DNA from: Limnothrix sp. FACHB-406
Lineage (GTDB): Bacteria; Cyanobacteriota; Cyanobacteriia; CACIAM-69d
Assembly: GCF_014698235.1 (NCBI RefSeq)
Contig: NZ_JACJSP010000001.1
Location: forward strand, 186,001 to 250,000
Direction: 5' to 3'
Length of the DNA stretch: 64,000 nucleotides
Shown in pieces: positions 1 through 64,000 of this stretch. Under the pieces are notes generated by a model. That model had not been told where the DNA came from. It searched no databases and worked only from the letters and a program-made list of their open reading frames with translations. Position 1 is the stretch's first letter. Every line of letters starts with the position of its first letter. The position numbers and the translations under genes are program-made.

Positions 1-575
1 CTGCTGGTTATCGATCGCCCAATTTCACCGCCGACCTCGTGACCATCAGCAGCCAACTGCTTGATGAGGGATTTGTCAGCAATCTGCCGGGCAATCCCAG
101 TTTGCTGTTTGAGCCAGGAACGTTTGAGTTTCGCGGTAACCAATTCCAAGGCATTCGCACCGCCCACGATCGGTTTGGGGGGCGGCGATTTGGCGACAAT
201 GTGGTTTGGCGCTGGAAGCAGGGGGGCATCTCCATCCTGCACTTGGGCGGCATTGCGGCTCCTTTGGGAGTGGAAGAAAAAATTCTGATGGGGCGGCCCG
301 ATGTGGCCATTGTGCCGGTGGGCGGCGGGGCGAAGGCCTATAACGCTGAGGAAGCAAAACGGGCGATCGAGTCGTTGCAACCCAAGGTGGTGATCCCCAG
401 CCAATACCGCACGGCGGCGGCCGATAGCCAATGTGATCTGGATGGGCTAGAGGCCTTCTTGAACTTGATGAGCGGCTACGACATCCAAACCTTGAACACG
501 GAAACCATGACCCTGCGGCCGGAAAATCTGCCGCCCCAAGGCACGCTGATCCGCGTTTTGCGCCACCCGGTCTAG
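1..575 (+). CDS. MBL-fold metallohydrolase, UlaG-like (3' part only)
   Basis: The reading frame is open from the window edge (frame 3) to a TAG at 573-575, so the 5' part lies outside. The visible ~190 residues resemble the C-terminal half of metallo-beta-lactamase-fold hydrolases of the UlaG/lactonase-like type. Supporting features are a TAHDRFGGRRFG stretch, an ILHLGG segment where the family has a metal-binding histidine region, PDVAIVPVGGG, a helix that aligns as AEEAKRAIESLQPKVVIPSQY, and a beta-rich tail. The main HxHxDH motif would be upstream and is not visible. Substrate unknown. An internal GTG at 39 is not the real start because similarity-like sequence continues upstream. The stop codon is provided by a CTAG that is also the left flank of a small mobile element. 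Family call fairly sure, function not. Confidence 0.75.
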   Translation, partial: AGYRSPNFTADLVTISSQLLDEGFVSNLPGNPSLLFEPGTFEFRGNQFQGIRTAHDRFGGRRFGDNVVWRWKQGGISILHLGGIAAPLGVEEKILMGRPDVAIVPVGGGAKAYNAEEAKRAIESLQPKVVIPSQYRTAAADSQCDLDGLEAFLNLMSGYDIQTLNTETMTLRPENLPPQGTLIRVLRHPV

Positions 576-720
576 TAGCATGACAGGCTTAATACATTGG
601 GTCAAAGTTGCGGAGCCAGTCGTGGTAACAAGGGGCTTAAGCCCCTTGCTGCTTAACGATCAGGTGACGGTAACAGCCATGTCATTTAACCCAGCGAATT
701 AAGGCAGCCACCCGATCTAG
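572..720. mobile_element. MITE-like element, copy 1
   Basis: About 149 bp, closely matching 14523-14670 over nearly its whole length. The left end reads CTAGTAGCATGACAGGCTTAA. The right end is flanked by CTAG at 717-720 but its last bases (CACCCGAT) have diverged from copy 2 (CACGCTA). The outer arms form imperfect terminal inverted repeats and the centre holds a perfect 20-bp palindrome at 629-648. There is no coding capacity. A CTAG on both sides fits a 4-bp target duplication, as IS5-group transposases make; the helper transposase is not in this window. Confidence 0.7.
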
Positions 721-807
721 GGGCGACTCTGGCAAGGGAAACGCTGACCGCTATTGGTCTAAATTGGTCTAAATCGTGTGGACGATCGCCTGGATGGTGC
801 TCCTGGG

Positions 808-2946
808 TTAACTGGGGGCAGATTGGCGATGCTGTGGTCGATCGCTCGTCAGATCGCCCGCCAGATCGCTGGACAAATCGCCCGCCAAATCGATCGATCG
901 CGCCGAGCCGCTGCTCACCACACTTGCGGCCCGCATCGGTGCATAGACCTCCACCGGCTCATGGCGACCTTTCAGGCGCTGTGGGCCGAGGGAATGGAGC
1001 ACCACCTCTGGATAGTTACGCAGGGCTTTGGCGGTGGTTTCATTAATCAAAATGGGATAGTCCGGAAACTGTTTGGTCAGGGTTTCCAGGCGGGCAGCAA
1101 TGTTCACCGCGTCCCCAATGACGGTGTAAATCAGGCGATCGAGCGAGCCAATTTGACCCGCCACCGCCTGACCGGTGCCAATGCCGATACCGCTTTGGAT
1201 CGATACCTGGCCGCGGGCACGCCGATGTTCATTTAACTCCGCCAGGCGATCGCGCATGGCCAACGCTGCCGACACCGCACACCACTCCGCATCCGGCTGG
1301 GGCACGGGCGCGCCAAATACCACCACGATCGCATCGCCAATGAAGTTATTGATATAGCCGCCCCAAGGCGCAACGGCCTCCGTCATCGCCGTCATATATT
1401 CATTTAAAAATTCCACCACCCCCTGGGGATCCAACTGCTCGGAAAGGGTCGAAAATCCCCGAATATCAGAAAACAACACCGAAACCCAGCAAGTTTGCCC
1501 GCCTAGCTCCACCCCACCCCGTAATAGTTGTTCGCGCACCACAGGCGACACCATTCGCCCAAAAATATTCAGCTCCTGTTCCCGCTCCCGCAAACCGGAA
1601 ACCATTTGGTTAAAGGTGGCCGCCAACAAACCCAGCTCATCAGTGCCCTGAATGTCCACATGGGCCCGGTCAAACTGTCCCATCCGCAATTCCTGAGCCG
1701 CACGGGTGAGCAAGTGCAAGGGCCGCACAATACTCCGGGCCAGGGCCAGGGCCAGCAGGGCCACCGCTCCCCCCACCAGGAACACACTGGCCGTGGTGCG
1801 ATGGGCCAGTGCATTCAGCGGCGTGACAAAAACCGACTCTGGCTCCGTGATGGCCAAGCGCCAGGGCCGCATATCCAAAGCCGACATACCCACGATTTCC
1901 GTTTTGCCCGTGAAGGGCGATCGATAGGCAATGTTGCCGAAGGATGGCGGGCCCAGCTCCATCGTTGACTGGTTTGGGGTGGCGGTGGGCGTAATGGGGG
2001 GCAATGGAACCGCCGATGATGCAGCCGTGGGGGCAGAGGGCAATTGCAGCGATCGCGCCAACACCGGCAAATTCAAACTTTCAATTCGATCGAGGCCAAA
2101 CTGGACTTTCGGGTCGATCGTGCGCAACTGCACGGGCGACAAAGGCAACAAGCTGCGATAGACCCAACGCCGATCCGTATGGGCAATCACAATTCCGTTT
2201 TGATCGACCAAGAAAGCAGAGCCGCCTTCCTTTTGGTTCAAGCTGGTGAGCAAGCGGCCCACCGCCTCCGATCGCAGCTTAATCACCACCACGCCCAGCA
2301 GATTGCGCGTGCCCTTGGCCACCACCGGCACCGAAAGGAAAATCCCCGGCTGACCCGTGGTGGATCCCACCGTCCATTCCGAAATGTAGAGTTTGCCTTG
2401 GCGCGCTTCTTGGAAGTAATTGCGAAAGGCGTAGGACTTGCCAATGTTGCTGGGATTCGTTGAAACCAAACAACGTCCCGTGCGATCGAGCAGAAACACT
2501 GAAAAATAATCAGGATTGGAATTGCGAACATTCGCGATCGCCTCAGCCGCCAAGATTCGCCAATAATTCTGTTTTTCCGGAGGCTCTTTCGCCGCCACCG
2601 ACCCTGCAAATTGCACAATATCCCGCGCGCTGGCCATCTGAATCCCCACCCGTTGCGTGTCAATCAGCAACTGATCCAGTCGGGCCGCCACACTTTTTGC
2701 CAACAGTTCCAGATTTTTGTACTCCGCCATTTTGACCGTATACAGGCTTTGGCGAAGGTTATAAAACGCCGTCAGACTCATTGGCAGCAGCGACGCAGCC
2801 AACAAAGCCGCCGACAGCTTGGGCGCAATTTTCCAGCGAGCCGGATTCCAACTCCAACGCCAGCGGTTCACAAACAACCTCAGAGAGACACACTCAAAAT
2901 GTAGGTTTAGCAGCGGCCACCATGACTTTGATTCGTCTTCAGCCAT
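808..2946 (-). CDS. Membrane-bound class III adenylate/guanylate cyclase with CACHE and HAMP domains
   Basis: A 712-residue receptor cyclase that should make a cyclic nucleotide in response to an extracytoplasmic ligand. Order: a membrane helix at about 41-62, a double-CACHE-like sensor at about 70-370, a second helix at about 386-404, HAMP at about 405-455, then the cyclase domain at about 485-630. Metal-binding aspartates are D494 (FSDIRGF) and D538 (FIGD); the transition-state pair is N615 and R619 (VNIAAR). The base-selecting lysine is replaced by N534 (NNFIGD) and its partner is T608, as in cyanobacterial cyclases. Adenylate versus guanylate specificity is therefore open. The C-terminal 30 residues are a low-complexity SD/AGDL repeat encoded by 12-bp tandem units. 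No Shine-Dalgarno is evident at the ATG. It lies downstream of two co-directional transport-type genes. Confidence 0.88.
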   Translation of the reverse strand: MAEDESKSWWPLLNLHFECVSLRLFVNRWRWSWNPARWKIAPKLSAALLAASLLPMSLTAFYNLRQSLYTVKMAEYKNLELLAKSVAARLDQLLIDTQRVGIQMASARDIVQFAGSVAAKEPPEKQNYWRILAAEAIANVRNSNPDYFSVFLLDRTGRCLVSTNPSNIGKSYAFRNYFQEARQGKLYISEWTVGSTTGQPGIFLSVPVVAKGTRNLLGVVVIKLRSEAVGRLLTSLNQKEGGSAFLVDQNGIVIAHTDRRWVYRSLLPLSPVQLRTIDPKVQFGLDRIESLNLPVLARSLQLPSAPTAASSAVPLPPITPTATPNQSTMELGPPSFGNIAYRSPFTGKTEIVGMSALDMRPWRLAITEPESVFVTPLNALAHRTTASVFLVGGAVALLALALARSIVRPLHLLTRAAQELRMGQFDRAHVDIQGTDELGLLAATFNQMVSGLREREQELNIFGRMVSPVVREQLLRGGVELGGQTCWVSVLFSDIRGFSTLSEQLDPQGVVEFLNEYMTAMTEAVAPWGGYINNFIGDAIVVVFGAPVPQPDAEWCAVSAALAMRDRLAELNEHRRARGQVSIQSGIGIGTGQAVAGQIGSLDRLIYTVIGDAVNIAARLETLTKQFPDYPILINETTAKALRNYPEVVLHSLGPQRLKGRHEPVEVYAPMRAASVVSSGSARSIDLAGDLSSDLAGDLTSDRPQHRQSAPS
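848..895. repeat. 12-bp tandem repeat, 4 units, inside the cyclase 3' end
   Basis: Four imperfect 12-bp units (type GTCAGATCGCCC) follow each other and keep the frame, encoding the repeating LAGDLSSD-like tail of the cyclase. The units contain the GATCGC half of HIP1, so the array may have grown by slippage between HIP1-like sites. Confidence 0.7.
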
Positions 2947-3720
2947 GAATCCGCAGCTAGCGAAATGCGATGCGAGTGTTTACCCCCACCTTCATCTTAC
3001 CCAGCGTCCATTGCCCAGGAACAGAGTCAGGGGTGCTGGTCAATCGCTCCAAGCTGCGCCCAGCAAGACAGCAAAAGATCCTCAGTCTTCTATTCTCAAA
3101 TTCGCGATCGCCTTCCCTTGACTGTTCAATCTTCCTGCTTCAAAATCCGCAGAAAAATCAAACAACATCATCAAGATTTCACAAAAAATGGTCTGTAATT
3201 TTCCACAGAATTTCAAAATTGCAGTTAACAATCATCTTTAAGGTTCTAACAAGATCCACCCAATTTCAATGAGCTTTTATGATCGAACCTAGTCTCAGGC
3301 TGAAAGATCTTGACCCAAGCGCATAAAATTACACTGACATTAAGCTTGAGATTTCAAGATTGATATGCAAAAGAGTGCCCTCAACATATCCTGGCTAAGC
3401 CATTGCCGCTCAAGAAGGGCAAAGCCAAGCAGATTAATCAAAGTAAAATTAATCACCAACCTTCTACGTAGAAACTCCTGCGATTGAACATAAATTCCTC
3501 GCTAGTCGCCTTGAATGGGCCGCCCTGAATAGGTCACACCGTTAGCGTGAGCAGGTCTGAGCACAACTGAACGCAACTGAACACAACCCAGCCAGTCGAG
3601 CCAACCCAGCAAACCGAACAAGAACCCGCTGCCAGAACCTGAGCAGGTTCTCTGTCGGCCCACATCGCCAGCCTAAATACCTGCCCAAGATTCGACAAAA
3701 CACCCAAAATTACAACCCAA
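2947..3720. other. Intergenic region, no gene seen
   Basis: About 770 bp between the cyclase start and the terminator of the next gene. It is AT-rich near 3120-3480, which would suit the cyclase promoter, but I cannot fix a -35/-10 pair. A short perfect inverted repeat, AGAACCTGAGCAGGTTCT, lies at 3634-3651. The short ORFs here lack ribosome binding sites and coding character. Confidence 0.5.
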
Positions 3721-3772
3721 AATTACAAAATTAAAGGGGTTCAGGGGCCGTGACTTGGATCCCCTAAACCCC
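3721..3772 (-). terminator. Rho-independent-type terminator of the binding-protein gene
   Basis: Arms 3736-3747 and 3761-3772 (GGGGTTCAGGGG against CCCCTAAACCCC) pair over 12 bp with one mismatch around a 13-nt loop. Read on the minus strand, the hairpin is followed by a T-rich stretch. It lies 45 bp past the stop codon at 3817. Confidence 0.65.
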
Positions 3773-3816
3773 AACTGAATTTCCTGATTGCTCAAGCCCC
3801 CAATGACTCAGCCAGC

Positions 3817-4875
3817 CTATTGGTAGTAGTGGTTGGTGGCGTGGGCGAAGTCCTTATACACCTTGGGGAGATCAACGCCATATTGCTTGAGCCGCGACTC
3901 CCGCATATACATCACGAAATTTTGGCTTTTCGTGCTGGGAATTTCGCTGGGACGACGATGATTTTCCAAGATTTCCGTTGTCATTTTGCCGGCCACTTCT
4001 CCCATCTCATAGGGCGAAATCCCAACCGCCAACATGCCGCCATCATCCACATAAAATCCCCAACATCCGATATCAGGAATTGGTGAGTTCTCGATCGTCC
4101 ACTTCATCACTTCCTTCGGCGACACCACCGTATCATCGGTACTGGAGCGACGCAGCGTGTGGTAGTGCGTGATCAGCAAAAAGTCAGCAATTTTGCCGGA
4201 ATTCTTGATAAATTGCTTCCACTCTTCAAAGGTGGCCACTTTTCGGTGTTCGATCAGGTCGATCGGTCGCCAGTCAAAATCTGCCATTTCTTGGTGAATG
4301 GCTTCCGATGTTTCCGAGTCATCGGAATAGTGAACAATGCGACGGCGATCGGGTGGCAAAATTTGCAGAAAAATCTCTTTCAAGGAAAGGAAGGGAATTC
4401 GCTCCAAAATGCCCGTCACATTGCTGGCTTTGTCAAATCCGTAGGCGCTGGCTTCCGCATTCACCCCGCTGTAGACGATATCAATCTTGGGGTGATTATT
4501 GAAATACTTGGCGACAAACTCTTGAGCATTATCATCGATCGAAATAATCACATTTGGTTCCCAGCGCTCAATAAGCCGCCGAGCCAATTGCCCTGCCTTC
4601 TCCTTGTAAGCCGCGCCAGGATTCCGCTTCGTATCCATGTAGTGATACTGAATCGAGTAAGGCTTCTTATCCAGAGTCCAGCTTAGCCCCACATTAATGT
4701 CCTTCGTCCAGGCAAAGTCCGTGGCATAGCTGCTCAGCACCAATACACGCGGCTTACTGGAATTGCTGAAGGCAAAGAACACCAAGGCGCAAATCAAAAA
4801 GAAAATAATGGGCAATTTTTGAAGCTGCTTGCCCCAGCGGTTAACGTTAGAAAGCTTCCAGGTAAATCGTGACAT
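3817..4875 (-). CDS. Periplasmic ABC substrate-binding-like protein (TrpX/YtrF-type fold)
   Basis: About 352 residues. One hydrophobic N-terminal segment (LPIIFFLICALVFFAF) with no lipobox suggests a signal anchor. The rest resembles the ABC_sub_bind family of stand-alone periplasmic binding proteins: a VLVLSSY first strand, an INVGLSWTLD helix, NVIISIDDNAQEFV, DIVYSGVNAEA, and a C-terminal GMLAVGISPYEMGEVAG that marks the family. Ligand unknown. I prefer the ATG at 4875 because the longer frame (ATG at 4947) begins inside a 14-bp tandem repeat and adds residues with no signal-peptide sense. No ABC ATPase or permease is adjacent. The gene lies about 160 bp downstream of the SLC13-like permease on the same strand and may be co-transcribed with it. 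Family moderately sure, partner unknown. Confidence 0.75.
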   Translation of the reverse strand: MSRFTWKLSNVNRWGKQLQKLPIIFFLICALVFFAFSNSSKPRVLVLSSYATDFAWTKDINVGLSWTLDKKPYSIQYHYMDTKRNPGAAYKEKAGQLARRLIERWEPNVIISIDDNAQEFVAKYFNNHPKIDIVYSGVNAEASAYGFDKASNVTGILERIPFLSLKEIFLQILPPDRRRIVHYSDDSETSEAIHQEMADFDWRPIDLIEHRKVATFEEWKQFIKNSGKIADFLLITHYHTLRRSSTDDTVVSPKEVMKWTIENSPIPDIGCWGFYVDDGGMLAVGISPYEMGEVAGKMTTEILENHRRPSEIPSTKSQNFVMYMRESRLKQYGVDLPKVYKDFAHATNHYYQ

Positions 4876-4922
4876 GGCTAGAGAATGAGTGGAGAAGTGG
4901 GTCGGTCTTAAGCTGTCATCGC

Positions 4923-4978
4923 TTTGAGAGCAAAGATTTGAGAGCAAAGATTTGAGAGAAAAGATTTGAGAGAAAAGA
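4923..4978. repeat. 14-bp tandem repeat, 4 units
   Basis: Four consecutive copies of TTTGAGAGCAAAGA / TTTGAGAGAAAAGA: two identical units, then two that share one substitution. They lie between the permease stop and the start of the binding-protein gene, so any leader RNA of the latter carries them. Confidence 0.9.
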
Positions 4979-5037
4979 TCAGATGAATGCTCGTTTAGGA
5001 GTCTCTCAAAGTTGATTTCATGGTCTTCAGCAACGAT

Positions 5038-6888
5038 TTAGAGAATTCCAAGGGTGCGGAAATATCCCAATGATAAATAGATTGAAAAGAAGCGAATCAG
5101 CGTTGCCAGGAAATTGCCTCGTAAAATTAAACGCTCATTAAAAAGTTGCTGTTTGTCCAATAGCTCCTGAAATTGTAGGTAGTAGGAACATTGGTAAGGA
5201 AAAAACCAGGCATCGCTGATATTTAGGATAATCGCTCCCACAATCCAAGGATTTACCCCGTTGCTTTCTGCCATCGGGATTAATATTGTGGCAAAAATTG
5301 CCACGGCCGTCGTGTTGGGGATCACAAACCGCACAGCCAAAATTGTCAGGCTCAATAAAAAGATAAAAAGGGGAAAGTTGGACTTCATAGAATCGCTGAG
5401 CCAAGTCAGATACCCACCAAAGTGCGTGTCGAGACCTAAGTAGGACATGGCTTCTGCAATTCCGACCAAGCTGCCTAATAGGATTAAAAATGGCCAGTCG
5501 ATTTGGGTGCGAAATTCATTTTTTTTCAGAATCCCCAGCGATAGCACCAGAAATAGAACCCCCAAACCAATCCAGGGCAATTGGATTTTGTGAATGGATG
5601 CGGTGACAATTCCCAGCAACAACACGATCGTGCTGACCAGCGAAATCCACTCTTGGCTGCTTAAGGGCCCTAGGGTTTCCACCTGAGCTTCCACCTGTTG
5701 TTGGGAAATTTCAAAGGCTTGATTATTACTAAACAGGAATTTTGTGGAGATAAAATACAGCACTAGGGTCACGATCCCCACCACCAAACTCGCCTGCAAC
5801 CAATAAACCCAACTAAATTGTTGTTGAACCTGCAAAGGCAAGAGGCCATAGACTACAAAATTAGCCGACTTACTGCTTAGAAAAACATGGGAAAGCAGGC
5901 TAGCACCGCTAAAAGCAGCAAAGGCGAGATGGCTGGCAGCTTTGCCACCTGGTTTGACTCCTGTGGCATCAATGGTATCTGTCAAAATCGGTGACAACAG
6001 ACCAATTCGACCATTAGCCGAGGGCAAAATGGGGGTCATTGCCAATCCGGTTAAAAATAAAGCGGTCGCGTACCAGCTTTCTGTTTTAGGAATGAATCGA
6101 GAGAGCCATAAAACTAGGCGATAGGTTAATCCTGATCCCATCAAAACAGCTCCCAATCCAAAGAGGCTGAGCGCCATAAAAAAGCTGCCCGATGCAAAGC
6201 CAGAAAGAATAACTTCACTGGGAGCAATGTCTAAAATTAGCAATGACAGAATGCAAAAAAGACCAGGAATAAATTCAGGAACCATCCCAAAAACCCACAT
6301 CACAATGGTGGATGTGAGTACAATCAAAAACATTTGGGAATTCCAGTCAAATTCCGCAGTTTCCCTCAAAATCAAGTACAAAATACCGGGGATCACCACT
6401 GACAGAATCCAACCACAGGACTGAACCCAATCATTGCGCTTGAGCTGACTGATGGGCGATCGACTCTCCAGTTTTCGGTTAGGCTGTCCGCTGTAATGAC
6501 TGAGCAGGGAAGCATAGAATCGATCGATGGTTGGAGTGCCAGCACCGGCCACCTTGGTAATAGCCTCGCGGGGCAAGGCGATCACTTCCGTGTTGTCAAC
6601 CGCGATCGCGTCGGCCATGTAGTAGTCAGAGGAAACGGCCGCCTCTTCGCCCACAAAACCATGCTCCACCTCCGCAATGACACGCCCTCCAGCCCAAAGC
6701 TGCACTTTGCCCCGGCGCACAAAATAGAGGGTTAAGGCGGGGTTGCCTGACTGGAATAGGGCTTGGCCATTTTCCAAAAAATGCTCGACCGCATAGGGCA
6801 CAACTCTCGCCAGTTCTTGTACAGAACAGTCAGAAAGAATAGGAGCGCGTCGCAACTCCTGCGCCATTTGCTTAAGATCGATCGCCAT
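5038..6888 (-). CDS. SLC13/DASS-type permease with N-terminal cyclic-nucleotide-binding-like domain
   Basis: 616 residues. Residues 1-135 form a CNMP-binding-like beta roll (VEHFLENGQALFQSGNP, FVRRGKVQLW, GFVGEEAAV). Residues 155-616 are a polytopic transporter of the divalent-anion:sodium symporter / citrate-transporter type, with about ten hydrophobic segments and the family-like stretches LPSANGRIGLLSP and VIPNTTAVAIFATILIPMA. The cargo is probably an anion such as sulfate or a dicarboxylate, but the sequence does not say which. In the sensor domain the phosphate cassette keeps G80-E81, but the arginine that normally binds the cyclic phosphate is M91, so nucleotide binding may be lost or changed. 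A binding-like protein follows about 160 bp downstream, and a nucleotide cyclase about 2 kb further on the same strand. Confidence 0.83.
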   Translation of the reverse strand: MAIDLKQMAQELRRAPILSDCSVQELARVVPYAVEHFLENGQALFQSGNPALTLYFVRRGKVQLWAGGRVIAEVEHGFVGEEAAVSSDYYMADAIAVDNTEVIALPREAITKVAGAGTPTIDRFYASLLSHYSGQPNRKLESRSPISQLKRNDWVQSCGWILSVVIPGILYLILRETAEFDWNSQMFLIVLTSTIVMWVFGMVPEFIPGLFCILSLLILDIAPSEVILSGFASGSFFMALSLFGLGAVLMGSGLTYRLVLWLSRFIPKTESWYATALFLTGLAMTPILPSANGRIGLLSPILTDTIDATGVKPGGKAASHLAFAAFSGASLLSHVFLSSKSANFVVYGLLPLQVQQQFSWVYWLQASLVVGIVTLVLYFISTKFLFSNNQAFEISQQQVEAQVETLGPLSSQEWISLVSTIVLLLGIVTASIHKIQLPWIGLGVLFLVLSLGILKKNEFRTQIDWPFLILLGSLVGIAEAMSYLGLDTHFGGYLTWLSDSMKSNFPLFIFLLSLTILAVRFVIPNTTAVAIFATILIPMAESNGVNPWIVGAIILNISDAWFFPYQCSYYLQFQELLDKQQLFNERLILRGNFLATLIRFFSIYLSLGYFRTLGIL

Positions 6889-7871
6889 ATGTTGATGTCC
6901 TGATCTGGAATTTCAATTGTAGGTCTGACCTATTAAAAAAAGGCAGTTTGATCAATTGCTTTGGGATACAGATTCAATTCTATCTTTCAGGCAACTTGCC
7001 AGCTATTGAGGAAATTGAATCAGCCAATTGAATAAACCATTGGTTTGTAGTTCAATTTCATTTCCAAAAGCTTGCTGCCAAAGGTAACAGCCCTCGCAAT
7101 CCTGCTGAGCATCACTATCTTGAAAGTTATGATTCAACGCCAATAGTTGTACCAATAACTATTAGTGCCAGATTGGTTGGTGGCTAATTTTAAGGTTGTC
7201 TTGATTGTTGAGAACAGCGTCAGGGAATGACTCTCGACGATCAGCGGAGTAGGCCTGAGCCAAGCCACAATCGCCTGGTCATTCATACAACAGCCATCAA
7301 TTCAACCCGGTCAAAATAAACACAGAGCGCGGAGTTCATCGATCAAGTCCGTGGTTTTGACTACGGATCAGGAATGATTTAATACAGGCTTCTCTGTGTT
7401 TTCCCTAAAGCCACTGTTTGGACAAACATTTGACAGGGGTGAGTTGATGAATTGGCTCGATCGTGGGGGCGATCGGGTTGCTTAATCATCGTCAAAATGG
7501 ATCAGGATGTTTAGGAACTGGCTGAAAGTCCCAAGAAATTCACATCTCAGGTTGGCAGCCCTGGTGAATTATTGCACCTTGGACTTGGTTTTTCAGGAGC
7601 ATCTTTGGTGATCCCTTGAGATTGGTTAATAATTGGTTAAGGCAATGCTAGCGCAAAACTTCGCAGCCATCACCAATCGTTGATTAAATCCAGACAAGCC
7701 TGAAATTGCAGTCCCTGGTCAGAAATTTCAGAGAAAGATCGTCGAAAATAGCAAGCTGCAATTTATGATTCCATGGGTCAGAACTATCTTGAGAACATCA
7801 AGAACAGAGTATTCAGGGTTCCTATGGGTTTTGAGTCAGTCACGAAACATTCAGCAACCAATTCACCCACA
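6889..7871. other. Intergenic region, no gene seen
   Basis: About 980 bp between the divergent permease and narM genes. The sequence is AT-rich near both gene starts and otherwise unremarkable. No ORF has a ribosome binding site. I looked for an NtcA box (GTA-N8-TAC) upstream of narM and found none. Confidence 0.5.
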
Positions 7872-8357
7872 ATGGCCGATCGCCCAACAATCGTTTCGGA
7901 AGCCTCACCTTTTTTCCAGTTTGAGCAAGACTTCATCACTGGGTTACGGTGCATCCCCATGGTGGTTCGCTACCGGCTCGATCGAGTCGGCATTAAACTC
8001 AAACTGCACCACTGGAACCAACTGTCCGAGGCCGATCGCTTGCGGTTAGTTTTGGCTCCTTGCGACACCTTGCCCGAGCAAGAAACCTATCGCCAGGAAT
8101 TGCGCGAGTTGGTGGCAGCGCGATCGGGTGAAATTCCCAAAGATTTGCCCCTGGAAAACCCGTTTCCTTGGCTGAGTGCCGACGTGCCCGATTCAGTCGC
8201 AGCACAAGCAGCGCGGGTTGGAGTCACAGTGAGTCATCAACAGTGGCGATCGCTCAGTGAATTGCAGCGATTTGCGCTCATTAAACTCAGCCAGCCCGGC
8301 CACGAAAACCGCAACTTTTTGCCAGCGGTTCAAGAATTTGGCCTCCTGAACCCCTAA
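7872..8357 (+). CDS. narM: Nitrate reductase-associated protein NarM
   Basis: About 161 residues, matching the cyanobacterial nitrate reductase-associated family: FFQFEQDF near the N-terminus, LRCIPMVVR, a GIKLKLHHWNQL segment, an ENPFPWL element, and the strongly conserved C-terminal LQRFALIKLSQPGHENRNF followed by EFGLL. In Synechococcus elongatus NarM is needed for active assimilatory nitrate reductase, probably for assembly or cofactor handling. The start at 7872 is chosen because family similarity begins just after it; the frame is open back to 7773, but those 33 residues look non-coding and no Shine-Dalgarno decides. No narB, nrt or nir gene lies in the window, so it stands apart from its pathway. 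Confidence 0.88.
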   Translation: MADRPTIVSEASPFFQFEQDFITGLRCIPMVVRYRLDRVGIKLKLHHWNQLSEADRLRLVLAPCDTLPEQETYRQELRELVAARSGEIPKDLPLENPFPWLSADVPDSVAAQAARVGVTVSHQQWRSLSELQRFALIKLSQPGHENRNFLPAVQEFGLLNP

Positions 8358-8554
8358 CGGTTGCCAGCACTGCGGTGGGGCGTTTTGAGGATGCGATTAC
8401 GCCTGCGATCAGCCGGGGCTGCCAAGGGGGTTTACCTGAGGCGTTGGGAGCTGGCCGATCGAAACGATCAAAAAGACTGAAAAAAGCTGCCCACAAGATT
8501 GTACTGACAGGATCTTGGGATCTAGGGCTGGGCAGCAAACCCATTTTCTATTCT

Positions 8555-9736
8555 CTAGTCCACTAGAGAGTCAAGAGACGCGGGGAGAAATTTAGAGTAG
8601 CCCAGGTGTTGCCAAGCGGCGGGGGTGGCCACGCGGCCGCGAGGGGTGCGCTGAAGGTAGCCAATCTGCATCAGATAGGGTTCATAGACCTCTTCGATCG
8701 TCTGGGCATCTTCCCCGGTGGCGGCTGCCAAGGTTTCCAGACCCACGGGGCCGCCGTTGAACTGCTCAATAATGGCGCTCAGGAGTCGGCGATCAGTCCA
8801 ATCCAGCCCCCGAGGATCCACATTGAACAGTTCCAAGGCCGCCGCCGCGATCGCCCCGTCAATGGTTGTTTTGCCTTGGGTTTCCGCTCCTTTCACTTGC
8901 GCGTAGTCCCGCACCCGCCGCAACAGGCGGTTAGCAATCCGGGGTGTCCCGCGCGATCGCCGGGCAATTTCTGCGGCCCCGTCTGGCTCGATCGCCACCT
9001 GCAAAATCGTCGCCGTCCGCAACACAATCCGGGCCAGCTCCTCGGGTTCATAGAACCGCAACCGTTGAATCAGGCCAAAGCGATCGCGCAGGGGCGAACT
9101 GAGGGCCCCCACCTGGGTTGTCGCACCCACCAGGGTGAACTTGGGCAACGGGATCGATCGGGTGCGGGCGCTCTGGCCCTTGCCCACCGTCACATCCAGC
9201 CGAAAATCCTCCATCGCTGGATACAAAATTTCTTCAGTGACCCGGGGCAACCGGTGAATTTCATCCACAAACAACAAATCCCCCGGCTGCAAATTCACCA
9301 GCAGCCCGGCAATATCCCGAGGGCGCTCCAGAGCCGGTGCGGTCGTAATTTTGCAAGACACACCCATCTCGCCGGCCAGAATTAAAGCCATGGTGGTTTT
9401 GCCCAAGCCTGGCGGCCCATAGAGCAACAGGTGATCCAGCGGCTCCCGACGACCCTGGGCCGCTTGAATCGCAATGGTCAGCACGTCTTTTAAATCCTGC
9501 TGCCCCACATAGTCCGCTAGCCGTTGGGGGCGCACACGCTCATCGGGTCGATCGCCCTGAGGAGACTGGTGAGCGGGCTTGGCCGCATCTTGGTGAGCTT
9601 CCTCAGGCGTGGCCACCGGATCCAGCAGCGACGGCGAAACGGACGATCGCGGGGAATTCGATCGCCTAGCGGGCTTGCGGGGAGGCTGGGGATCAGGATT
9701 GCCGCCACCGGTTGACTTGGAAGAAATAATCGCCAT
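8555..9736 (-). CDS. ruvB: Holliday junction branch migration ATPase RuvB
   Basis: 393 residues. RuvB is the AAA+ motor that, with RuvA, drives branch migration of Holliday junctions in recombinational repair. Seen: Walker [10 protein letters not shown] at 107-115, Walker B LLFVDEIH at 154-161, the [19 protein letters not shown] sensor/arginine-finger region, the [16 protein letters not shown] lid, and a C-terminal winged-helix with [10 protein letters not shown]. The first ~60 residues are a Pro/Ser/Arg-rich extension not found in the core enzyme, so the protein is longer than the usual ~340. No ruvA or ruvC is next door. It lies about 110 bp downstream of a DUF4278 gene on the same strand. 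Confidence 0.97.
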
Positions 9737-9844
9737 GCCGTTGATATTAGCAATGGCATCCGCTCGGCCAAAATCGAAATGGCAAACCTCAGCGGAATTT
9801 GAGGGGAACCGCCAGCTTGAGTCCAGCAGCAGTTAGACCTTGGG

Positions 9845-10384
9845 TCAGACCTTACGGCGGAACGTGGCCCCGCGATATTTCAGCTCGATCGTTTGGTTAG
9901 CGGCTTCAACTTCTGGGGCTTCGGTGGTTTCGGAAGTGACTTCCTGCCGCTTTTTCGGCATTTTCAGCCCCCCACGATCGGGCAGATGCCAAATCACCCC
10001 GCGATATACCCGATCGGTTACCGCCAAATGGGGATGCCCCAAAATCGAATCATTCGCTGCATGGGCCGCCGCATTCGACGTATTAACCGCCGTTAATTCC
10101 GCCTCATCAGCCGCCACCGACGAATCCGCCAACTCCGCCCGATCGCCCAAGGCCGCCGACTCCAGCACCTCCACCGGCTCCGGAGACCGCAGACCATACC
10201 GCGCCACCCACCACACCGACAGCAACAGCAACACCTGAACTTCCCAGGGAGCCAAAACCAAGGCCACCAGAAAGCTCAAAATCGCCACACCATTCAGAAT
10301 CAGCGACGGTTCATCCTGCCATCGTGGAGCCAGATAAACCGCAGCCACACAGATCAAAGTCGGCACCAAAAACCCAAGAGACAT
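9845..10384 (-). CDS. DUF4278-type membrane protein
   Basis: 179 residues. Two hydrophobic segments lie in the first 65 residues (LGFLVPTLICVAAVYLAP and VAILSFLVALVLAP/VQVLLLLSVWWVA), followed by an acidic, Ala-rich linker at about 70-115. The C-terminal half carries two copies of a YRG motif, VYRGVIWH and LKYRGATFRRK, which is the hallmark of DUF4278, a short cyanobacterial domain of unknown function. The protein is probably inner- or thylakoid-membrane anchored with the YRG part outside the membrane. It is upstream of ruvB on the same strand. No role can be assigned. Confidence 0.7.
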   Translation of the reverse strand: MSLGFLVPTLICVAAVYLAPRWQDEPSLILNGVAILSFLVALVLAPWEVQVLLLLSVWWVARYGLRSPEPVEVLESAALGDRAELADSSVAADEAELTAVNTSNAAAHAANDSILGHPHLAVTDRVYRGVIWHLPDRGGLKMPKKRQEVTSETTEAPEVEAANQTIELKYRGATFRRKV

Positions 10385-11321
10385 GGCTTACGCCTCAAAA
10401 TAACTTGCCAGCTAGCCCGCATGATCAACAGAATCAGAATCAACATGCCCCTTTCAGAATGGGCAATGTGTATTTTTACTTAGTAATCTTTGCTGAATTG
10501 CAGCGAAATGATGGGGGGGAATCGCTCGTTATTTCGCCTGTATCATCATGCTGACTCAAAGTGTTACATCAACGAAGGTAACTTTGTCAGCATATTCGGT
10601 CTTATTACGCAGCATTTTTTAAGAAAGTGGTGAGTAAAAACTCCTGCTCACCAACTGTCCAGGATGACCCAGGGGCGATCGAAGCGGGTCAAGGAAGCCA
10701 AGATCAGCAGTCTTCAGGGGGGTTCAGCCTTGCCCTTGGCGCACACCCATCCTGTGGGCGAATTGTGCCGTTAGTATCAGCAACTGAGTCATGAAAACTG
10801 AGTCATGGAAACTGGTCTGAATCGCTGACTTTTAGAGAATCTTGACGAAGATGTCATTAAACATAGTTTAGATCAGTTATCTAGGCTACGAATGGGGTTG
10901 AAATAGGTCTGATTGCCATCAAATTCATCGAACGCCAAGCGGCAATTGAATAGACTGTGGGGTATTTTCGGCATCAATATCAATGTCAATATCGATGTCA
11001 GTGTCAACGTCGGCATCAACGACTGATTAAGAACCGCAACACAATCATGGGTCTGGACGGCCGATTGCCAGTGCCCGCCCCCGGTTGGACTTCGGTAGGC
11101 TAGGGTTGGAAAACCCGGTTTTGGCCAATCTTGCTGAAAACGGGTGCTGAACAGGGGTAAAGAACTGGATGAATGATTGAGATCATCATGATTCAGATGC
11201 CCCCTTCGATCGGGATCATTCGGGATCGTTAATCCACGGGCCCGACGCACCCAGGCCGTGCGACCCCGGCGATCGCATTCATCCCCCCGCTCTAATCGCC
11301 TCTTGCTGGAGTCCGCCTCTC
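10385..11321. other. Intergenic region with hexamer repeat, no gene seen
   Basis: About 940 bp between the divergent DUF4278 and glycosyltransferase genes. It holds a 6-bp-arm inverted repeat (GGTGAG..CTCACC, about 10630-10653) and the hexamer array listed separately. A 125-codon minus-strand ORF spans the array, but its residues are repeat-driven and I do not accept it as a gene. Confidence 0.5.
10972..11019. repeat. Degenerate hexamer tandem repeat
   Basis: Eight successive 6-bp units of the type YRTCAA (CATCAA, TATCAA, TGTCAA, TATCGA and so on). Read on the minus strand in one frame they would give alternating Asp with Val/Ile/Thr/Ala, but no long ORF uses that frame. Confidence 0.75.
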
Positions 11322-12506
11322 ATGACCGAATCACGCCCCTTGCGCCTGTTGCAAATTGTGCCATCCGTGTCCTTGGTCTATGGCGGGCCGAGCCAGATGG
11401 TGTTGGGGCTAAGCCAGGCCCTGGGCGCGGCGGGGGCGCAGGTGACGCTGCTAACCACCGACAGCAATGGGGATGCGGGGCAGGCTCCGTTGGATGTGCC
11501 GATCGCCCAGCCCGTGTCGGAAAAGGACTACAAAATCTATTACTTTCGCTGTGCCCCCTGGCGACGCTATAAGTTCTCGATCGGGCTGTTGTGGTGGCTC
11601 TGGCGACACGCACCGGAATACGACGTGGCCCACATCCATGCCCTGTTTTCGCCCATCAGCACCATGGCATCGATCGTCTGTCGGTGGCGCAAGTTGCCCT
11701 ACGTGCTGCGGCCCCTCGGCACGCTGGATCCGCTGGATTTGCGGAAAAAGGCAAAGTTGAAATGGTGGTATGGGCGGCTGCTGGAGCGGCGCAATTTAGC
11801 CAAGGCCGCTGCTGTTCACTTCACCAGTGCGGAGGAGTGCAAAATCTCTGAACGGTTTGGGGCCATTTCCCGCGATTGGGTGATTCCCTTGGGGGTTCCG
11901 TTGCCGCCGCTCCGTGAACAACCCATGGCGCAACCGACCAAGGAAGCGGGGCCGATGGTGCTGTTTATGTCACGGCTCGATCGCAAAAAAGGATTGGATA
12001 TTGTGATTCCGGCGCTGGAAACGCTGGCTGTGTCGGGGCTGCCCTTTCGGTTTGTGTTGGCGGGGGCCAATGTACAGGATCCAGACTATGAACAATCGAT
12101 TTCAGACTATTTGAACCGATCGCACCTGAGCGATCGCACGGAAATTGTGGGCTTCGTGACCGGGGAACAGAAGCGATCGCTCCTGGCCCAAGCCGATTTA
12201 TTTGTGTTGCCGTCATACTATGAAAACTTCGGAATTGCGGTGGCTGAAGCGATGGCCGCCGGAGTGCCGGTGGTGATTTCCGATCAGGTGCATATCTGGC
12301 CCGATGTGGCCGACACCCGATCGGGCTGGGTTTGCACTTGCGACGTATCTTCCTTTGCCGGGGCCGTGCGCGAGGCATTAACCCAACCCACCGAACGACA
12401 ACAGCGCGGCCAAAACGCCCGACGCTGTGCGGGCGATCGCTACAGTTGGTCAGCCATTGCCCAGCAATTAATCGCCGCTTACGGCGAAATTCGCCGAACC
12501 CGGTAG
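11322..12506 (+). CDS. Glycosyltransferase family 4
   Basis: 394 residues with the GT-B fold of GT4 retaining enzymes. Seen: an N-terminal acceptor domain opening LRLLQIVPSVSLVYGGPSQMV, HIHALFS, a strand FMSRLDRKKGLDIVIPAL that begins the nucleotide-sugar domain, and the ENFGIAVAE signature with catalytic E301 and E309 (E-x7-E), followed by AMAAGVPVVISD. It probably transfers a sugar onto a polysaccharide or lipid-linked glycan at the cytoplasmic face of the membrane. The N-terminal GGP loop is typical of exopolysaccharide enzymes. The next gene starts 120 bp downstream on the same strand, but its product is unrelated, so an operon is not certain. Confidence 0.9.
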   Translation: MTESRPLRLLQIVPSVSLVYGGPSQMVLGLSQALGAAGAQVTLLTTDSNGDAGQAPLDVPIAQPVSEKDYKIYYFRCAPWRRYKFSIGLLWWLWRHAPEYDVAHIHALFSPISTMASIVCRWRKLPYVLRPLGTLDPLDLRKKAKLKWWYGRLLERRNLAKAAAVHFTSAEECKISERFGAISRDWVIPLGVPLPPLREQPMAQPTKEAGPMVLFMSRLDRKKGLDIVIPALETLAVSGLPFRFVLAGANVQDPDYEQSISDYLNRSHLSDRTEIVGFVTGEQKRSLLAQADLFVLPSYYENFGIAVAEAMAAGVPVVISDQVHIWPDVADTRSGWVCTCDVSSFAGAVREALTQPTERQQRGQNARRCAGDRYSWSAIAQQLIAAYGEIRRTR

Positions 12507-12627
12507 ACTGAAACGGAAGTTCATGAAAGTTCGCGGAAGTTCATCGCATCGATGATCGCAGTCCCGATCGCGGTCACAATTGCAGACGATCGCGGCGATG
12601 TAATGACTCCGTTGCCAGGTTGCGCCT

Positions 12628-13374
12628 ATGGTTCTTGAAATTTGCCGCGAAGTCACCATCATTCCCCCCCAGGAGCCTGGCTTAGGGATTGACCTACAGG
12701 GCTACCTAGCACGCCCTCGGGCCGCCGGTTCCTATCCGGTGATCGTGGTTCTTCAAGAAGTGTTTGGGGTGAACGATCACATTCGAGATCTCTGCGATCG
12801 CCTGGCAGGATGTGGTTATGTGGCGATCGCCCCCGCCCTGTTTCAGCGCACCGCTCCGGGCTTTGCCGTGGGCTACAGCGCCGAAGAGCTAGCCCTCGGC
12901 CGACAACACAAGGACTTAACCAAGGCGGATCAACTGCTGGCGGATATCCAAGCCGCGATCGCCTTTGCCCAAAAACAACCCAACGCCAAAACCGGAGCCG
13001 TGGGCTGCATCGGCTTTTGTTTTGGGGGCCATGTGGCCTATTTGGCGGCCACCCTGCCCCAAGTCGCCGTCACCGCTGCGTTCTATGGCGCAGGGATCCC
13101 CACCTTCTGTCCCGGGGGCGGCGAGCCAACCGTCACCCGCACTTCCCAAATTCACGGTAAGCTCTGGTTTTTCGCAGGCTTGGCCGATCCGCTGATTCCC
13201 ATTGACCAGCTCGATCGCCTAGAGGCGGCCCTCGTGACCCACGGGCGCAACTTCCGCATCTTCCGTTACCGCGACGCAGACCATGGATTCTTCTGCGATC
13301 GGCGATCGAGCTACCATCCAGCGGCCGCCGCCGATGCCTGGGAAAAAGTGCAAACCCTGTTTCGAGACCTCTAG
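12628..13374 (+). CDS. Dienelactone hydrolase family protein
   Basis: 248 residues, an alpha/beta hydrolase of the dienelactone hydrolase family. The catalytic triad is readable: nucleophile C131 in GFCFGG, D187 in GLADPLIP and H219 in DADHGFF. E44 in QEVFG is the conserved glutamate that steers the thiol. In degraders the enzyme opens dienelactone; in cyanobacteria the physiological ester or lactone substrate is unknown. The N-terminus starts directly with the first beta strands, with no signal peptide, so it is cytoplasmic. The next gene follows 30 bp downstream and is likely co-transcribed. Confidence 0.9.
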   Translation: MVLEICREVTIIPPQEPGLGIDLQGYLARPRAAGSYPVIVVLQEVFGVNDHIRDLCDRLAGCGYVAIAPALFQRTAPGFAVGYSAEELALGRQHKDLTKADQLLADIQAAIAFAQKQPNAKTGAVGCIGFCFGGHVAYLAATLPQVAVTAAFYGAGIPTFCPGGGEPTVTRTSQIHGKLWFFAGLADPLIPIDQLDRLEAALVTHGRNFRIFRYRDADHGFFCDRRSSYHPAAAADAWEKVQTLFRDL

Positions 13375-13404
13375 ACCGGATTTCATGGCCCACCCCCCAG
13401 CCGC

Positions 13405-14526
13405 ATGACCCGTCCCATTCTTTACGTTGCCATTACTGCCCATGGATTTGGCCATGCCACCCGAGCGGCTGCCCTAGTTGATACCCTGCAACGGCTGCGG
13501 CCTGACCTGTTGCCGATTTTGGTCACCACCGCCCCCCGTTGGCTCCTCGGTTCCTACATCAGCGGTGAATTTCTTTACCGGCCCAGGGCGCTGGATGTGG
13601 GTGTGGTGCAGCAAGATAGTTTGCAAATTGACCGGCAAACGACTCTGGAGCAACTCCAGGCTCTGCGATCGCGGGCGGCGGCCATTGTGGCGGCAGAGGT
13701 GGACTTCATCCGGCAAATGTCCGTCAAAAATGGGCGTGTGGCTCTGGTGTTGGCCGACTTGCCCCCCCTGGCGATCGACATTGCCCAGGCGGCGGGTCTG
13801 CCCTGCTGGGCGGTCGGTAACTTCGGCTGGGATTTCATTTACCGCGATTGGGGTGGCGAATTTGAGCAAGAGGCGGACTGGATTGCCGATCGCTTCCATC
13901 GGTGCGATCGCCTCTTTCGGTTGCCTTTTCACGAACCCATGGCCAGCTTTCCCCAACAAACCGATGTGGGTTTAACGGGCGGCGCACCCCGCTATGGTGC
14001 GGCGGAATTGCGCGATAAGTTGGGTTTACCAGATATCCCGCGCGATCGCACCGTTTTGCTCACCTTTGGCGGCCTGGGCTTGCAACAAATTCCCTACGAG
14101 CGGCTGCGGCAATTTCCCGACTGGCTCTTCATCACCTTTGACCGATCGGCCCCGGACTTGCCCAACCTATACCAAGTGCTCGACCCGATCGAACACCACG
14201 CGAGCGATCGCCCCTTTCGGCCCGTGGACTTTATGCCCCTTTGTGGGCGCATCGTTTCCAAACCCGGCTACGGAACCTTTGCCGAAGCCTGCCGCACAGG
14301 CCCAACCGTAGCTACCCTCACCCGCGATGGATTTGCCGAAGCTCCCATCTTGTTAGACCAAATTCAAGCCCAAACTTCCCACCAGATTTTGCAACCGACC
14401 GAATTTTTTGAGGGAGATTGGTCTTTTCTACAAGCAGCGCCCACGCCTTCCCAGCCCGGCCAGCGGTTTACCTTGGATGGCAATGAAACCATTGCCCAGG
14501 CAATTAGCGCAGTCCTTGAAACCTAG
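13405..14526 (+). CDS. GT-B glycosyltransferase-like protein (MurG/UGT-like)
   Basis: 373 residues. The N-terminus YVAITAHGFGHATRA and the C-terminal SKPGYGTFAEACRTG are the glycine-rich loop and UDP-sugar-binding segment of MurG/UGT-like GT-B proteins. Similar proteins are annotated only as putative glycosyltransferases in cyanobacteria, and the N-terminal lobe also resembles that of L-arabinokinases. Donor and acceptor are unknown. No signal peptide. The TAG stop (14524-14526) is inside a CTAG that is the left flank of a MITE-like element, so the insertion left the reading frame complete. It is 30 bp behind the dienelactone hydrolase gene. Confidence 0.75.
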   Translation: MTRPILYVAITAHGFGHATRAAALVDTLQRLRPDLLPILVTTAPRWLLGSYISGEFLYRPRALDVGVVQQDSLQIDRQTTLEQLQALRSRAAAIVAAEVDFIRQMSVKNGRVALVLADLPPLAIDIAQAAGLPCWAVGNFGWDFIYRDWGGEFEQEADWIADRFHRCDRLFRLPFHEPMASFPQQTDVGLTGGAPRYGAAELRDKLGLPDIPRDRTVLLTFGGLGLQQIPYERLRQFPDWLFITFDRSAPDLPNLYQVLDPIEHHASDRPFRPVDFMPLCGRIVSKPGYGTFAEACRTGPTVATLTRDGFAEAPILLDQIQAQTSHQILQPTEFFEGDWSFLQAAPTPSQPGQRFTLDGNETIAQAISAVLET

Positions 14527-14670
14527 TAGCATGACAGGCTTAATATATTGGGTCAAAGTTGCGGAGCCAGTCGTGGTAACAAGGGGCTTAAGCCCCTTGC
14601 TGCCTAACGGTTTGGTGGCGATAACAGCCATGTAATTTAACTCAGCGAATTAAGGCAGCCACGCTACTAG
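14523..14670. mobile_element. MITE-like element, copy 2
   Basis: 148 bp bounded by CTAG|TAGC and GCTA|CTAG. The terminal inverted repeats continue imperfectly for about 24 bp (CTAGTAGCRTGRCWGSCTTAA). The centre carries the palindrome CAAGGGGCTTAAGCCCCTTG at 14580-14599. It is nearly identical to 572-720, with better-preserved ends. It is non-coding, and both copies sit with the left CTAG serving as a gene's stop codon. Confidence 0.75.
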
Positions 14671-15185
14671 TAAAGGCTTGAGGTCTAGAGGGAGGCTGCA
14701 AGCTCCACAACAGCGATCGCCCCACATTCCCACCCTGGAATTTCCAACTTGAACTCCTCAACCTGTTTGTTTCATGACAACGTGCCCATCCACAAATCGC
14801 TAGAATGACCAACGGCTGTTCGACGATTGGATTAGGCTAACCATTGGAGTTAGCAGCTCGACAGCTCTGGGGTGCTACCCCCCAAGGCCCATCCCATCGG
14901 TGCATCAAAATCGCAGACGAGCCTCATTTAATCAAAACGCTTCGTCAGGGATTTGTTAGGGTGCGATTAGGCGGTTATTTAGACTCAGGGTGGCCCCGAC
15001 TGGGATCCAATCTCCTTAAGATTTGATCAATTCGATCCAGAATAGGGAATAGGGCGCTACTCGATTTCAGTCCCGACTTTGGGCTGCGATCGCTGAAACA
15101 AGAAACGGCAGCCCCCATGGGTCACCATCATTCAGACACTGCCCAGCCGAGTCGGCCAGCGCGAGGCAGCTCGTCAATGATTTGT
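14671..15185. other. Intergenic region, no gene seen
   Basis: About 515 bp between the MITE and the 14-bp tandem array. No ORF with a ribosome binding site and no stable hairpin with a T-run was seen. The 60-codon ORF at 14844 lacks family features. Confidence 0.45.
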
Positions 15186-15367
15186 CTGTGATGGCTGGTC
15201 TGCGATGGGTAGCCTGCGATGGGTAGCCTGCGATAGATAGTCTGCAATAGACGGTTTTCAATGGGTAGCCTGCGATAGATAGTGTGCGATCGACAGTCAG
15301 CAACGGATGGTTTCCAGCGGACAATCTGCAACAGACAATCTGCAATAGACAGTCTGCAACGAACAAT
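15186..15367. repeat. 14-bp degenerate tandem array, 13 units
   Basis: Thirteen consecutive 14-bp units without spacers, consensus CTGCRATRGRYAGT. Examples are CTGCGATGGGTAGC at 15200 and 15214, and CTGCGATAGATAGT at 15228 and 15270. The left units favour GGGTAGC and the right ones GACAAT/GACAGT, so the array looks old and drifting. It ends about 120 bp before the start of the large kinase gene and would be in or near its promoter or leader. Confidence 0.9.
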
Positions 15368-15472
15368 CTGTGGCGGTTCCCATCAAGGCACAGAGACACA
15401 TCGCCCGATCGCGGCCAAGACCCAAACCCAAATTCGGGCCGGTCATTCAGGGACGCATCCAGGGGTTTGAGT

Positions 15473-15478
15473 AGGAGG
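15473..15478 (+). promoter_or_regulatory. Strong Shine-Dalgarno supporting a TTG start
   Basis: AGGAGG lies 8 nt before the TTG at 15487. No ATG or GTG in the same frame is placed as well, so this site decides the start of the 1563-residue kinase. Confidence 0.75.
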
Positions 15479-15486
15479 TAGCAAAT

Positions 15487-18400
15487 TTGAAATTACGGCT
15501 CAAAACGCTGGTCATTGTTGGACTAGCGCTGCTCTGCTTAAACTTGGTGATGTTCACAACATCCTCCAATCTCCTGCTGGATGGCTATAGCCAGCTTGAG
15601 CGGCGTGAGGTGGAGCGCGATGTGCAGCGGGCCATCAGCGTCGTGATGGACAACGCCACGGATCTGGATGCGACGGCGCGGGACTATTCCGAATGGGACA
15701 CCACCTACAGTTTTGTGGAAACCCATGATCCTGCCTATGAGCGATCGAACTTTGTCGATCGCACCTTCGACTACTTGCGGCTGAATGCTCTGATTTTGCT
15801 GGATCGATCGGGGAAGCCCCTCCTGCAACAGGGCTACAACCTGGAAAGTCGGCAGCGCGTGCCGATTCCCCGCAGCCTTTGGGAACACTTGCAACCGGGC
15901 AGCCCACTGCTCACCCACTCATCAACCACCAGCGCCGTTCATGGCCTGCTGCAATTGCCCGAGGGGCCGATGATGGTGGCGGCTCGCCCGATCGTCACCA
16001 GCGAGGCAGAGGGGCCGATTCGCGGAACCTTGTTGCTGGGGCGGTTTCTGGCTGGGCCGGAAATTGAACGGGTCAGCCGCTTAACACAACTCAACCTGAG
16101 CCTGCAAAGTTTGCATGGGATTGTGCAACCATCGAGTGCTTGGGCCAAGCTCCCGGCCAGTTCTGGCCGCCGGTCTTTGCTACCTTCAGCCCTTGCCAAG
16201 TTGCCCCTCGTTGCGCGATCGGCTCCTGACATCACGCCAGCACCGCAACAGTCCACAGCACAACAATCAACACCGCAGCAATCCGCACCAAAACCAGCTA
16301 CGTCAATACCGTCAATACCTGAGCGATCGAAACCTGAACGATCAGAGCCTGAGCGATCGAAATCATCAGCGCTGGCTCAGCCCACTGAACAAACTCAACC
16401 GCAATCAACCCGGCTGAGTGCTACGCCCTCAGAATCCATTCAACCCGAATCTACCCAACCCCAATCGCCTCAGTCGCCCAAAGTTGCCAGAATTTCCGCC
16501 GCGACAATGCCCCCTGCCGTCGACGATTCCCGATCGAACTCGAGAGCTGAGGGGCCGGAGGTTTTGCGCCACCGAGCGGTGAAGGCCCTGCTGTTGGGTA
16601 CGGAAACGGTGGCGATCGAAACCCTTTCCGATAATCGCCTGGCCAGCTATGCCCTGTTGGACGATTTGTATGGGCAACCGGCTTGGTTAGTACGGGTTGA
16701 ACTCGATCGCGCCATCTATAACCGAGGGCTAATTAGCCTTCGCTACACGCTGGTGCTGTTGGTGTTGGGGGGCTTAATTTTTGGGGCCATTACCCTGCTG
16801 CTGCTGGAGCGCTTGGTGTTGGCGCGGTTGATGCGGCTGAGTGAACAGGTCAGCGCGATCGGCACCAGCGGCAACCCGACTCAGCGGGTGGAGGTGATGC
16901 CCGGAACCGATGAGTTGTCGGAGTTGGCGGCTATTTTGAACGCCACGCTCGATCGCCTACAAGTGTCCCAGTCGGCCGTTTGCGCCGCCGAAGCCCAATA
17001 CCGAAGCATCTTTGAAAACGCGATCGAGGGCATTTTCCAAACCACCCCCGATGGTCGCTACCTGAGCGCAAACCCGGCCTTGGCCCGCATCTATGGCTAC
17101 AGCGGGCCCGATGTGCTGCTGCTGGCCCTGAATGCCACCCAAAATCTCTACGTCAACCCCAATCGCCGCAAGGAATTTGTTGAACAAATTCGCCAAAAGG
17201 GATCCCTTGCCAATTTTGAGTCGGAAGTTTACCGGGCCGATGGCCGCCGAATTTGGATTTCCGAATCGGCCCGGGCGGTTTACGACGAAGACGGTGAATT
17301 GCTCTATTACGAAGGCACAGTTGAAGACATCACGGAGCGCCGCCGATCGGAAGCCAGCCTGCGCACCCTGAAGGATCGACTGGAAGCGATTTTGGCCGCT
17401 GTGCCCGGCACGGTGTCGCGGGTGGGCCGCGACTTGCGTTACCTGGAAGTGAACCACCACTTGGCCGAAAGCTTTGGCCGCGCCCCGGAAGAATTTATTG
17501 GCCAAGACATCGGCTTTTTGGGCTATGGCCAAGAATTTCGGGAATTTGTGGCGGAATTTTTTGCTTCTCCGATCCAAGAGGCCACGCGCGAAGTGTCGCG
17601 ACCGGTGGGCGATCGCATCGAAAGCTATTTGGTGGTGGCCCAAAAATACAACAATGACCAAGCGGCCTTTGTGCTGGGGATCGACATCACCGAACGCAAG
17701 GAAGCAGAACGGGCCGTGCGCGAAGCCGAAGAACGGTTCCGCAGCATTTTTGAAAACGCGATCGAGGGCATTTACCAAGCCCTGCCCGATGGTCGCTACT
17801 TGAGCGCAAACCCGGCCATGGCTCGCCTCTATGGCTATGAGTCACCAACCGCGCTGATCGAAGCGTTCGATCGCATGGGTGGGCCGCCCTACGTCCAGAT
17901 CGATCGGGCACGGGAACTGCTGAACATGCTGGAGGCCAGCGGCAGCGTTTCCGGGTTTGAATCGGAAGTGTACCGAGCGGATGGGCAACATATTTGGATT
18001 TCGGAAAATGCTTCCGCCCTGCTCGATGATGCCGGGCGGCTGGTTTGTTATGAAGGGACGGTTGAGGACATCACCGATCGCAAACGGGCCCAGGAAACCC
18101 TGATGGAGCGATCGCGCCTTTCGATTTTGGAAGCGGAAGTGGGCGTGGCCCTTTGTCAACGGGGCGAACTCTCGGAAATTTTGCAAACCTGCGCCGAAAT
18201 GATGGCCGGGCAACTGGATTGCAACCTGGCCCGCGTTTGGACGGTGGACTTAGATCCCACCTACTTGACCCTGCAAGCCCAGGTCAACCGCAACACCAAC
18301 AATGCGCTGCACCTGGATATCCCCCTGCTCGATGATGCCCTGCGAGACAAAATCAGCCTGAGTACTCCGGAGCTGTCCACGGTGGCGGCCGTGGCTCGAT

Positions 18401-20178
18401 CGCGCAATCCCCTATTCCGCAGTGAATGCGCCCTGATTCCCCATCAAGGCAGATCCCGCACAGAAGTACATTTTGCGGGCTTCCCGCTGGTGGTGGAGGA
18501 TCGGCTGGTGGGTGCGTTGGCGCTCTATCGTGTGGAACCCTTCGCGGAAGCGGTGCAGGATGCCCTAGGTTGGTTGGCCAGCGCGATCGCCGTGGGGATT
18601 GACCGCGCCCAAGCCCGCCAGGAACTGACCACCCGCCGCGAGGCCCTGTTGTTTCAGTTGGCGGCCCAAATTCGCAACTCCCTGGATTTGGATACGGTGC
18701 TGGAATCGGCCGTCCAAGGCATCCGTAACCTGTTGGATACCGATCGCTGTCTTTTCGCTTGGTATATCACCGATGCAGGCGGCGGCATTCCGGCTTGGGA
18801 TGTGGTGAACGAGTCCCGCACCCCAGCCGTGCCCAGCGCCCTCGGCCCCTATCACCATATCCACGCCAGCTACTTCCTTCAGCAGTTGATGTGGAGCAAA
18901 TGTGTGCGGGCCGATGACGTGTCGCGTTTAGATAATCCCACCCTGCGGCAAATGATGGAGGATCGGGGCTATCGTTCCCTGCTGGCCTTACCGGTGCAGA
19001 CCCGTTCCGGGGCGATCGGGGTGATTGAATGTGGCCAAAGTGCCCAGGTGCGCACTTGGAGTGAGCGGGAAGTGGAGCTGTTGCGGGCTGTGACCGACCA
19101 GCTATCCACCGCGATCGACCAAGCGGAACTCTATGCCAAGGCCCAGGTCACCGCTGTGCAGGCCCAAGATCAAGCCAAACGCCTCAGCACTGCCCTCCAA
19201 GAGCTGAAAACCGCCCAAACTCAGCTCATTCAGAACGAAAAAATGTCCAGCCTGGGGCAAATGGTGGCTGGGATTGCCCATGAAATCAATAACCCCACCA
19301 CCTTCATCCATGGCAACCTGACCTATGCCCGCCGTTACACGCAAGAGTTGCTCTCGCTCATTCAGCACTACCGGGATAGCTATCCTGTGCCGACGGAAGC
19401 GGTGGCCAATTTCTCGCGGGACATTGACGTGGATTTCCTCTGTGATGATTTGCCCAAAACCCTGCAATCAATGCAGTTGGGAGCGGAACGAATTCGGCAA
19501 ATTGTCGCTTCCTTGCGGAATTTCTCGCGATTGGATCAGGCGGAAATGAAGCCGGTGAACATCCACGAGGGCATCGAAAATACGCTGCTGATTTTGCAAC
19601 ATCGCTTCAAAGCCAATAGCAATTTCCCTGGCATTGAAGTGGAAAAACACTATGGTGATTTGCCGCTGGTGGTTTGCTACGCGGGGCAATTGAACCAGGT
19701 GTTCATGAATGTGATTAGCAATGCGATCGATGCCTTGGAAGACCGTTACGGGCGATCGCGTAATTTGCGAGCCCAAGCCTTGCGATCGGCCCAGGTGGAA
19801 GAAGCCTCTCTCGTGGCCGGCAGCGGCAACAACAGCAAGGTTTGGATCACTGACAACCTTGAGGATCGCCCCATTGCAACCTCGATCGTGATGCCCAGGC
19901 TGACGATCACCACGGAATTGATGTCCGGAGAGTGGGTGCGGATTCTGATTGCCGACAATGGCAACGGCATGAGCGATGAAGTGCGCTCTAAGCTATTCGA
20001 TCCGTTCTTCACCACCAAGCCCGTGGGCCAAGGCACGGGGCTGGGCCTGTCCATTTCCTATCAAATTGTGGTGGAAAAACATCGCGGAACTCTTGATTGT
20101 CGGCCCGCAGAGGGGGGCGGCACGGAGTTCTTGATCGAAATCCCGATCGAACAGCCCGAGTGGAATGAGTCTACCTAA
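15487..20178 (+). CDS. CHASE4-HAMP-PAS3-GAF2 sensor histidine kinase
   Basis: 1563 residues, TTG start with a strong Shine-Dalgarno. Domains: membrane helix 7-24; CHASE4 sensor at about 55-200 (DYSEWDTTYSF); a Pro/Gln/Ser-rich insert at about 250-345; the rest of the sensor to 410; helix 419-440; HAMP to about 495; PAS at 505-615, 632-738 and 750-868; GAF at about 880-1040 and 1060-1215; coiled linker; phosphoacceptor H1265 in AGIAHEINNP; N box NQVFMNVISNAIDAL at 1403; and DNGNGM and GQGTGLGLS near 1490 and 1514. It should sense an external signal plus cytoplasmic cues and pass phosphate to an unlinked regulator, as it has no receiver domain. PAS1 and PAS3 are close copies even at the DNA level. 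The 3' end overlaps the convergent iron permease gene by 8 bp. Confidence 0.93.
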   Translation: MKLRLKTLVIVGLALLCLNLVMFTTSSNLLLDGYSQLERREVERDVQRAISVVMDNATDLDATARDYSEWDTTYSFVETHDPAYERSNFVDRTFDYLRLNALILLDRSGKPLLQQGYNLESRQRVPIPRSLWEHLQPGSPLLTHSSTTSAVHGLLQLPEGPMMVAARPIVTSEAEGPIRGTLLLGRFLAGPEIERVSRLTQLNLSLQSLHGIVQPSSAWAKLPASSGRRSLLPSALAKLPLVARSAPDITPAPQQSTAQQSTPQQSAPKPATSIPSIPERSKPERSEPERSKSSALAQPTEQTQPQSTRLSATPSESIQPESTQPQSPQSPKVARISAATMPPAVDDSRSNSRAEGPEVLRHRAVKALLLGTETVAIETLSDNRLASYALLDDLYGQPAWLVRVELDRAIYNRGLISLRYTLVLLVLGGLIFGAITLLLLERLVLARLMRLSEQVSAIGTSGNPTQRVEVMPGTDELSELAAILNATLDRLQVSQSAVCAAEAQYRSIFENAIEGIFQTTPDGRYLSANPALARIYGYSGPDVLLLALNATQNLYVNPNRRKEFVEQIRQKGSLANFESEVYRADGRRIWISESARAVYDEDGELLYYEGTVEDITERRRSEASLRTLKDRLEAILAAVPGTVSRVGRDLRYLEVNHHLAESFGRAPEEFIGQDIGFLGYGQEFREFVAEFFASPIQEATREVSRPVGDRIESYLVVAQKYNNDQAAFVLGIDITERKEAERAVREAEERFRSIFENAIEGIYQALPDGRYLSANPAMARLYGYESPTALIEAFDRMGGPPYVQIDRARELLNMLEASGSVSGFESEVYRADGQHIWISENASALLDDAGRLVCYEGTVEDITDRKRAQETLMERSRLSILEAEVGVALCQRGELSEILQTCAEMMAGQLDCNLARVWTVDLDPTYLTLQAQVNRNTNNALHLDIPLLDDALRDKISLSTPELSTVAAVARSRNPLFRSECALIPHQGRSRTEVHFAGFPLVVEDRLVGALALYRVEPFAEAVQDALGWLASAIAVGIDRAQARQELTTRREALLFQLAAQIRNSLDLDTVLESAVQGIRNLLDTDRCLFAWYITDAGGGIPAWDVVNESRTPAVPSALGPYHHIHASYFLQQLMWSKCVRADDVSRLDNPTLRQMMEDRGYRSLLALPVQTRSGAIGVIECGQSAQVRTWSEREVELLRAVTDQLSTAIDQAELYAKAQVTAVQAQDQAKRLSTALQELKTAQTQLIQNEKMSSLGQMVAGIAHEINNPTTFIHGNLTYARRYTQELLSLIQHYRDSYPVPTEAVANFSRDIDVDFLCDDLPKTLQSMQLGAERIRQIVASLRNFSRLDQAEMKPVNIHEGIENTLLILQHRFKANSNFPGIEVEKHYGDLPLVVCYAGQLNQVFMNVISNAIDALEDRYGRSRNLRAQALRSAQVEEASLVAGSGNNSKVWITDNLEDRPIATSIVMPRLTITTELMSGEWVRILIADNGNGMSDEVRSKLFDPFFTTKPVGQGTGLGLSISYQIVVEKHRGTLDCRPAEGGGTEFLIEIPIEQPEWNEST

Positions 20179-21892
20179 ACTCGCTGGGTAGGCGACGGGG
20201 GCGCGATCGGGAAATTTGCCAACTCAACAGCGCCACCGGCACAATCCCCACTGCCACAATCGCCAAAGCGGGCCCCGCCGCATCCACAATCCGTTCATCG
20301 GAGGCCAACTGATAGGCCCGTACGGCCAGGGTGTCGAAATTAAACGGGCGCACAATCAGCGTGGCCGGTAACTCCTTCACCGTATCCACAAACACCAACA
20401 GCAAGGCCGTCAACAGCCCCCCGCGCAGCATGGGCACATGGACGCGCCACAACACGGCCCCCGGCGACAATCCGGCAATTCTGGCCGCCCCATCCAGGTT
20501 GGGCACAATCCGATCGAGGCTGGCTTCAATTGGGTTCAGGGCCAGGGCTAAAAACCTGACCCAATAGGCAAAAATCAAGGCCCCGATCGTGCCGCTCAGC
20601 AACAACCCCGAAGATGCGGCTCCCGCTTCCGGGGCGATCGCCAAAGGTTGCGTCGCCAACTGTTGATCAACCCAACCCACCGAAATCAAAACGCCCACGG
20701 CGGCCACGGATCCGGGAATCGCATAGCCCAGCGCCATGAGTTTCAGCAGGAACCGCATCAGGGGCCCCGAAACTACCCGCACCCCATACACGGCAGCTCC
20801 GGCAATGATTGCCGCCGTGACCGCCGCCAAGCTAGCGACTACGGCGGTGTTGCGCACGTAGAGCAGGAAGCTGGGATCCAGAAGACTATTGGGATTGCGA
20901 ATTGCCATGCTGGCCAGCAGCAGGGCCGGCAACCCAAAGCCCAAAAGCAGCGGCAACCCACAAACCACCCAGGCCCCGATCGCCCGCAACCCACGGAGGG
21001 AGTAGGGTGCTTGCACCGCATAGGCCCCGCCCGATCGATAGCCAGCCCCACCGCGCGATCGTTGCTCCACCCACACCAACAACAACACCGCCCCCAACAG
21101 CAGGGCCGACAGTTGACAGGCCGCCGGGCGATCGCCCATGGCAAACCAGGTTCGATAAATACCCACCGCAAAGGTGTTAACGCTAAAAAATTCCACTGTG
21201 CCGTAATCGCCCAGGGCTTCCATCATCACCAAGGCAGCCCCTCCGGCGATCGCGGGCCGGGCCATGGGCAAAGCCACCCGCCAAAACCCCTGCCAGGGAT
21301 TCAGTCCCAAGGTGCGGCCCGCCTCCAGCAGGCTGGCTGCTCCCTCCAGAAAGGCCACCCGCGCCAGCATATAAACGTAGGGATAGAGCACTAGGCCCAT
21401 CATCAAAATGGCCCCGGGCAGCGATCGAATGGGGGGAAACCAATATTCACCGAATTTCCAGCCCGTGAGCGATCGCACCCAAGACTGAATGGGCCCATAA
21501 AAGTCCAGCAAATCCGTGTAGACATAAGCCAACAGATAGGCCGGGAAGGCCAAGGGCAACAGCAACAGCCATTCAAACCATCGCCGCCCGGGAAACTGAG
21601 TGGCCACCACCAGCCAAGCCGTCGCCACCCCCAGACCGATCGCCAGGCCCGCCGTCCCCACCGCCAGCCCCACCGAAGCCGACACATATTCCCCCAACAC
21701 AGTGCGGGTGAGGTGGTTCCAGGTTTGGCCGCTGGCGCTCAGGGCGGCTGCAATTGAGGCCAGGAGCGGCACGCCCACCGCCACCGCCGCCAACACCGTT
21801 GCACAGATCCACAACCCTTCCGTGAAGCTGAAGGGGCGCAAACGGAAGCGATTAAAGTTCAGCGGCGGCCAGCGGCGATCGGCGACGGTCAT
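20171..21892 (-). CDS. futB: Iron(III) ABC transporter permease FutB/FbpB-type
   Basis: 573 residues, a fused-permease protein with two binding-protein-dependent transport domains, about twelve membrane helices in all. Each half carries an EAA-type loop: EAGRTLGLNPWQGFWRVALPMARPAI in the first and DGAARIAGLSPGAVLWRVHVPML in the second. This two-domain layout is that of the FbpB/FutB ferric-iron permeases; thiamine and putrescine systems are more distant relatives. It would work with a periplasmic ferric-binding protein (FutA) and ATPase (FutC), neither of which is in the window. Its stop overlaps the stop region of the convergent histidine kinase by 8 bp. No Fur box was identified upstream. 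Confidence 0.88.
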   Translation of the reverse strand: MTVADRRWPPLNFNRFRLRPFSFTEGLWICATVLAAVAVGVPLLASIAAALSASGQTWNHLTRTVLGEYVSASVGLAVGTAGLAIGLGVATAWLVVATQFPGRRWFEWLLLLPLAFPAYLLAYVYTDLLDFYGPIQSWVRSLTGWKFGEYWFPPIRSLPGAILMMGLVLYPYVYMLARVAFLEGAASLLEAGRTLGLNPWQGFWRVALPMARPAIAGGAALVMMEALGDYGTVEFFSVNTFAVGIYRTWFAMGDRPAACQLSALLLGAVLLLVWVEQRSRGGAGYRSGGAYAVQAPYSLRGLRAIGAWVVCGLPLLLGFGLPALLLASMAIRNPNSLLDPSFLLYVRNTAVVASLAAVTAAIIAGAAVYGVRVVSGPLMRFLLKLMALGYAIPGSVAAVGVLISVGWVDQQLATQPLAIAPEAGAASSGLLLSGTIGALIFAYWVRFLALALNPIEASLDRIVPNLDGAARIAGLSPGAVLWRVHVPMLRGGLLTALLLVFVDTVKELPATLIVRPFNFDTLAVRAYQLASDERIVDAAGPALAIVAVGIVPVALLSWQISRSRPRRLPSEFR

Positions 21893-22571
21893 GCCAAAAA
21901 CCTGAGAATAACTTGCAATAAACCAGAAGCCATCCTACCATTGCACGCCAATTGCATTAGGTTGCATCGATCACGGGGGCTGGGTGGGGAGACCCCATCC
22001 CAACGACCAAATTGATCGCCCAAATTTTTCCAATAGTTCAGGATTTGCTGACGAACAGCCGAAGCGGCGATCCCCAAACCAGAATCGGGAAAAAGCTAGT
22101 GGTGATGGGAGTTTTCGGATGGTGAAGAGCCGGCTTAGGCGGGGATCGCCAGCCAGTTGATCCAGCTAGGCCACTGGCCGAGGTCTGATATTCTTGAGGG
22201 CAATTTGTGCTGATGGGCCATCACGAGCCTGATGACCTCAGATTTGCTGAGGGTTAGCGCCATGCGGCCAAGGCCGTTGGACGATCGCCGCGACTCACAC
22301 CCGTTTTTGCGATCGCCCTAGTCGCTAAGTCCTCGGAGTTGCCATCCGAGTCAATGGGCTTGTCCTGAGTGCGATCGATTTCTGGGGTCACTGACCCGGC
22401 TCGATCGCGCCGTTCCTCTCCCAACGCCCAAGGGTACAGCCGTTGAACACGGCCGCCCATCACCGGTTGGATCCTTGTGGAACTGGTTCAGGTGTCCCGT
22501 CCCAATCCTGAGGATTGGATTGACTGTCAGGGATGTGCAGAACGGTCGTGCCTTTAAGGGAAATCCAACAG
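21893..22571. other. Intergenic region, no gene seen
   Basis: About 680 bp between the divergent permease and peptidase genes, long enough for two promoters. A likely ribosome binding site (AAGGGA near 22555) precedes the peptidase start. No ORF, hairpin or repeat of note was found. Confidence 0.45.
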
Positions 22572-23816
22572 ATGTCTGAGCAACCCCGATGGATCGCTGG
22601 TTTGGCTGGTTTGGGTTTGGCGTTGGGTGGTGGTTTGCTGACTGAACCAGCCCTGGCCAACTCCCAAGCAGCCACAACCGCTGAACCGGCTAGCGCTTCA
22701 CAAACCGAGGCGATCGCGCCGCCACCAGCCCCCGCGCCTAACCCCTCAACGGATCCCGCGCGCGCGCCAAAACCGCTGTCTAAAACGCTGAATCCAGCTT
22801 CTGCAACGGAGTTGGTTCCCGGAACCACCGTCACCCGTAAACCGGGGATCGAGACCGAGTTGATCGAACCGGACTCGATCGAACCGGACTCGATCGAACC
22901 GGAAACCGCCAAGCAGGAACCGATCGAAACCGTGGAAGGCAAATCCCTGCTAGCCCAAACGCCTCGGGTTTGCAGCAACCAACTGGCCGGAGCCTTAAGC
23001 CGCATTATTGATGCGCCTGCTTTTCGATCGGCCCGCTGGGGGATTCGGGTAGAAACCCTGGCCGGGAACAACGTCCTGTTCGATCGCAACGGCATCCAAG
23101 CGTTGATTCCCGCCTCCAACATGAAATTGTTTGTGACGGCGGCGGCCCTGCAACTCTATGACGGTCAAACCCCGCTCAAGAACTCCAACCTGGGCACGTT
23201 GGTGCGCACCATCAACGTCAACAGCAACAATGGCTACGCCGATTCTCTGTTTCGATCGATTGGTGGCTCCGGGGCCGTGCAACGGGCCTTGGCTCCCTTG
23301 GGCGTTAATCGTGGCGAATATCGCATGAGTGACGGGTCTGGCCTCTCTCGCAGCAATGCTGTGCAGCCCCGTGCCTTTGTCCATTTATTGGAATCCATGA
23401 CCGAAGCTAAGGGAAGCGACATCTTCCGCAGTTCCCTCCCGATCGCGGGTCAAACCGGCACGCTGCGCCGTCGTTTCCGCAACACACCGGTCCAAGGTCG
23501 TGTTTCCGCCAAAACCGGCACGCTCCGGGGAGTCCGGGCCCTATCGGGCTACATGGAACACCCGCTTTACAACACCTTGGTTTTTAGCGTGTTGGTCAAT
23601 CAACCGGGCCAAGATGGCGACACCTTGGTTTCAGCGGTCGATCGAGTGGTGTTGACCCTCGCTCAGATGCGGCCCTGTGATGGGTGGGACACCGAAGCCA
23701 ACCCCATGCTGGATCAGCCTACCGAACCCGACGGCACATTGCGGCCCCTGCTGCCTTGGTGGCGACCGGGTGTGCCCCGGCCCAATGCCCCCAGTTCATC
23801 GGAACTCACCCCCTAA
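22572..23816 (+). CDS. D-alanyl-D-alanine carboxypeptidase, PBP4/DacB family (compact form)
   Basis: About 414 residues from the ATG at 22572, chosen because an AAGGGA lies about 11 nt before it and a signal peptide follows at once (IAGLAGLGLALGGGLLTEPALA). A Pro/Ala-rich linker comes next, with a 15-bp duplicated stretch giving EPDSIEPDSIEPE. The peptidase S13 motifs are readable: SxxK as SNMK at about 182-185, SxN as SNN at about 218-220, the family DGSGLSRSN, and KTG in SAKTGTL. It should trim or cleave peptidoglycan peptides in the periplasm. Only about 36 residues separate SxxK from SxN, against over 200 in E. coli PBP4, so the large accessory domains are absent. A terminator follows directly. 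Confidence 0.88.
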   Translation: MSEQPRWIAGLAGLGLALGGGLLTEPALANSQAATTAEPASASQTEAIAPPPAPAPNPSTDPARAPKPLSKTLNPASATELVPGTTVTRKPGIETELIEPDSIEPDSIEPETAKQEPIETVEGKSLLAQTPRVCSNQLAGALSRIIDAPAFRSARWGIRVETLAGNNVLFDRNGIQALIPASNMKLFVTAAALQLYDGQTPLKNSNLGTLVRTINVNSNNGYADSLFRSIGGSGAVQRALAPLGVNRGEYRMSDGSGLSRSNAVQPRAFVHLLESMTEAKGSDIFRSSLPIAGQTGTLRRRFRNTPVQGRVSAKTGTLRGVRALSGYMEHPLYNTLVFSVLVNQPGQDGDTLVSAVDRVVLTLAQMRPCDGWDTEANPMLDQPTEPDGTLRPLLPWWRPGVPRPNAPSSSELTP

Positions 23817-23826
23817 GTAAAAAAAC

Positions 23827-23866
23827 AGCCCTGGGCCTGGCGAAACCAGCTCGGGGCTTTCCTTTG
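23827..23866 (+). terminator. Terminator after the PBP4-type gene
   Basis: A hairpin of AGCCC..CTGG against CCAG..GGGCT with a short CGAAA loop, followed by TTTCCTTT, starts about 10 bp after the stop at 23816. Confidence 0.7.
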
Positions 23867-23929
23867 CCAACAAAAGTTGAACAATTTAACAATCGAACAA
23901 TGGTTAGGGGGTTGAGCCTGAGAGTTGGA

Positions 23930-23981
23930 ATTTGCGCCTAGAATTTGCGCCTAGAGTTTGCGCCTAGAATTTGCGCCGAAA
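23930..23981. repeat. 13-bp tandem repeat, 4 units
   Basis: Four adjacent 13-bp units: ATTTGCGCCTAGA twice, GTTTGCGCCTAGA, then ATTTGCGCCGAAA. The array ends one base before the stop codon of the HU gene, so it forms the start of that gene's 3' untranslated RNA. Confidence 0.9.
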
Positions 23982-23982
23982 A

Positions 23983-24258
23983 TTAAGGAGCAACCGACTC
24001 CTTGAACTGTTTGCCCGCTGAAAAGGCCGGAACCTTGGTGGCGGGGATTTTCAGTTTCGTGCCGGTCTTCGGGTTGCGACCCTCGCGGGCCTGGCGCTCG
24101 CGGCGCTCAAACGTACCAAACCCCACCAGGGTCACCTTTTCGCCCTCAGCCACGGCATCCATGATCACTTCAATGGCAGCGGTCAAGATGGCATCTGCTT
24201 CCTTTTTGGTGGTATTGACCTTTGCTGCAATTTGGTCAATCAGTTCGCCCTTGTTCAT
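23983..24258 (-). CDS. hup: HU-type nucleoid DNA-binding protein
   Basis: 91 residues, the usual HU length. It forms a dimer that bends DNA and compacts the nucleoid. Seen: the N-terminal MNKGELIDQIAAKVNTTKKEAD helix pair, the saddle core VTLVGFGTFERRERQAREGRNPKTG, and the DNA-binding arm ending IPATKVPAFSAGKQFKE. The KIPATKVPAF arm with its proline points to HU rather than IHF, and cyanobacteria normally have only HU. It is divergent from proA across a 460-bp gap. Its 3' end abuts a 13-bp tandem repeat. Confidence 0.97.
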   Translation of the reverse strand: MNKGELIDQIAAKVNTTKKEADAILTAAIEVIMDAVAEGEKVTLVGFGTFERRERQAREGRNPKTGTKLKIPATKVPAFSAGKQFKESVAP

Positions 24259-24718
24259 GGAAACGCCTCAAGTTCGGTATTTCCAGCGATTCTAGCCCGA
24301 CAATTTTCGATGTGAAGTGAAAGTTTTGTAGCAACTTCGCGGGTTTGAGCCAGTTCCAGGGCAGCGCGTGATCCGCTGGCAGTCCGTTAAATCGCGGTTG
24401 ACAATGGCGAAAGCCTTTATTTCACAAGCCTTTCTCGGTTCTGCGGGCCTGAGTAACGATTAGACATTAAGGATCAAAAATCGTTGCGATCGCCCGCCTA
24501 GATACCTTTTGCCCCCCTGAGACCCGGTTTGGGTGTTGTTACAAAATTTTATAAACCCTCTTCATAAACCCTCCCGATCGGGATGTATTGTCACCCCATC
24601 AACCTTCAGACCCCACCAACCAACCTCGCCCGATCCCAAGCGGAGTCATGGCCCATAGGATGGGCCGTCCTTGCCTATACTGTCTTCTACCCCTTTTGCT
24701 CCCTGTGCTCTTGCAATC
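24259..24718. other. Intergenic region between hup and proA
   Basis: 460 bp divergent region. The AT-rich tracts near 24540-24590 (ACAAAATTTTATAAACC and a repeated CATAAACCCTC) are plausible promoter DNA. I cannot fix a complete promoter, and no gene is seen. Confidence 0.45.
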
Positions 24719-26032
24719 ATGACTGTTGCCTCATCTGCACCCACGTTGGTTGATCTTGCGCGCCAAACCCGCCAGGCGGCCCGAGCTTTGGCGCTGCTGC
24801 CGACGGCCGATCGGCGGGCGGCCTTGGAAGCGGTGGCCCAATCTTTGAGCGATCGGGCGGCAGCGATTGTGGCGGCCAATGAAGCAGATTGCGCGGCGGC
24901 CCAAGCGGAGGGAATTTCTTCGGCACTTTATGGCCGGCTGAAGCTGGACGGGGTGAAGCTGGCGGGGGCGATCGCTGGGGTGCGCGACTTAGCCCAGTTG
25001 CCGGATCCCTTGGGCGATCGGCAAATTCACCGGGAACTGGATCAAGGGCTGGTTTTGGAGCGGGTGACCTGTCCGCTGGGGGTGTTGGGGGTGATTTTTG
25101 AAGCTCGCCCCGATGCGGTGGTGCAAATTGCGGCCCTGGCGATCGCCTCAGGGAATGGGGTGATCCTGAAAGGGGGCAAAGAGGCGGTGCGCTCCTGCCA
25201 AGCGCTGATTGAGGCGATTCACGGGGGCTTAGCTAATTCGGCGGTGGATCCGGCGGCCGTGCGGCTGTTAACCACACGGGAGGAAACCCTGGAACTGCTG
25301 CGACTCGATCGCTATGTGGATTTGATTATTCCCCGAGGATCCAACGCCTTTGTGCAGTTTGTGCAAAACAACACGCGAATTCCGGTGTTGGGCCATGCGG
25401 ACGGCATTTGCCATCTCTATGTGGATGAGGCCGCGGATTTAACCAAAGCAGTGCCGATCGCGGTGGATGCCAAAACCCAATACCCTTCCGCTTGCAATGC
25501 GATCGAGACCCTGTTGGTTCACCGGGCGATCGCCCCGCAGGGGGTGCCGGAGCTGGCCCGGGCCCTGGTGGCCAAGGGGGTGGAATTGCGCGGGGATGCG
25601 CCCACCTGTGAGCTGTTGCAAGGCATTTGCGAGATCACCCCGGCGACGGAAACGGATTGGGCGACGGAATATAGCGATTTGATTTTGTCGATCAAACTGG
25701 TGGCGGACTTGGACGAGGCGATCGACCACATCACCACCTATGGATCGGGCCATACGGAAGCCATTGTGACGGAAGACGATGCCGCCGCCGATCGCTTCCT
25801 GGCCGAAGTGGACGCGGCCGGAGTCTATCGCAACTGCTCCACGCGCTTTGCCGATGGCTTCCGCTACGGATTCGGGGCTGAGGTGGGGATTAGCACCAAT
25901 CGCCTCCCACCGCGTGGCCCCGTTGGGCTAGAAGGTCTAGTGACCTATAAGTACCGCCTAACGGGCCAGGGGCATGTGGCGGCCACCTATGCCGGAGCCG
26001 ATGCTAAACCCTTTACCCATCGGGACTTGTAG
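24719..26032 (+). CDS. proA: Gamma-glutamyl phosphate reductase
   Basis: 437 residues from the ATG at 24719; the frame extends 16 codons upstream but those residues are not family-like. It reduces gamma-glutamyl phosphate to glutamate semialdehyde with NADPH, the second step of proline synthesis. Seen: the aldehyde-dehydrogenase-type fold with [40 protein letters not shown], and the catalytic cysteine C259 in [13 protein letters not shown], then the family C-terminal [16 protein letters not shown]. proB is not adjacent. It stands alone, with divergent hup upstream. Confidence 0.96.
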
Positions 26033-26240
26033 CCTGCGGGTTGCTCAGCGGCATCACCGCATGGGGGCAAAATCTTGCTTGATCGAGGGGCGATCGATGC
26101 TCCCCAAAATGGTCAATTGAGCGATCGATCCAAATCCTAGGCGATCGCTCGATCGCTCGACCAGAATGGGAGCAACTCCTGCAAACCTGCCTCCTTCGCT
26201 CTATCAACAGCGCGGGGATGCATCTTCAGGATGAATCACC

Positions 26241-27137
26241 ATGCTTGCTGTGTTGCAGATTTTCCCTATGGATCAGTCCCTTTTCGGTCTTCGGACTCGC
26301 TCGGCCCACCTGGCTCGGCGTTATGGCCAAGCAATGCTGTTGACGGTGGCCCTGGTGGCCGGTGGGTTGGCAATGGGGGCAACGGCCCAACCGGCCGCGG
26401 CCGCTGAAGCCAACTGCCGTGTGGTCACCACCAACGGCTCACCCTTGAATATTCGCAGCCGCGCCGACAGTAACGCCTCCATTGTGGGCACGATCGCCAA
26501 GGGTCGCACCCTGAACGTGATTGGCGGCCCTCAAAATGGTTGGGTACAGGTTCGCGCCACCGTACCCACCGCCAACGGTTCGCGCACCGTTGAAGGTTGG
26601 GTGGCCAGCAGTTTTCTGCGGCCCTGTGCAGTGGCCACGCCGCCCCGCACTTGCCGAATGGTGGCCACGAGCGATCGCCCCTTGAATATTCGCAGCCGGG
26701 CCGATGACGACGCGCCCATCTTGGGTACGATCGCCAAGGGTCGCACCCTGGAAGTCACAGGCAGCGCCCGCAATGGCTGGGTTCCTGTGCGGGCCACGGT
26801 CATCACGGGCAATGGCTCGCGCACGGTGGAAGGTTGGGCTGCGGCCGCGTTCCTGCGTCCTTGCACCACGGCCCAAAATCCCCAAAATCCGATCAAGCCG
26901 GAATTGTGCCGTCGAGTGGTCTATGGCGAAGGCCTGTCGGTTCATGCCAACCCCGACCTAACCAGTCCCCGGCGCGGCGGTGTGGCGGCCGGGAGTGAAG
27001 TGCAGTTGTTAAATCGGGAGTCCACCACGGCCGGGGGCGCGGTGTGGATGCAAATTAATCAGCCGGTTCAGGGATGGATTCCTGTGCGATCGCTCAACCG
27101 GCCGACAGATCAACTGAATGTGCTGAATTGCCTTTAA
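26241..27137 (+). CDS. Secreted protein with three SH3b repeats
   Basis: 298 residues, with a signal peptide (LLTVALVAGGLAMGATAQPAAAA) ending near residue 55. Three bacterial SH3 repeats follow at about 59-130, 137-207 and 222-295, each with the GSPLNIRSRAD / RPLNIRSRAD type core and an NGWVxVRA strand. Each repeat opens with a cysteine (NCRVV, TCRMV, LCRRV) and closes with one (LRPC, LRPC, LNCL), so a disulfide could close each domain. Repeats 1 and 2 are close copies in DNA too, pointing to a recent duplication. Such proteins usually bind the cell wall or partners in the periplasm. The function is unknown. The start could be the ATG at 26241 or 26268. Confidence 0.78.
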   Translation: MLAVLQIFPMDQSLFGLRTRSAHLARRYGQAMLLTVALVAGGLAMGATAQPAAAAEANCRVVTTNGSPLNIRSRADSNASIVGTIAKGRTLNVIGGPQNGWVQVRATVPTANGSRTVEGWVASSFLRPCAVATPPRTCRMVATSDRPLNIRSRADDDAPILGTIAKGRTLEVTGSARNGWVPVRATVITGNGSRTVEGWAAAAFLRPCTTAQNPQNPIKPELCRRVVYGEGLSVHANPDLTSPRRGGVAAGSEVQLLNRESTTAGGAVWMQINQPVQGWIPVRSLNRPTDQLNVLNCL

Positions 27138-27294
27138 GCTCCATCCCGACGATCGGGGAAGTTGGGTCGCAAGGAAGATCGACCGTCTGAGACAATCGGC
27201 TAGCTGATGCAACCCATTCACCAGCCCGTTGGCCCATCCTGTTCATCACCCTGCTGGATTTGCGCCCCATGGGGCTGCCCCAATCGCACCAATC

Positions 27295-28620
27295 ATGCCG
27301 ACTTCCCGCCCGATCGCCCCTGAGATGATGTCAACTGCTGCCGAGCCGCTGGATCTCTTAATTTTGTCCAACGGCCCCGGAGAGGTCACCACTTGGGTGC
27401 GACCGGTGGTGCAAGCCTTGCGGCAGCAGTGGGGAGCGGATCGATCGCGCCTACGAATTTCCGTGGTTTTGGCCCCCTGTCCCAATGCAACGGGTCAGGA
27501 AGCGGCCGTGGTGCAATCATTTCCAGAAGTCGATCGGGTGCAAGGGGCTGCGGCCTTTTGGCCCTTTTTACTTTGGGGGCGGACAGCGGAAGGGTGGGAC
27601 TGGCGAGATCGAGGTGTGGTGTTGTTTTTGGGCGGCGATCAGTTCTTTGCTGTGGCGATCGCCCGCCGTTTGGGCTATGGCAGCGTGATCTATGCGGAAT
27701 GGGATTTACGCTGGCTCCGTTGGGTCGATCGCGTGGGGGTGCGGTTGCCCCGGTTGGCCACCCAAGTTCCCCCCTGGGCCACCTCCAAAGTCGCCGTGGT
27801 GGGCGATCTGATGCTGGAGGCTGGCCGTTTAACCCATTCACCACAGGGCGATCGGGAACGGCTGGCCCTGCTGCCCGGCTCCAAAAGCGCCAAACTCGCT
27901 CAAGGCGTGCCGTTATTGCTGGGTACGGCCGATCAAATTCGAGCCGATCGGCCCCAAGCGGAATTTGTGATTCCTGTGGCTCCCACGATCGACCTGTCCA
28001 CCTTGGCCCGCTATGCCGATCGCACCCATAATCCTGTAATTGACTGGGTTTCGGGCACAACAGCCCGCTTGGTAATACCCGAAGCGATCGCTCCGGCCGA
28101 TCCCCGATCGCTCCAGAACTTGCCTTACCTGGAAACCCCGGCGGGCACAAAAATTTGGCTTTGGGAGCGATCGCCCGCCTGGGACTTACTCAGCACCTGT
28201 GACCTATGCCTCACCACCGTCGGCGCAAATACGGCCGAACTAGGCGCATTGGCTCGCCCCATGTTGGTGTTGTTGCCCACCCAGCAGTTAGATGCCATGC
28301 GGGCCTGGAATGGCATTCCGGGGCTGTTGGCAAATCTGCCGGGTTTGGGCGGCCTCTTTGCCAAGCTGATTAATGGCTTTGCCTTGCGTCGGCTGGGGAT
28401 GTTGGCTTGGCCAAACCTGTGGGCCGGGGAAGCGATCGTGCCGGAACTGGTGGGGCCGCTCACGCCAACGGTTGTGGCTGACCAAGCGATCGCCCTATTG
28501 GCCAACCCCACTCAGCTTCAGGCTATGGGCGATCGGTTGCGGGCCGTGCGGGGCGAGCCGGGAGCCGCCGAAAAACTCGCCACGTTGGTTACGGAATTGC
28601 TACAGCAACCCAAAAGCTAG
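27295..28620 (+). CDS. LpxB-like glycosyltransferase-related protein
   Basis: About 441 residues from the ATG at 27295; the frame opens at a TTG at 27229 but without support, and an ATG at 27325 is another option. The sequence resembles a cyanobacterial group related to lipid-A-disaccharide synthase. It starts LLILSNGPGEVTTWVRPVVQAL (the LpxB G-E motif), with VVLFLGGDQFFAVAIARRLGY, VGDLMLEAG, LLPGSKSAKL in place of LLPGSR, and a C-terminal TTVGANTAELGALARPMLVLLP. True LpxB makes lipid A disaccharide; the role of this paralogue is unknown and it may use another acceptor. It is convergent with the NAD kinase gene, with about 108 bp between. Confidence 0.78.
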   Translation: MPTSRPIAPEMMSTAAEPLDLLILSNGPGEVTTWVRPVVQALRQQWGADRSRLRISVVLAPCPNATGQEAAVVQSFPEVDRVQGAAAFWPFLLWGRTAEGWDWRDRGVVLFLGGDQFFAVAIARRLGYGSVIYAEWDLRWLRWVDRVGVRLPRLATQVPPWATSKVAVVGDLMLEAGRLTHSPQGDRERLALLPGSKSAKLAQGVPLLLGTADQIRADRPQAEFVIPVAPTIDLSTLARYADRTHNPVIDWVSGTTARLVIPEAIAPADPRSLQNLPYLETPAGTKIWLWERSPAWDLLSTCDLCLTTVGANTAELGALARPMLVLLPTQQLDAMRAWNGIPGLLANLPGLGGLFAKLINGFALRRLGMLAWPNLWAGEAIVPELVGPLTPTVVADQAIALLANPTQLQAMGDRLRAVRGEPGAAEKLATLVTELLQQPKS

Positions 28621-28728
28621 AGAGCGGTTGGGTTTTGATTAGGTGGAGATTGAGCCTAGTGAAAATTGACCCGATACTTCGATTGACCCGGTGCTTTGAT
28701 CGGTGATGGATCCATCCTAAAGCGCCGC

Positions 28729-29667
28729 CTAGGGCAACTCCACCGAGGTGGGCTTGGCAATGTGGGGCAGCCCCCAGCCCAACTTTTCACGCAGAATTCG
28801 GAAAAACTCCGGCGGTTGCAACCGAATGAACTGGGCTGAATAGGCCGATCGATTCACCCGCACCCGATCGTCCGGCTGTACATAACATCCCGCATTCCCA
28901 TCCACCACCATCACGATCGGGTTTTGGGTTGCCGAAAAAATTGTGACCGGCTCCGTTTCGGAAAACACCAACGCCCGAGAGGCCAAGGAGTGGGGGCAAA
29001 TGGGCGCAAGTTGCAACACCGGCACTTCCGGCGCAATCACCGGCCCTCCCGACGACAGGGCATAGGCCGTGGAGCCGGTGGGCGTGGACAAAATAATGCC
29101 ATCCGCCGCAATATCCACAGGGGAGTGATGCCCGATCGCCACCTCAAAATGGCACATGCTGGTCATGGGTTCCCGGTGCAGCACCATCTCATTCAGGCAC
29201 AACACCTCCCAAAGGGGGTCATCATCCCGAAAAACCCGCACCTCCAACATGGAGCGGCTTTCCACTGAAAAATTACCCGCCAAGAGCTGTTCGATCGCGG
29301 ATGGAAGTTGGCTCAGGTAAATTTCCGTCAAAAATCCCATGTGCCCGGTGTTGACCGTCAACAGGGGTACTCCGATCGGGGCCAACTGCCGAAAGGCCGA
29401 CAGCACCGTCCCATCACCTCCCAAGACGATCGCGAAATCCAGGGATGGATCAAACCCCGGTGGCACCAACTGCTCAAGCGGCGAAGAACAAACGGGATGG
29501 TTCAGCCGCGAGCAACCTAAAATTCCACCGGATCCCGTGGTGGAAATTACCCGACAGCCCCGGGCCGACAGTTGTTCGACCAAATCTGCCGCCGTCTTTT
29601 CCGCGACGGGTTTGGCATCGTTATAGATAATTCCAACGTTGGGGCAGGCGCTGTCAGACACGGGCAA
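28729..29667 (-). CDS. nadK: NAD kinase
   Basis: 312 residues. The enzyme phosphorylates NAD to NADP, the electron acceptor of photosynthesis. Seen: the catalytic GGDGT at 83-87 in [12 protein letters not shown], the [10 protein letters not shown] loop, the NEMVLHR segment, and the nucleotide-binding [17 protein letters not shown]. Length is normal for bacterial NAD kinases. Cyanobacteria usually carry two nadK genes and I cannot tell which type this is. The neighbouring ycf39, also minus strand, lies about 130 bp upstream and encodes an NAD(P)-binding protein, but there is no proof of an operon. Confidence 0.95.
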
Positions 29668-29795
29668 CGACCGAAGGAGTGAGATGGGCGGGGCAAATGA
29701 GGTGGATGAGTCAGTCAGGCTAGGATTCCGTCCTGGTGACCGAATCAGGCGAAACTCATCCTATCGCGCCCCAGCCGGATGCCACTGTGATCGCC

Positions 29796-30779
29796 TTAAA
29801 ACCGCAAGGTTTTTTTACGCTTACTTTCCTTGGCCGCGATCGACTGTTCGTAGTCAATTTGCTTCAATTTCTTCAGAATTCGCCCAAAATATTCTTCCAG
29901 GTAGGCTTCCAGGGTGCTAATCTCCGCCGGATCAATGCCAAACGCGCGATAGGTTTCCGCCATCTCCGCCGTCAGCGGTTGGCCCGACGAAAACACATCC
30001 GCAAAGGCCAGGCGATCGGCCACATTCAAGCTCCACTTGAACCAGCGGGCCGCACTGCGCACTAAATTCAACAGACCCGTGGGCGGGCTGGTGATTTTGG
30101 CTTGGCGATCGGACAGTTTTTCGCAGAGGGCGATAATTTCCGCCGGAGTCCAGGCCTTGGGCCCCACCACCGGGAAGGCTTGGCGCTCCGTTTCCGTGGC
30201 CGTCAGGGCCCGCACCGCAAACTTCGCAATATCTTGGGTGTCCATGTAGGCCACGGGCGATCCCCGATCGGGCACCCACACCGATTGATTTTCCAAAATC
30301 GGGATCGCATACTGACCGATTAACCCTTGCAGAAAGCCACAGGGCCGCAGGATTGTGTAATTCATCTCCAATTGCTTCAGGTACGCCTCCGTGCAGCGCT
30401 TGACTTCCATCAGCGGCACTTTGGGAAACTGATTCGCATTCAAAATGGAGAGAAAAATGTAGCGATCGACTCCCGATTCCTTAGCCGCTTGAATCAGATT
30501 GACCTTGCCGCGCCAATCCACATCGCGCACCCCCAGGGAATCCGTTGCCCGAGCCGTGGCCGCGTCAATCACAGCGGTAATTTCACCACCGGCAAAGGAC
30601 GGGGCGATCGTCTCCGCATCGCAAATGTCGCCGCCCACCAGCTCTGCTCCCCACTCCCGCAGGAACGAAGCACGGCTGTAACTGCGAACCAGGCACCGCA
30701 CCGTGTGTCCCTCATCCAGGGCGCGACGCACGATTTGCCTGCCGAGGGTGCCGGTTCCGCCAACGACAAGAATGCTCAT
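29796..30779 (-). CDS. ycf39: Ycf39, photosystem II assembly factor
   Basis: 327 residues, an atypical short-chain dehydrogenase-like protein (NmrA type). The NADP-binding loop is GGTGTLGRQIVRRALDEGH near the N-terminus, followed by CLVRSYSRASFLREWGAELVGGDI, the family's very conserved AVIDAATAR, and LRPCGFLQGLIGQYAIPIL. In Synechocystis Ycf39 binds high-light-inducible proteins and helps deliver chlorophyll to newly made D1 during photosystem II assembly. The C-terminus after 300 is Lys-rich and variable. The active-site tyrosine/lysine pair of true dehydrogenases is not obvious, as expected for this group. It is divergent from a metal-sensing repressor over about 490 bp. Confidence 0.92.
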   Translation of the reverse strand: MSILVVGGTGTLGRQIVRRALDEGHTVRCLVRSYSRASFLREWGAELVGGDICDAETIAPSFAGGEITAVIDAATARATDSLGVRDVDWRGKVNLIQAAKESGVDRYIFLSILNANQFPKVPLMEVKRCTEAYLKQLEMNYTILRPCGFLQGLIGQYAIPILENQSVWVPDRGSPVAYMDTQDIAKFAVRALTATETERQAFPVVGPKAWTPAEIIALCEKLSDRQAKITSPPTGLLNLVRSAARWFKWSLNVADRLAFADVFSSGQPLTAEMAETYRAFGIDPAEISTLEAYLEEYFGRILKKLKQIDYEQSIAAKESKRKKTLRF

Positions 30780-31268
30780 GAGGGACTCGTTACTAATCGT
30801 TAACTTTTTATAAGATGTTATCAGAAAGCGCTAACAGCACCACAAGGTGGGATCGCAAGATTTGCAATTAACCACCGTCAACCGACCCTAATTCCTAGGA
30901 TTCCAGCGCTTTGCGCTTCGGGGCCAGTCTCTTCTCATTTTCCACGGAGCTGAGCTGGGCTGGTGTGATCCCGGCTTGCTAGGCTCATCCATCTCCGAAA
31001 GCGACACGATATGGTGTGGGAAGGATCTTGAAACCATAGGGATCGCTTCTCGAAGCCTCGCTCAGGGATTGTTTTCTCCTATCGCCTCACACAAGCCAAT
31101 CATTTTTCGTTCTCTGTTCCCGAAAAACGAAACGCAGTACCCTGGTTGTGATTGGTTTTGATCGCAAGTGAGTCGTACTAGAGAATTAAGAGCACCATAA
31201 CTCCCGCACGGGGTCTGGGCTTGGCATCGAGCAGTTAATGCAACGTAGTACTGACAAGGATTCTGGGT
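30780..31268. other. Intergenic region, no gene seen
   Basis: 489 bp between the divergent ycf39 and the SmtB-like gene. I looked for the SmtB/ZiaR-type 12-2-12 operator near the repressor start and found none. No convincing ORF is present. Confidence 0.45.
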
Positions 31269-31691
31269 ATGGCTGCCGATCACTCCTGCATAGAGCTATC
31301 CACGATAAGTCCCTCAACCCGTTTGGCGATCGACAAGCGATCGCCCGATGGATCAACAACACCGGCTCCCTTGGTGGAGAATGCCTTGGGCGATCGGGTG
31401 CTTTCCACCAACATGGCCCAGCGGATGGCGGAGGTGTTTGCCCTGTTGGGTGACCCAAACCGCCTGCGGATTTTGTCAGCCCTGGTTCATCAAGAACTTT
31501 GTGTTTGCGACTTGGCTGAAGCCGTTGGCATGAGTGAATCGGCCGTGTCCCATCAGTTGCGGGCCTTGCGCAGCCAGCGCTTGGTGGCTTACCGCAAACA
31601 GGGCCGCCATGTCTATTACCGACTCAAAGACAGCCACATCCTGGTGCTCTATCAACAGGTCTTGGAGCATTTACAGGAACCGGATGATTAG
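31269..31691 (+). CDS. ArsR/SmtB-family metal-sensing repressor (ZiaR/BxmR-like)
   Basis: 140 residues. A winged-helix repressor that should leave DNA when it binds zinc or related metals. The recognition helix is [18 protein letters not shown], then [12 protein letters not shown]. Both known metal sites can be read: a CVC pair at C78 and C80 in ELCVCDL (alpha3, as in ZiaR and BxmR), and the full alpha5 set D121, H123, H134 and E137 ([17 protein letters not shown]), as in SmtB. The ~48-residue N-terminal arm has a Cys at position 7 that could complete alpha3N. No metallothionein or P-type ATPase gene is next to it, so its target lies elsewhere. It is convergent with trmD, 5 bp away. Confidence 0.9.
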
Positions 31692-31696
31692 CGGCC

Positions 31697-32863
31697 CTAG
31701 CGCAACAGTTGCCGCAGCTCAGCCAGATCGGCCGATCGCCCCAGCCGTTCCTTGTAGGCAATCAGATGATGGAGCGACTGCACCCATAGGGATTGGCCAA
31801 AGTAGCGGGTGCGATGGGCGGTTTTGAGATCAGTATTCAGGGGCAAGCGTTTTTGCCCTCGAATGGCGTAGGCGGCTTCGTCAGCGCAAAGATCAACCAA
31901 CAACCCATTCACATTGAGCCGCAATAATAAGAGGTCAAATTCCGCGTCAATGTAACGATCGGGCGGGGCGATCGCCCAATCTTGAAAGCAGGCATAGGCC
32001 CGATCAAAATCAGCGATCGCCACATCAATATCCAAATCATGCAGGGGCCAAGCGGAGCCATAGAGATTTCCCGCCAGGCCCCCCGTCACTTGGTAGCGAA
32101 TTTGGTGGGTTTCTAGGCGCTGAATCACCCATTGCACCTGAGTCCACTGATCGGGCCCCATGCAAGGGGGATGGGTCGGCAAGGGGGCGGGGGGGCGATC
32201 CAAATCTGGACGACGCTCGCGGGTGCGCAAAATTTGTTCTTCGCGCCGCCATTGCTCGATCGCCCCGTGATTTCCAGACATCAAAACCGCAGGCACGGTT
32301 AGCCCCCGAAACTCCGGCGGCCGGGTGTAGTGCGGATAATCCAGCAGCGGTTCCTCAAAGCTTTCGGCCTTCAAGGATTCTTCCTTGCCCACCGTGCCCG
32401 GCTGAAGACGCAACACCCCATTGAGAAGGGTGAGGGCCGGAATTTCGCCGCAGGTCAGCACAAAATCCCCCAAGGACACTTCCCGATCGACCAGGCTCAT
32501 TACCCGCTCATCCACCCCTTCGTAATGCCCACAGAGCAACACCAGTTGATCGCAATTGGCAGATAGGGCCTTAAACAGGGATTGGGTCATGGGTTGCCCT
32601 TGGGGCGTGAAGTAAATCACTTCCCGACGAGGCAGTTGCGGCAAAGAGTCGAGGGCCGCCGCGATCGGCTCCGGCTTCATCACCATGCCCACGCCACCAC
32701 CGTAGGGTTCATCGTCCACTTTCCGATGTTTGTCCGTGGCGAAGTCCCGGGGATTGGTGACAAAGACTTCGGCAATTTGTTTTTGCAGCGCTTTGCCCAC
32801 CAAGCCCGATCGCAGGGGGGATTCAAAAAAGTCTGGAAACAGGGTGACAAGGTCAAAGCGCAT
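31697..32863 (-). CDS. trmD: tRNA (guanine-37-N1) methyltransferase fused to a nucleotidyltransferase-like domain
   Basis: 388 residues against about 230-255 for TrmD. Residues 1-220 are a full TrmD: LFPDFFESPLRSGLVGKAL, the deep-knot loops LCGHYEGVDERV and GDFVLTCGEIPAL, and the C-terminal VLMSGNHGAIEQWRREE. It methylates G37 of tRNA next to the anticodon. After a Pro-rich linker (about 222-236) residues 237-388 resemble a small nucleotidyltransferase of the DNA polymerase beta superfamily: GGLAGNLYGS (G261, G262), then aspartates D276, D278 and D280 in HDLDIDV, and a later acidic LLVDLCAD. The second part has no relation to known TrmD function. One uninterrupted frame covers both halves. 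Convergent with the metal-sensor gene. Confidence 0.9.
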   Translation of the reverse strand: MRFDLVTLFPDFFESPLRSGLVGKALQKQIAEVFVTNPRDFATDKHRKVDDEPYGGGVGMVMKPEPIAAALDSLPQLPRREVIYFTPQGQPMTQSLFKALSANCDQLVLLCGHYEGVDERVMSLVDREVSLGDFVLTCGEIPALTLLNGVLRLQPGTVGKEESLKAESFEEPLLDYPHYTRPPEFRGLTVPAVLMSGNHGAIEQWRREEQILRTRERRPDLDRPPAPLPTHPPCMGPDQWTQVQWVIQRLETHQIRYQVTGGLAGNLYGSAWPLHDLDIDVAIADFDRAYACFQDWAIAPPDRYIDAEFDLLLLRLNVNGLLVDLCADEAAYAIRGQKRLPLNTDLKTAHRTRYFGQSLWVQSLHHLIAYKERLGRSADLAELRQLLR

Positions 32864-33152
32864 GGTTGAACAATCTAAAAAAACGCGCTAAAACAACGCA
32901 ACCGCTGGGGGGTTTTGCCATGGGCCTTGGCCTTGGGGCAATGTCGCCATCCAAACCAATGTCCTGAGCATCCCAATGATTGCGTTGATTGCGTTGTTTA
33001 GACTAGCTGTTGAACAGCCCAGTTTGGCAAGGGGCGGCAATTCGGAAATTGCGGAAGACTCGAATTTTGAAAGAATCTTGACCGAGACTTCGGCCACCGT
33101 CCGCCCGCTCACTGGCTTTTACTGACCGGGTAAGATTACTGACTGAGTAAGA

Positions 33153-33800
33153 TTACTTACCGGGTAAGAATTGCCCGATCGCGTCGCGAATTTCGTTGGC
33201 CATGCCCATGGCTCCGGCCGCATCCAGGCGCACGACGCTGGGGCCGTAGTCTTCTAGCACTTCCAAAACCGAAATTTTGCCATCGTCCATAATCGCCGTG
33301 ACTAGGGCCCCGCGCAGGGCGTAGAAGTTACCCCGATCATAGGGGGGGTAAATGACTTCGCTCACCCGCTTCAGCAACCGCTCACCCACGAAACCATAGG
33401 ACAGTTTCACTGCGTCGGCGGGATCAATGCCCAAAACTTTCAGGTCGATCGAGGTGTTCAGATAGCCCCGCAGGCGATCGCGCGGCACCTTGCCATAGGA
33501 TTCGATTTGACCCAGCAAACTATTAAAGCTATCGGAAACCGGTTTATCAGCCGCAAAGGCTTGCAGATCCTTCAGGGTGGCACTGACCCCGATCGGGCCA
33601 TAGCGAATTTGAACCTGATCCGCCGCCTGGGCCATGGGAGCCAGCGACAACAACGCCGCTCCAGCCCCCAGCAGGGCCCAACGCCCGCGACGCAACAGGC
33701 AAGAAAGGGATTTTGCCGGGGCAGCACCCAGCGGGCTAGCAGGGGCGATCGCACACCCCGGCCCGGAATCCGACAAGAGAGAACCTACAGACATAACCAT
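33153..33800 (-). CDS. Secreted DUF1400 protein (copy B)
   Basis: About 215 residues from the ATG at 33800. The start is favoured by an AAGGACGG before it and because the longer frame runs through a 15-bp tandem repeat. After a signal-like segment (WALLGAGAALLSLAPMAQA) the mature part reads QVQIRYGPIGVSATLKDLQAFAADKP, VPRDRLRGYLN and NFYALRGALVTAIMDDGKISVLEVLEDYG. This is the DUF1400 pattern, a domain usually placed before an alpha/beta hydrolase in cyanobacterial exported proteins; here no hydrolase part follows. Function unknown. A relative of the same family lies upstream (34058-35032), same strand. Confidence 0.72.
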   Translation of the reverse strand: MVMSVGSLLSDSGPGCAIAPASPLGAAPAKSLSCLLRRGRWALLGAGAALLSLAPMAQAADQVQIRYGPIGVSATLKDLQAFAADKPVSDSFNSLLGQIESYGKVPRDRLRGYLNTSIDLKVLGIDPADAVKLSYGFVGERLLKRVSEVIYPPYDRGNFYALRGALVTAIMDDGKISVLEVLEDYGPSVVRLDAAGAMGMANEIRDAIGQFLPGK

Positions 33801-33817
33801 CAGCAGTACCGTCCTTG

Positions 33818-33847
33818 GATGGGGACTCGTGGGATGGGGACTCGTGG
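33818..33847. repeat. 15-bp direct tandem repeat, 2 units
   Basis: GGATGGGGACTCGTG is repeated head to tail just upstream of the preferred start of the DUF1400 gene, giving a PHPTSPHP artefact if the frame is read through. Confidence 0.7.
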
Positions 33848-34057
33848 CCGAGTGACAGTACTTTTGCACCGTTTCGGCCAACGCTTCAGCATCAGAGACT
33901 TCAGGGAGTCGCAACCAGTTTGCATTGATGGTTGATGGCAATCAAGTTTGCAATGGTGTTTGTTTGCAAGTCAGTTTGCGATCAAATTCAATCAGACTGG
34001 TTGCTGCCTCGGTGTGGCGGCCCGGGTCAGGGGAAATCGTCAAGAACCGCAGGGGTC

Positions 34058-35032
34058 TTACATCACCGCCCGACAGGCTGCACCCCGATTCACCGGCAAC
34101 CCGAGGACTTCCATCATGGCTGCCATGAACCCACTAACGCGCCCTTCATAAGGTTTCAGATCGATTTGGCTTACGTCGATCGATCCCAATTCCGACAGCA
34201 GCGCCGAAAAGTCCCCAGCGGCCGCCTTTTGCAGCAGTGAACCAACATTCACTTGGCGCAACAGTTTATCCAGGTCAGAACCCGGGTCGATCGTGCCAAA
34301 GGCCTGAATTGCCCCTTGAATCTTGCTGATGTCGCTGCTGGTCACCCCGGCTTCTGAGAGCAGTTGGTTCAGCTTGGCCGAATCCATGCTGGTCAGTTCC
34401 CGCACGGTCAGACCGCCCACCTTGCTGATAATCGGTTGCACCTTGGTTTTAACGCGGGTATAGATTTTGAGTGCTTCCCCCGCATCCACCGTCATGGTTT
34501 TCGGTTCAAGCTGCATCAACACATCCAAGGCCGTGACGGGTGCTGCCGAAGCGCGGGACAGCACCTTCTCGATCGCGGCGGTCAGGGGCTGAGCATTGCC
34601 TTGGGCGTTGTCGGCATAAAGCACCTGGCTAATGGAGCCGATCACCAACTCACCGGGACAGCTCTTCAACACGGACGGAGCCGTGCGAGCCGCCGCGCTG
34701 CCCACTTGGAAGGGGCTTTTCAAAATCCGTTGCAAATCAGCCCGGCTCACTTGCTTGGCCACGTTGGGATCGCTCAGCAGTTGCCCAAAGTCGCCGCTGG
34801 CTTGCCCCGTTTCCGCAAAGGTTTTCAGCTCTGCCATGGTGATATCCACATCACCCAGGCCCGGTAACCGCAACACTAACTTATCTAGGGCCAGGGCCTG
34901 ACCGGCGGCCAAGGCAATCGCCAAGCTACTTCCCAGGGCCACGCTGCCGACTCGGCCAATCCAGCGAATGGCACGTTGACCCAACAGGGGAGGTTGCTGA
35001 ACTGCTTGAGGTTGTTTGATCGATCGAGCCAT
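34058..35032 (-). CDS. Secreted DUF1400-like protein (copy A)
   Basis: About 324 residues from the ATG at 35032, set by an AAGGAGAAGGAG Shine-Dalgarno about 9 nt before it. The signal sequence is GSVALGSSLAIALAAGQALA. The mature chain starts LDKLVLRLPGLGDVDITMAELKTFAETGQ and has a later SPFQVGSAAARTAPSVLKSCPGELVIGSISQVLY, plus AQPLTAAIEKVLSRASAAPVTALDVLMQ. These match the DUF1400 layout seen in its neighbour. The C-terminal half is helical and Ser/Leu-rich, with no hydrolase motif. Probably periplasmic or wall-associated; function unknown. It is divergent from the SDR gene over about 325 bp. Confidence 0.7.
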   Translation of the reverse strand: MARSIKQPQAVQQPPLLGQRAIRWIGRVGSVALGSSLAIALAAGQALALDKLVLRLPGLGDVDITMAELKTFAETGQASGDFGQLLSDPNVAKQVSRADLQRILKSPFQVGSAAARTAPSVLKSCPGELVIGSISQVLYADNAQGNAQPLTAAIEKVLSRASAAPVTALDVLMQLEPKTMTVDAGEALKIYTRVKTKVQPIISKVGGLTVRELTSMDSAKLNQLLSEAGVTSSDISKIQGAIQAFGTIDPGSDLDKLLRQVNVGSLLQKAAAGDFSALLSELGSIDVSQIDLKPYEGRVSGFMAAMMEVLGLPVNRGAACRAVM

Positions 35033-35357
35033 GATCCACTCCTTCTCCTTTCTCAATCGGGTTGATACCTGTTTCAACCCAAAATTCAACCCAAAATAGG
35101 GTCAGGTACTAATGTTCAGGCATTCGTTCAGGCATCTGTATCAGGCTACATCTGACCGCTGATTAGCCCCGCCACCCATGCCCGATTACTATCGGCTGCT
35201 TCATGGGGGTCTGTTGTCCAGAATGGCACGGTTTCCAAACCGGCATTTACCTGGGAACCTGTCCAGCAGTGCCATTGGCGCAATTGGCACAGTATCGATC
35301 CTAAGCTTTCCTTCACGATTGAACCTTCTTGATTGCCCCAAGTTGAGAGGCTATTCC
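35033..35357. other. Intergenic region between DUF1400 copy A and the SDR gene
   Basis: 325 bp divergent region. It contains the Shine-Dalgarno of the DUF1400 gene at its left edge and GAGAGG before the SDR start. The in-frame extension of the SDR to 35178 has no dehydrogenase character. No other gene is seen. Confidence 0.45.
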
Positions 35358-36152
35358 ATGGCAACAGCCCTAATTACCGGCGCTTCTAGTGGCATTGGTG
35401 CAGCCTTTGCCCAAGCCCTGGCCGCCCGTGGTGTGAGTGTGATTTTGACGGCTCGATCGACCGAAAAACTCCAACCGTTAGCCCAGTCCCTAACTACCCA
35501 ATTTGGGATCCAGGCGATCGCCCTGCCGCTTGACCTCAGTGAGCCGGGCGCGGCCGACCAGTTGGCCGCCCAAGTCAAAGCCCTTGGTCAGCCGATCGAC
35601 TGGTTAATTAACAATGCTGGCTTCGGAGACTTTGGGGAATTCGCCACTCGGGACTTGACCAAGCAGCGGGCCATGTTGAACCTGAACGTGGTGGCCCTGA
35701 CGGAGCTAACACACCACTTCTTGCAACCGATGCTTGATCGGGGCCAAGGACAAATCATCAACGTTGCCTCCACCGCTGCCTTTCAGCCCATTCCCTACCT
35801 CTCGCTCTATGCCGCCACCAAGGCCTTCGTCCTCAGCTTCAGCGAGGGCCTGTGGGTTGAGTGCCAAGGCCGCGGTGTGCGGGTGATGGCCCTTTGTCCG
35901 GGTCCCACCGCAACCAACTTTGCTGCGGCGGCCGAATTCCCCGGCAGCCTGAAGATGCCCAACGATATCGCCACTCCCGAGGCCGTTGTTCAAGAGGCAC
36001 TCCAGGCGATCGCCCAAGGGAAGCCCAATTGCGTTACGGGCGGCTTGGCCAATCAAATTTTGGTGAACGCCGGCCGATTCATGCCCCGCAGCAGCTTAAT
36101 CCAAGGGATTGGGAAGCTGTTTCGATCCGCTTCCACAGGATCCGAGGCTTAG
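35358..36152 (+). CDS. Short-chain dehydrogenase/reductase (DltE-like)
   Basis: 264 residues from the ATG at 35358; a GAGAGG lies about 8 nt before it and the Rossmann fold begins at once. Classical SDR: cofactor loop GASSGIG at 8-14, LINNAGFGDFGEF, and the catalytic S138, Y151 and K155 (NVASTAAF .. YLSLYAATKAF). The loop ARSTEKL after the second strand suggests NADP preference. The C-terminal PGPTATNF is typical of the DltE-like group. Substrate unknown. A strong palindromic terminator follows 10 bp after the stop. Confidence 0.92.
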   Translation: MATALITGASSGIGAAFAQALAARGVSVILTARSTEKLQPLAQSLTTQFGIQAIALPLDLSEPGAADQLAAQVKALGQPIDWLINNAGFGDFGEFATRDLTKQRAMLNLNVVALTELTHHFLQPMLDRGQGQIINVASTAAFQPIPYLSLYAATKAFVLSFSEGLWVECQGRGVRVMALCPGPTATNFAAAAEFPGSLKMPNDIATPEAVVQEALQAIAQGKPNCVTGGLANQILVNAGRFMPRSSLIQGIGKLFRSASTGSEA

Positions 36153-36161
36153 CATCCCCAT

Positions 36162-36195
36162 GAGCACCCCAAGCGCGATCGCGCTTGGGGTGCTC
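36162..36195. terminator. Perfect 34-bp palindrome, terminator-like
   Basis: The two halves GAGCACCCCAAGCGCGA and its exact complement pair without mismatch, with a HIP1 octamer (GCGATCGC) at the axis. AATTTAA follows. It sits 10 bp past the SDR stop, so a factor-independent or stem-stabilised 3' end is likely. Confidence 0.75.
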
Positions 36196-36518
36196 AATTT
36201 AACTAGCTCAATTTGATCAATTTACGAGTGATTGCGATCGATCCCATCGATCCCCAAATTGATCCCAATGCACCCCAAATTCATTCCAAATTTGCTGTGA
36301 ATCAAAACCAGATCACCAGCTCTCGTAGGTATCCCTGGCGGTTTCCCAAGGGGCGATCGCCAGGGCCCAACCTTGCCTCAACCATGACCCCAACGCCTAA
36401 AACCGCCATCAAGCCGGTTCGGTAAATACCCCTTCATCATCTCGCCCCCACGAACCACTATAGAAAGCAAGAAATACAGCCAAATTTTCCCAATCGCCTC
36501 AGAAGCAGCAATACCCCT
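36196..36518. other. dnaK upstream region
   Basis: 323 bp. It contains TATAGA at 36459-36464 as a possible -10 box; no matching -35 at 16-18 bp. There is no CIRCE inverted repeat. The 70-codon ORF here has no supporting features. Confidence 0.45.
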
Positions 36519-38417
36519 ATGGCCAAAGTCGTCGGAATTGACCTCGGAACCACCAACTCTTGCGTTGCCGTAATGGAAGGCGGCAAACCCACCGTCATCG
36601 CCAACGCCGAAGGTTTCAGAACAACCCCTTCAGTCGTGGCCTACGCAAAAAACGGCGACAAACTCGTTGGTCAAATTGCCAAGCGCCAAGCGGTGATGAA
36701 CCCCGAGAACACCTTCTACTCGGTCAAGCGCTTCATTGGTCGTCGCTTTGAAGAAATCACCCACGAAGCCACCGAAGTGGCCTACAACGTAGACAACGTT
36801 GGTGGAAACGTCCGCATCAACTGCACGGCCAAGGGTGAAAAATACGCTCCGGAACAAATTTCCGCCCAAGTGCTGCGCAAGCTGATCGAAGATGCCAGCA
36901 AATATATCGGTGAACCCGTTACCCAAGCGGTCATTACGGTTCCCGCATACTTTAACGACTCCCAACGCCAAGCCACCAAAGACGCAGGCAAAATCGCAGG
37001 CGTAGAAGTGCTGCGGATTATCAACGAACCGACTGCCGCATCGTTGGCTTACGGTCTTGATAAAAAAGAAAACGAAACGATTTTGGTCTTCGACTTGGGC
37101 GGCGGTACGTTTGACGTATCGGTGCTGGAAGTGGGCGATGGCGTGTTTGAAGTGTTGGCCACCTCGGGGGATACCCACCTGGGCGGCGATGACTTCGACA
37201 AGCAGATTGTGGATTTCCTGGCCGACACGTTCCAAGCCAGCGAAGGCATTGACCTGCGCAAGGACAAGCAAGCTCTGCAACGGCTGACGGAAGCCGCCGA
37301 GAAGGCCAAGATTGAGCTGTCGAGCGTTACCCAAGCCGAAATTAACCTGCCCTTCATTACGGCAACCCAGGACGGGCCCAAGCATTTGGACTTGACCCTG
37401 ACCCGGGCCAAGTTTGAAGAGCTGTGCGCTGACCTGATCGATCGCTGCCGGATCCCCGTTGAGAACTCCCTGCGCGATGCCAAGCTGACCAAGACTGACA
37501 TTGACGAAGTGGTGTTGGTGGGCGGTTCAACCCGGATCCCGGCCATCAAAGACCTGGTGCGTCGCGTTCTGGACAAGGAACCCAACCAAAGCGTCAACCC
37601 CGATGAAGTGGTGGCCGTGGGCGCTGCGATTCAAGGCGGCGTGCTGTCCGGTGAAGTTAAGGACATCCTGCTGTTGGATGTGACTCCGCTGTCGTTGGGT
37701 GTGGAAACCCTGGGCGGCGTGATGACCAAGATCATCCCTCGCAACACCACGATCCCCACCAAGAAGTCCGAGGTGTTCTCGACGGCGGCCGACGGCCAAA
37801 CCAATGTGGAAATTCACATTCTGCAAGGGGAGCGGGAGTTCGCCAACGATAACAAGAGCTTGGGAACCTTCCGTTTGGATGGGATTCCGGCTGCGCCCCG
37901 GGGTGTGCCTCAAATTGAGGTGACCTTCGACATCGATGCAAACGGCATCCTGAACGTGACCGCTAAGGACAAGGGCACGGGCAAGGAACAGTCGATCAGC
38001 ATTACGGGTGCTTCGACATTGCCGAAGGACGATGTGGATCGGATGGTGCAGGATGCGGAACGCAACGCCGCCGCCGACAAGGAGCGCCGCGAACAAATCG
38101 ACCTGAAGAACCAAGGCGACTCGCTGGTTTACCAGGCTGAGAAGCAACTGAAGGAACTGGAAGACAAGATCTCCGACGACCAAAAGGCCACGGCCGAGGC
38201 CGCGATCGCCAGCCTGAAGGATGCGTTGCAGAAGGAAGATTACCCGGCCATCAAGACCCAGGTGGAGGCCCTGCAACAGGCGCTGTATACGATCGGGTCG
38301 TCGGTGTATCAGCAAGGGGCCCCGGATGCGGCCGCTCCCGATGCACCCACTGGGGATAGTTCGACCGGTGGCGATGGCGATGATGTCATCGATGCGGAGT
38401 TCTCGGAAACGAAGTAA
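36519..38417 (+). CDS. dnaK: Molecular chaperone DnaK (Hsp70)
   Basis: 632 residues, full length. The ATP-driven chaperone that holds unfolded protein segments, working with DnaJ and GrpE. ATPase domain 1-385: [61 protein letters not shown] and [12 protein letters not shown]. The linker is [19 protein letters not shown]. The peptide-binding part is [21 protein letters not shown], with a helical lid up to about 600. The C-terminus ends GDDVIDAEF, close to the EVEDADFE-type tail of other DnaKs. It is single-gene here, without grpE or dnaJ beside it; cyanobacteria usually have several dnaK paralogues and this looks like the DnaK2-type main one by length and tail. Confidence 0.97.
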
Positions 38418-38624
38418 CTCAAACTCAGGTGCAAAACCTGGCGCTAAAACTCGGGTGAAGCTCAGCCGCTGAAATTCACTTCGTTTTAGGGTTGTTTCAG
38501 AGTCATTCCAGGAGCGATCGGGTAGGGATAACCTATCCGATCGCTTGTCATTTAGGATGAGTGCATTGATTGGGTACGAATCCATACCAGGCACAGCAGC
38601 AGTGGCAAGACGGGTGACGAGACT

Positions 38625-39821
38625 ATGGTGGGTTGGCTGATTCTGGATGGACTCTTGGCCCTGTCTGGGTTAGGAATTGGGATCTTTTGGGTGCGATCGT
38701 GCCAGTCCTTGGCCGGTGCATCGCGGCTGGAGCCGGTGACGCTCGCGGAGATTCCGGCTCGATCGATCGCGGTGGTGATCCCCGCCTACAACGAAGAAGT
38801 AAACATCGTTGATTGCGTGCGATCGGTCTTGGCCAGTGAGCTGCCGGACAATGTGGAATTACAAGTGTGGGTTGCCGATGACCAATCCAGCGATCGCACC
38901 CTGGCCCTGGCCGCAGCCTTGATGCCCACCGATGCCCGGTTGCGGGTGCTGCGAGTGCCCCCGCGCCCCACGGAGCAATTGTGGTTAGGCAAAAACTGGG
39001 CCTGTGTCCAAGTGACAGAGGCGATCGGGGAAACCGTAGATTATTTGCTGTTTATTGATGCCGATGTGCGGTTGGCTCCTGGGGCGATCGGGGCCGCCTT
39101 GACCCTGGCCGATCGCCAACAAATCGACTTGCTCAGTTGCGCCCCCCTGTTGGTTTGTGGCTGCCTCTCAGAATGGTTGGTGCAGCCCATTGTGGCCAGC
39201 GCCATGGCCATTGCTTTTGACTTCCGCACCTTGAACGATCCCAAATCGCCCACGGCCTTTGCAGCGGGGCCCTTCATGTTCTTTCGGCGATCGAGCTATG
39301 CCGCCATCGGTGGCCACGCCGCCGTGGGCCATGAATTAACCGAAGACCTGGCCCTCGCTCGCCAGATTCGCCAAAGTGGGCGATCGCTGCATTTCGCGCT
39401 GGGGTTGGGGTTGATGCGCGTGCGGATGTATCAGAACTTTGCGGCCCTGTGGGAAGGTTGGACTAAGCATTGGCACATTGCCAACCAAAACAACATCCCC
39501 AAAACCCTGATCTCAGCAGCGGGGCTATTTGAAGTGTTTGCCATGCCCTGGCTGGGGTTGTTAGTCGGGGCGATCGGGCTACTGATTGACGGCCCCTCTC
39601 CCCTTGGGTTTGCGTCCTGTGGGCTAGCACTCGCCACCACGATCGCGGTCTGCTGGATGCGCTGGGCGATCGCCCAACAAACGGACCAATCCCTGCGCTA
39701 CTGGTGGCTGATGGGCGTGGGTGGCGTTTTGGTTTTCGCGATCGCGATCGCCTCAATCATCAAAGTCGAAACCGGTTGGGGATGGACTTGGCGCGGCCGC
39801 CCGTTAACCCAAAGTTCTTAA
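38625..39821 (+). CDS. Membrane glycosyltransferase family 2
   Basis: 398 residues. An N-terminal membrane helix (LILDGLLALSGLGIGIFWV), then a GT-A domain with VVIPAYNEEVNIVDCV, ADDQSSDRT and the metal-binding DADVRL, a second conserved ELTEDLALARQ (general base D), and three to four C-terminal membrane helices. The layout resembles the HpnB/CruG-type group of membrane GT2 enzymes that glycosylate lipids such as hopanoids or carotenoids; which one cannot be told here. It is convergent with the anti-sigma kinase gene, 29 bp away. Confidence 0.85.
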   Translation: MVGWLILDGLLALSGLGIGIFWVRSCQSLAGASRLEPVTLAEIPARSIAVVIPAYNEEVNIVDCVRSVLASELPDNVELQVWVADDQSSDRTLALAAALMPTDARLRVLRVPPRPTEQLWLGKNWACVQVTEAIGETVDYLLFIDADVRLAPGAIGAALTLADRQQIDLLSCAPLLVCGCLSEWLVQPIVASAMAIAFDFRTLNDPKSPTAFAAGPFMFFRRSSYAAIGGHAAVGHELTEDLALARQIRQSGRSLHFALGLGLMRVRMYQNFAALWEGWTKHWHIANQNNIPKTLISAAGLFEVFAMPWLGLLVGAIGLLIDGPSPLGFASCGLALATTIAVCWMRWAIAQQTDQSLRYWWLMGVGGVLVFAIAIASIIKVETGWGWTWRGRPLTQSS

Positions 39822-39850
39822 CTCCTGAATCAAACAAGCAGACCGGAAAG

Positions 39851-40462
39851 CTAACTGGGGAACGATTTTTGAACCATCAAGCAATTGCGCTTTCCATAGC
39901 GACGGTAACGCACCCGCCGCGACAATTGCTCCATAAACATCAATCCTCGCCCCGATTCCTTCTCCAAAGGATTGCGTTTTTCTTGTTTCAGTAAAGCCAA
40001 CTTTGCATCCCAATCAAAGGGATCGCCGTAGTCCCAAATTTGAATATTTAAACAACGTCCGCAACGGCCCACCTCAACCACGATCGGGGTGTGTGGGGGG
40101 CGGTGATGGTGCGCATGGCGAGCCGCATTCGTAAATCCTTCCGTCAAAATCAACTGGCACTCCCACAGAAATTGCGGCGGCAGCGATTCAGGAATAGCCC
40201 GCTTCAAAATGACATCAAACCACTGCAACAACGAAGGCAGTTCCTGAAGATCCGTTGTGAGGTGCAGGTGCGATTGATGGCTGGTGGGCATCCAGCGGTT
40301 ATCCGTTTGGTAGTCCCACCAATGGTGCAGACGGGGCCCCAACCCCTGAGTCCACCATTGCTGCCAGCGACGGGGCCGCAAGCAATCTCGCAACCAGGCA
40401 AGGCGGCCGCGCAGAGATTTAAAGCGGTTTGATTTGATCGAACCTTGAGGACGCGCGCCCAT
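39851..40462 (-). CDS. Anti-sigma-type Ser/Thr kinase (RsbW/SpoIIAB-like HATPase)
   Basis: 203 residues. The C-terminal ~130 form a GHKL ATPase of the anti-sigma factor class: N box LTEGFTNAARHAHHH with E and N for magnesium, G1-like IWDYGDPFD, and G2-like ESGRGLMFMEQL. The basic N-terminus of ~60 residues (many Arg and Trp) is unusual and could bind membrane or nucleic acid. Such kinases phosphorylate a serine in a STAS partner and so release or capture other proteins. The gene directly upstream (13 bp) encodes a STAS domain fused to a sugar transferase, a likely target. No sigma factor is in the window. Confidence 0.87.
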   Translation of the reverse strand: MGARPQGSIKSNRFKSLRGRLAWLRDCLRPRRWQQWWTQGLGPRLHHWWDYQTDNRWMPTSHQSHLHLTTDLQELPSLLQWFDVILKRAIPESLPPQFLWECQLILTEGFTNAARHAHHHRPPHTPIVVEVGRCGRCLNIQIWDYGDPFDWDAKLALLKQEKRNPLEKESGRGLMFMEQLSRRVRYRRYGKRNCLMVQKSFPS

Positions 40463-40475
40463 GTGACTCGCCTAA

Positions 40476-41471
40476 CTACATTGCGCCGCTGCTGCGGGAA
40501 AACAGAAGTGCGACGGTTTTGAGAATGAGTTTTAAGTCGTGCTTCAAGCTCCAGTTTTCCTGATATTTCAGGTCTAGGCGAATCACGTCCTCAAATTTTT
40601 TCACCGTCGATCGCCCATTAACCTGCCACTCACCGGTCATTCCAGGACGCACATCTAACCGCTGCCATTGGGGAACCTCATAGCGCTCCACCTCATCAGG
40701 CGTGGGCGGCCGAGTACCCACCAGGCTCATATCTCCCCGCAACACATTCCAGAATTGGGGTAGCTCGTCCAGGCTGGTGCGGCGTAAAAAACGACCAATG
40801 CGAGTAATGCGGGGATCGTTGTCATTCTTGAAGAACGCACCCTCAGCTTGGTTTTTAACTTCCTTGCGCCGGGCTTCTGCATCAGAAACCATGGAGCGAA
40901 ATTTCCAAAGCCGAAACCGCTTACCCATCCAACCGCAACGGGACTGGCTAAAGAGAATGGGGCCGGGGCTGTCAAGACGAATCGCGATCGCGAGGGGAAC
41001 AAACAAAACGCCCAAAATGGTCAGCCCCACCAGCGAACCTGCAATATCGAGGGTGCGCTTCACCCACGATCGCACCGAGGGGTGAGTAGCCGGTGGCAAC
41101 ACCTCTTCTGATGCAGCCTTGGCGCTCATGAGGGTGGTGGCCCGTTCGATCGGCAACATCGCATCCAAACCCGTCATGGACAACACAGCCATCACTGGCG
41201 GCTGCACATCCCGCAGTACAAAGCTCACACCCGTCGCATGGGCCAGCTTATAGCTGCTGACCAATGCACCGATACCGCTGCTATCCACAAAAGCGGTGCG
41301 GCTGAAGTCCAGAGTGATTTGAACCGGAAGCGATTCCGATTCACAGAGCATTTTGCAGGTGTCCTTAAAATCAACGGCTTCCAGAACAGAGAGGCGCTCA
41401 GGGATATGAAGAACCGTTTCAGTGGTTCCAGCCACAGTTGAAACACCAATACTAGTCGGCTGCGAAGTCAT
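40476..41471 (-). CDS. STAS domain fused to bacterial sugar transferase
   Basis: 331 residues. Residues 1-118 form an anti-sigma-antagonist STAS domain with the phosphorylation site DSSGIG (S64/S65). Residues 135-331 are a complete undecaprenyl-phosphate sugar-phosphate transferase of the WcaJ/ExoY/RfbP type: one membrane segment at about 142-167, KFRSM, the acidic DEL in RRTSLDELPQFWNVL, GDMSLVGTRPPTPDEV and VRPGMTGEWQVNGRS. These enzymes load the first sugar phosphate onto the lipid carrier that starts exopolysaccharide or O-antigen synthesis. The fusion places the carrier-loading step under a phospho-switch domain, and the HATPase kinase gene is 13 bp downstream in the same unit. Confidence 0.93.
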   Translation of the reverse strand: MTSQPTSIGVSTVAGTTETVLHIPERLSVLEAVDFKDTCKMLCESESLPVQITLDFSRTAFVDSSGIGALVSSYKLAHATGVSFVLRDVQPPVMAVLSMTGLDAMLPIERATTLMSAKAASEEVLPPATHPSVRSWVKRTLDIAGSLVGLTILGVLFVPLAIAIRLDSPGPILFSQSRCGWMGKRFRLWKFRSMVSDAEARRKEVKNQAEGAFFKNDNDPRITRIGRFLRRTSLDELPQFWNVLRGDMSLVGTRPPTPDEVERYEVPQWQRLDVRPGMTGEWQVNGRSTVKKFEDVIRLDLKYQENWSLKHDLKLILKTVALLFSRSSGAM

Positions 41472-42041
41472 AGAACCGTGCGAATCACGCGATGATTAGC
41501 AGTTGAACCTGAAACTGAAGACAGTTACGAATATCCTGTTGCACCCCTAGGAGAATGTCTGAGACGTAACTTGGGGTACTGGCAACGCAAGAGCTGCCTT
41601 CGGGGCAGGGGGCCTAAGCCCCTTGTCGTCGATCGATGAGACCCACAAGATAGCCGTTTTGGCTTTTTAGACATCCCCTAACCGATGACTCAGACTTTGA
41701 GGGCCTAAACACCGATTTTGCCTTTGCGGTCAGAATACCAGTGCGGGTTTGCAATGGTAGCAATTATGCTGTCAGCTACGACGAATTTTAGGATATTCGA
41801 TCCGCTCATTCATATATAGCTCATCTGTTGGCAGTTACTGGCCATTTGCGCCTGATTCTGATCGATGACGATCAATTTCATTTGAAATTCCTAAATACTT
41901 CTATAGTGTTCGATTGATGGCGTAGCTGATAGGGATTCTAGGGGTCGATCGCCCTGAAACCGGCTCCCAAATTTTGAGAAACCAATACCGCAAAGGGAGC
42001 CGATCGCTTCAAAATCGGCCCCATTTCCTCAGCTAGCCGGT
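41472..42041. other. Intergenic region with a dispersed hairpin
   Basis: 570 bp, 5' of the STAS-transferase gene and 3' of the RTX gene. At 41606-41625 lies CAGGGGGCCTAAGCCCCTTG, a member of the 20-bp hairpin family seen at four sites, next to a small UUCG-type loop hairpin (CTGCC-TTCG). The AT-rich part 41690-41930 could hold the transferase promoter. No gene was seen. Confidence 0.55.
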
Positions 42042-44804
42042 CTAAAAGCCGCTAATGCCGTCAGCGGGAGCGCCCACCAGGTATGCCACCACTCGATTAC
42101 CCAGCAGCACCTTCGTATCGCAGCCCACAGACTCAAAGGTGACCTGACCAAAATCAAGGCCGGTGATGCGATCGACCCCTCGCTCAAAGTCCAGAATCGT
42201 GATGGTTCCGGGGCGATCGCCCAACACGAGCGTATCCCGTCCCGCGCCACCGCCCAAGGTATCGTCTCCTTGGCCACCATCTAGCCAATCGTCTCCATCG
42301 TTGCCTAACAGCAGATCTTTGCCCCAACCGCCAAAGAGGGTGTCGTTACCATTGCCGCCGCCCAAGGTATCGTCGCCATTCTGACCAACCAACAAATCAT
42401 TACCTTCGCCACCCAACAGGCGATCGGCATCCGCTTCGCTACCCAGGAGATCTCGGGTCACTCCCCCATCAAGGTCACCAAACAGGGTGTCATTGCCCGC
42501 GCCGCCCACCAGCAGGTCTTGGCCCAAATCACCCCACAGAAAGTCATCATCTCGGCCGCCCCAAAGGGCATCTTGGCCACTGCCCCCAAAGATGCGATCG
42601 CGCCCGGGGCCCCCTTGCACCACGTCATCCCCCGCGTTGCCGTTGAGCTGGTCGTTGCCCGCATCACCGTAGAGGTTATCGTTGCCACCTAGCCCAAAGA
42701 TGCGATCGGCTCCCTCGCCACCCCGAATTTCTTCGCTGCGATCCGAGCCGGTAATGAAATCGCTGGAGTTGCGGCCCAACGTGGCCGGCTGGGCGATCGA
42801 GTTCTGCCGAAACTGCACTCCGGGTAAATCCGGCAGCGGCAGCGGTGCTGGCTGCGTTGCTAGGTTACAAACGGGAGCACGCGAACTGCCGATCGGCGTA
42901 ACTGTCGAAATATTCGGGAAAGTGACCCCTGACCCCGAGTTCGATCCGCCATTAATCACAATGCCCCGCGACGCATCGATCACAACTCCCGGGCCACTGG
43001 TGGTTGGTGTGCTGCTTCCACCGGTTGGTGTGCCGCCTCCCGATGTGCCGCCAGTGCCGCCTCCTGATGTGCCGCCTCCAGAGGAACCACCGCCGCTAGC
43101 CGTGTCGTTATCAGTATTGGTTGCTGTAATTTCAAACGGTGACAGCGACGTGTACTTAGAGTCGCCAGTTGTCACTGAGCCGGTGATTTTGTAAGCAACC
43201 GTACCATCAACAATTGAGTCGTCAACACCTGTAACCGTAATAGGTTGCGCTGTGTTCCAGTTCTTGTCGTCAAACGTCACTGAAGCAGGCGAGACAGTTC
43301 CTTCAGCCTTGTTGGAGCTAACCAGACTAATTTTCACTGGGCTGGTTGGCTGAGAGGTCAACTTTAGATCAAATTTTGCTGTACCACCCGACTCTGTAGT
43401 GACTAATCCTGATGCTGGTGTCCGCTCAATTCCAGCAACATCATCATCAGTATTGGTCAAGCTCACCGATGCAGTTAGCGCATCATATTTTCCATCCGGA
43501 GAGCTTGACTTCAGGTCGATTTTATAGGGCTGATCTCCGTCGTCCACATCATCATTAACACCAGTCACTGTAACTGACTGAGTACTGTTCCAGTTATCTT
43601 TAGTGAAGGTGAGAGGAGTTACGGAAACCGTTCCTTCAGCAGTATTGGAACTGGTCAAGCTAATTTTTACATCATCTGTGGGCTGAGATTTAAGCTTTAC
43701 GTCAAAGGATGTCGTTTTACTGCCACTTTCTGCCGTTGTGAGTCCAGTGGTCGGCGTAACCAGTAATCCTGGCGTTAGTAAATCATCATCTTTGATAGTA
43801 ATGGTTTGGGATACGATGCTAGACAGGGATAGTCCAGGCGATGGATTTTTCAGAGTGAGGGTGATGGTCTCATCATTACTGTCGTCATCTGAGAATGTTG
43901 AAATCTTGGGAAATGCTTCTGGATCAACTGGATTAAGAACAAGAACGCCTTGTGTTTTACCGGCTGGAATAATAATCTTTAATGAGCTTTGAGCCGGATC
44001 AACATCATGAATTTCATAGTCTGCGTCTGCGGTTGGGTCACTTGTAAGTCTTGTTGCATTTCCTCCCAACTCAATTTCAATGGTTTGATCACTCGCAACT
44101 GGTGAAGTTGTAGTGACTTGAATGACTGCATTATTTAAAGGCTCTTCCTCATCAATTGTGAAGGATGTTGCGTTCGATGACAGAGTTGTCAAGGATGCCA
44201 GATCAAATGACAGGCTGACGGGGATTTGCGTAATTGATGTTTGCCAGTTGTTGGGATCCCCAACGTATGACAACCAAGCACTTTTGTCGGCTTTGGGAGT
44301 CCATGCTTTGAGTTGCCCAGCGGTTCTATAGCTACCGGCAGGTAAAGTAGTAGCAGTTGACCCTAGCGATAACCCTTTAGCCATTGGGCTATTCGAGTTA
44401 CCGAAAATAGTAGTAGTGGATTGAGACTCAAAACCATTAGTGGTATCAACTTGAAAGATAGGGGTCAGTTGAGCGGGTGTGGTCAAGGATGGAGGATCTA
44501 CTGTGCTCTGAAAAGCAGTAATTTGATCACCAGCCGAATCCAAAGAAAGGGGTGAATAGGGAGACGAAGAAGACCATCCAGAAGCACTTGTGGATGATAT
44601 GTAGGTTCCAACTGGAATGTCACTAGGCGCGGTAAATTTGATGAGACCTTCACCTGTCCTAAAACCAATTGTGTCCTCTCTCCATGCGTTGTCAGTAAAG
44701 TAGATATTTGTGCCAGAAGCTAGTGGTACAAGATTGATAAAAACGAATGAGCTTGCGTCATAGCGGACGATCGCGATATCGCCGGGGGTCAGGGTGGTAG
44801 GCAT
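42042..44804 (-). CDS. Large secreted RTX protein with Calx-beta-like repeats
   Basis: 920 residues; AGGAAG lies before the ATG. The N-terminal ~200 residues resemble a lamin-tail-like domain (FVFINLVPLASGTNIYFTDNAW). There follow Calx-beta-type repeats (SGLVTTESGGTAKFDLKL, ITVTGVDD), then a Gly/Ser/Thr linker at about 565-605. About eighteen RTX nonapeptides of the GGxGxDxLxG type follow at about 695-865, and a hydrophobic C-terminus, as in type I secreted proteins. It has no signal peptide, which agrees. It should fold in calcium outside the cell as surface or adhesive protein. The middle portion (43100-44700) is clearly more AT-rich than the RTX part and than neighbouring genes. Confidence 0.85.
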   Translation of the reverse strand: MPTTLTPGDIAIVRYDASSFVFINLVPLASGTNIYFTDNAWREDTIGFRTGEGLIKFTAPSDIPVGTYISSTSASGWSSSSPYSPLSLDSAGDQITAFQSTVDPPSLTTPAQLTPIFQVDTTNGFESQSTTTIFGNSNSPMAKGLSLGSTATTLPAGSYRTAGQLKAWTPKADKSAWLSYVGDPNNWQTSITQIPVSLSFDLASLTTLSSNATSFTIDEEEPLNNAVIQVTTTSPVASDQTIEIELGGNATRLTSDPTADADYEIHDVDPAQSSLKIIIPAGKTQGVLVLNPVDPEAFPKISTFSDDDSNDETITLTLKNPSPGLSLSSIVSQTITIKDDDLLTPGLLVTPTTGLTTAESGSKTTSFDVKLKSQPTDDVKISLTSSNTAEGTVSVTPLTFTKDNWNSTQSVTVTGVNDDVDDGDQPYKIDLKSSSPDGKYDALTASVSLTNTDDDVAGIERTPASGLVTTESGGTAKFDLKLTSQPTSPVKISLVSSNKAEGTVSPASVTFDDKNWNTAQPITVTGVDDSIVDGTVAYKITGSVTTGDSKYTSLSPFEITATNTDNDTASGGGSSGGGTSGGGTGGTSGGGTPTGGSSTPTTSGPGVVIDASRGIVINGGSNSGSGVTFPNISTVTPIGSSRAPVCNLATQPAPLPLPDLPGVQFRQNSIAQPATLGRNSSDFITGSDRSEEIRGGEGADRIFGLGGNDNLYGDAGNDQLNGNAGDDVVQGGPGRDRIFGGSGQDALWGGRDDDFLWGDLGQDLLVGGAGNDTLFGDLDGGVTRDLLGSEADADRLLGGEGNDLLVGQNGDDTLGGGNGNDTLFGGWGKDLLLGNDGDDWLDGGQGDDTLGGGAGRDTLVLGDRPGTITILDFERGVDRITGLDFGQVTFESVGCDTKVLLGNRVVAYLVGAPADGISGF

Positions 44805-45371
44805 GATGCTTCCTCGTGACGATCGAAGAAATTAAGAAAAGGACGTAGACAACCAATTAACCCCGTCGCGATCGATTGACCGAGCGACAAAGGCGGCGAC
44901 CAAAGACCGGATTTGACGATCGCGCGGCTTGGTCTAACGCAAGTCGGAAAATCGGGGCTTTGGGGTGAGATTTACGAAAACTTTAAAAGAAACCTTAAGA
45001 TGCAGCCCCAATTTAACTATACCCAAGCGGATGAGCGAAATTTCCACTGAGGGAGCCAGAGATCATCAGCCGGCCTTGTGTGGGTAAGGGTCTGGGCCCG
45101 AAACTCAAAAATTTGTAGCGATCGCGACAGCAAGCGGCTTGACCCCATTAACCTTTTCTTTACCCAAGCGGTTTATGCTAGCCGCCGTTTGCCCCTGTCA
45201 TTATTCACCACACACCAACGGGCGGCGCAATCGGCAGTTTTAGCCGCCGCGAGGCAGTTTCCTCGTCAAGCAACCCACTCGACTTCAGCTCATCGCCGAT
45301 TTCAAATCAGGTTTCAGATTTCAGACCTCAGACTCGATCGGTTGATTGACTTCACCCCTTACGGAAGCTCT
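44805..45371. other. pstS upstream region
   Basis: 567 bp between the divergent RTX and pstS genes. It contains AT-rich DNA at 44960-45030 and the possible Pho box listed separately. The pstS frame is open from 45078 but residues before the signal peptide are not protein-like. Otherwise no gene. Confidence 0.5.
45147..45165 (+). promoter_or_regulatory. Possible Pho box
   Basis: ATTAACCT, TTT, CTTTACCC: two 8-bp half sites 3 bp apart that fit the cyanobacterial PhoB/SphR consensus (PyTTAAPyPyT) by 7/8 and about 6/8. A third site is not in phase. It lies about 207 bp before the pstS start, which suits phosphate control. Confidence 0.4.
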
Positions 45372-46475
45372 ATGAATTACTCACTCCTGCGTCGAATGAC
45401 CCGTCACGCGGCTGCTGGCTCGATCGCAGCCCTGGCCCTCTCCCTAGCCGCCTGCGGTGGCGCACCCCAAGCAGGCAACAGCCCCGCCGCTGGCGAAAGC
45501 CCCGCTGCCGGTGCTAGCCCCGCCGCTGCGGAAGCAACAGCCACCGTTAAGGTTGATGGCTCCAGCACCGTGTTTCCGATTTCGGAAGCCATGGCTGAAG
45601 AGTTCATGAAAGTCAACACCAGCACCAAGGTGATTGTGGGATCGTCGGGAACCGGTGGCGGTTTCAAGAAGTTCTGCGCCGGGGAAACCGATATTTCCAA
45701 TGCTTCGCGACCCATCAAAACAGAAGAAATCGAACTCTGTAAGAAGGGCAACGTGGAATATGTGGAGCTGCCCATCTCCTTTGATGGTCTCTCGGTGGTG
45801 GTGAACCCCAAAAATGATTTCGCCACCTGCTTGAGCGTTGATCAGCTCAAGAAGATGTGGGAACCGGCCGCAGAAGGCAAAGTGAAGAGCTGGAAGGATG
45901 TGGATCCGAAATTCCCCGACAAGCCGATGACCCTCTACGGCCCCGGTACGGATTCGGGAACCTATGACTACTTCACCAAGGCCATTACTGGCGAGGAAGG
46001 TAAGAGCCGTGGGGACTACACGCCGAGCGAAGACGACAATGTGATTGTGCAGGGCGTGTCGGGTGATGAAGGCTCCTTGGGCTTCTTCGGCTATGCCTAT
46101 TACGAAGCAAACAAGGATAAGCTGAAGCTGGTGGAAATCAAGGGCAAGAGCGGCAAGTGCGTTGCTCCGAGCGCTGCTTCGATCGCCGACGGTTCCTACG
46201 AACCCCTGTCGCGTCCGGAATTCATCTACGTCCGCAAGGATGCCCTCAGCCGTCCTGAGGTGAAGGCCTTTGTGGCATTCCAGATTGATGCGGCCAACAA
46301 GCAAATCATTGCGGATACGGGCTATCTGCCGCTGCCCGATGAGGTGCTGACGCTGGCGAAGGAGCGCCTGGAGAAGGGAGTGACCGGTTCTGTGTTCGGT
46401 GGCAAGGCTCCGGCTGGGGCTAAGCTGTCGGATCTGCTGGCGGCTGAAAAGGCTGGCGGTGCCGAGAAGAAGTAA
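45372..46475 (+). CDS. pstS: Phosphate ABC transporter substrate-binding lipoprotein
   Basis: 367 residues from the ATG at 45372, which has GGAAG about 6 nt upstream and starts a clear lipoprotein signal ([20 protein letters not shown], lipid Cys 28). A flexible Ala/Ser/Pro linker follows. The mature domain is the PstS/SphX type: [37 protein letters not shown] and [12 protein letters not shown], with TDSGTYDYF near the middle. It binds phosphate in the periplasm for PstCAB. The sequence fits the PstS group in which the binding site includes the Ser-Gly-Thr-Gly-Gly run. The next gene begins 275 bp downstream, a longer gap than usual. Confidence 0.95.
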
Positions 46476-46749
46476 ACGGGTTCAGCCTGGTGCTGAGGGG
46501 CGATCGCCTGGGTCTTTAAAATCCTCACGGGGGCTTTAGATGGCAGGGCTGATCATCCCTTGGCTTGTGGCAGATTCTTGAACAGGAGCGTTTGGGGCCG
46601 AGCATCCAGCATGGACAATGCTTCGGTCACCTTGCTCCGTGGTCAAGGTGATGCGACAGGTGCTGAGTGGTTGATCAGCCGATTGCCGGTTTGCAGTTAA
46701 ATCTAGAGAAAATCGAAAAGGTTTTGGCGGGTTCCCGCACCCCTTCCCT

Positions 46750-47676
46750 ATGGAGAGTTCCCTGCGCGATCGCGCACTTTGGCAGCCCAATCGTCAAGCG
46801 AGTCACCGTACAGAGTTGATCGTTCGACTGATTTTGGGTCTTTTTTCATTTGTATCGGTCGCCACAACGATCGGGATTGTTTTCACCCTGATCTTTGAGA
46901 CGATCGATTTCTTCAGAATCATTCCCGTTTGGCGATTTTTCACAGAAACCCGCTGGACTCCGCTCTTTGCCAGCGCCCAATTCGGGATCATTGTCCTGAT
47001 CAGCGCCACGGTGCTCACCACGGGAATCGCCATTTTGGTGGCATTGCCCCTGGGTCTGCTGTCGGCCGTTTGCCTGAGTGAATATGCTACCCCCAAGGTG
47101 CGACAGGTGCTGAAGCCGGCCCTGGAGGTGTTGGCGGGTGTGCCCACGGTGGTCTATGGCTACTTTGCTTTGCTGTTCGTCACGCCGCTGCTTCAGAAAA
47201 TCATCCCCGGACTGCAAGGGTTTAATGCCCTGAGTGCGGGGATTGTGTTGGGTGTGGCGATCACGCCGCTGATTGCCTCTCTGAGTGAAGATGCGATCTA
47301 TGCCGTGCCTCGCAGTTTGCGAGATGGTTCCTATGCTCTGGGGGCCACGAAGCGCGAAACCATCATTTCAGTCGTGTTGCCAGCGGCCCTGTCGGGGATT
47401 GTGGCTTCGGTGATTTTGGCAGTGTCGCGGGCGATCGGGGAAACCATGATCGTGGCGATCGCAGCGGGTCAGAATGCCACCTTGGGTCTGAATCCTTTTG
47501 TTTCCGCCATGACCATGACGGCCTACATCGTGCAGGTCAGCCTTGGGGATACGCCGGCCGGGTCGATCGCCTACCGAACCCTGTTCGCAGTGGGTACCAC
47601 CCTGTTTGTGATGACCCTGGTATTGAACGTGTTCAGCTTTTGGTTTGTGCGTCGCTTCCAGGAAAAATACGACTAA
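46750..47676 (+). CDS. pstC: Phosphate ABC transporter permease PstC
   Basis: 308 residues, six membrane helices, an inner-membrane half of the phosphate channel. Seen: the N-terminal LILGLFSFVSVATTIGIVFTLI helix, the family region PAALSGIVASVILAVSRAIGETM in the EAA loop (with RAIGETM typical of PstC), and LEVLAGVPTVVYGYFALLF. It pairs with PstA, whose start codon overlaps its stop (TAATG), so the two are translationally coupled. Confidence 0.96.
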   Translation: MESSLRDRALWQPNRQASHRTELIVRLILGLFSFVSVATTIGIVFTLIFETIDFFRIIPVWRFFTETRWTPLFASAQFGIIVLISATVLTTGIAILVALPLGLLSAVCLSEYATPKVRQVLKPALEVLAGVPTVVYGYFALLFVTPLLQKIIPGLQGFNALSAGIVLGVAITPLIASLSEDAIYAVPRSLRDGSYALGATKRETIISVVLPAALSGIVASVILAVSRAIGETMIVAIAAGQNATLGLNPFVSAMTMTAYIVQVSLGDTPAGSIAYRTLFAVGTTLFVMTLVLNVFSFWFVRRFQEKYD

Positions 47677-48587
47677 TGGCTATTTCAAACGAATCCCAAG
47701 GGCGATCGCGCGCGTTGCTCTTCAACCCTCGTCTGGATCAGCGCTACGTCAAGGACAATATCTTTGCTGGAGCCACCTGGGTGGCCACCGGGTTCGCCAT
47801 CCTGGTTTTGGTGGTGCTGCTGGTGGATACCTTCATTGATGGAATGCCCCGCATTAGCTGGCAATTCATCACGAGCCTGCCCTCGCGCAAGCCGGAATTG
47901 GCCGGGGTGGGCGCGGCGTTGGGTGGTTCCATTTGGCTGCTGGTGCTGACGGCGCTGATTGCTTTCCCGATCGGGGTGGGCGCGGGCCTGTACCTGGAAG
48001 AATTTTCGCTCGAATCCTGGTGGTCTCGCCTGATTGAGATCAACATCTCCAACCTAGCTGGCGTACCCTCGATCATTTATGGTTTGCTGGGATTGCAGGT
48101 GTTTGCCCGCTGGCTGCAACCCATCACTGGCGGCCGCAGCGTTCTGACCGGGGCCCTAACCCTCTCATTGCTGATTTTGCCGGTGATCATCGTGGCCACC
48201 CGCGAAGCCCTGCGCACCGTCCCCGACGGTCTGCGTCAGGCAGGCTTTGCGCTGGGGGCAACCCGTTGGGAGGTGGTTTCGGCCCATGTGTTGCCGCTGG
48301 CCCTGCCGGGGATTTTGACGGGAACCATTTTGGCCCTGTCCCGGGCGATCGGGGAAACCGCCGCGCTGATCACCATTGGAGCCTTAACCTTCGTTCCCTT
48401 CATCCCCAACAATCCCCAAAGCCCCTTCACGGCGCTGCCGATCCAAATCTACAACTGGGTCTCCCGACCTCAGCAAGGTTTCCACATCAACGCCGCCGCC
48501 GGGATTGTCGTTTTGATGATTGTTCTGCTGGCCATGAATGGCACGGCAATTCTGTTGCGCAACCGGTTCCAGAAAACTCTTAACTAG
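47676..48587 (+). CDS. pstA: Phosphate ABC transporter permease PstA
   Basis: 303 residues from the ATG at 47676, overlapping the pstC stop by one base. Six membrane segments; [12 protein letters not shown]-like cytoplasmic loop as [36 protein letters not shown], and the EAA loop [31 protein letters not shown]. It forms the channel with PstC. The reading frame extends 12 codons upstream inside pstC but the overlap start is preferred. Confidence 0.96.
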
Positions 48588-48811
48588 TTCTTAGGATTCC
48601 TAGAATTCCTGGTTTTTTGGGAATTCTGGTGACCGGTACGTTTTATAGTTCTGCAAACGCTCTGCGGTTGATCGATCGGATTAGGACTCATAGCCTGCTC
48701 ATGGCCCGTAATCACCGGATCTTGACGATGGGGTTGAGATCGACCGCGCTGGATGCTGATGTTTCGACCTTCTCCCTTGCTTCTTCACTTTTCAGTTCAG
48801 GTTTGACTGGT

Positions 48812-49606
48812 ATGCAATCTTCTGTCACGTCCAATGCGGTGTTATCTGCCCGATCGGTCTCGGTCTACTACGGTCCCAGCATCGCGGTGCGCGACGCATC
48901 ACTAGACATCCCACGGGGCGAAATTGTGGCCTTCATTGGCCCCTCCGGTTGTGGCAAGAGCACGATTTTGCGTTGCTTTAACCGGATGAATGACCTGGTT
49001 CCCAGCGCCCGCGTTGAGGGACAAATTACCTACAACGAAGAAGACCTCTACGGCCCCAAGGTCGATGCCGTTTCCATCCGTAGCCGCATTGGGATGGTGT
49101 TCCAGCGCCCGAATCCCTTTCCCAAATCCATTTACGAAAACATTGCCTTTGGGGCCCGCATCAATGGCTATCGCGGCAACATGGATGAGCTAGTTGAAAG
49201 CTCCCTGCGGCGGGCTGCCCTTTGGGATGAGGTGAAAGACAAGCTGCGCGACAGTGGCTTGGCCCTCTCTGGTGGGCAACAACAGCGCCTTTGCATTGCC
49301 CGCGCGGTGGCCATTCAACCGGAAGTGATCCTGATGGATGAGCCTTGCTCGGCCTTGGATCCGATTTCCACCCTCCGGATTGAGGAACTGATTAAGGAAC
49401 TGAGTGGTGACTACACGATCGTGATCGTGACCCACAACATGCAACAGGCCTCGCGGGTGAGCGATCGCACGGCCTTTTTCAACGCCCAAGCCACCGACTC
49501 GGGCAACAAGGTTGGTTATTTGGTGGAGTACGATCGCACGGAACGCATTTTCCACGATCCCGTGGAAGAAGCCACTCGCGATTATGTAACCGGTCGATTC
49601 GGCTAA
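48812..49606 (+). CDS. pstB: Phosphate ABC transporter ATPase PstB
   Basis: 264 residues from the ATG at 48812; the frame is open from 48617 but those 65 residues are not conserved and PstB is normally 250-265. Walker [11 protein letters not shown]-loop in [16 protein letters not shown] (a PstB fingerprint), signature [10 protein letters not shown], Walker [13 protein letters not shown] and the switch His in VTHNM. It energises the PstCA channel. About 225 bp separate it from pstA; no phoU follows. A strong hairpin terminator lies 30 bp downstream. Confidence 0.97.
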
Positions 49607-49636
49607 AACTTCGGCCCCAACCAGAACCCTAAACGA

Positions 49637-49685
49637 AGGAGAGGATGCGTTCATGGCTCAATGAACCAGCATCCTCTCCTTTTTA
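49637..49685 (+). terminator. pst operon terminator
   Basis: GGAGAGGATGC pairs with GCATCCTCTCC, with an inner GTTCAT/ATGAAC stem and a TTTTTAA run after the outer arm. It is 30 bp after the pstB stop, the clearest factor-independent terminator in the window. Confidence 0.85.
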
Positions 49686-50035
49686 ATGGTTGCACTTCTT
49701 TAGGGTTGCACTTCGTCTGAACTGCGTTTGAAGGGCGGCGGTAGATGAAATCTTGAGGGGGATCTGAGTAACGTCGAAGCTGTGGCGTTAGGAGTTGGCA
49801 GGTGGTGCAGAATGCAATCGTTGAAATTGGCCTCAGCCGGGTTGGGGCGCTTCTTGCCCATGATTTCTGGCCCATTTACTGAAAGCCCATTCACCCCTGC
49901 AACAGACCATTAACTCCTGCAACAAATCAATTGTGATTAGCGGATTTTGATCAGCCAATGTTGATCAGCCTTTGATCAGCCAATGTTGCCATGAGTTGCG
50001 ACTAGGATTCCAACAGGAACCACACAAACATCGCT

Positions 50036-50143
50036 TTAATGGCGATTGGGATGACCCAAGGCTTCATCAAAGCTTTCATCCACCATCATTGAGGACAGCA
50101 GAACGGGCGCAAACAAAACGGCAATTACGAGTAGCACAGACAT
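50036..50143 (-). CDS. Candidate 35-residue hydrophobic microprotein
   Basis: On the minus strand, GGGAGG (50151-50156) precedes an ATG at 50143 by 7 nt and opens a frame of 35 codons ending TAA at 50036. The product starts MSVLLVIAVLFAPVLLSS, a single membrane-spanning helix, then MMVDESFDEALGHPNRH, a short acidic-to-basic tail. The combination of a strong Shine-Dalgarno and a well-formed helix in an otherwise empty 1.2-kb region suggests a real small membrane protein, of the size of photosynthetic or stress microproteins. I recognise no known family. It lies about 430 bp past the pstB stop, on the opposite strand. Confidence 0.5.
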   Translation of the reverse strand: MSVLLVIAVLFAPVLLSSMMVDESFDEALGHPNRH

Positions 50144-50697
50144 TGATGAACCTCCCTTTTGGGTGAAGGGTAGAGGTAGGAGTTGCATCGCTCAATGGAT
50201 GCAGGATAGATGCTTTCTGGGTGGATTGCTTTGTACTTTGATTGTGTCACGATCGCCCGATCGAGCCAGTGATGGTTTAGCCCGTGGCGCGTGACAGTAC
50301 TCGGCGGCTTTGTCGATCGTTGTCGTCAGTCTGAGCGATCGCGATCGCACCCCCATGGTGTCCCACTGTTCGTTTCCTAGGTTAAGCATCCCTAGGTTAG
50401 GCATTCATGGAATCAGCCACGGGATGAATGATCTAGATTTCCCAGATTCCAGCTTCCTAGATTCCAGCGCGATCCAGAGCAATCACCAGTTTTTTACAAG
50501 ATTTCCTTGAGAAATTCTCTGAGAGCGATTTCAAGGCATTTCAGGCCAGTTCTGGGGCGATCGATCCGGCAACAACTGATTTCGCGTATGATTAGGGCCA
50601 CTCAATCCAAGACGAGTGGGCAAACCAATTGAACCCAAATTCGTCGCTACTGGACTTGGGTGCTGGATCTTGAGAAGTAGCAGTTGAGAGGGTAGCG
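50144..50697. other. Intergenic region, no further gene seen
   Basis: About 550 bp between the two candidate microprotein genes. It contains a repeated CCTAGGTTAGGCAT-like motif near 50377-50406 but no coding frame with support. Confidence 0.4.
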
Positions 50698-50823
50698 GTG
50701 GCCTACAGGGCCTTGAAGCAATGGCTCGCTCGTTACTGGGAGAGCATTGCTAAAGCAATCAGTCGTCCAAACGATCATGAAGGTCAACAGATCACCGAGA
50801 GCATTTTGACCATTGAACCCTAA
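50698..50823 (+). CDS. Candidate 41-residue small protein
   Basis: A GTG at 50698, with a GAGAGGG about 6 nt before it, opens 41 codons to a TAA at 50821. The product reads VAYRALKQWLARYWESIAKAISRPNDHEG, an amphipathic, Trp/Arg-containing helix, then QQITESILTIEP. The amino acid mix looks natural and the codon use follows the neighbours. It is too short for a family call and I know no relative. The alternative is that this is transcribed leader of trpC, which starts 200 bp downstream. Confidence 0.35.
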   Translation: MAYRALKQWLARYWESIAKAISRPNDHEGQQITESILTIEP

Positions 50824-51022
50824 CCCAAAGATCGCTTTTGATCTCCCTTGGTCAGGACAAATTGCCCGTTAGCAAATTGCCAATTAAAGCACCAACTTTG
50901 CTGTTTGGCGAATTGGCTCATTTAATTGGTCGGCTATCGATGCTCCGATGCCCATTAGCCTACATCAGAATCGGCAAAATTCATCCCTTTCTTCATTTAG
51001 CGATTCACTGCTTCTAAATTCT

Positions 51023-51925
51023 ATGCAAATTCGCCGCATTCAACCCAATCCGGCCGTTGCCGTTGACACCTTGCGCTATCAAGTGCGTGTGCCCGATAGC
51101 GAGCCTCGCCATATTTTGGAAAAAATCGTTTGGCACAAGGAAGCAGAGGTCGATCGGCTGCGGGAATCGTTACCCCTAGTTAAACTTCAGCAACGGGTGC
51201 GAGAAGCCCAGCCCCCTCAAGACTTTTTAGCCGCATTGCGTCAACCGCCGGCCCCTCAACCAGCGCTAATTGCGGAAGTGAAAAAAGCCTCCCCCAGCAA
51301 GGGCGTGATTCGTGCGGATTTTGATCCGGTGGCAATCGCCCAAACCTATGAGGCTAGCGGTGCAGCCTGTTTGTCGGTGCTGACGGATCAGGAGTTTTTT
51401 CAGGGCAGTTTCGATTATTTGGCGCAAATTCGGCAGGCGGTTAATTTGCCGCTGCTCTGTAAAGAATTTGTGCTTTATCCTTACCAAATTTATCTGGCTC
51501 GATCGCTCGGGGCCGATGCCATCTTGTTAATTGCAGCCATCTTGACTGATACGGATCTGCAATATTTCTTGAAGATTATTAATGCCTTGGGAATGACGGC
51601 ATTGATTGAGGTACATACCTTGGCCGAATTAGACCGGGTTTTAGCCCTGGATGGGGTGAAGTTGGTGGGGATCAATAATCGTGATTTGGCCACATTTCAG
51701 GTGACGCTGGAAACCACGATCGCCCTCTTAGAAACGCGGGGTGAGCAACTGCGATCGCGCGATATTTTGGTGGTCAGTGAATCGGGCTTGGGCAATCGTT
51801 CAGATCTCGATCGGGTGCTGAATGCCGGAGCCGGGGCCGTGTTGGTGGGGGAATCACTGATGCGTCAGCCGGATGTGGGCCAAGCGGTCAATGATTTGCT
51901 GCATGGCACGACCGATCGTGAATGA
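51023..51925 (+). CDS. trpC: Indole-3-glycerol phosphate synthase
   Basis: 300 residues from the ATG at 51023, which begins the cyanobacterial [11 protein letters not shown]-terminus; the frame is open from 50948 but those 25 residues are Ser-rich and unconserved. The enzyme closes the pyrrole ring in tryptophan synthesis. Seen: [21 protein letters not shown] (catalytic Lys and Glu region), [47 protein letters not shown] and SESGLG. It stands alone, with no other trp gene, as usual in cyanobacteria where trp genes are dispersed. Confidence 0.96.
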
Positions 51926-52870
51926 GCCTCTAGATCAACCCCAGTCCGTCAACCATCTACCGTCGTGAGGATGGTTGAGCGATCACTTGCGGCAATGGTG
52001 AAGCACCAATGGCTGAGGGAGAAAGGGTTTAGGGTGTTTCGTCATTTCCATCGCCGTAGGGGTTGGGTCTCCCAACCCTAACCCGGGCGATCGCCACAAC
52101 CCTGTCCATCCCTGGGAACACCCAAGGATCACGGGAACTAGGCGGGGAAACCCCGCCCCTACGACTGATTGGTTTAAAGAACGAGGTCATCAGGGTTTCA
52201 GGTGATTTGACGACAGGCTCTAAGTCCCTTGTTTGCGTTGATCACGGGGCTGTGCAGCGTAGCAATTTGGACTTTCCAGACATTTTCTTAGAGATTAATT
52301 GATTAAAAAATTCGGTAGTACTGCGACTCAGTAATAATGAACAGGCGGTAGCCTGTCTTGGCAAGCAATCTTGCACTGGAAATCATCATCTTGCAGACAG
52401 CGCCGAAGTTTGTTCTATAGAATGCAAATATACGAACTAGTTCTAAAAATCTAAATCAGTCTTGCCTGTCAGTGCTACAAATCACTGCCTAAAGCCGCCA
52501 TTCGTTCTGAAATCAGAGTAATGTTGCTGCCTAAAACTAATATTAGGTGTTATCTTGAGTCAGCCTACTTTTACAGAGTCGATCGCGGATTTATTTTGAT
52601 AGGGTAAAGATCTCGGATTTTCCTGTGCGATTTTTTACACTTGAATATTTTCTTGTGTATTTTTTTACACTCAATCAATTTCTTTCACAAAATTTTTACA
52701 AATCTCCAATAGAGTTGGCAGTCAGCAATCAACCTCATGACACAAGGGAAATGGGAGCTACTATCTGCTTTGAAATGAAACAAATAAGTTACTCTAGCTG
52801 TTCATAACTTAGAGCAAATTTCACAGCCCGAGCGCATGACCTAATCACTTGCCACCGACTTCAGATCGTT
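51926..52870. other. Long intergenic region with a repeat element and AT-rich phased motifs
   Basis: 945 bp between trpC and a sensor kinase gene. It holds a GTAGGGG-bounded element (listed separately) and, at 52629-52700, three TTTTTACA motifs spaced 30 and 31 bp apart in AT-rich DNA. The 60-codon ORF at 52625 has no ribosome binding site. I see no gene. Confidence 0.55.
52056..52162. repeat. GTAGGGG-bounded palindromic element
   Basis: The segment opens GTAGGGGTTGGG-TCT-CCCAACCC and closes GGCGGGG-AAA-CCCCGCCCCTAC. The outer GTAGGGG/CCCCTAC are inverted repeats, and each end carries its own tight hairpin. This build matches small REP-like repeats common in cyanobacterial genomes. A related half lies at 60057-60084. 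Confidence 0.65.
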
Positions 52871-55309
52871 ATGATTTTGCACTCCCAACCAACCGACCGA
52901 AAGTTTGCAGCCACGCTGCCAAGCCTTAGTTCTTTCCTCAGCCTGAAGTTGTCTCGCAACCTGCTGATGCGGTTGATTGTGGGAGGCACGGCGCTGCTCG
53001 TAGGCGTGGGCGCATATATTAGCTATCAAACTGTGCGCCAAGCAACACTGGAAAACTTAAAGCAGGATGCACTATCCCGTGTGACCAACAAGTCCCAGGA
53101 TATTGATAGTTGGTTGGCATTGTTGAAAACACGCGTGGAAATGTTATCCAACGTTGGAGTAGTGCGATCGATGGACTGGGCGATCGCCAGTCCCTATCTC
53201 AAAGCGGAAGATCAACGAATTGGAGATTTTTCGTTTTTTGGCTTCACCACAGCAGCAGGAATCCGCCAAAGCACTGTTGCCAAAACCAAGCCGGCCGATG
53301 TGCGCGATCGCCGGTGGTTTCAGAAGGCAATGACTGGGCAAATTTATGTCGATGATCCCATGATTGCTCGGATCACTCGTGTACCTGGCGTGGCCATTGC
53401 TGCACCTATTTTTAAAGATCAAAACTCAAAAGAGAAACCCGCTGGAGTCATCCATGGGGTGGTCACGATCGATCGGATCAAGCAAGTCACCAATCAGTTG
53501 AAATATGGCGATCGCAGCTATGCCTTTGTGCTCAATTCCAAGGGCGAGGCGATCGTGCATCCCAACTCAGCATTCATGTCCACCATAGACAAGCCCGCGC
53601 CAAGCTTGGTAGTTGCCCAAGACGCAGGGTTGGCCCACATTGCCCAACAGATGGTCAATCGGCAGCAGGACATTCAATTGGTCAAAATTGACGGACTTGA
53701 AAGCTATGTGGGTTTTCGACCACTCACCGAAGCGCAATGGTCTGTGGCACTGGTGATTCCACGCCAGAATATTGAATCTCAGCTTCAGCTACTGGATGGC
53801 ATTGCGATCGTTGTTTTGCTCCTCGTGGGCACGCTGATTGGCGTTTTGGTCTATGTTCAATCCACGGAGCAAGCACAGCTCAAGCAATCCAAGGCCGCAG
53901 CAGATTCCGCCAATCAGGCCAAGAGCGAATTCTTATCAAACATGAGCCATGAGTTACGCACGCCCCTGAATGGCATTTTGGGCTATGCCCAAATTCTTAG
54001 TCGCTCCAAAACTTGGGGCAAAAAAGAACAAGATGGCATCCAAATTATTCATCAGTGCGGAACCCACCTACTGACCTTGATTAATGATATTTTGGATCTT
54101 TCTAAAATTGAAGCTCGTAAATTTGACCTGGCAATTAATGAATTTCATTTGCCCTCGTTTCTGCAAGGCGTTGGCGAAATTTGTCGAATTCGCGCTGAAC
54201 AAAAAGGTATTGCTTTTATCTATCGAGCTGATTCAGATCTACCGATCGGGATTCGCGCCGACGAGAAGCGACTACGCCAAGTCTTGATTAACCTTCTCGG
54301 CAATGCAATCAAGTTTACTGATAAAGGACAAGTGACATTTCGCGTTCAAGCCCAAAAACTCGATGATCCGTCCCTATACCGTCTGCGATTCCAGGTTGAG
54401 GATACGGGTGTGGGGATGACACCAAAACAATTAGAAAAGATCTTTTTGCCATTTGAGCAAGTGGGTAATAGCAAAAAGCAGTCAGAGGGCACTGGTTTAG
54501 GACTCGCTATCAGCCACAAAATTGTGTCCTTAATGGGTAGCCAAATTGAAGTAGAGAGCACACTGGGCCAAGGCAGTACCTTTTGGTTTGATGTGCAGCT
54601 ACCGGAGGCCAAAGAATGGGCAACCGCCTCTCGAACAATTGACCAAGGAACAATTGTGGGTTATGAAGGCAAGCAACGCACCATCATTGTGGTAGATGAT
54701 CGTTGGGAGAATCGCTCTGTGATTGTCAGCCTCCTAGAGCCACTTGGATTCAAAATGGTGGAAGCCCAAAATGGTCAAGATGGTTGGGAAACTGCACTGA
54801 ATCATGCTCCTGACCTAATCATTACGGACTTGATGATGCATGTCATGGATGGCTATCAACTACTCAGACAAATTCGCGCCTCTGAAACTTTGCGCAATGT
54901 TGTGGCGATCGCGTCGTCAGCCAGTGTCTTTGAAAGCAATCAGCAAGAGGCGATCGATGCGGGCGCTAACTTGTTTTTGCCCAAGCCAGTCCAAGCTGAA
55001 GTACTACTTCAAATTTTGCAAGAGCAACTTAACTTAACTTGGATTTATGAGCAAGCCACCGTCCCTGATCCTGCCTCAAAAACTGAACCTCTTCAGACCC
55101 AAGATGTGATTCCTCCCGCTTCAGAAATTGTGCAACGGTTGCACGATCTCCTGATGGACGGTGATACTCAAGAAATCTTATCCATGGTTGCTGAACTGGC
55201 AGAGTCCAACCCGAGCATGGCACCTTTTTCTGAGCAAGTCACTCAATTGGCAACTCGCTTTCAACTTAAACAACTACAAGCATTGCTTGAGCGCTACTTA
55301 GCTCAATAG
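52871..55309 (+). CDS. Hybrid sensor histidine kinase with CACHE sensor and C-terminal receiver
   Basis: 812 residues. Helix at about 34-50; extracytoplasmic double-CACHE-like sensor at about 55-300 (DRRWFQKAMTGQIYVDDPMI, ITRVPGVAIAAPIF); second helix at about 308-328; linker; HisKA with H360 in NMSHELRTPLNGILGYAQIL; HATPase with LINLLGNAIKFTDKG, DTGVGM and GTGLGLAIS; receiver domain at about 603-720 with DD at 609-610, D653 in IITDLMM and K705. The C-terminal ~60 residues (SEIVQRLHDLLMDGDTQEILSMVAEL) are helical, as in other cyanobacterial hybrid kinases. It probably passes phosphate onward via its receiver. The next gene, another kinase, starts 132 bp downstream and may be co-transcribed. 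Confidence 0.93.
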   Translation: MILHSQPTDRKFAATLPSLSSFLSLKLSRNLLMRLIVGGTALLVGVGAYISYQTVRQATLENLKQDALSRVTNKSQDIDSWLALLKTRVEMLSNVGVVRSMDWAIASPYLKAEDQRIGDFSFFGFTTAAGIRQSTVAKTKPADVRDRRWFQKAMTGQIYVDDPMIARITRVPGVAIAAPIFKDQNSKEKPAGVIHGVVTIDRIKQVTNQLKYGDRSYAFVLNSKGEAIVHPNSAFMSTIDKPAPSLVVAQDAGLAHIAQQMVNRQQDIQLVKIDGLESYVGFRPLTEAQWSVALVIPRQNIESQLQLLDGIAIVVLLLVGTLIGVLVYVQSTEQAQLKQSKAAADSANQAKSEFLSNMSHELRTPLNGILGYAQILSRSKTWGKKEQDGIQIIHQCGTHLLTLINDILDLSKIEARKFDLAINEFHLPSFLQGVGEICRIRAEQKGIAFIYRADSDLPIGIRADEKRLRQVLINLLGNAIKFTDKGQVTFRVQAQKLDDPSLYRLRFQVEDTGVGMTPKQLEKIFLPFEQVGNSKKQSEGTGLGLAISHKIVSLMGSQIEVESTLGQGSTFWFDVQLPEAKEWATASRTIDQGTIVGYEGKQRTIIVVDDRWENRSVIVSLLEPLGFKMVEAQNGQDGWETALNHAPDLIITDLMMHVMDGYQLLRQIRASETLRNVVAIASSASVFESNQQEAIDAGANLFLPKPVQAEVLLQILQEQLNLTWIYEQATVPDPASKTEPLQTQDVIPPASEIVQRLHDLLMDGDTQEILSMVAELAESNPSMAPFSEQVTQLATRFQLKQLQALLERYLAQ

Positions 55310-55441
55310 CAAAAATGGTTATTGAGCTTGCTTCTCTCGGTTTAATGATCCTCAACACTTCAAGAAGATCTAGAAAATTTTGGGAAATGCTTGCATAGTC
55401 TCTCCCAATCACCGGATGATTAAATCAACTCCTGATGACCT

Positions 55442-56713
55442 ATGTCAGCATCTGCGTCGAATGAATTTATTTTAGTTGTGGATGATAATCCAACTAATTT
55501 GGCGGTTTTATCAGAAGCGCTGAATAGTGCCGGGTTGCGTTTTCGCGTGGCGATCGATGGTGAAAGTGCATTGGCGCAGGTCGATCGCAATCTTCCAGAT
55601 CTCATTTTGCTAGATGTCCAAATGCCAGGTATTGACGGCTTTGAAACCTGCCGCCGCCTCAAGGCTAATCCACTCACAAGGTCGATTCCAGTTATTTTTA
55701 CAACTGCTTTTTCAGACACAGAAAATAAAGCCAAAGGCTTTGCCCTAGGAGCAGTGGACTATATTCCCAAGCCATTTGATCAAACAGAAGTTTTAGCTCG
55801 ACTACAGGTTCACCTCAAGCTCAAAAAACTAACGGAGTCTTTGGAACATCAAGTTCATGACCGCACAGCCGCTTTGCAAAAAATGCAAGTGCAGCTTGTT
55901 CAGCAGGAAAAGCTATCAAGTTTGGGAGAAATGATTGCGGGCATTGCACACGAAATCAATAATCCTATCAACTTCATTGCCAGCAACGTGGATCCGCTGC
56001 GAGAGCACATTAACAACATGGCGGAAATCCTGCGGCTCTATCAGCAAGAGCATCCACAGCCTTCACCAGAATTAGCCGCCGTTTTGGAAGATTTGGAACC
56101 GGATTTTATTTTTGAAGATAGCCTCAAGATTATCAATTCCCTGACGCTGGGAGCCGATCGAATTCGCGGAATTTCCACATCGTTGCGCACTTTTTCGCGT
56201 TCTGATGCCGAAACTAAAATTCCAGCGAACTTGCATGAAGGTCTAGACAGCACCCTGATGATTCTGCAACATCGATTGAAAAGCAGTGATCATCGTCCGG
56301 AGATTTCGATTCTCAAGTCCTATGGTGAATTGCCTCTACTGCCTTGCTATCCAGGACAAATCAATCAGGTATTCATGAATTTGCTCGCCAATGCGATCGA
56401 TGCCCTAGAGGAGAGCGCACTGAAAGGCAAACCCCCCGATTCTGGGCTGCAAATTCAAATTACAACTCAGGCCACCAACGATCAGCAAATTGCGGTTTGC
56501 ATTGCTGACAATGGAATCGGCATGAATGAGTTAGTCAAGCAACGGCTATTTGAGCCGCTGTTTACAACCAAGCCCGTTGGCAAGGGGACAGGACTCGGCC
56601 TAGCGATCGCCCATCAGATTGTGTCTGAAAAGCATAGTGGCACTTTGGAGGTGCAGTCAGAACTAGGGCGAGGCACTCAATTTCTGATTCGTTTACCGAT
56701 TAATCCAAAATAA
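55442..56713 (+). CDS. Response regulator-histidine kinase fusion (REC-HATPase)
   Basis: 423 residues, cytoplasmic, no membrane helix. Receiver domain 8-125: VVDDNPTNL, phospho-acceptor D58 in LILLDVQMPGIDG, TAF and K110 in PKPFD. A coiled linker (EHQVHDRTAALQKMQVQLVQQEK) leads to the kinase core with H170 in AGIAHEINNPINF, N box QVFMNLLANAIDALEES, DNGIGM and GKGTGLGLAIAHQIV. The receiver-first layout suggests it is switched by phosphate from another kinase. The upstream hybrid kinase, with its own receiver, is the obvious candidate donor. The catalytic core belongs to the same EINNP group as the 1563-residue kinase at 15487. Confidence 0.93.
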   Translation: MSASASNEFILVVDDNPTNLAVLSEALNSAGLRFRVAIDGESALAQVDRNLPDLILLDVQMPGIDGFETCRRLKANPLTRSIPVIFTTAFSDTENKAKGFALGAVDYIPKPFDQTEVLARLQVHLKLKKLTESLEHQVHDRTAALQKMQVQLVQQEKLSSLGEMIAGIAHEINNPINFIASNVDPLREHINNMAEILRLYQQEHPQPSPELAAVLEDLEPDFIFEDSLKIINSLTLGADRIRGISTSLRTFSRSDAETKIPANLHEGLDSTLMILQHRLKSSDHRPEISILKSYGELPLLPCYPGQINQVFMNLLANAIDALEESALKGKPPDSGLQIQITTQATNDQQIAVCIADNGIGMNELVKQRLFEPLFTTKPVGKGTGLGLAIAHQIVSEKHSGTLEVQSELGRGTQFLIRLPINPK

Positions 56714-57063
56714 ATTGATTCGGAATTGTCGCAATTTGCTGAAACCATCGGCTATTTCGATTAAGCAATTCTGGAATCGAAATTGTATGAATTACAATCT
56801 ATGAATTGCGATCAAACAATAATTTATCCTGCGCGCGATCGCACAACCTTGTTAGCCCCAAGCGTTGGTCAAGCGTTAGTCAAGAGTTAGTCAAGAACTG
56901 ATTAATATTTGCGCTATTCATTAGCTCTTGCTGGCAAATTTCATCCAGACTTGCATCGTGATCCCGTGACAGAAGCAGCGCGATCGCCCGAAACGACCTT
57001 GCTATAATCACCCAATTGCCCGGATTCTGGGCAACTTAGCAATCGTGAAAGGGCGATCGAATC
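56714..57063. other. argJ upstream region
   Basis: 350 bp. It holds three 11-bp units GTTRGTCAAGM in a row at 56864-56896, and a perfect TATAAT (57003-57008) that could be the argJ -10 box, 55 bp before its ATG. No good -35 stands at the usual distance. No gene. Confidence 0.5.
57003..57008 (+). promoter_or_regulatory. Possible -10 box of argJ
   Basis: A perfect TATAAT, 55 bp before the start codon. The sequence at the -35 position (17 bp upstream) does not match TTGACA, so an activator or an extended element would be needed. Confidence 0.35.
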
Positions 57064-58305
57064 ATGGCAAATTGGCAAGTGATTTCCGGCGGCGTAACGG
57101 CTCCTAAGGGTTATAAAGCGGCGGGCATTACGGCGGGGCTGAAACCCTCAGGCGCGCCGGATTTGGCCCTGATTTATTCTGAAGTGGAGGCGATCGCCGC
57201 CGGGATTTTTACCACCAGCCAAGTACGCGCCGCCTGCGTGGACTACTGCCGCGATCGCCTGCAAGCCAAGCCCAGTGCCCGCGCGATTTTGGTGAACGCG
57301 GGGCAAGCCAACGCCGCTACGGGAGCAGCCGGTGCGGCCGACGCGGAAGAATGCGCCCAATTGCTAGCCAAAGAACTGGATATTGATCCCAACACCGTGT
57401 TGCTGGCTTCCACGGGGGTGATCGGTCAGCGGATCAAAATGGAGCCGATGCGGGCCGGGATTCCGCAAGTGGTGGCGGCCCTGTCCGACGAGGGGGGAGC
57501 CAGCGCCGAAAAGTCGATTTTGACGACGGATTTGGTTACGAAGTCGATCGCCCTGGAAACCATGATTGGCGATCGTCCCGTGCGAATTGGCGGCATGTCG
57601 AAGGGATCGGGGATGATCCACCCGAACATGGCGACGATGCTGGCCTTTGTCACCTGCGATGCGGCCGTGTCGCCCCAGCTCTGGCAGGAAATGCTGTCGC
57701 GGGCGGGCGATCGCAGCTTCAACCAAATCACCGTTGATGGCGACACCAGCACCAACGATTCCCTGTTTGCCCTGGCCAACGGTCAATCGCGCACCCCGGC
57801 GATCACCCAGTGGGGCCCGGAAGCCGAAAAGCTGGAAGCCATGCTGACGGCGGTTTGTACCCACCTGGCCAAGGCGATCGCCCGCGATGGGGAAGGGGCG
57901 ACCTGTTTGATTGAAGTGGCCGTCAGCGGTGCGCCCGACGAAGCCGCCGCCCGCGCCGTGGCCAAGACGATCGCCGGTTCCGCCCTCACCAAGTCCGCCA
58001 TTTTTGGTCGCGATCCCAACTGGGGCCGAATTGCCGGGGCCGCCGGTCGCGCCGGGGTGAAGTTCGACCAAAACAACCTGCGGATTCAGCTCGGTGAGAT
58101 TGTGCTGATGGAAAACGGGCAACCGCTAGCGTTCGATCGGATGGCCGCCCACAACTACCTGAAGGCCGCCGCTGAGGGTGAGTATTTGAAAACCGACACG
58201 GTGGCGATCGGGGTCAGCATTGGCGACGGGCCCGGCTCCGCCAAGGCTTGGGGCTGCGATCTCAGCTACGACTACGTAAAGATCAACGCCGAATACACCA
58301 CCTAA
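57064..58305 (+). CDS. argJ: Bifunctional ornithine acetyltransferase / N-acetylglutamate synthase
   Basis: 413 residues. ArgJ moves the acetyl group from N-acetylornithine to glutamate, and in the bifunctional form also makes N-acetylglutamate from acetyl-CoA, keeping the arginine pathway cyclic. Seen: the N-terminal GGVTAPKGYKAAGITAGLK, ALVNAGQANAATG, oxyanion-region STGVIGQ, and the self-cleavage site with nucleophile T191 in HPNMATMLAF. The C-terminal half has DPNWGRIAGAAGRAGV and ends with the family KINAEYTT. A clear TATAAT is upstream. Confidence 0.97.
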   Translation: MANWQVISGGVTAPKGYKAAGITAGLKPSGAPDLALIYSEVEAIAAGIFTTSQVRAACVDYCRDRLQAKPSARAILVNAGQANAATGAAGAADAEECAQLLAKELDIDPNTVLLASTGVIGQRIKMEPMRAGIPQVVAALSDEGGASAEKSILTTDLVTKSIALETMIGDRPVRIGGMSKGSGMIHPNMATMLAFVTCDAAVSPQLWQEMLSRAGDRSFNQITVDGDTSTNDSLFALANGQSRTPAITQWGPEAEKLEAMLTAVCTHLAKAIARDGEGATCLIEVAVSGAPDEAAARAVAKTIAGSALTKSAIFGRDPNWGRIAGAAGRAGVKFDQNNLRIQLGEIVLMENGQPLAFDRMAAHNYLKAAAEGEYLKTDTVAIGVSIGDGPGSAKAWGCDLSYDYVKINAEYTT

Positions 58306-58329
58306 TTCTGATGGTTGAATCCTGTTAGG

Positions 58330-58349
58330 CAAGGGGCTGAAGCCCCTTG
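58330..58349. terminator. Bidirectional hairpin between convergent genes
   Basis: CAAGGGGCTGAAGCCCCTTG, an 8/9-bp stem, sits 24 bp after argJ and 16 bp beyond the stop of the opposite-strand Uma2 gene. It belongs to the same 20-bp hairpin family as in the MITE elements and at 41606. Confidence 0.6.
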
Positions 58350-58365
58350 TCTGGGGTGGTAATTG

Positions 58366-58926
58366 TTAGGGCATTTCATCGAGTCCAGCGTAGAGATCCT
58401 CGATCGCGATGGTCAAACCAATACTGATTAATTCCACCCGATCGCCCGCCTGATAAATCTGGCTTTCCCAGCGATCGCCCGCCACTCGCCGCTGACATTC
58501 CACAGCGACTTTTTCTTGGTCAATTAAGACATATTCTTCGAGGGTTTCGATCGCTTGATAATCCTCAAACTTGGTGGTGCGATCGAATAATTCCGTAGAG
58601 GGCGATAGCACTTCCGCAATCAGTTTGGGATGGCGTTTGACATAGCGATCGGTGCGATCGCGCGGGTCACAAGTCACAAATGCATCGGGATAGTAGAAGA
58701 AGCGATCGGCATAGCTGACTTTCACATCGCTGCCATAGAATCGGCAATCGGTTTGGCGCAAATGTCTATGAATCGCACTCAGCAAATTAATGCAGATGGC
58801 ACTATGGTTGCCGCTGCCGCCAGCCATAGCATAGACCGAGCCATAACGGTACTCATGGCGTTGGCTACTGTCTTGTTCCAGCACTAAATAATCAACAGCA
58901 CTAAAACCACTGGGAACGGCGATCAT
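58366..58926 (-). CDS. Uma2 family endonuclease (DUF820)
   Basis: 186 residues. Members of this cyanobacterium-rich family have a PD-(D/E)XK nuclease fold. Seen: HEYRYGSVYAMAGGSGNHSAI, SDVKV, YYPDAFVTCDP (acidic metal site), LIAEVLSPSTE and YVLIDQEKVAVECQRR. The biological role is unknown; the family is large in filamentous cyanobacteria and is often linked with mobile DNA or defence by guilt of association only. A paralogue lies at 62464-63033. Confidence 0.9.
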   Translation of the reverse strand: MIAVPSGFSAVDYLVLEQDSSQRHEYRYGSVYAMAGGSGNHSAICINLLSAIHRHLRQTDCRFYGSDVKVSYADRFFYYPDAFVTCDPRDRTDRYVKRHPKLIAEVLSPSTELFDRTTKFEDYQAIETLEEYVLIDQEKVAVECQRRVAGDRWESQIYQAGDRVELISIGLTIAIEDLYAGLDEMP

Positions 58927-59054
58927 CTTGCGACTGTCCTGGCGCTCTGAATTTTAGGATAGCAAATGGATAGGAGCCAGCGATCGCCCGGAGCATTGAC
59001 CTGCCAGGCTTAAAGGCTGGTACTGCACCTAAAAGACAGGAGGTTGATGGACAT

Positions 59055-60482
59055 TTGACGTATACAAAATTAACGATCGCCCTCTTCGTCAAAGCCCCCG
59101 TAGCAGGACAAGTGAAATCGCGTCTTGCCAAGACGATCAGGGCGGATTTTGCGACGGAATTTTATCGATCGATGGGGCGGGACTGGTTCGATCGCCTCAC
59201 CACATTTGCCGATCGCCAGCAAGCCGATCTCCGCGTGTTCTATGCACCTGATTCGGGGCGATCGACCGTGCGGGATTGGTTTGGCTGCAACGATCAGCAA
59301 CTGGTGGCCCAGGGTGACGGGGACTTGGGCGATCGAATGGCGCGGGCGTTCACGACTTGTTTTGGGCAGGGAAGCGATCGGATCTTGCTGGTCGGTAGCG
59401 ACAGCCCCGATTTACCTGATGAAATATTGACCCAGGCGGCTGAAGCATTGATCGAAACCGGCGCGGTGATTTGCCCCACGGAAGATGGGGGTTATTGCTT
59501 GGTGGGGTTTCGGCGCGATCGCCTGTTACCCACCATTTTTCAAAACATGGTTTGGAGTACCGAAACGGTTTTTGCGGAGACGATCGCCCGGTTCCAATCA
59601 GCTAACCAACTAGTCGCAATTCTGCCCCATTGGTACGACATTGATCACGCACCTGATTTAGATCGATTCTGGCAATTGAATCAACAGAATCCAGATCTGA
59701 AACGGTCAATAGCAACGTTGGCAAAAATTCGACAGCCGATCGCCCTTTCGGTGATTATGCCCGTTCTGAACGAAGGGAAACAGATTCAAAAAACACTCGA
59801 TCACTTAGCAGCAATTGCCGGACAGATTTCCTACGAAGTGATTGTGGTCGATGGCGATCGGGCGGGGTCAACCTTGCAGTATTTGCCCAGCGATCGCCCA
59901 GTGCGGGGCATCACGGCGGCGCGGGGTCGGGGGCTACAAATGAACGCAGGCGCGGCGATCGCCCGAGGGGAAATCCTGCTATTTCTGCACGCCGATACGC
60001 AATTACCCGCAACGGCCTTTACCCAAATCACAACAACCCTAAAACAAACGCCCAACGTAGGGGCGCACCGCCGTGCGCCCTCACCCGAGGATTTGGTAGG
60101 AGGAGCGTTTGACTTATCGATCGCCTCGCCCCGATGGATCTTGCGAACGATCGCCCGGATCGCTTCGGCGCGATCGCGCCTCACTCGGTTGCCCTATGGG
60201 GATCAGGCGATTTTTATCCGGCGATCGGCCTTTGTGGCGCTGGGCGGCTACCCGGAAATTCCGATCATGGAAGACGTGGCCCTGATGCGATCAATTCGGC
60301 GGCGGGGGTGGCGGATTCGGATTTTGCCTGATCGGGTGCTCACCTCGGCCCGGCGGTGGGAGCGTGAGGGCGTTTGGCGCTGCACGCTCCGCAACTGGAC
60401 GATTTTGCTTGCCTATTTTGCCGGGGTCAGTCCGTGGACGTTGCTGGCTTGGTATTCACCCGAAAGATCAAAGGCTTCGTGA
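59055..60482 (+). CDS. Fused arsenosugar-type glycosyltransferase (DUF2064 + GT2 rSAM/selenodomain-associated types)
   Basis: 475 residues, TTG start (59055) with an AGGAGG 11 nt upstream. Residues 1-220 resemble the TIGR04282/DUF2064 family ([46 protein letters not shown]). Residues 230-475 resemble the TIGR04283 GT2 family ([65 protein letters not shown]). These two are often neighbours or fused, and in cyanobacteria they are tied to arsenosugar synthesis. In the second domain, residues 334-348 ([15 protein letters not shown]) come from a palindromic repeat read in frame. The 3' end overlaps the convergent aspartate kinase gene by 70 bp. Confidence 0.85.
60057..60084. repeat. GTAGGGGCGCAC palindromic repeat inside a coding region
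   Basis: GTAGGGGCGCAC and GTGCGCCCTCAC face each other around CGCC. Its translation, VGAHRRAP, is one that recurs wherever this repeat is read. The build relates it to the element at 52056-52162. Confidence 0.65.
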
Positions 60483-62296
60483 ACCGCCTTCAGGGCTTCC
60501 ACGCCTTGATCCTGTTCCACCACGCAACTGATCTTGATCGCCGAGGTGGTGATCATCAGCAGGTTGATCCCCTTGGCCGCCAAGGCGTTGAACATTTGGG
60601 CCGCCACGCCGGGTCGGTTGATCATCCCTGTCCCCACGGCGCTGACCTTGGCCACTTGGGCATTCACCACCACTTCGCCCCAGCCGAATTCCTGGCCGGC
60701 GGCCAGCAGCACGGCGCGGGCGGCTTCCGCATCGGTGGCGGCGGTGGTGAAGGCGATGTGGCGGGTGGGGGAGCCGTTGACGACGATCCGCCGCTGGGAC
60801 TGGACGATCGTATCGACGCTGATGCTCTTGTCCGCCAGCAGCTCGAAGATCTTGGCAGCCATGCCGGGGCGATCGGGCACGTTGCGGACGGCGATTTGGC
60901 TTTGGTTGCGATCAAGCGCCACACCGCGCACGGGCGGCTCCTCGGGGCTAGCGGGCTGCTCGATCGGTAGTACCTCCGGCAAGAACTGATCCGTGTCTAG
61001 CTCAAAGGTATGGCGCAGGGCTGTCACCGCCCGCTGACAGAGCGCCTCCAAATCCCGATCGGCCGCGTCGTCGCCAGGAGCAATGATGCAACCCACCTGC
61101 ACTTCCGAGGTGGAAATGGTTTCAATATTGATCCCCGCGTCCGCCAGAGTCTTGAACATTTGGGCCGCCACGCCGGGTCGGCCAATCATGCCCGCGCCGT
61201 AGATACTGACTTCGGCCACATGGCGATCGACCACCAACTCCGCTTCGGCTCCCTCCGTTTCCATCGGGCGGGTTGGCTCCGTCCGCAGGGTCGGCGCGAT
61301 CGCCCCGGCCATGGCCTCGGCCCGATCGGCTTCCTGCTCCGTCACCGTGAAGGCGATGTCGTTGGTGTTGCCCTCGTGGATCGACTGAATAATCAAGTCC
61401 ACATCCACCGCTTGCTTGGCCAGCTCCCCGAACAGCTTGGCGGCGATCCCGGGGCGATCGGGCACGCGCAGCAAACCGATTTGCGCCTGGTTCGTGTTGT
61501 AGCGAATCGCATCCACCGGCCGGGCAATTTCCAGGTTTTCCAAGGGGCGATCGCCCACCGGCTGCGACACCACCCGCGTCCCGGGATCATTCGTCCAGCT
61601 CGACTTCACAATCAGCGGCACACCATAATTGCGGGCGATTTCCACCGCCCGAGGATGCAGCACCTTTGCCCCCAAGCTGGCCAGCTCCAGCATTTCATCG
61701 CAGGAAATTTCCGCCATGATTTGCGCTTCCGGCACGAGGCGGGGATCAGTGGTCAGCACCCCTGGCACATCCGTGTAAATTTCGCAGGCATCGGCCCGCA
61801 AGGCCGCCGCCAAGGCCACCGCCGACGTGTCCGAGCCGCCGCGCCCCAGGGTAGTAATTTCCAAATCATCGGCATTCGAGATCCCTTGGAAGCCCGCCGC
61901 CACCACCACTTTGCCCTCATCGAGGTGGCGACGCAGCCGATCGGGATCAATGCTCAAAATCCGCGCCCGCGTGTGGGACGCTTCCGTGACGATCCCAATT
62001 TGCGCACCGGTCAGGGAAATCGCCGGTTGCCCCGCCGCCTGCAGCGCCATGCTCAACAGGGCGATCGACACCTGCTCCCCGGTCGAAAGCAGCATATCCA
62101 TTTCCCGGCGGCTGGGCTGATCGCTAATTTCCCGCGCTAAGGCCACCAGCCCATCGGTGGTTTTGCCCATGGCCGAAACCACCACCACCACGGAGTTTCC
62201 CGCTTTCACCGTGTCGATCACCCGAGCCGCCACGGACTGAATCCGCTCGATCGAGCCAACCGATGTACCGCCATATTTCTGAACGATCGTTGCCAT
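60413..62296 (-). CDS. lysC: Aspartate kinase with four ACT repeats
   Basis: 627 residues from the ATG at 62296; 6 codons further upstream (62314) are not family-like. It phosphorylates aspartate, the entry to lysine, threonine and methionine. Catalytic part at about 1-245 ([60 protein letters not shown]), then two pairs of ACT domains (about 270-400 and 450-600; each with [17 protein letters not shown] / [16 protein letters not shown]). The four-ACT layout is the cyanobacterial form, which is usually about 600 residues, and the ACT domains bind the feedback amino acids. The stop falls 70 bp inside the convergent glycosyltransferase gene, so the two C-termini share DNA. Confidence 0.96.
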
Positions 62297-62463
62297 TGGT
62301 CTTTGCCCCCACAACCGCTAAAGGTGCAAAAAACTTTACCGGAAACCGTCGCCGGCCGCCGCTGCCCCGTCTGCGATCGCGGCTACGGTTTGCCCAGGTT
62401 TCCGATTCTTTTTGGTTTTTTGACCATCTCGATCGAGGTCGGGATCAGCTCAAAATGGGCCTT

Positions 62464-63033
62464 TCAACTGGGCAATGATACGTCTTCGTACAAATCGCTG
62501 ATCATTCCTTGCCAATCGATGCTGTGGAAAAACACGCGATCGCCCGGGCCATACCACTCCAAAACCCATCGATTATTGTCATCGCGGCGAAAGCACTCCA
62601 CTCGCATCTTGTCCTGACTAATTAGCACATATTCTCTCAGGCTTTCTAAAGCAGAATAGTTAAAGAATTTCTCACCGCGATCACGCAGCTCCGTGCTATC
62701 GGAAAGCACTTCAAGAATTAATTTAGGAAAGCATTTGTAATAATCTGTGTTTTGGTCGCGCGGATCACGGGTGACGAGTAAATCAGGATAGTAAAAGCAA
62801 TTGTGGCGATCGACTCGCACTTTCATATCACCGGTAAATAGCTGACAACCTTGCTGGCGAACAGATTTCAGGAGCAGCGCCGTTAAGGTTGCCACGATCG
62901 TGCAATGGGCACTACTCGCACCCGCCATCGCTACAATTTCTCCATCAATATAGTCATGCTTTTGGGTGGATTTTGCCTCCTGTTGTAAATAGTCATCGGG
63001 GCTAAGGAAATATAAATCCTGTTGAGCAATCAT
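62464..63033 (-). CDS. Uma2 family endonuclease (second copy)
   Basis: 189 residues, related to 58366-58926: KHDYIDGEIVAMAGASSAHCTI, GDMKVRV, YYPDLLVTRDP, LILEVLSDSTELRD, EYVLISQDKMRVECFRR. The metal-site pattern YYPD and the EVLSxSTE motif are kept. Role unknown. It follows the aspartate kinase start by about 170 bp on the same strand but upstream of it. Its DNA is more AT-rich than lysC. The two Uma2 genes bracket the glycosyltransferase-aspartate kinase pair. Confidence 0.9.
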   Translation of the reverse strand: MIAQQDLYFLSPDDYLQQEAKSTQKHDYIDGEIVAMAGASSAHCTIVATLTALLLKSVRQQGCQLFTGDMKVRVDRHNCFYYPDLLVTRDPRDQNTDYYKCFPKLILEVLSDSTELRDRGEKFFNYSALESLREYVLISQDKMRVECFRRDDNNRWVLEWYGPGDRVFFHSIDWQGMISDLYEDVSLPS

Positions 63034-63176
63034 GGACTTGTTAATTTCTCCTGATCAATTGCTTTCAGTGCGACATCGATCCTAACTTCAGTGTAGCAAT
63101 GCGGTTGAATGAGCTGCATATTTGAGAGTGAGTGTCGTCTTAAACTCTCGAATTTTTAGAATCAAGTAATTTGAGA

Positions 63177-63800
63177 TTATGGATAGCCATAGGGTAATAA
63201 AAGACCAGGAATTTTTATAAACTCCACTGTCTGGGCTTCGTCGTCAAAAATGCCATATCGCAGAAACCAGCCACCGCCGCGAGGATAGCCCACAGCTCCA
63301 AAACAAATCACATACCGATTACGAGGATCAAGCGAATAACAGCCAACATCAACAAAATGGCTAGTGCTGTTAGCATATTCATCGCAATCTGCGCTAAACA
63401 GAGCAGGAAAATGATTGTGGCCAATAAAAATGAAGCGATACTCGGTTTCGTCAAAAATATTCCAGGCTTCGATACTAGTCGAGACTCGTTTTGGTGTTTT
63501 GCGTGGTGAAATGTGTGTAAAAACGATGGATTCTTCCACAAAGGTAGTAGGCAGTTTTTGCAACCACTGAAAGTTGTCAGGCTGTAAATCGCAGTTGTTG
63601 TAGTCATCATGGTTGCCTCGAATAGTGAGAATGTTGTTGGTTTTGAGGAAGGTGACAACTTGGTCGTTGTAATCACCACCTTCGACCACATCTCCTAGGC
63701 AAATGATGCGATCGACCTGCATGGTGTTGATGTGATCGCAAACGATTTTTAAGCCATCCCAGTGACCATGAATATCGGAAATGATTGCAGTTCTCACCAT
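63177..63800 (-). CDS. Metallophosphoesterase (MPP superfamily)
   Basis: 207 residues from the ATG at 63800; two codons earlier a TTG at 63806 is a weaker start. The five phosphoesterase motifs are readable: ISDIHGHWDGL, CLGDVVEGGDY, IRGNHDD, the THISPRK histidine and GHNHFPALF. It needs two metal ions and cuts a phosphomonoester or diester; the YfcE/serine-phosphatase-like fold is closest, with the substrate not predictable. The DNA is more AT-rich than most neighbours (as in the Uma2 gene before it), a mild sign of foreign origin. It is cytoplasmic, with no signal peptide. Confidence 0.87.
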   Translation of the reverse strand: MVRTAIISDIHGHWDGLKIVCDHINTMQVDRIICLGDVVEGGDYNDQVVTFLKTNNILTIRGNHDDYNNCDLQPDNFQWLQKLPTTFVEESIVFTHISPRKTPKRVSTSIEAWNIFDETEYRFIFIGHNHFPALFSADCDEYANSTSHFVDVGCYSLDPRNRYVICFGAVGYPRGGGWFLRYGIFDDEAQTVEFIKIPGLLLPYGYP

Positions 63801-63941
63801 TTGCAAATCACCTACTGCGCCAACAGCTTACTAGCTTCAAGATACCCAAACTGAATTACAGATTGATCGACGGTGCGTGGGAGAAAATGCCAGCGCGATC
63901 GTTTCCCCGCAAGCGTTCTCCCAAGCACCCTACACACGAAC

Positions 63942-64000
63942 TTAACTCAACGACAATAGCCGCCGCATCAAGCTCATCACCTCACCGGGATTTTGCGTCG
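63942..64000 (-). CDS. 3' end of an unidentified gene
   Basis: Only the last 18 codons are in the window: a frame TQNPGEVMSLMRRLLSLS then TAA (63942-63944) on the minus strand. The mix of charged and hydrophobic residues looks like a helical protein C-terminus. The piece is too short for a family call. Confidence 0.35.
   Translation of the reverse strand, partial: TQNPGEVMSLMRRLLSLS

Follow-up and report, generated by a model that had tools for sequence, protein, structure and literature searches.

A candidate partner switch built on a STAS–phosphoglycosyl transferase fusion and its neighbouring RsbW-type kinase in cyanobacteria

Introduction

The RsbU/RsbV/RsbW and SpoIIAA/SpoIIAB systems of Bacillus are partner switches in which a serine kinase acts on a STAS protein, a PP2C phosphatase opposes it, and a sigma factor is the output. 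In Vibrio fischeri, serine phosphorylation of the STAS protein SypA controls biofilm polysaccharide; unphosphorylated SypA is the active form, and SypE is both kinase and phosphatase. A comparable set is present in the cyanobacterium Nostoc punctiforme, in which HmpU, HmpV and HmpW comprise a PP2C phosphatase, a STAS protein and an RsbW-type kinase that act in hormogonium development, with HmpV as the output. Both SypA and HmpV are free STAS proteins; the target of the former is unknown and the effector of the latter undefined.

Little is understood of how exopolysaccharide synthesis is controlled post-translationally at its first committed step, and the lipid carrier that is loaded in this step is also used by peptidoglycan. 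Two initiating phosphoglycosyl transferases (PGTs) are known to be activated post-translationally by a signalling protein: EpsZ of Myxococcus xanthus, to which the single-domain response regulator EpsW binds in trans (PMC12802240), and CapM of Staphylococcus aureus, a catalytic protein that CapAB phosphorylates on tyrosine (PMC6441080). Neither system involves a STAS domain or an RsbW-type kinase. In WbaP of Salmonella enterica (8t53; PMC10942596), activity is regulated by an N-terminal accessory domain, and the protein carries a four-helix bundle and a CoA-binding-like domain.

STAS-glycosyltransferase fusions are already known: in Anabaena sp. PCC 7120, the glycosyltransferase all4160 has been described as carrying a STAS domain at its N-terminus (Wang et al. 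2007, cited in PMC8256260). The gene is grouped with those needed for heterocyst envelope polysaccharide, with dependence on SigC/SigE (PMC4390870). It resembles the fusion considered here in architecture, as matched by the published domain description alone, and the passages that describe it name neither a kinase nor a phosphatase as partner. Searches of an open-access library turned up no account of a STAS-PGT with a linked RsbW-type kinase or PP2C phosphatase, a result that does not establish novelty. Here, such a fusion and an adjacent kinase gene are analysed in a 64-kb stretch of DNA from Limnothrix sp. FACHB-406 (the window), and their organisation is compared across the phylum.

Results

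A STAS-PGT fusion is followed by an RsbW-type kinase gene

The features of the locus are as follows.

40476..41471, minus strand: STAS-phosphoglycosyl transferase fusion gene P0001, 331 aa (PF01740 and PF02397; AlphaFold/Foldseek; full-length relatives phylum-wide)
41142..41417, minus strand: STAS domain, aa 19-110 (Pfam)
41268-41285, minus strand: DSSGIG, D63-G68, with predicted phospho-acceptor Ser64 (alignment to SpoIIAA; conservation in 126/126)
40500..41060, minus strand: monotopic PGT catalytic domain, aa 138-324, with LDELPQ (234-239) and VGTRPPT (Pfam; motifs)
40463..40475, minus strand: intergenic gap of 13 bp between the fusion stop and the kinase ATG (coordinates)
39851..40462, minus strand: RsbW/SpoIIAB-type serine kinase gene P0002, 203 aa (PF13581; fold matches; N-box)
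40292..40462, minus strand: basic, Trp-rich N-terminal extension of P0002, aa 1-57, putatively coding (composition)

Both domains of P0001 exceed the curated Pfam cut-offs (STAS, E 1.1e-12; Bac_transf, E 9.6e-67). The Bac_transf match covers 178 of 179 profile positions and scores 224 bits against a cut-off of 27, and the near-complete catalytic domain contains both LDELPQ and, at position 253, TRPP, as is characteristic of monotopic PGTs. By its domain, P0001 is thus predicted to transfer a sugar-1-phosphate to polyprenyl phosphate, and it probably starts the synthesis of slime (exopolysaccharide). The AlphaFold model (mean pLDDT 86) matches PglC (8g1n) in Foldseek with an E of 2.8e-15, and its N-terminal part matches TM1442, SpoIIAA and RsbV (E 1e-6 to 1e-4). 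The initial annotation had described a STAS domain with an intact DSSGIG site joined to a sugar transferase; this was borne out by Pfam, and with the motif starting at D63 its serines are S64 and S65. In the model, which lacks Met1 and is therefore numbered one lower, the helix that follows DSSG starts at the serine. The further description of a full WcaJ/ExoY-type enzyme was accurate for the monotopic catalytic core only. P0001 has no match to PF13727 in Pfam, lacks the four-helix membrane bundle and the CoA-binding-like domain of WcaJ/WbaP, and falls under the cut-offs of TIGR03023 and TIGR03022. The term is inexact because the protein consists of a small monotopic core in which a STAS domain replaces the WcaJ/WbaP accessory part.

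P0002 has an HATPase_c_2 domain (PF13581; aa 71-199; E 2.7e-19, over the curated cut-off) with intact N-box and G1/G2 motifs, and its model (mean pLDDT 77.6, with low confidence over the first 57 residues) matches SpoIIAB (1til, E 8e-10) and also RsbW (6m36). As originally noted, its ATG lies 13 bp past the P0001 stop codon on the same strand, and this short gap suggests that the two genes are co-transcribed. Only four small RsbW-like genes with clear scores are present in the 4.5-Mb genome of this strain. Near the pair are a DnaK gene (36519-38417, plus strand) and a gene for a 920-aa RTX calcium-binding repeat protein (42042-44804, minus strand). DnaK1 influences polysaccharide production in Nostoc (PMC9239167); the window gene is assigned as DnaK only.

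The basic N-terminal extension reported for the GHKL kinase was recovered (12 K/R and 3 D/E among its 57 residues, together with 7 W), although its coding status is unproven, since the start in most relatives lies some 10-20 aa ahead of the domain. It is possibly membrane-associating. For the window kinase, an amphipathic membrane helix was considered and rejected, since the amphipathic moment of the extension is not above that of shuffles of the same sequence. Similarly basic extensions are found in the kinases of G133 (locus L164), G227 (locus L137) and Laspinema, and the moment exceeds that of shuffles in G133 and G227. Such extensions would fit a kinase that is recruited to the membrane and serves a number of STAS proteins as a phospho-hub; the fused STAS domain would then only help to localise it. 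However, they are missing in most relatives, and the one in the window is not amphipathic beyond chance; this explanation is considered highly improbable.

The kinase is linked to the fusion in several genera

In a phylum sample of 386 genomes, about 90 matches span most or all of the fusion, including those in Nostoc, Microcystis, Planktothrix, Microcoleus, Laspinema, Cyanobium and one purple sulfur bacterium (Rhabdochromatium). Neighbourhoods were compared for 126 fusion genes, nearly all of them cyanobacterial; a few loci are identical or near-identical duplicates, and thus not all are independent. An RsbW-type kinase gene is present within 1.5 kb downstream of 49 of the 126 fusions, on the same strand in 48 cases. 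Within 6 kb the count is 50/126, compared with 0/35 for unfused PGT loci from the same search; on this control, adjacency of the two genes by chance was rejected. An unrelated gene order in all relatives had been named as evidence that would speak against a functional pair. Instead, the kinase is directly downstream of the fusion in Microcystis, Planktothrix, Microcoleus, Laspinema, Cyanobium, Synechococcus and a second Nostocales paralogue, and the gap is zero or negative in many relatives, such that the genes overlap or nearly abut. At Microcoleus-type loci, in which the gap is near 500 bp, no convincing conserved ORF was found between fusion and kinase.

The remaining 77 fusions have no adjacent kinase, and these chiefly belong to one Nostocales clade (53 entries) without a linked kinase. 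Since this clade retains both DSSG and the DUF3318/QueE surroundings seen in kinase-bearing relatives, it is probable that the kinase was lost or moved or that the STAS domain works otherwise. With 77 of the 126 lacking an adjacent kinase and the clade keeping its motif, a STAS role that needs no linked kinase is possible, and a two-gene reading is not plainly extendable to all fusions.

Several individual loci differ in arrangement. Two tandem RsbW-type kinase genes follow the fusion at L057:5914-8179, and at L200:7226-8780 STAS and PGT are separate overlapping frames ahead of the kinase, either by frameshift or as a natural split. The Rhabdochromatium marinum fusion (L069:5896-9325) is followed by two glycosyltransferase genes with no kinase nearby; its transfer from cyanobacteria is possible.

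PP2C phosphatase genes adjoin the pair in some relatives, with no sigma-factor gene detected

A PP2C gene is present within 6 kb of 11 of the 126 fusions, versus none of the 35 unfused PGT loci. It adjoins the fusion-kinase pair in Laspinema, G227 and Nostocales paralogue loci. For instance, five of the latter (L071, L167, L168, L169 and L184) share the order GT2, PssD (Alg14-like), PssE (GT28 C-terminal), fusion, kinase, free STAS, after which a receiver-PP2C gene and a large gene lie on the opposite strand. The receiver-PP2C was confirmed by Pfam in L071 and L168, and so was the large gene of L168, which encodes a hybrid histidine kinase; the remaining assignments were made by similarity. 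At L165, fusion, kinase and receiver-PP2C are all on one strand. In Laspinema and G227, fusion and kinase are followed by a PAS-PP2C gene and then by a free STAS gene on the other strand. The search for a phosphatase that the initial annotation had proposed was therefore successful in these relatives, while none was found within the 64-kb window itself. Elsewhere in the strain's own genome, six SpoIIE-family genes exceed the cut-off, one of which is a receiver-PP2C adjoining another RsbW-like kinase. Separately from the fusions, L245:2336-4668 has a free STAS gene, a receiver-PP2C gene (opposite strand) and an RsbW-type kinase gene near a cellulose-synthase-like gene, and is thus an HmpUVW-like locus; a free STAS gene near a kinase, as at L245, is present in many other genomes.

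Using a profile from the sigma factor of the strain's own genome, no sigma-factor gene was detected within 6 kb of any of the 126 fusions, compared with one of the 35 unfused PGT loci. The expectation of control without a sigma factor is consistent with this result, and a sigma factor as output, as in the Bacillus systems, was not found in these surroundings. The direction of control could nevertheless be reversed: the fusion would then be a membrane-anchored sink or sensor, whose STAS domain sequesters the kinase and thereby controls a sigma factor or another target, so that polysaccharide flux is reported to gene expression. RsbW-type kinases do bind sigma factors in the canonical systems, and nine sigma-70 region 2 matches are present elsewhere in the genome. 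In addition to the lack of a nearby sigma-factor gene, however, the pair sits among glycosyltransferase genes in several lineages, and such a reversal is considered quite improbable.

The predicted phospho-site is conserved and the kinase co-varies with the STAS domain

Ser64, the first serine of DSSG, is retained in all 126 fusions. It aligns with the first DSSG serine of SpoIIAA (Ser58). In 1tid/1til, the SpoIIAA chain has Ala at this position, being the S58A mutant of the phospho-acceptor. Because S64 faces this Ala, it is expected to be the phospho-site rather than S65; according to the model, it is also a phosphorylatable serine of a DS[ST]G motif at a helix start. All 49 fusions with an adjacent kinase have an intact DSSG[ILV]G motif, as do 69 of the 77 without one, so that the eight deviants all come from loci with no kinase alongside (Fisher p 0.022, uncorrected for relatedness). 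Likewise, both the Glu and the Asn of the N-box are unchanged in all 49 adjacent kinases. DSCG deviants include Okeania and G318; in Okeania-type fusions (L058, L062 and L192), DSCG replaces DSSG and no kinase is linked. At L195:7121-8522 and L197:7608-8938, a free STAS gene directly follows the fusion, no kinase is present, and the fusion motif is now DSSGVV.

In a tree of 112 kinases, the deep forks of which are weak, fusion-adjacent kinases mostly cluster (7 label changes, versus a shuffled mean of 36.7) and group apart from most kinases that adjoin free STAS genes. The window kinase is in the main group of adjacent kinases, and an unlinked kinase of G068 groups weakly with the adjacent family. 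Among 36 non-redundant pairs, kinase distances correlate with STAS distances (r 0.83). The partial correlation given PGT is 0.62 (reached in 0 of 2000 permutations), whereas that between kinase and PGT given STAS is 0.25. Kinase divergence thus tracks the STAS domain more closely than the PGT domain, which supports a partnership, although both evolve fast and the correlation is possibly inflated.

These observations also bear on whether the STAS domain serves, independently of phosphorylation, as a scaffold or dimerisation module in place of a WbaP-like N-terminal domain, with the kinase acting on other STAS proteins. In position, the domain does correspond to the accessory domain by which the WbaP dimer is stabilised and UMP is sensed (PMC10942596), and the kinase is missing at many loci. 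Against a scaffold speak the invariant Ser64, the motif deviants that occur only where no kinase is adjacent, the kinase divergence that follows STAS, and the physical linkage of kinase, PP2C and free STAS in several lineages. A purely structural STAS domain is therefore regarded as unlikely.

Discussion

Overall, the interpretation first made from the window is backed by comparative genomics, namely by the linkage of the two genes, the linked PP2C in relatives and the co-variation of kinase and STAS domain. P0001 and P0002 would form a partner-switching module, the former as effector and the latter as kinase, with an enzyme as its output. The kinase would bind the STAS part of the initiating PGT and phosphorylate it at Ser64, and a PP2C phosphatase, linked in some relatives and encoded elsewhere here, would undo this phosphorylation. 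A second, free STAS protein, where present, could compete for the kinase. Whether the PGT loads sugar-1-phosphate onto the lipid carrier would depend on the phosphorylation of the STAS domain or on its binding, and the first exopolysaccharide step would therefore be gated post-translationally. We infer binding, phosphorylation, the effect on catalysis and the polarity alike; on the strength of the genomic patterns, a kinase/STAS-PGT partner switch that gates the first committed step is considered probable. SypA and HmpV suggest that the unphosphorylated STAS-PGT is the likelier active state, although the odds are put at no better than about even. In some Nostocales, a hybrid histidine kinase and a response-regulator PP2C appear to feed into the circuit.

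Compared with Bacillus, the domain folds, the position of the phospho-serine and the PP2C opponent are alike, but the apparent output is a fused enzyme in place of a sigma factor. WbaP has a homologous catalytic domain and a regulatory N-terminal part of another kind, and EpsZ and CapM are under the same level of control as is proposed here. Unlike in the Syp and Hmp systems, the STAS domain is joined to its putative target, and thus a STAS-PGT fusion with a neighbouring kinase makes explicit the kind of target that SypA and HmpV leave open. At about even odds, a complete partner switch acts directly on a STAS domain built into the PGT and gates the entry of the shared lipid carrier into exopolysaccharide, and the STAS-PGTs may be the missing effector of cyanobacterial partner switches such as HmpUVW. 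The STAS-PGT architecture is widespread among mat- and bloom-forming cyanobacteria, including Microcystis, Planktothrix and Microcoleus, and the findings suggest that polysaccharide is switched at the level of the enzyme rather than by transcription.
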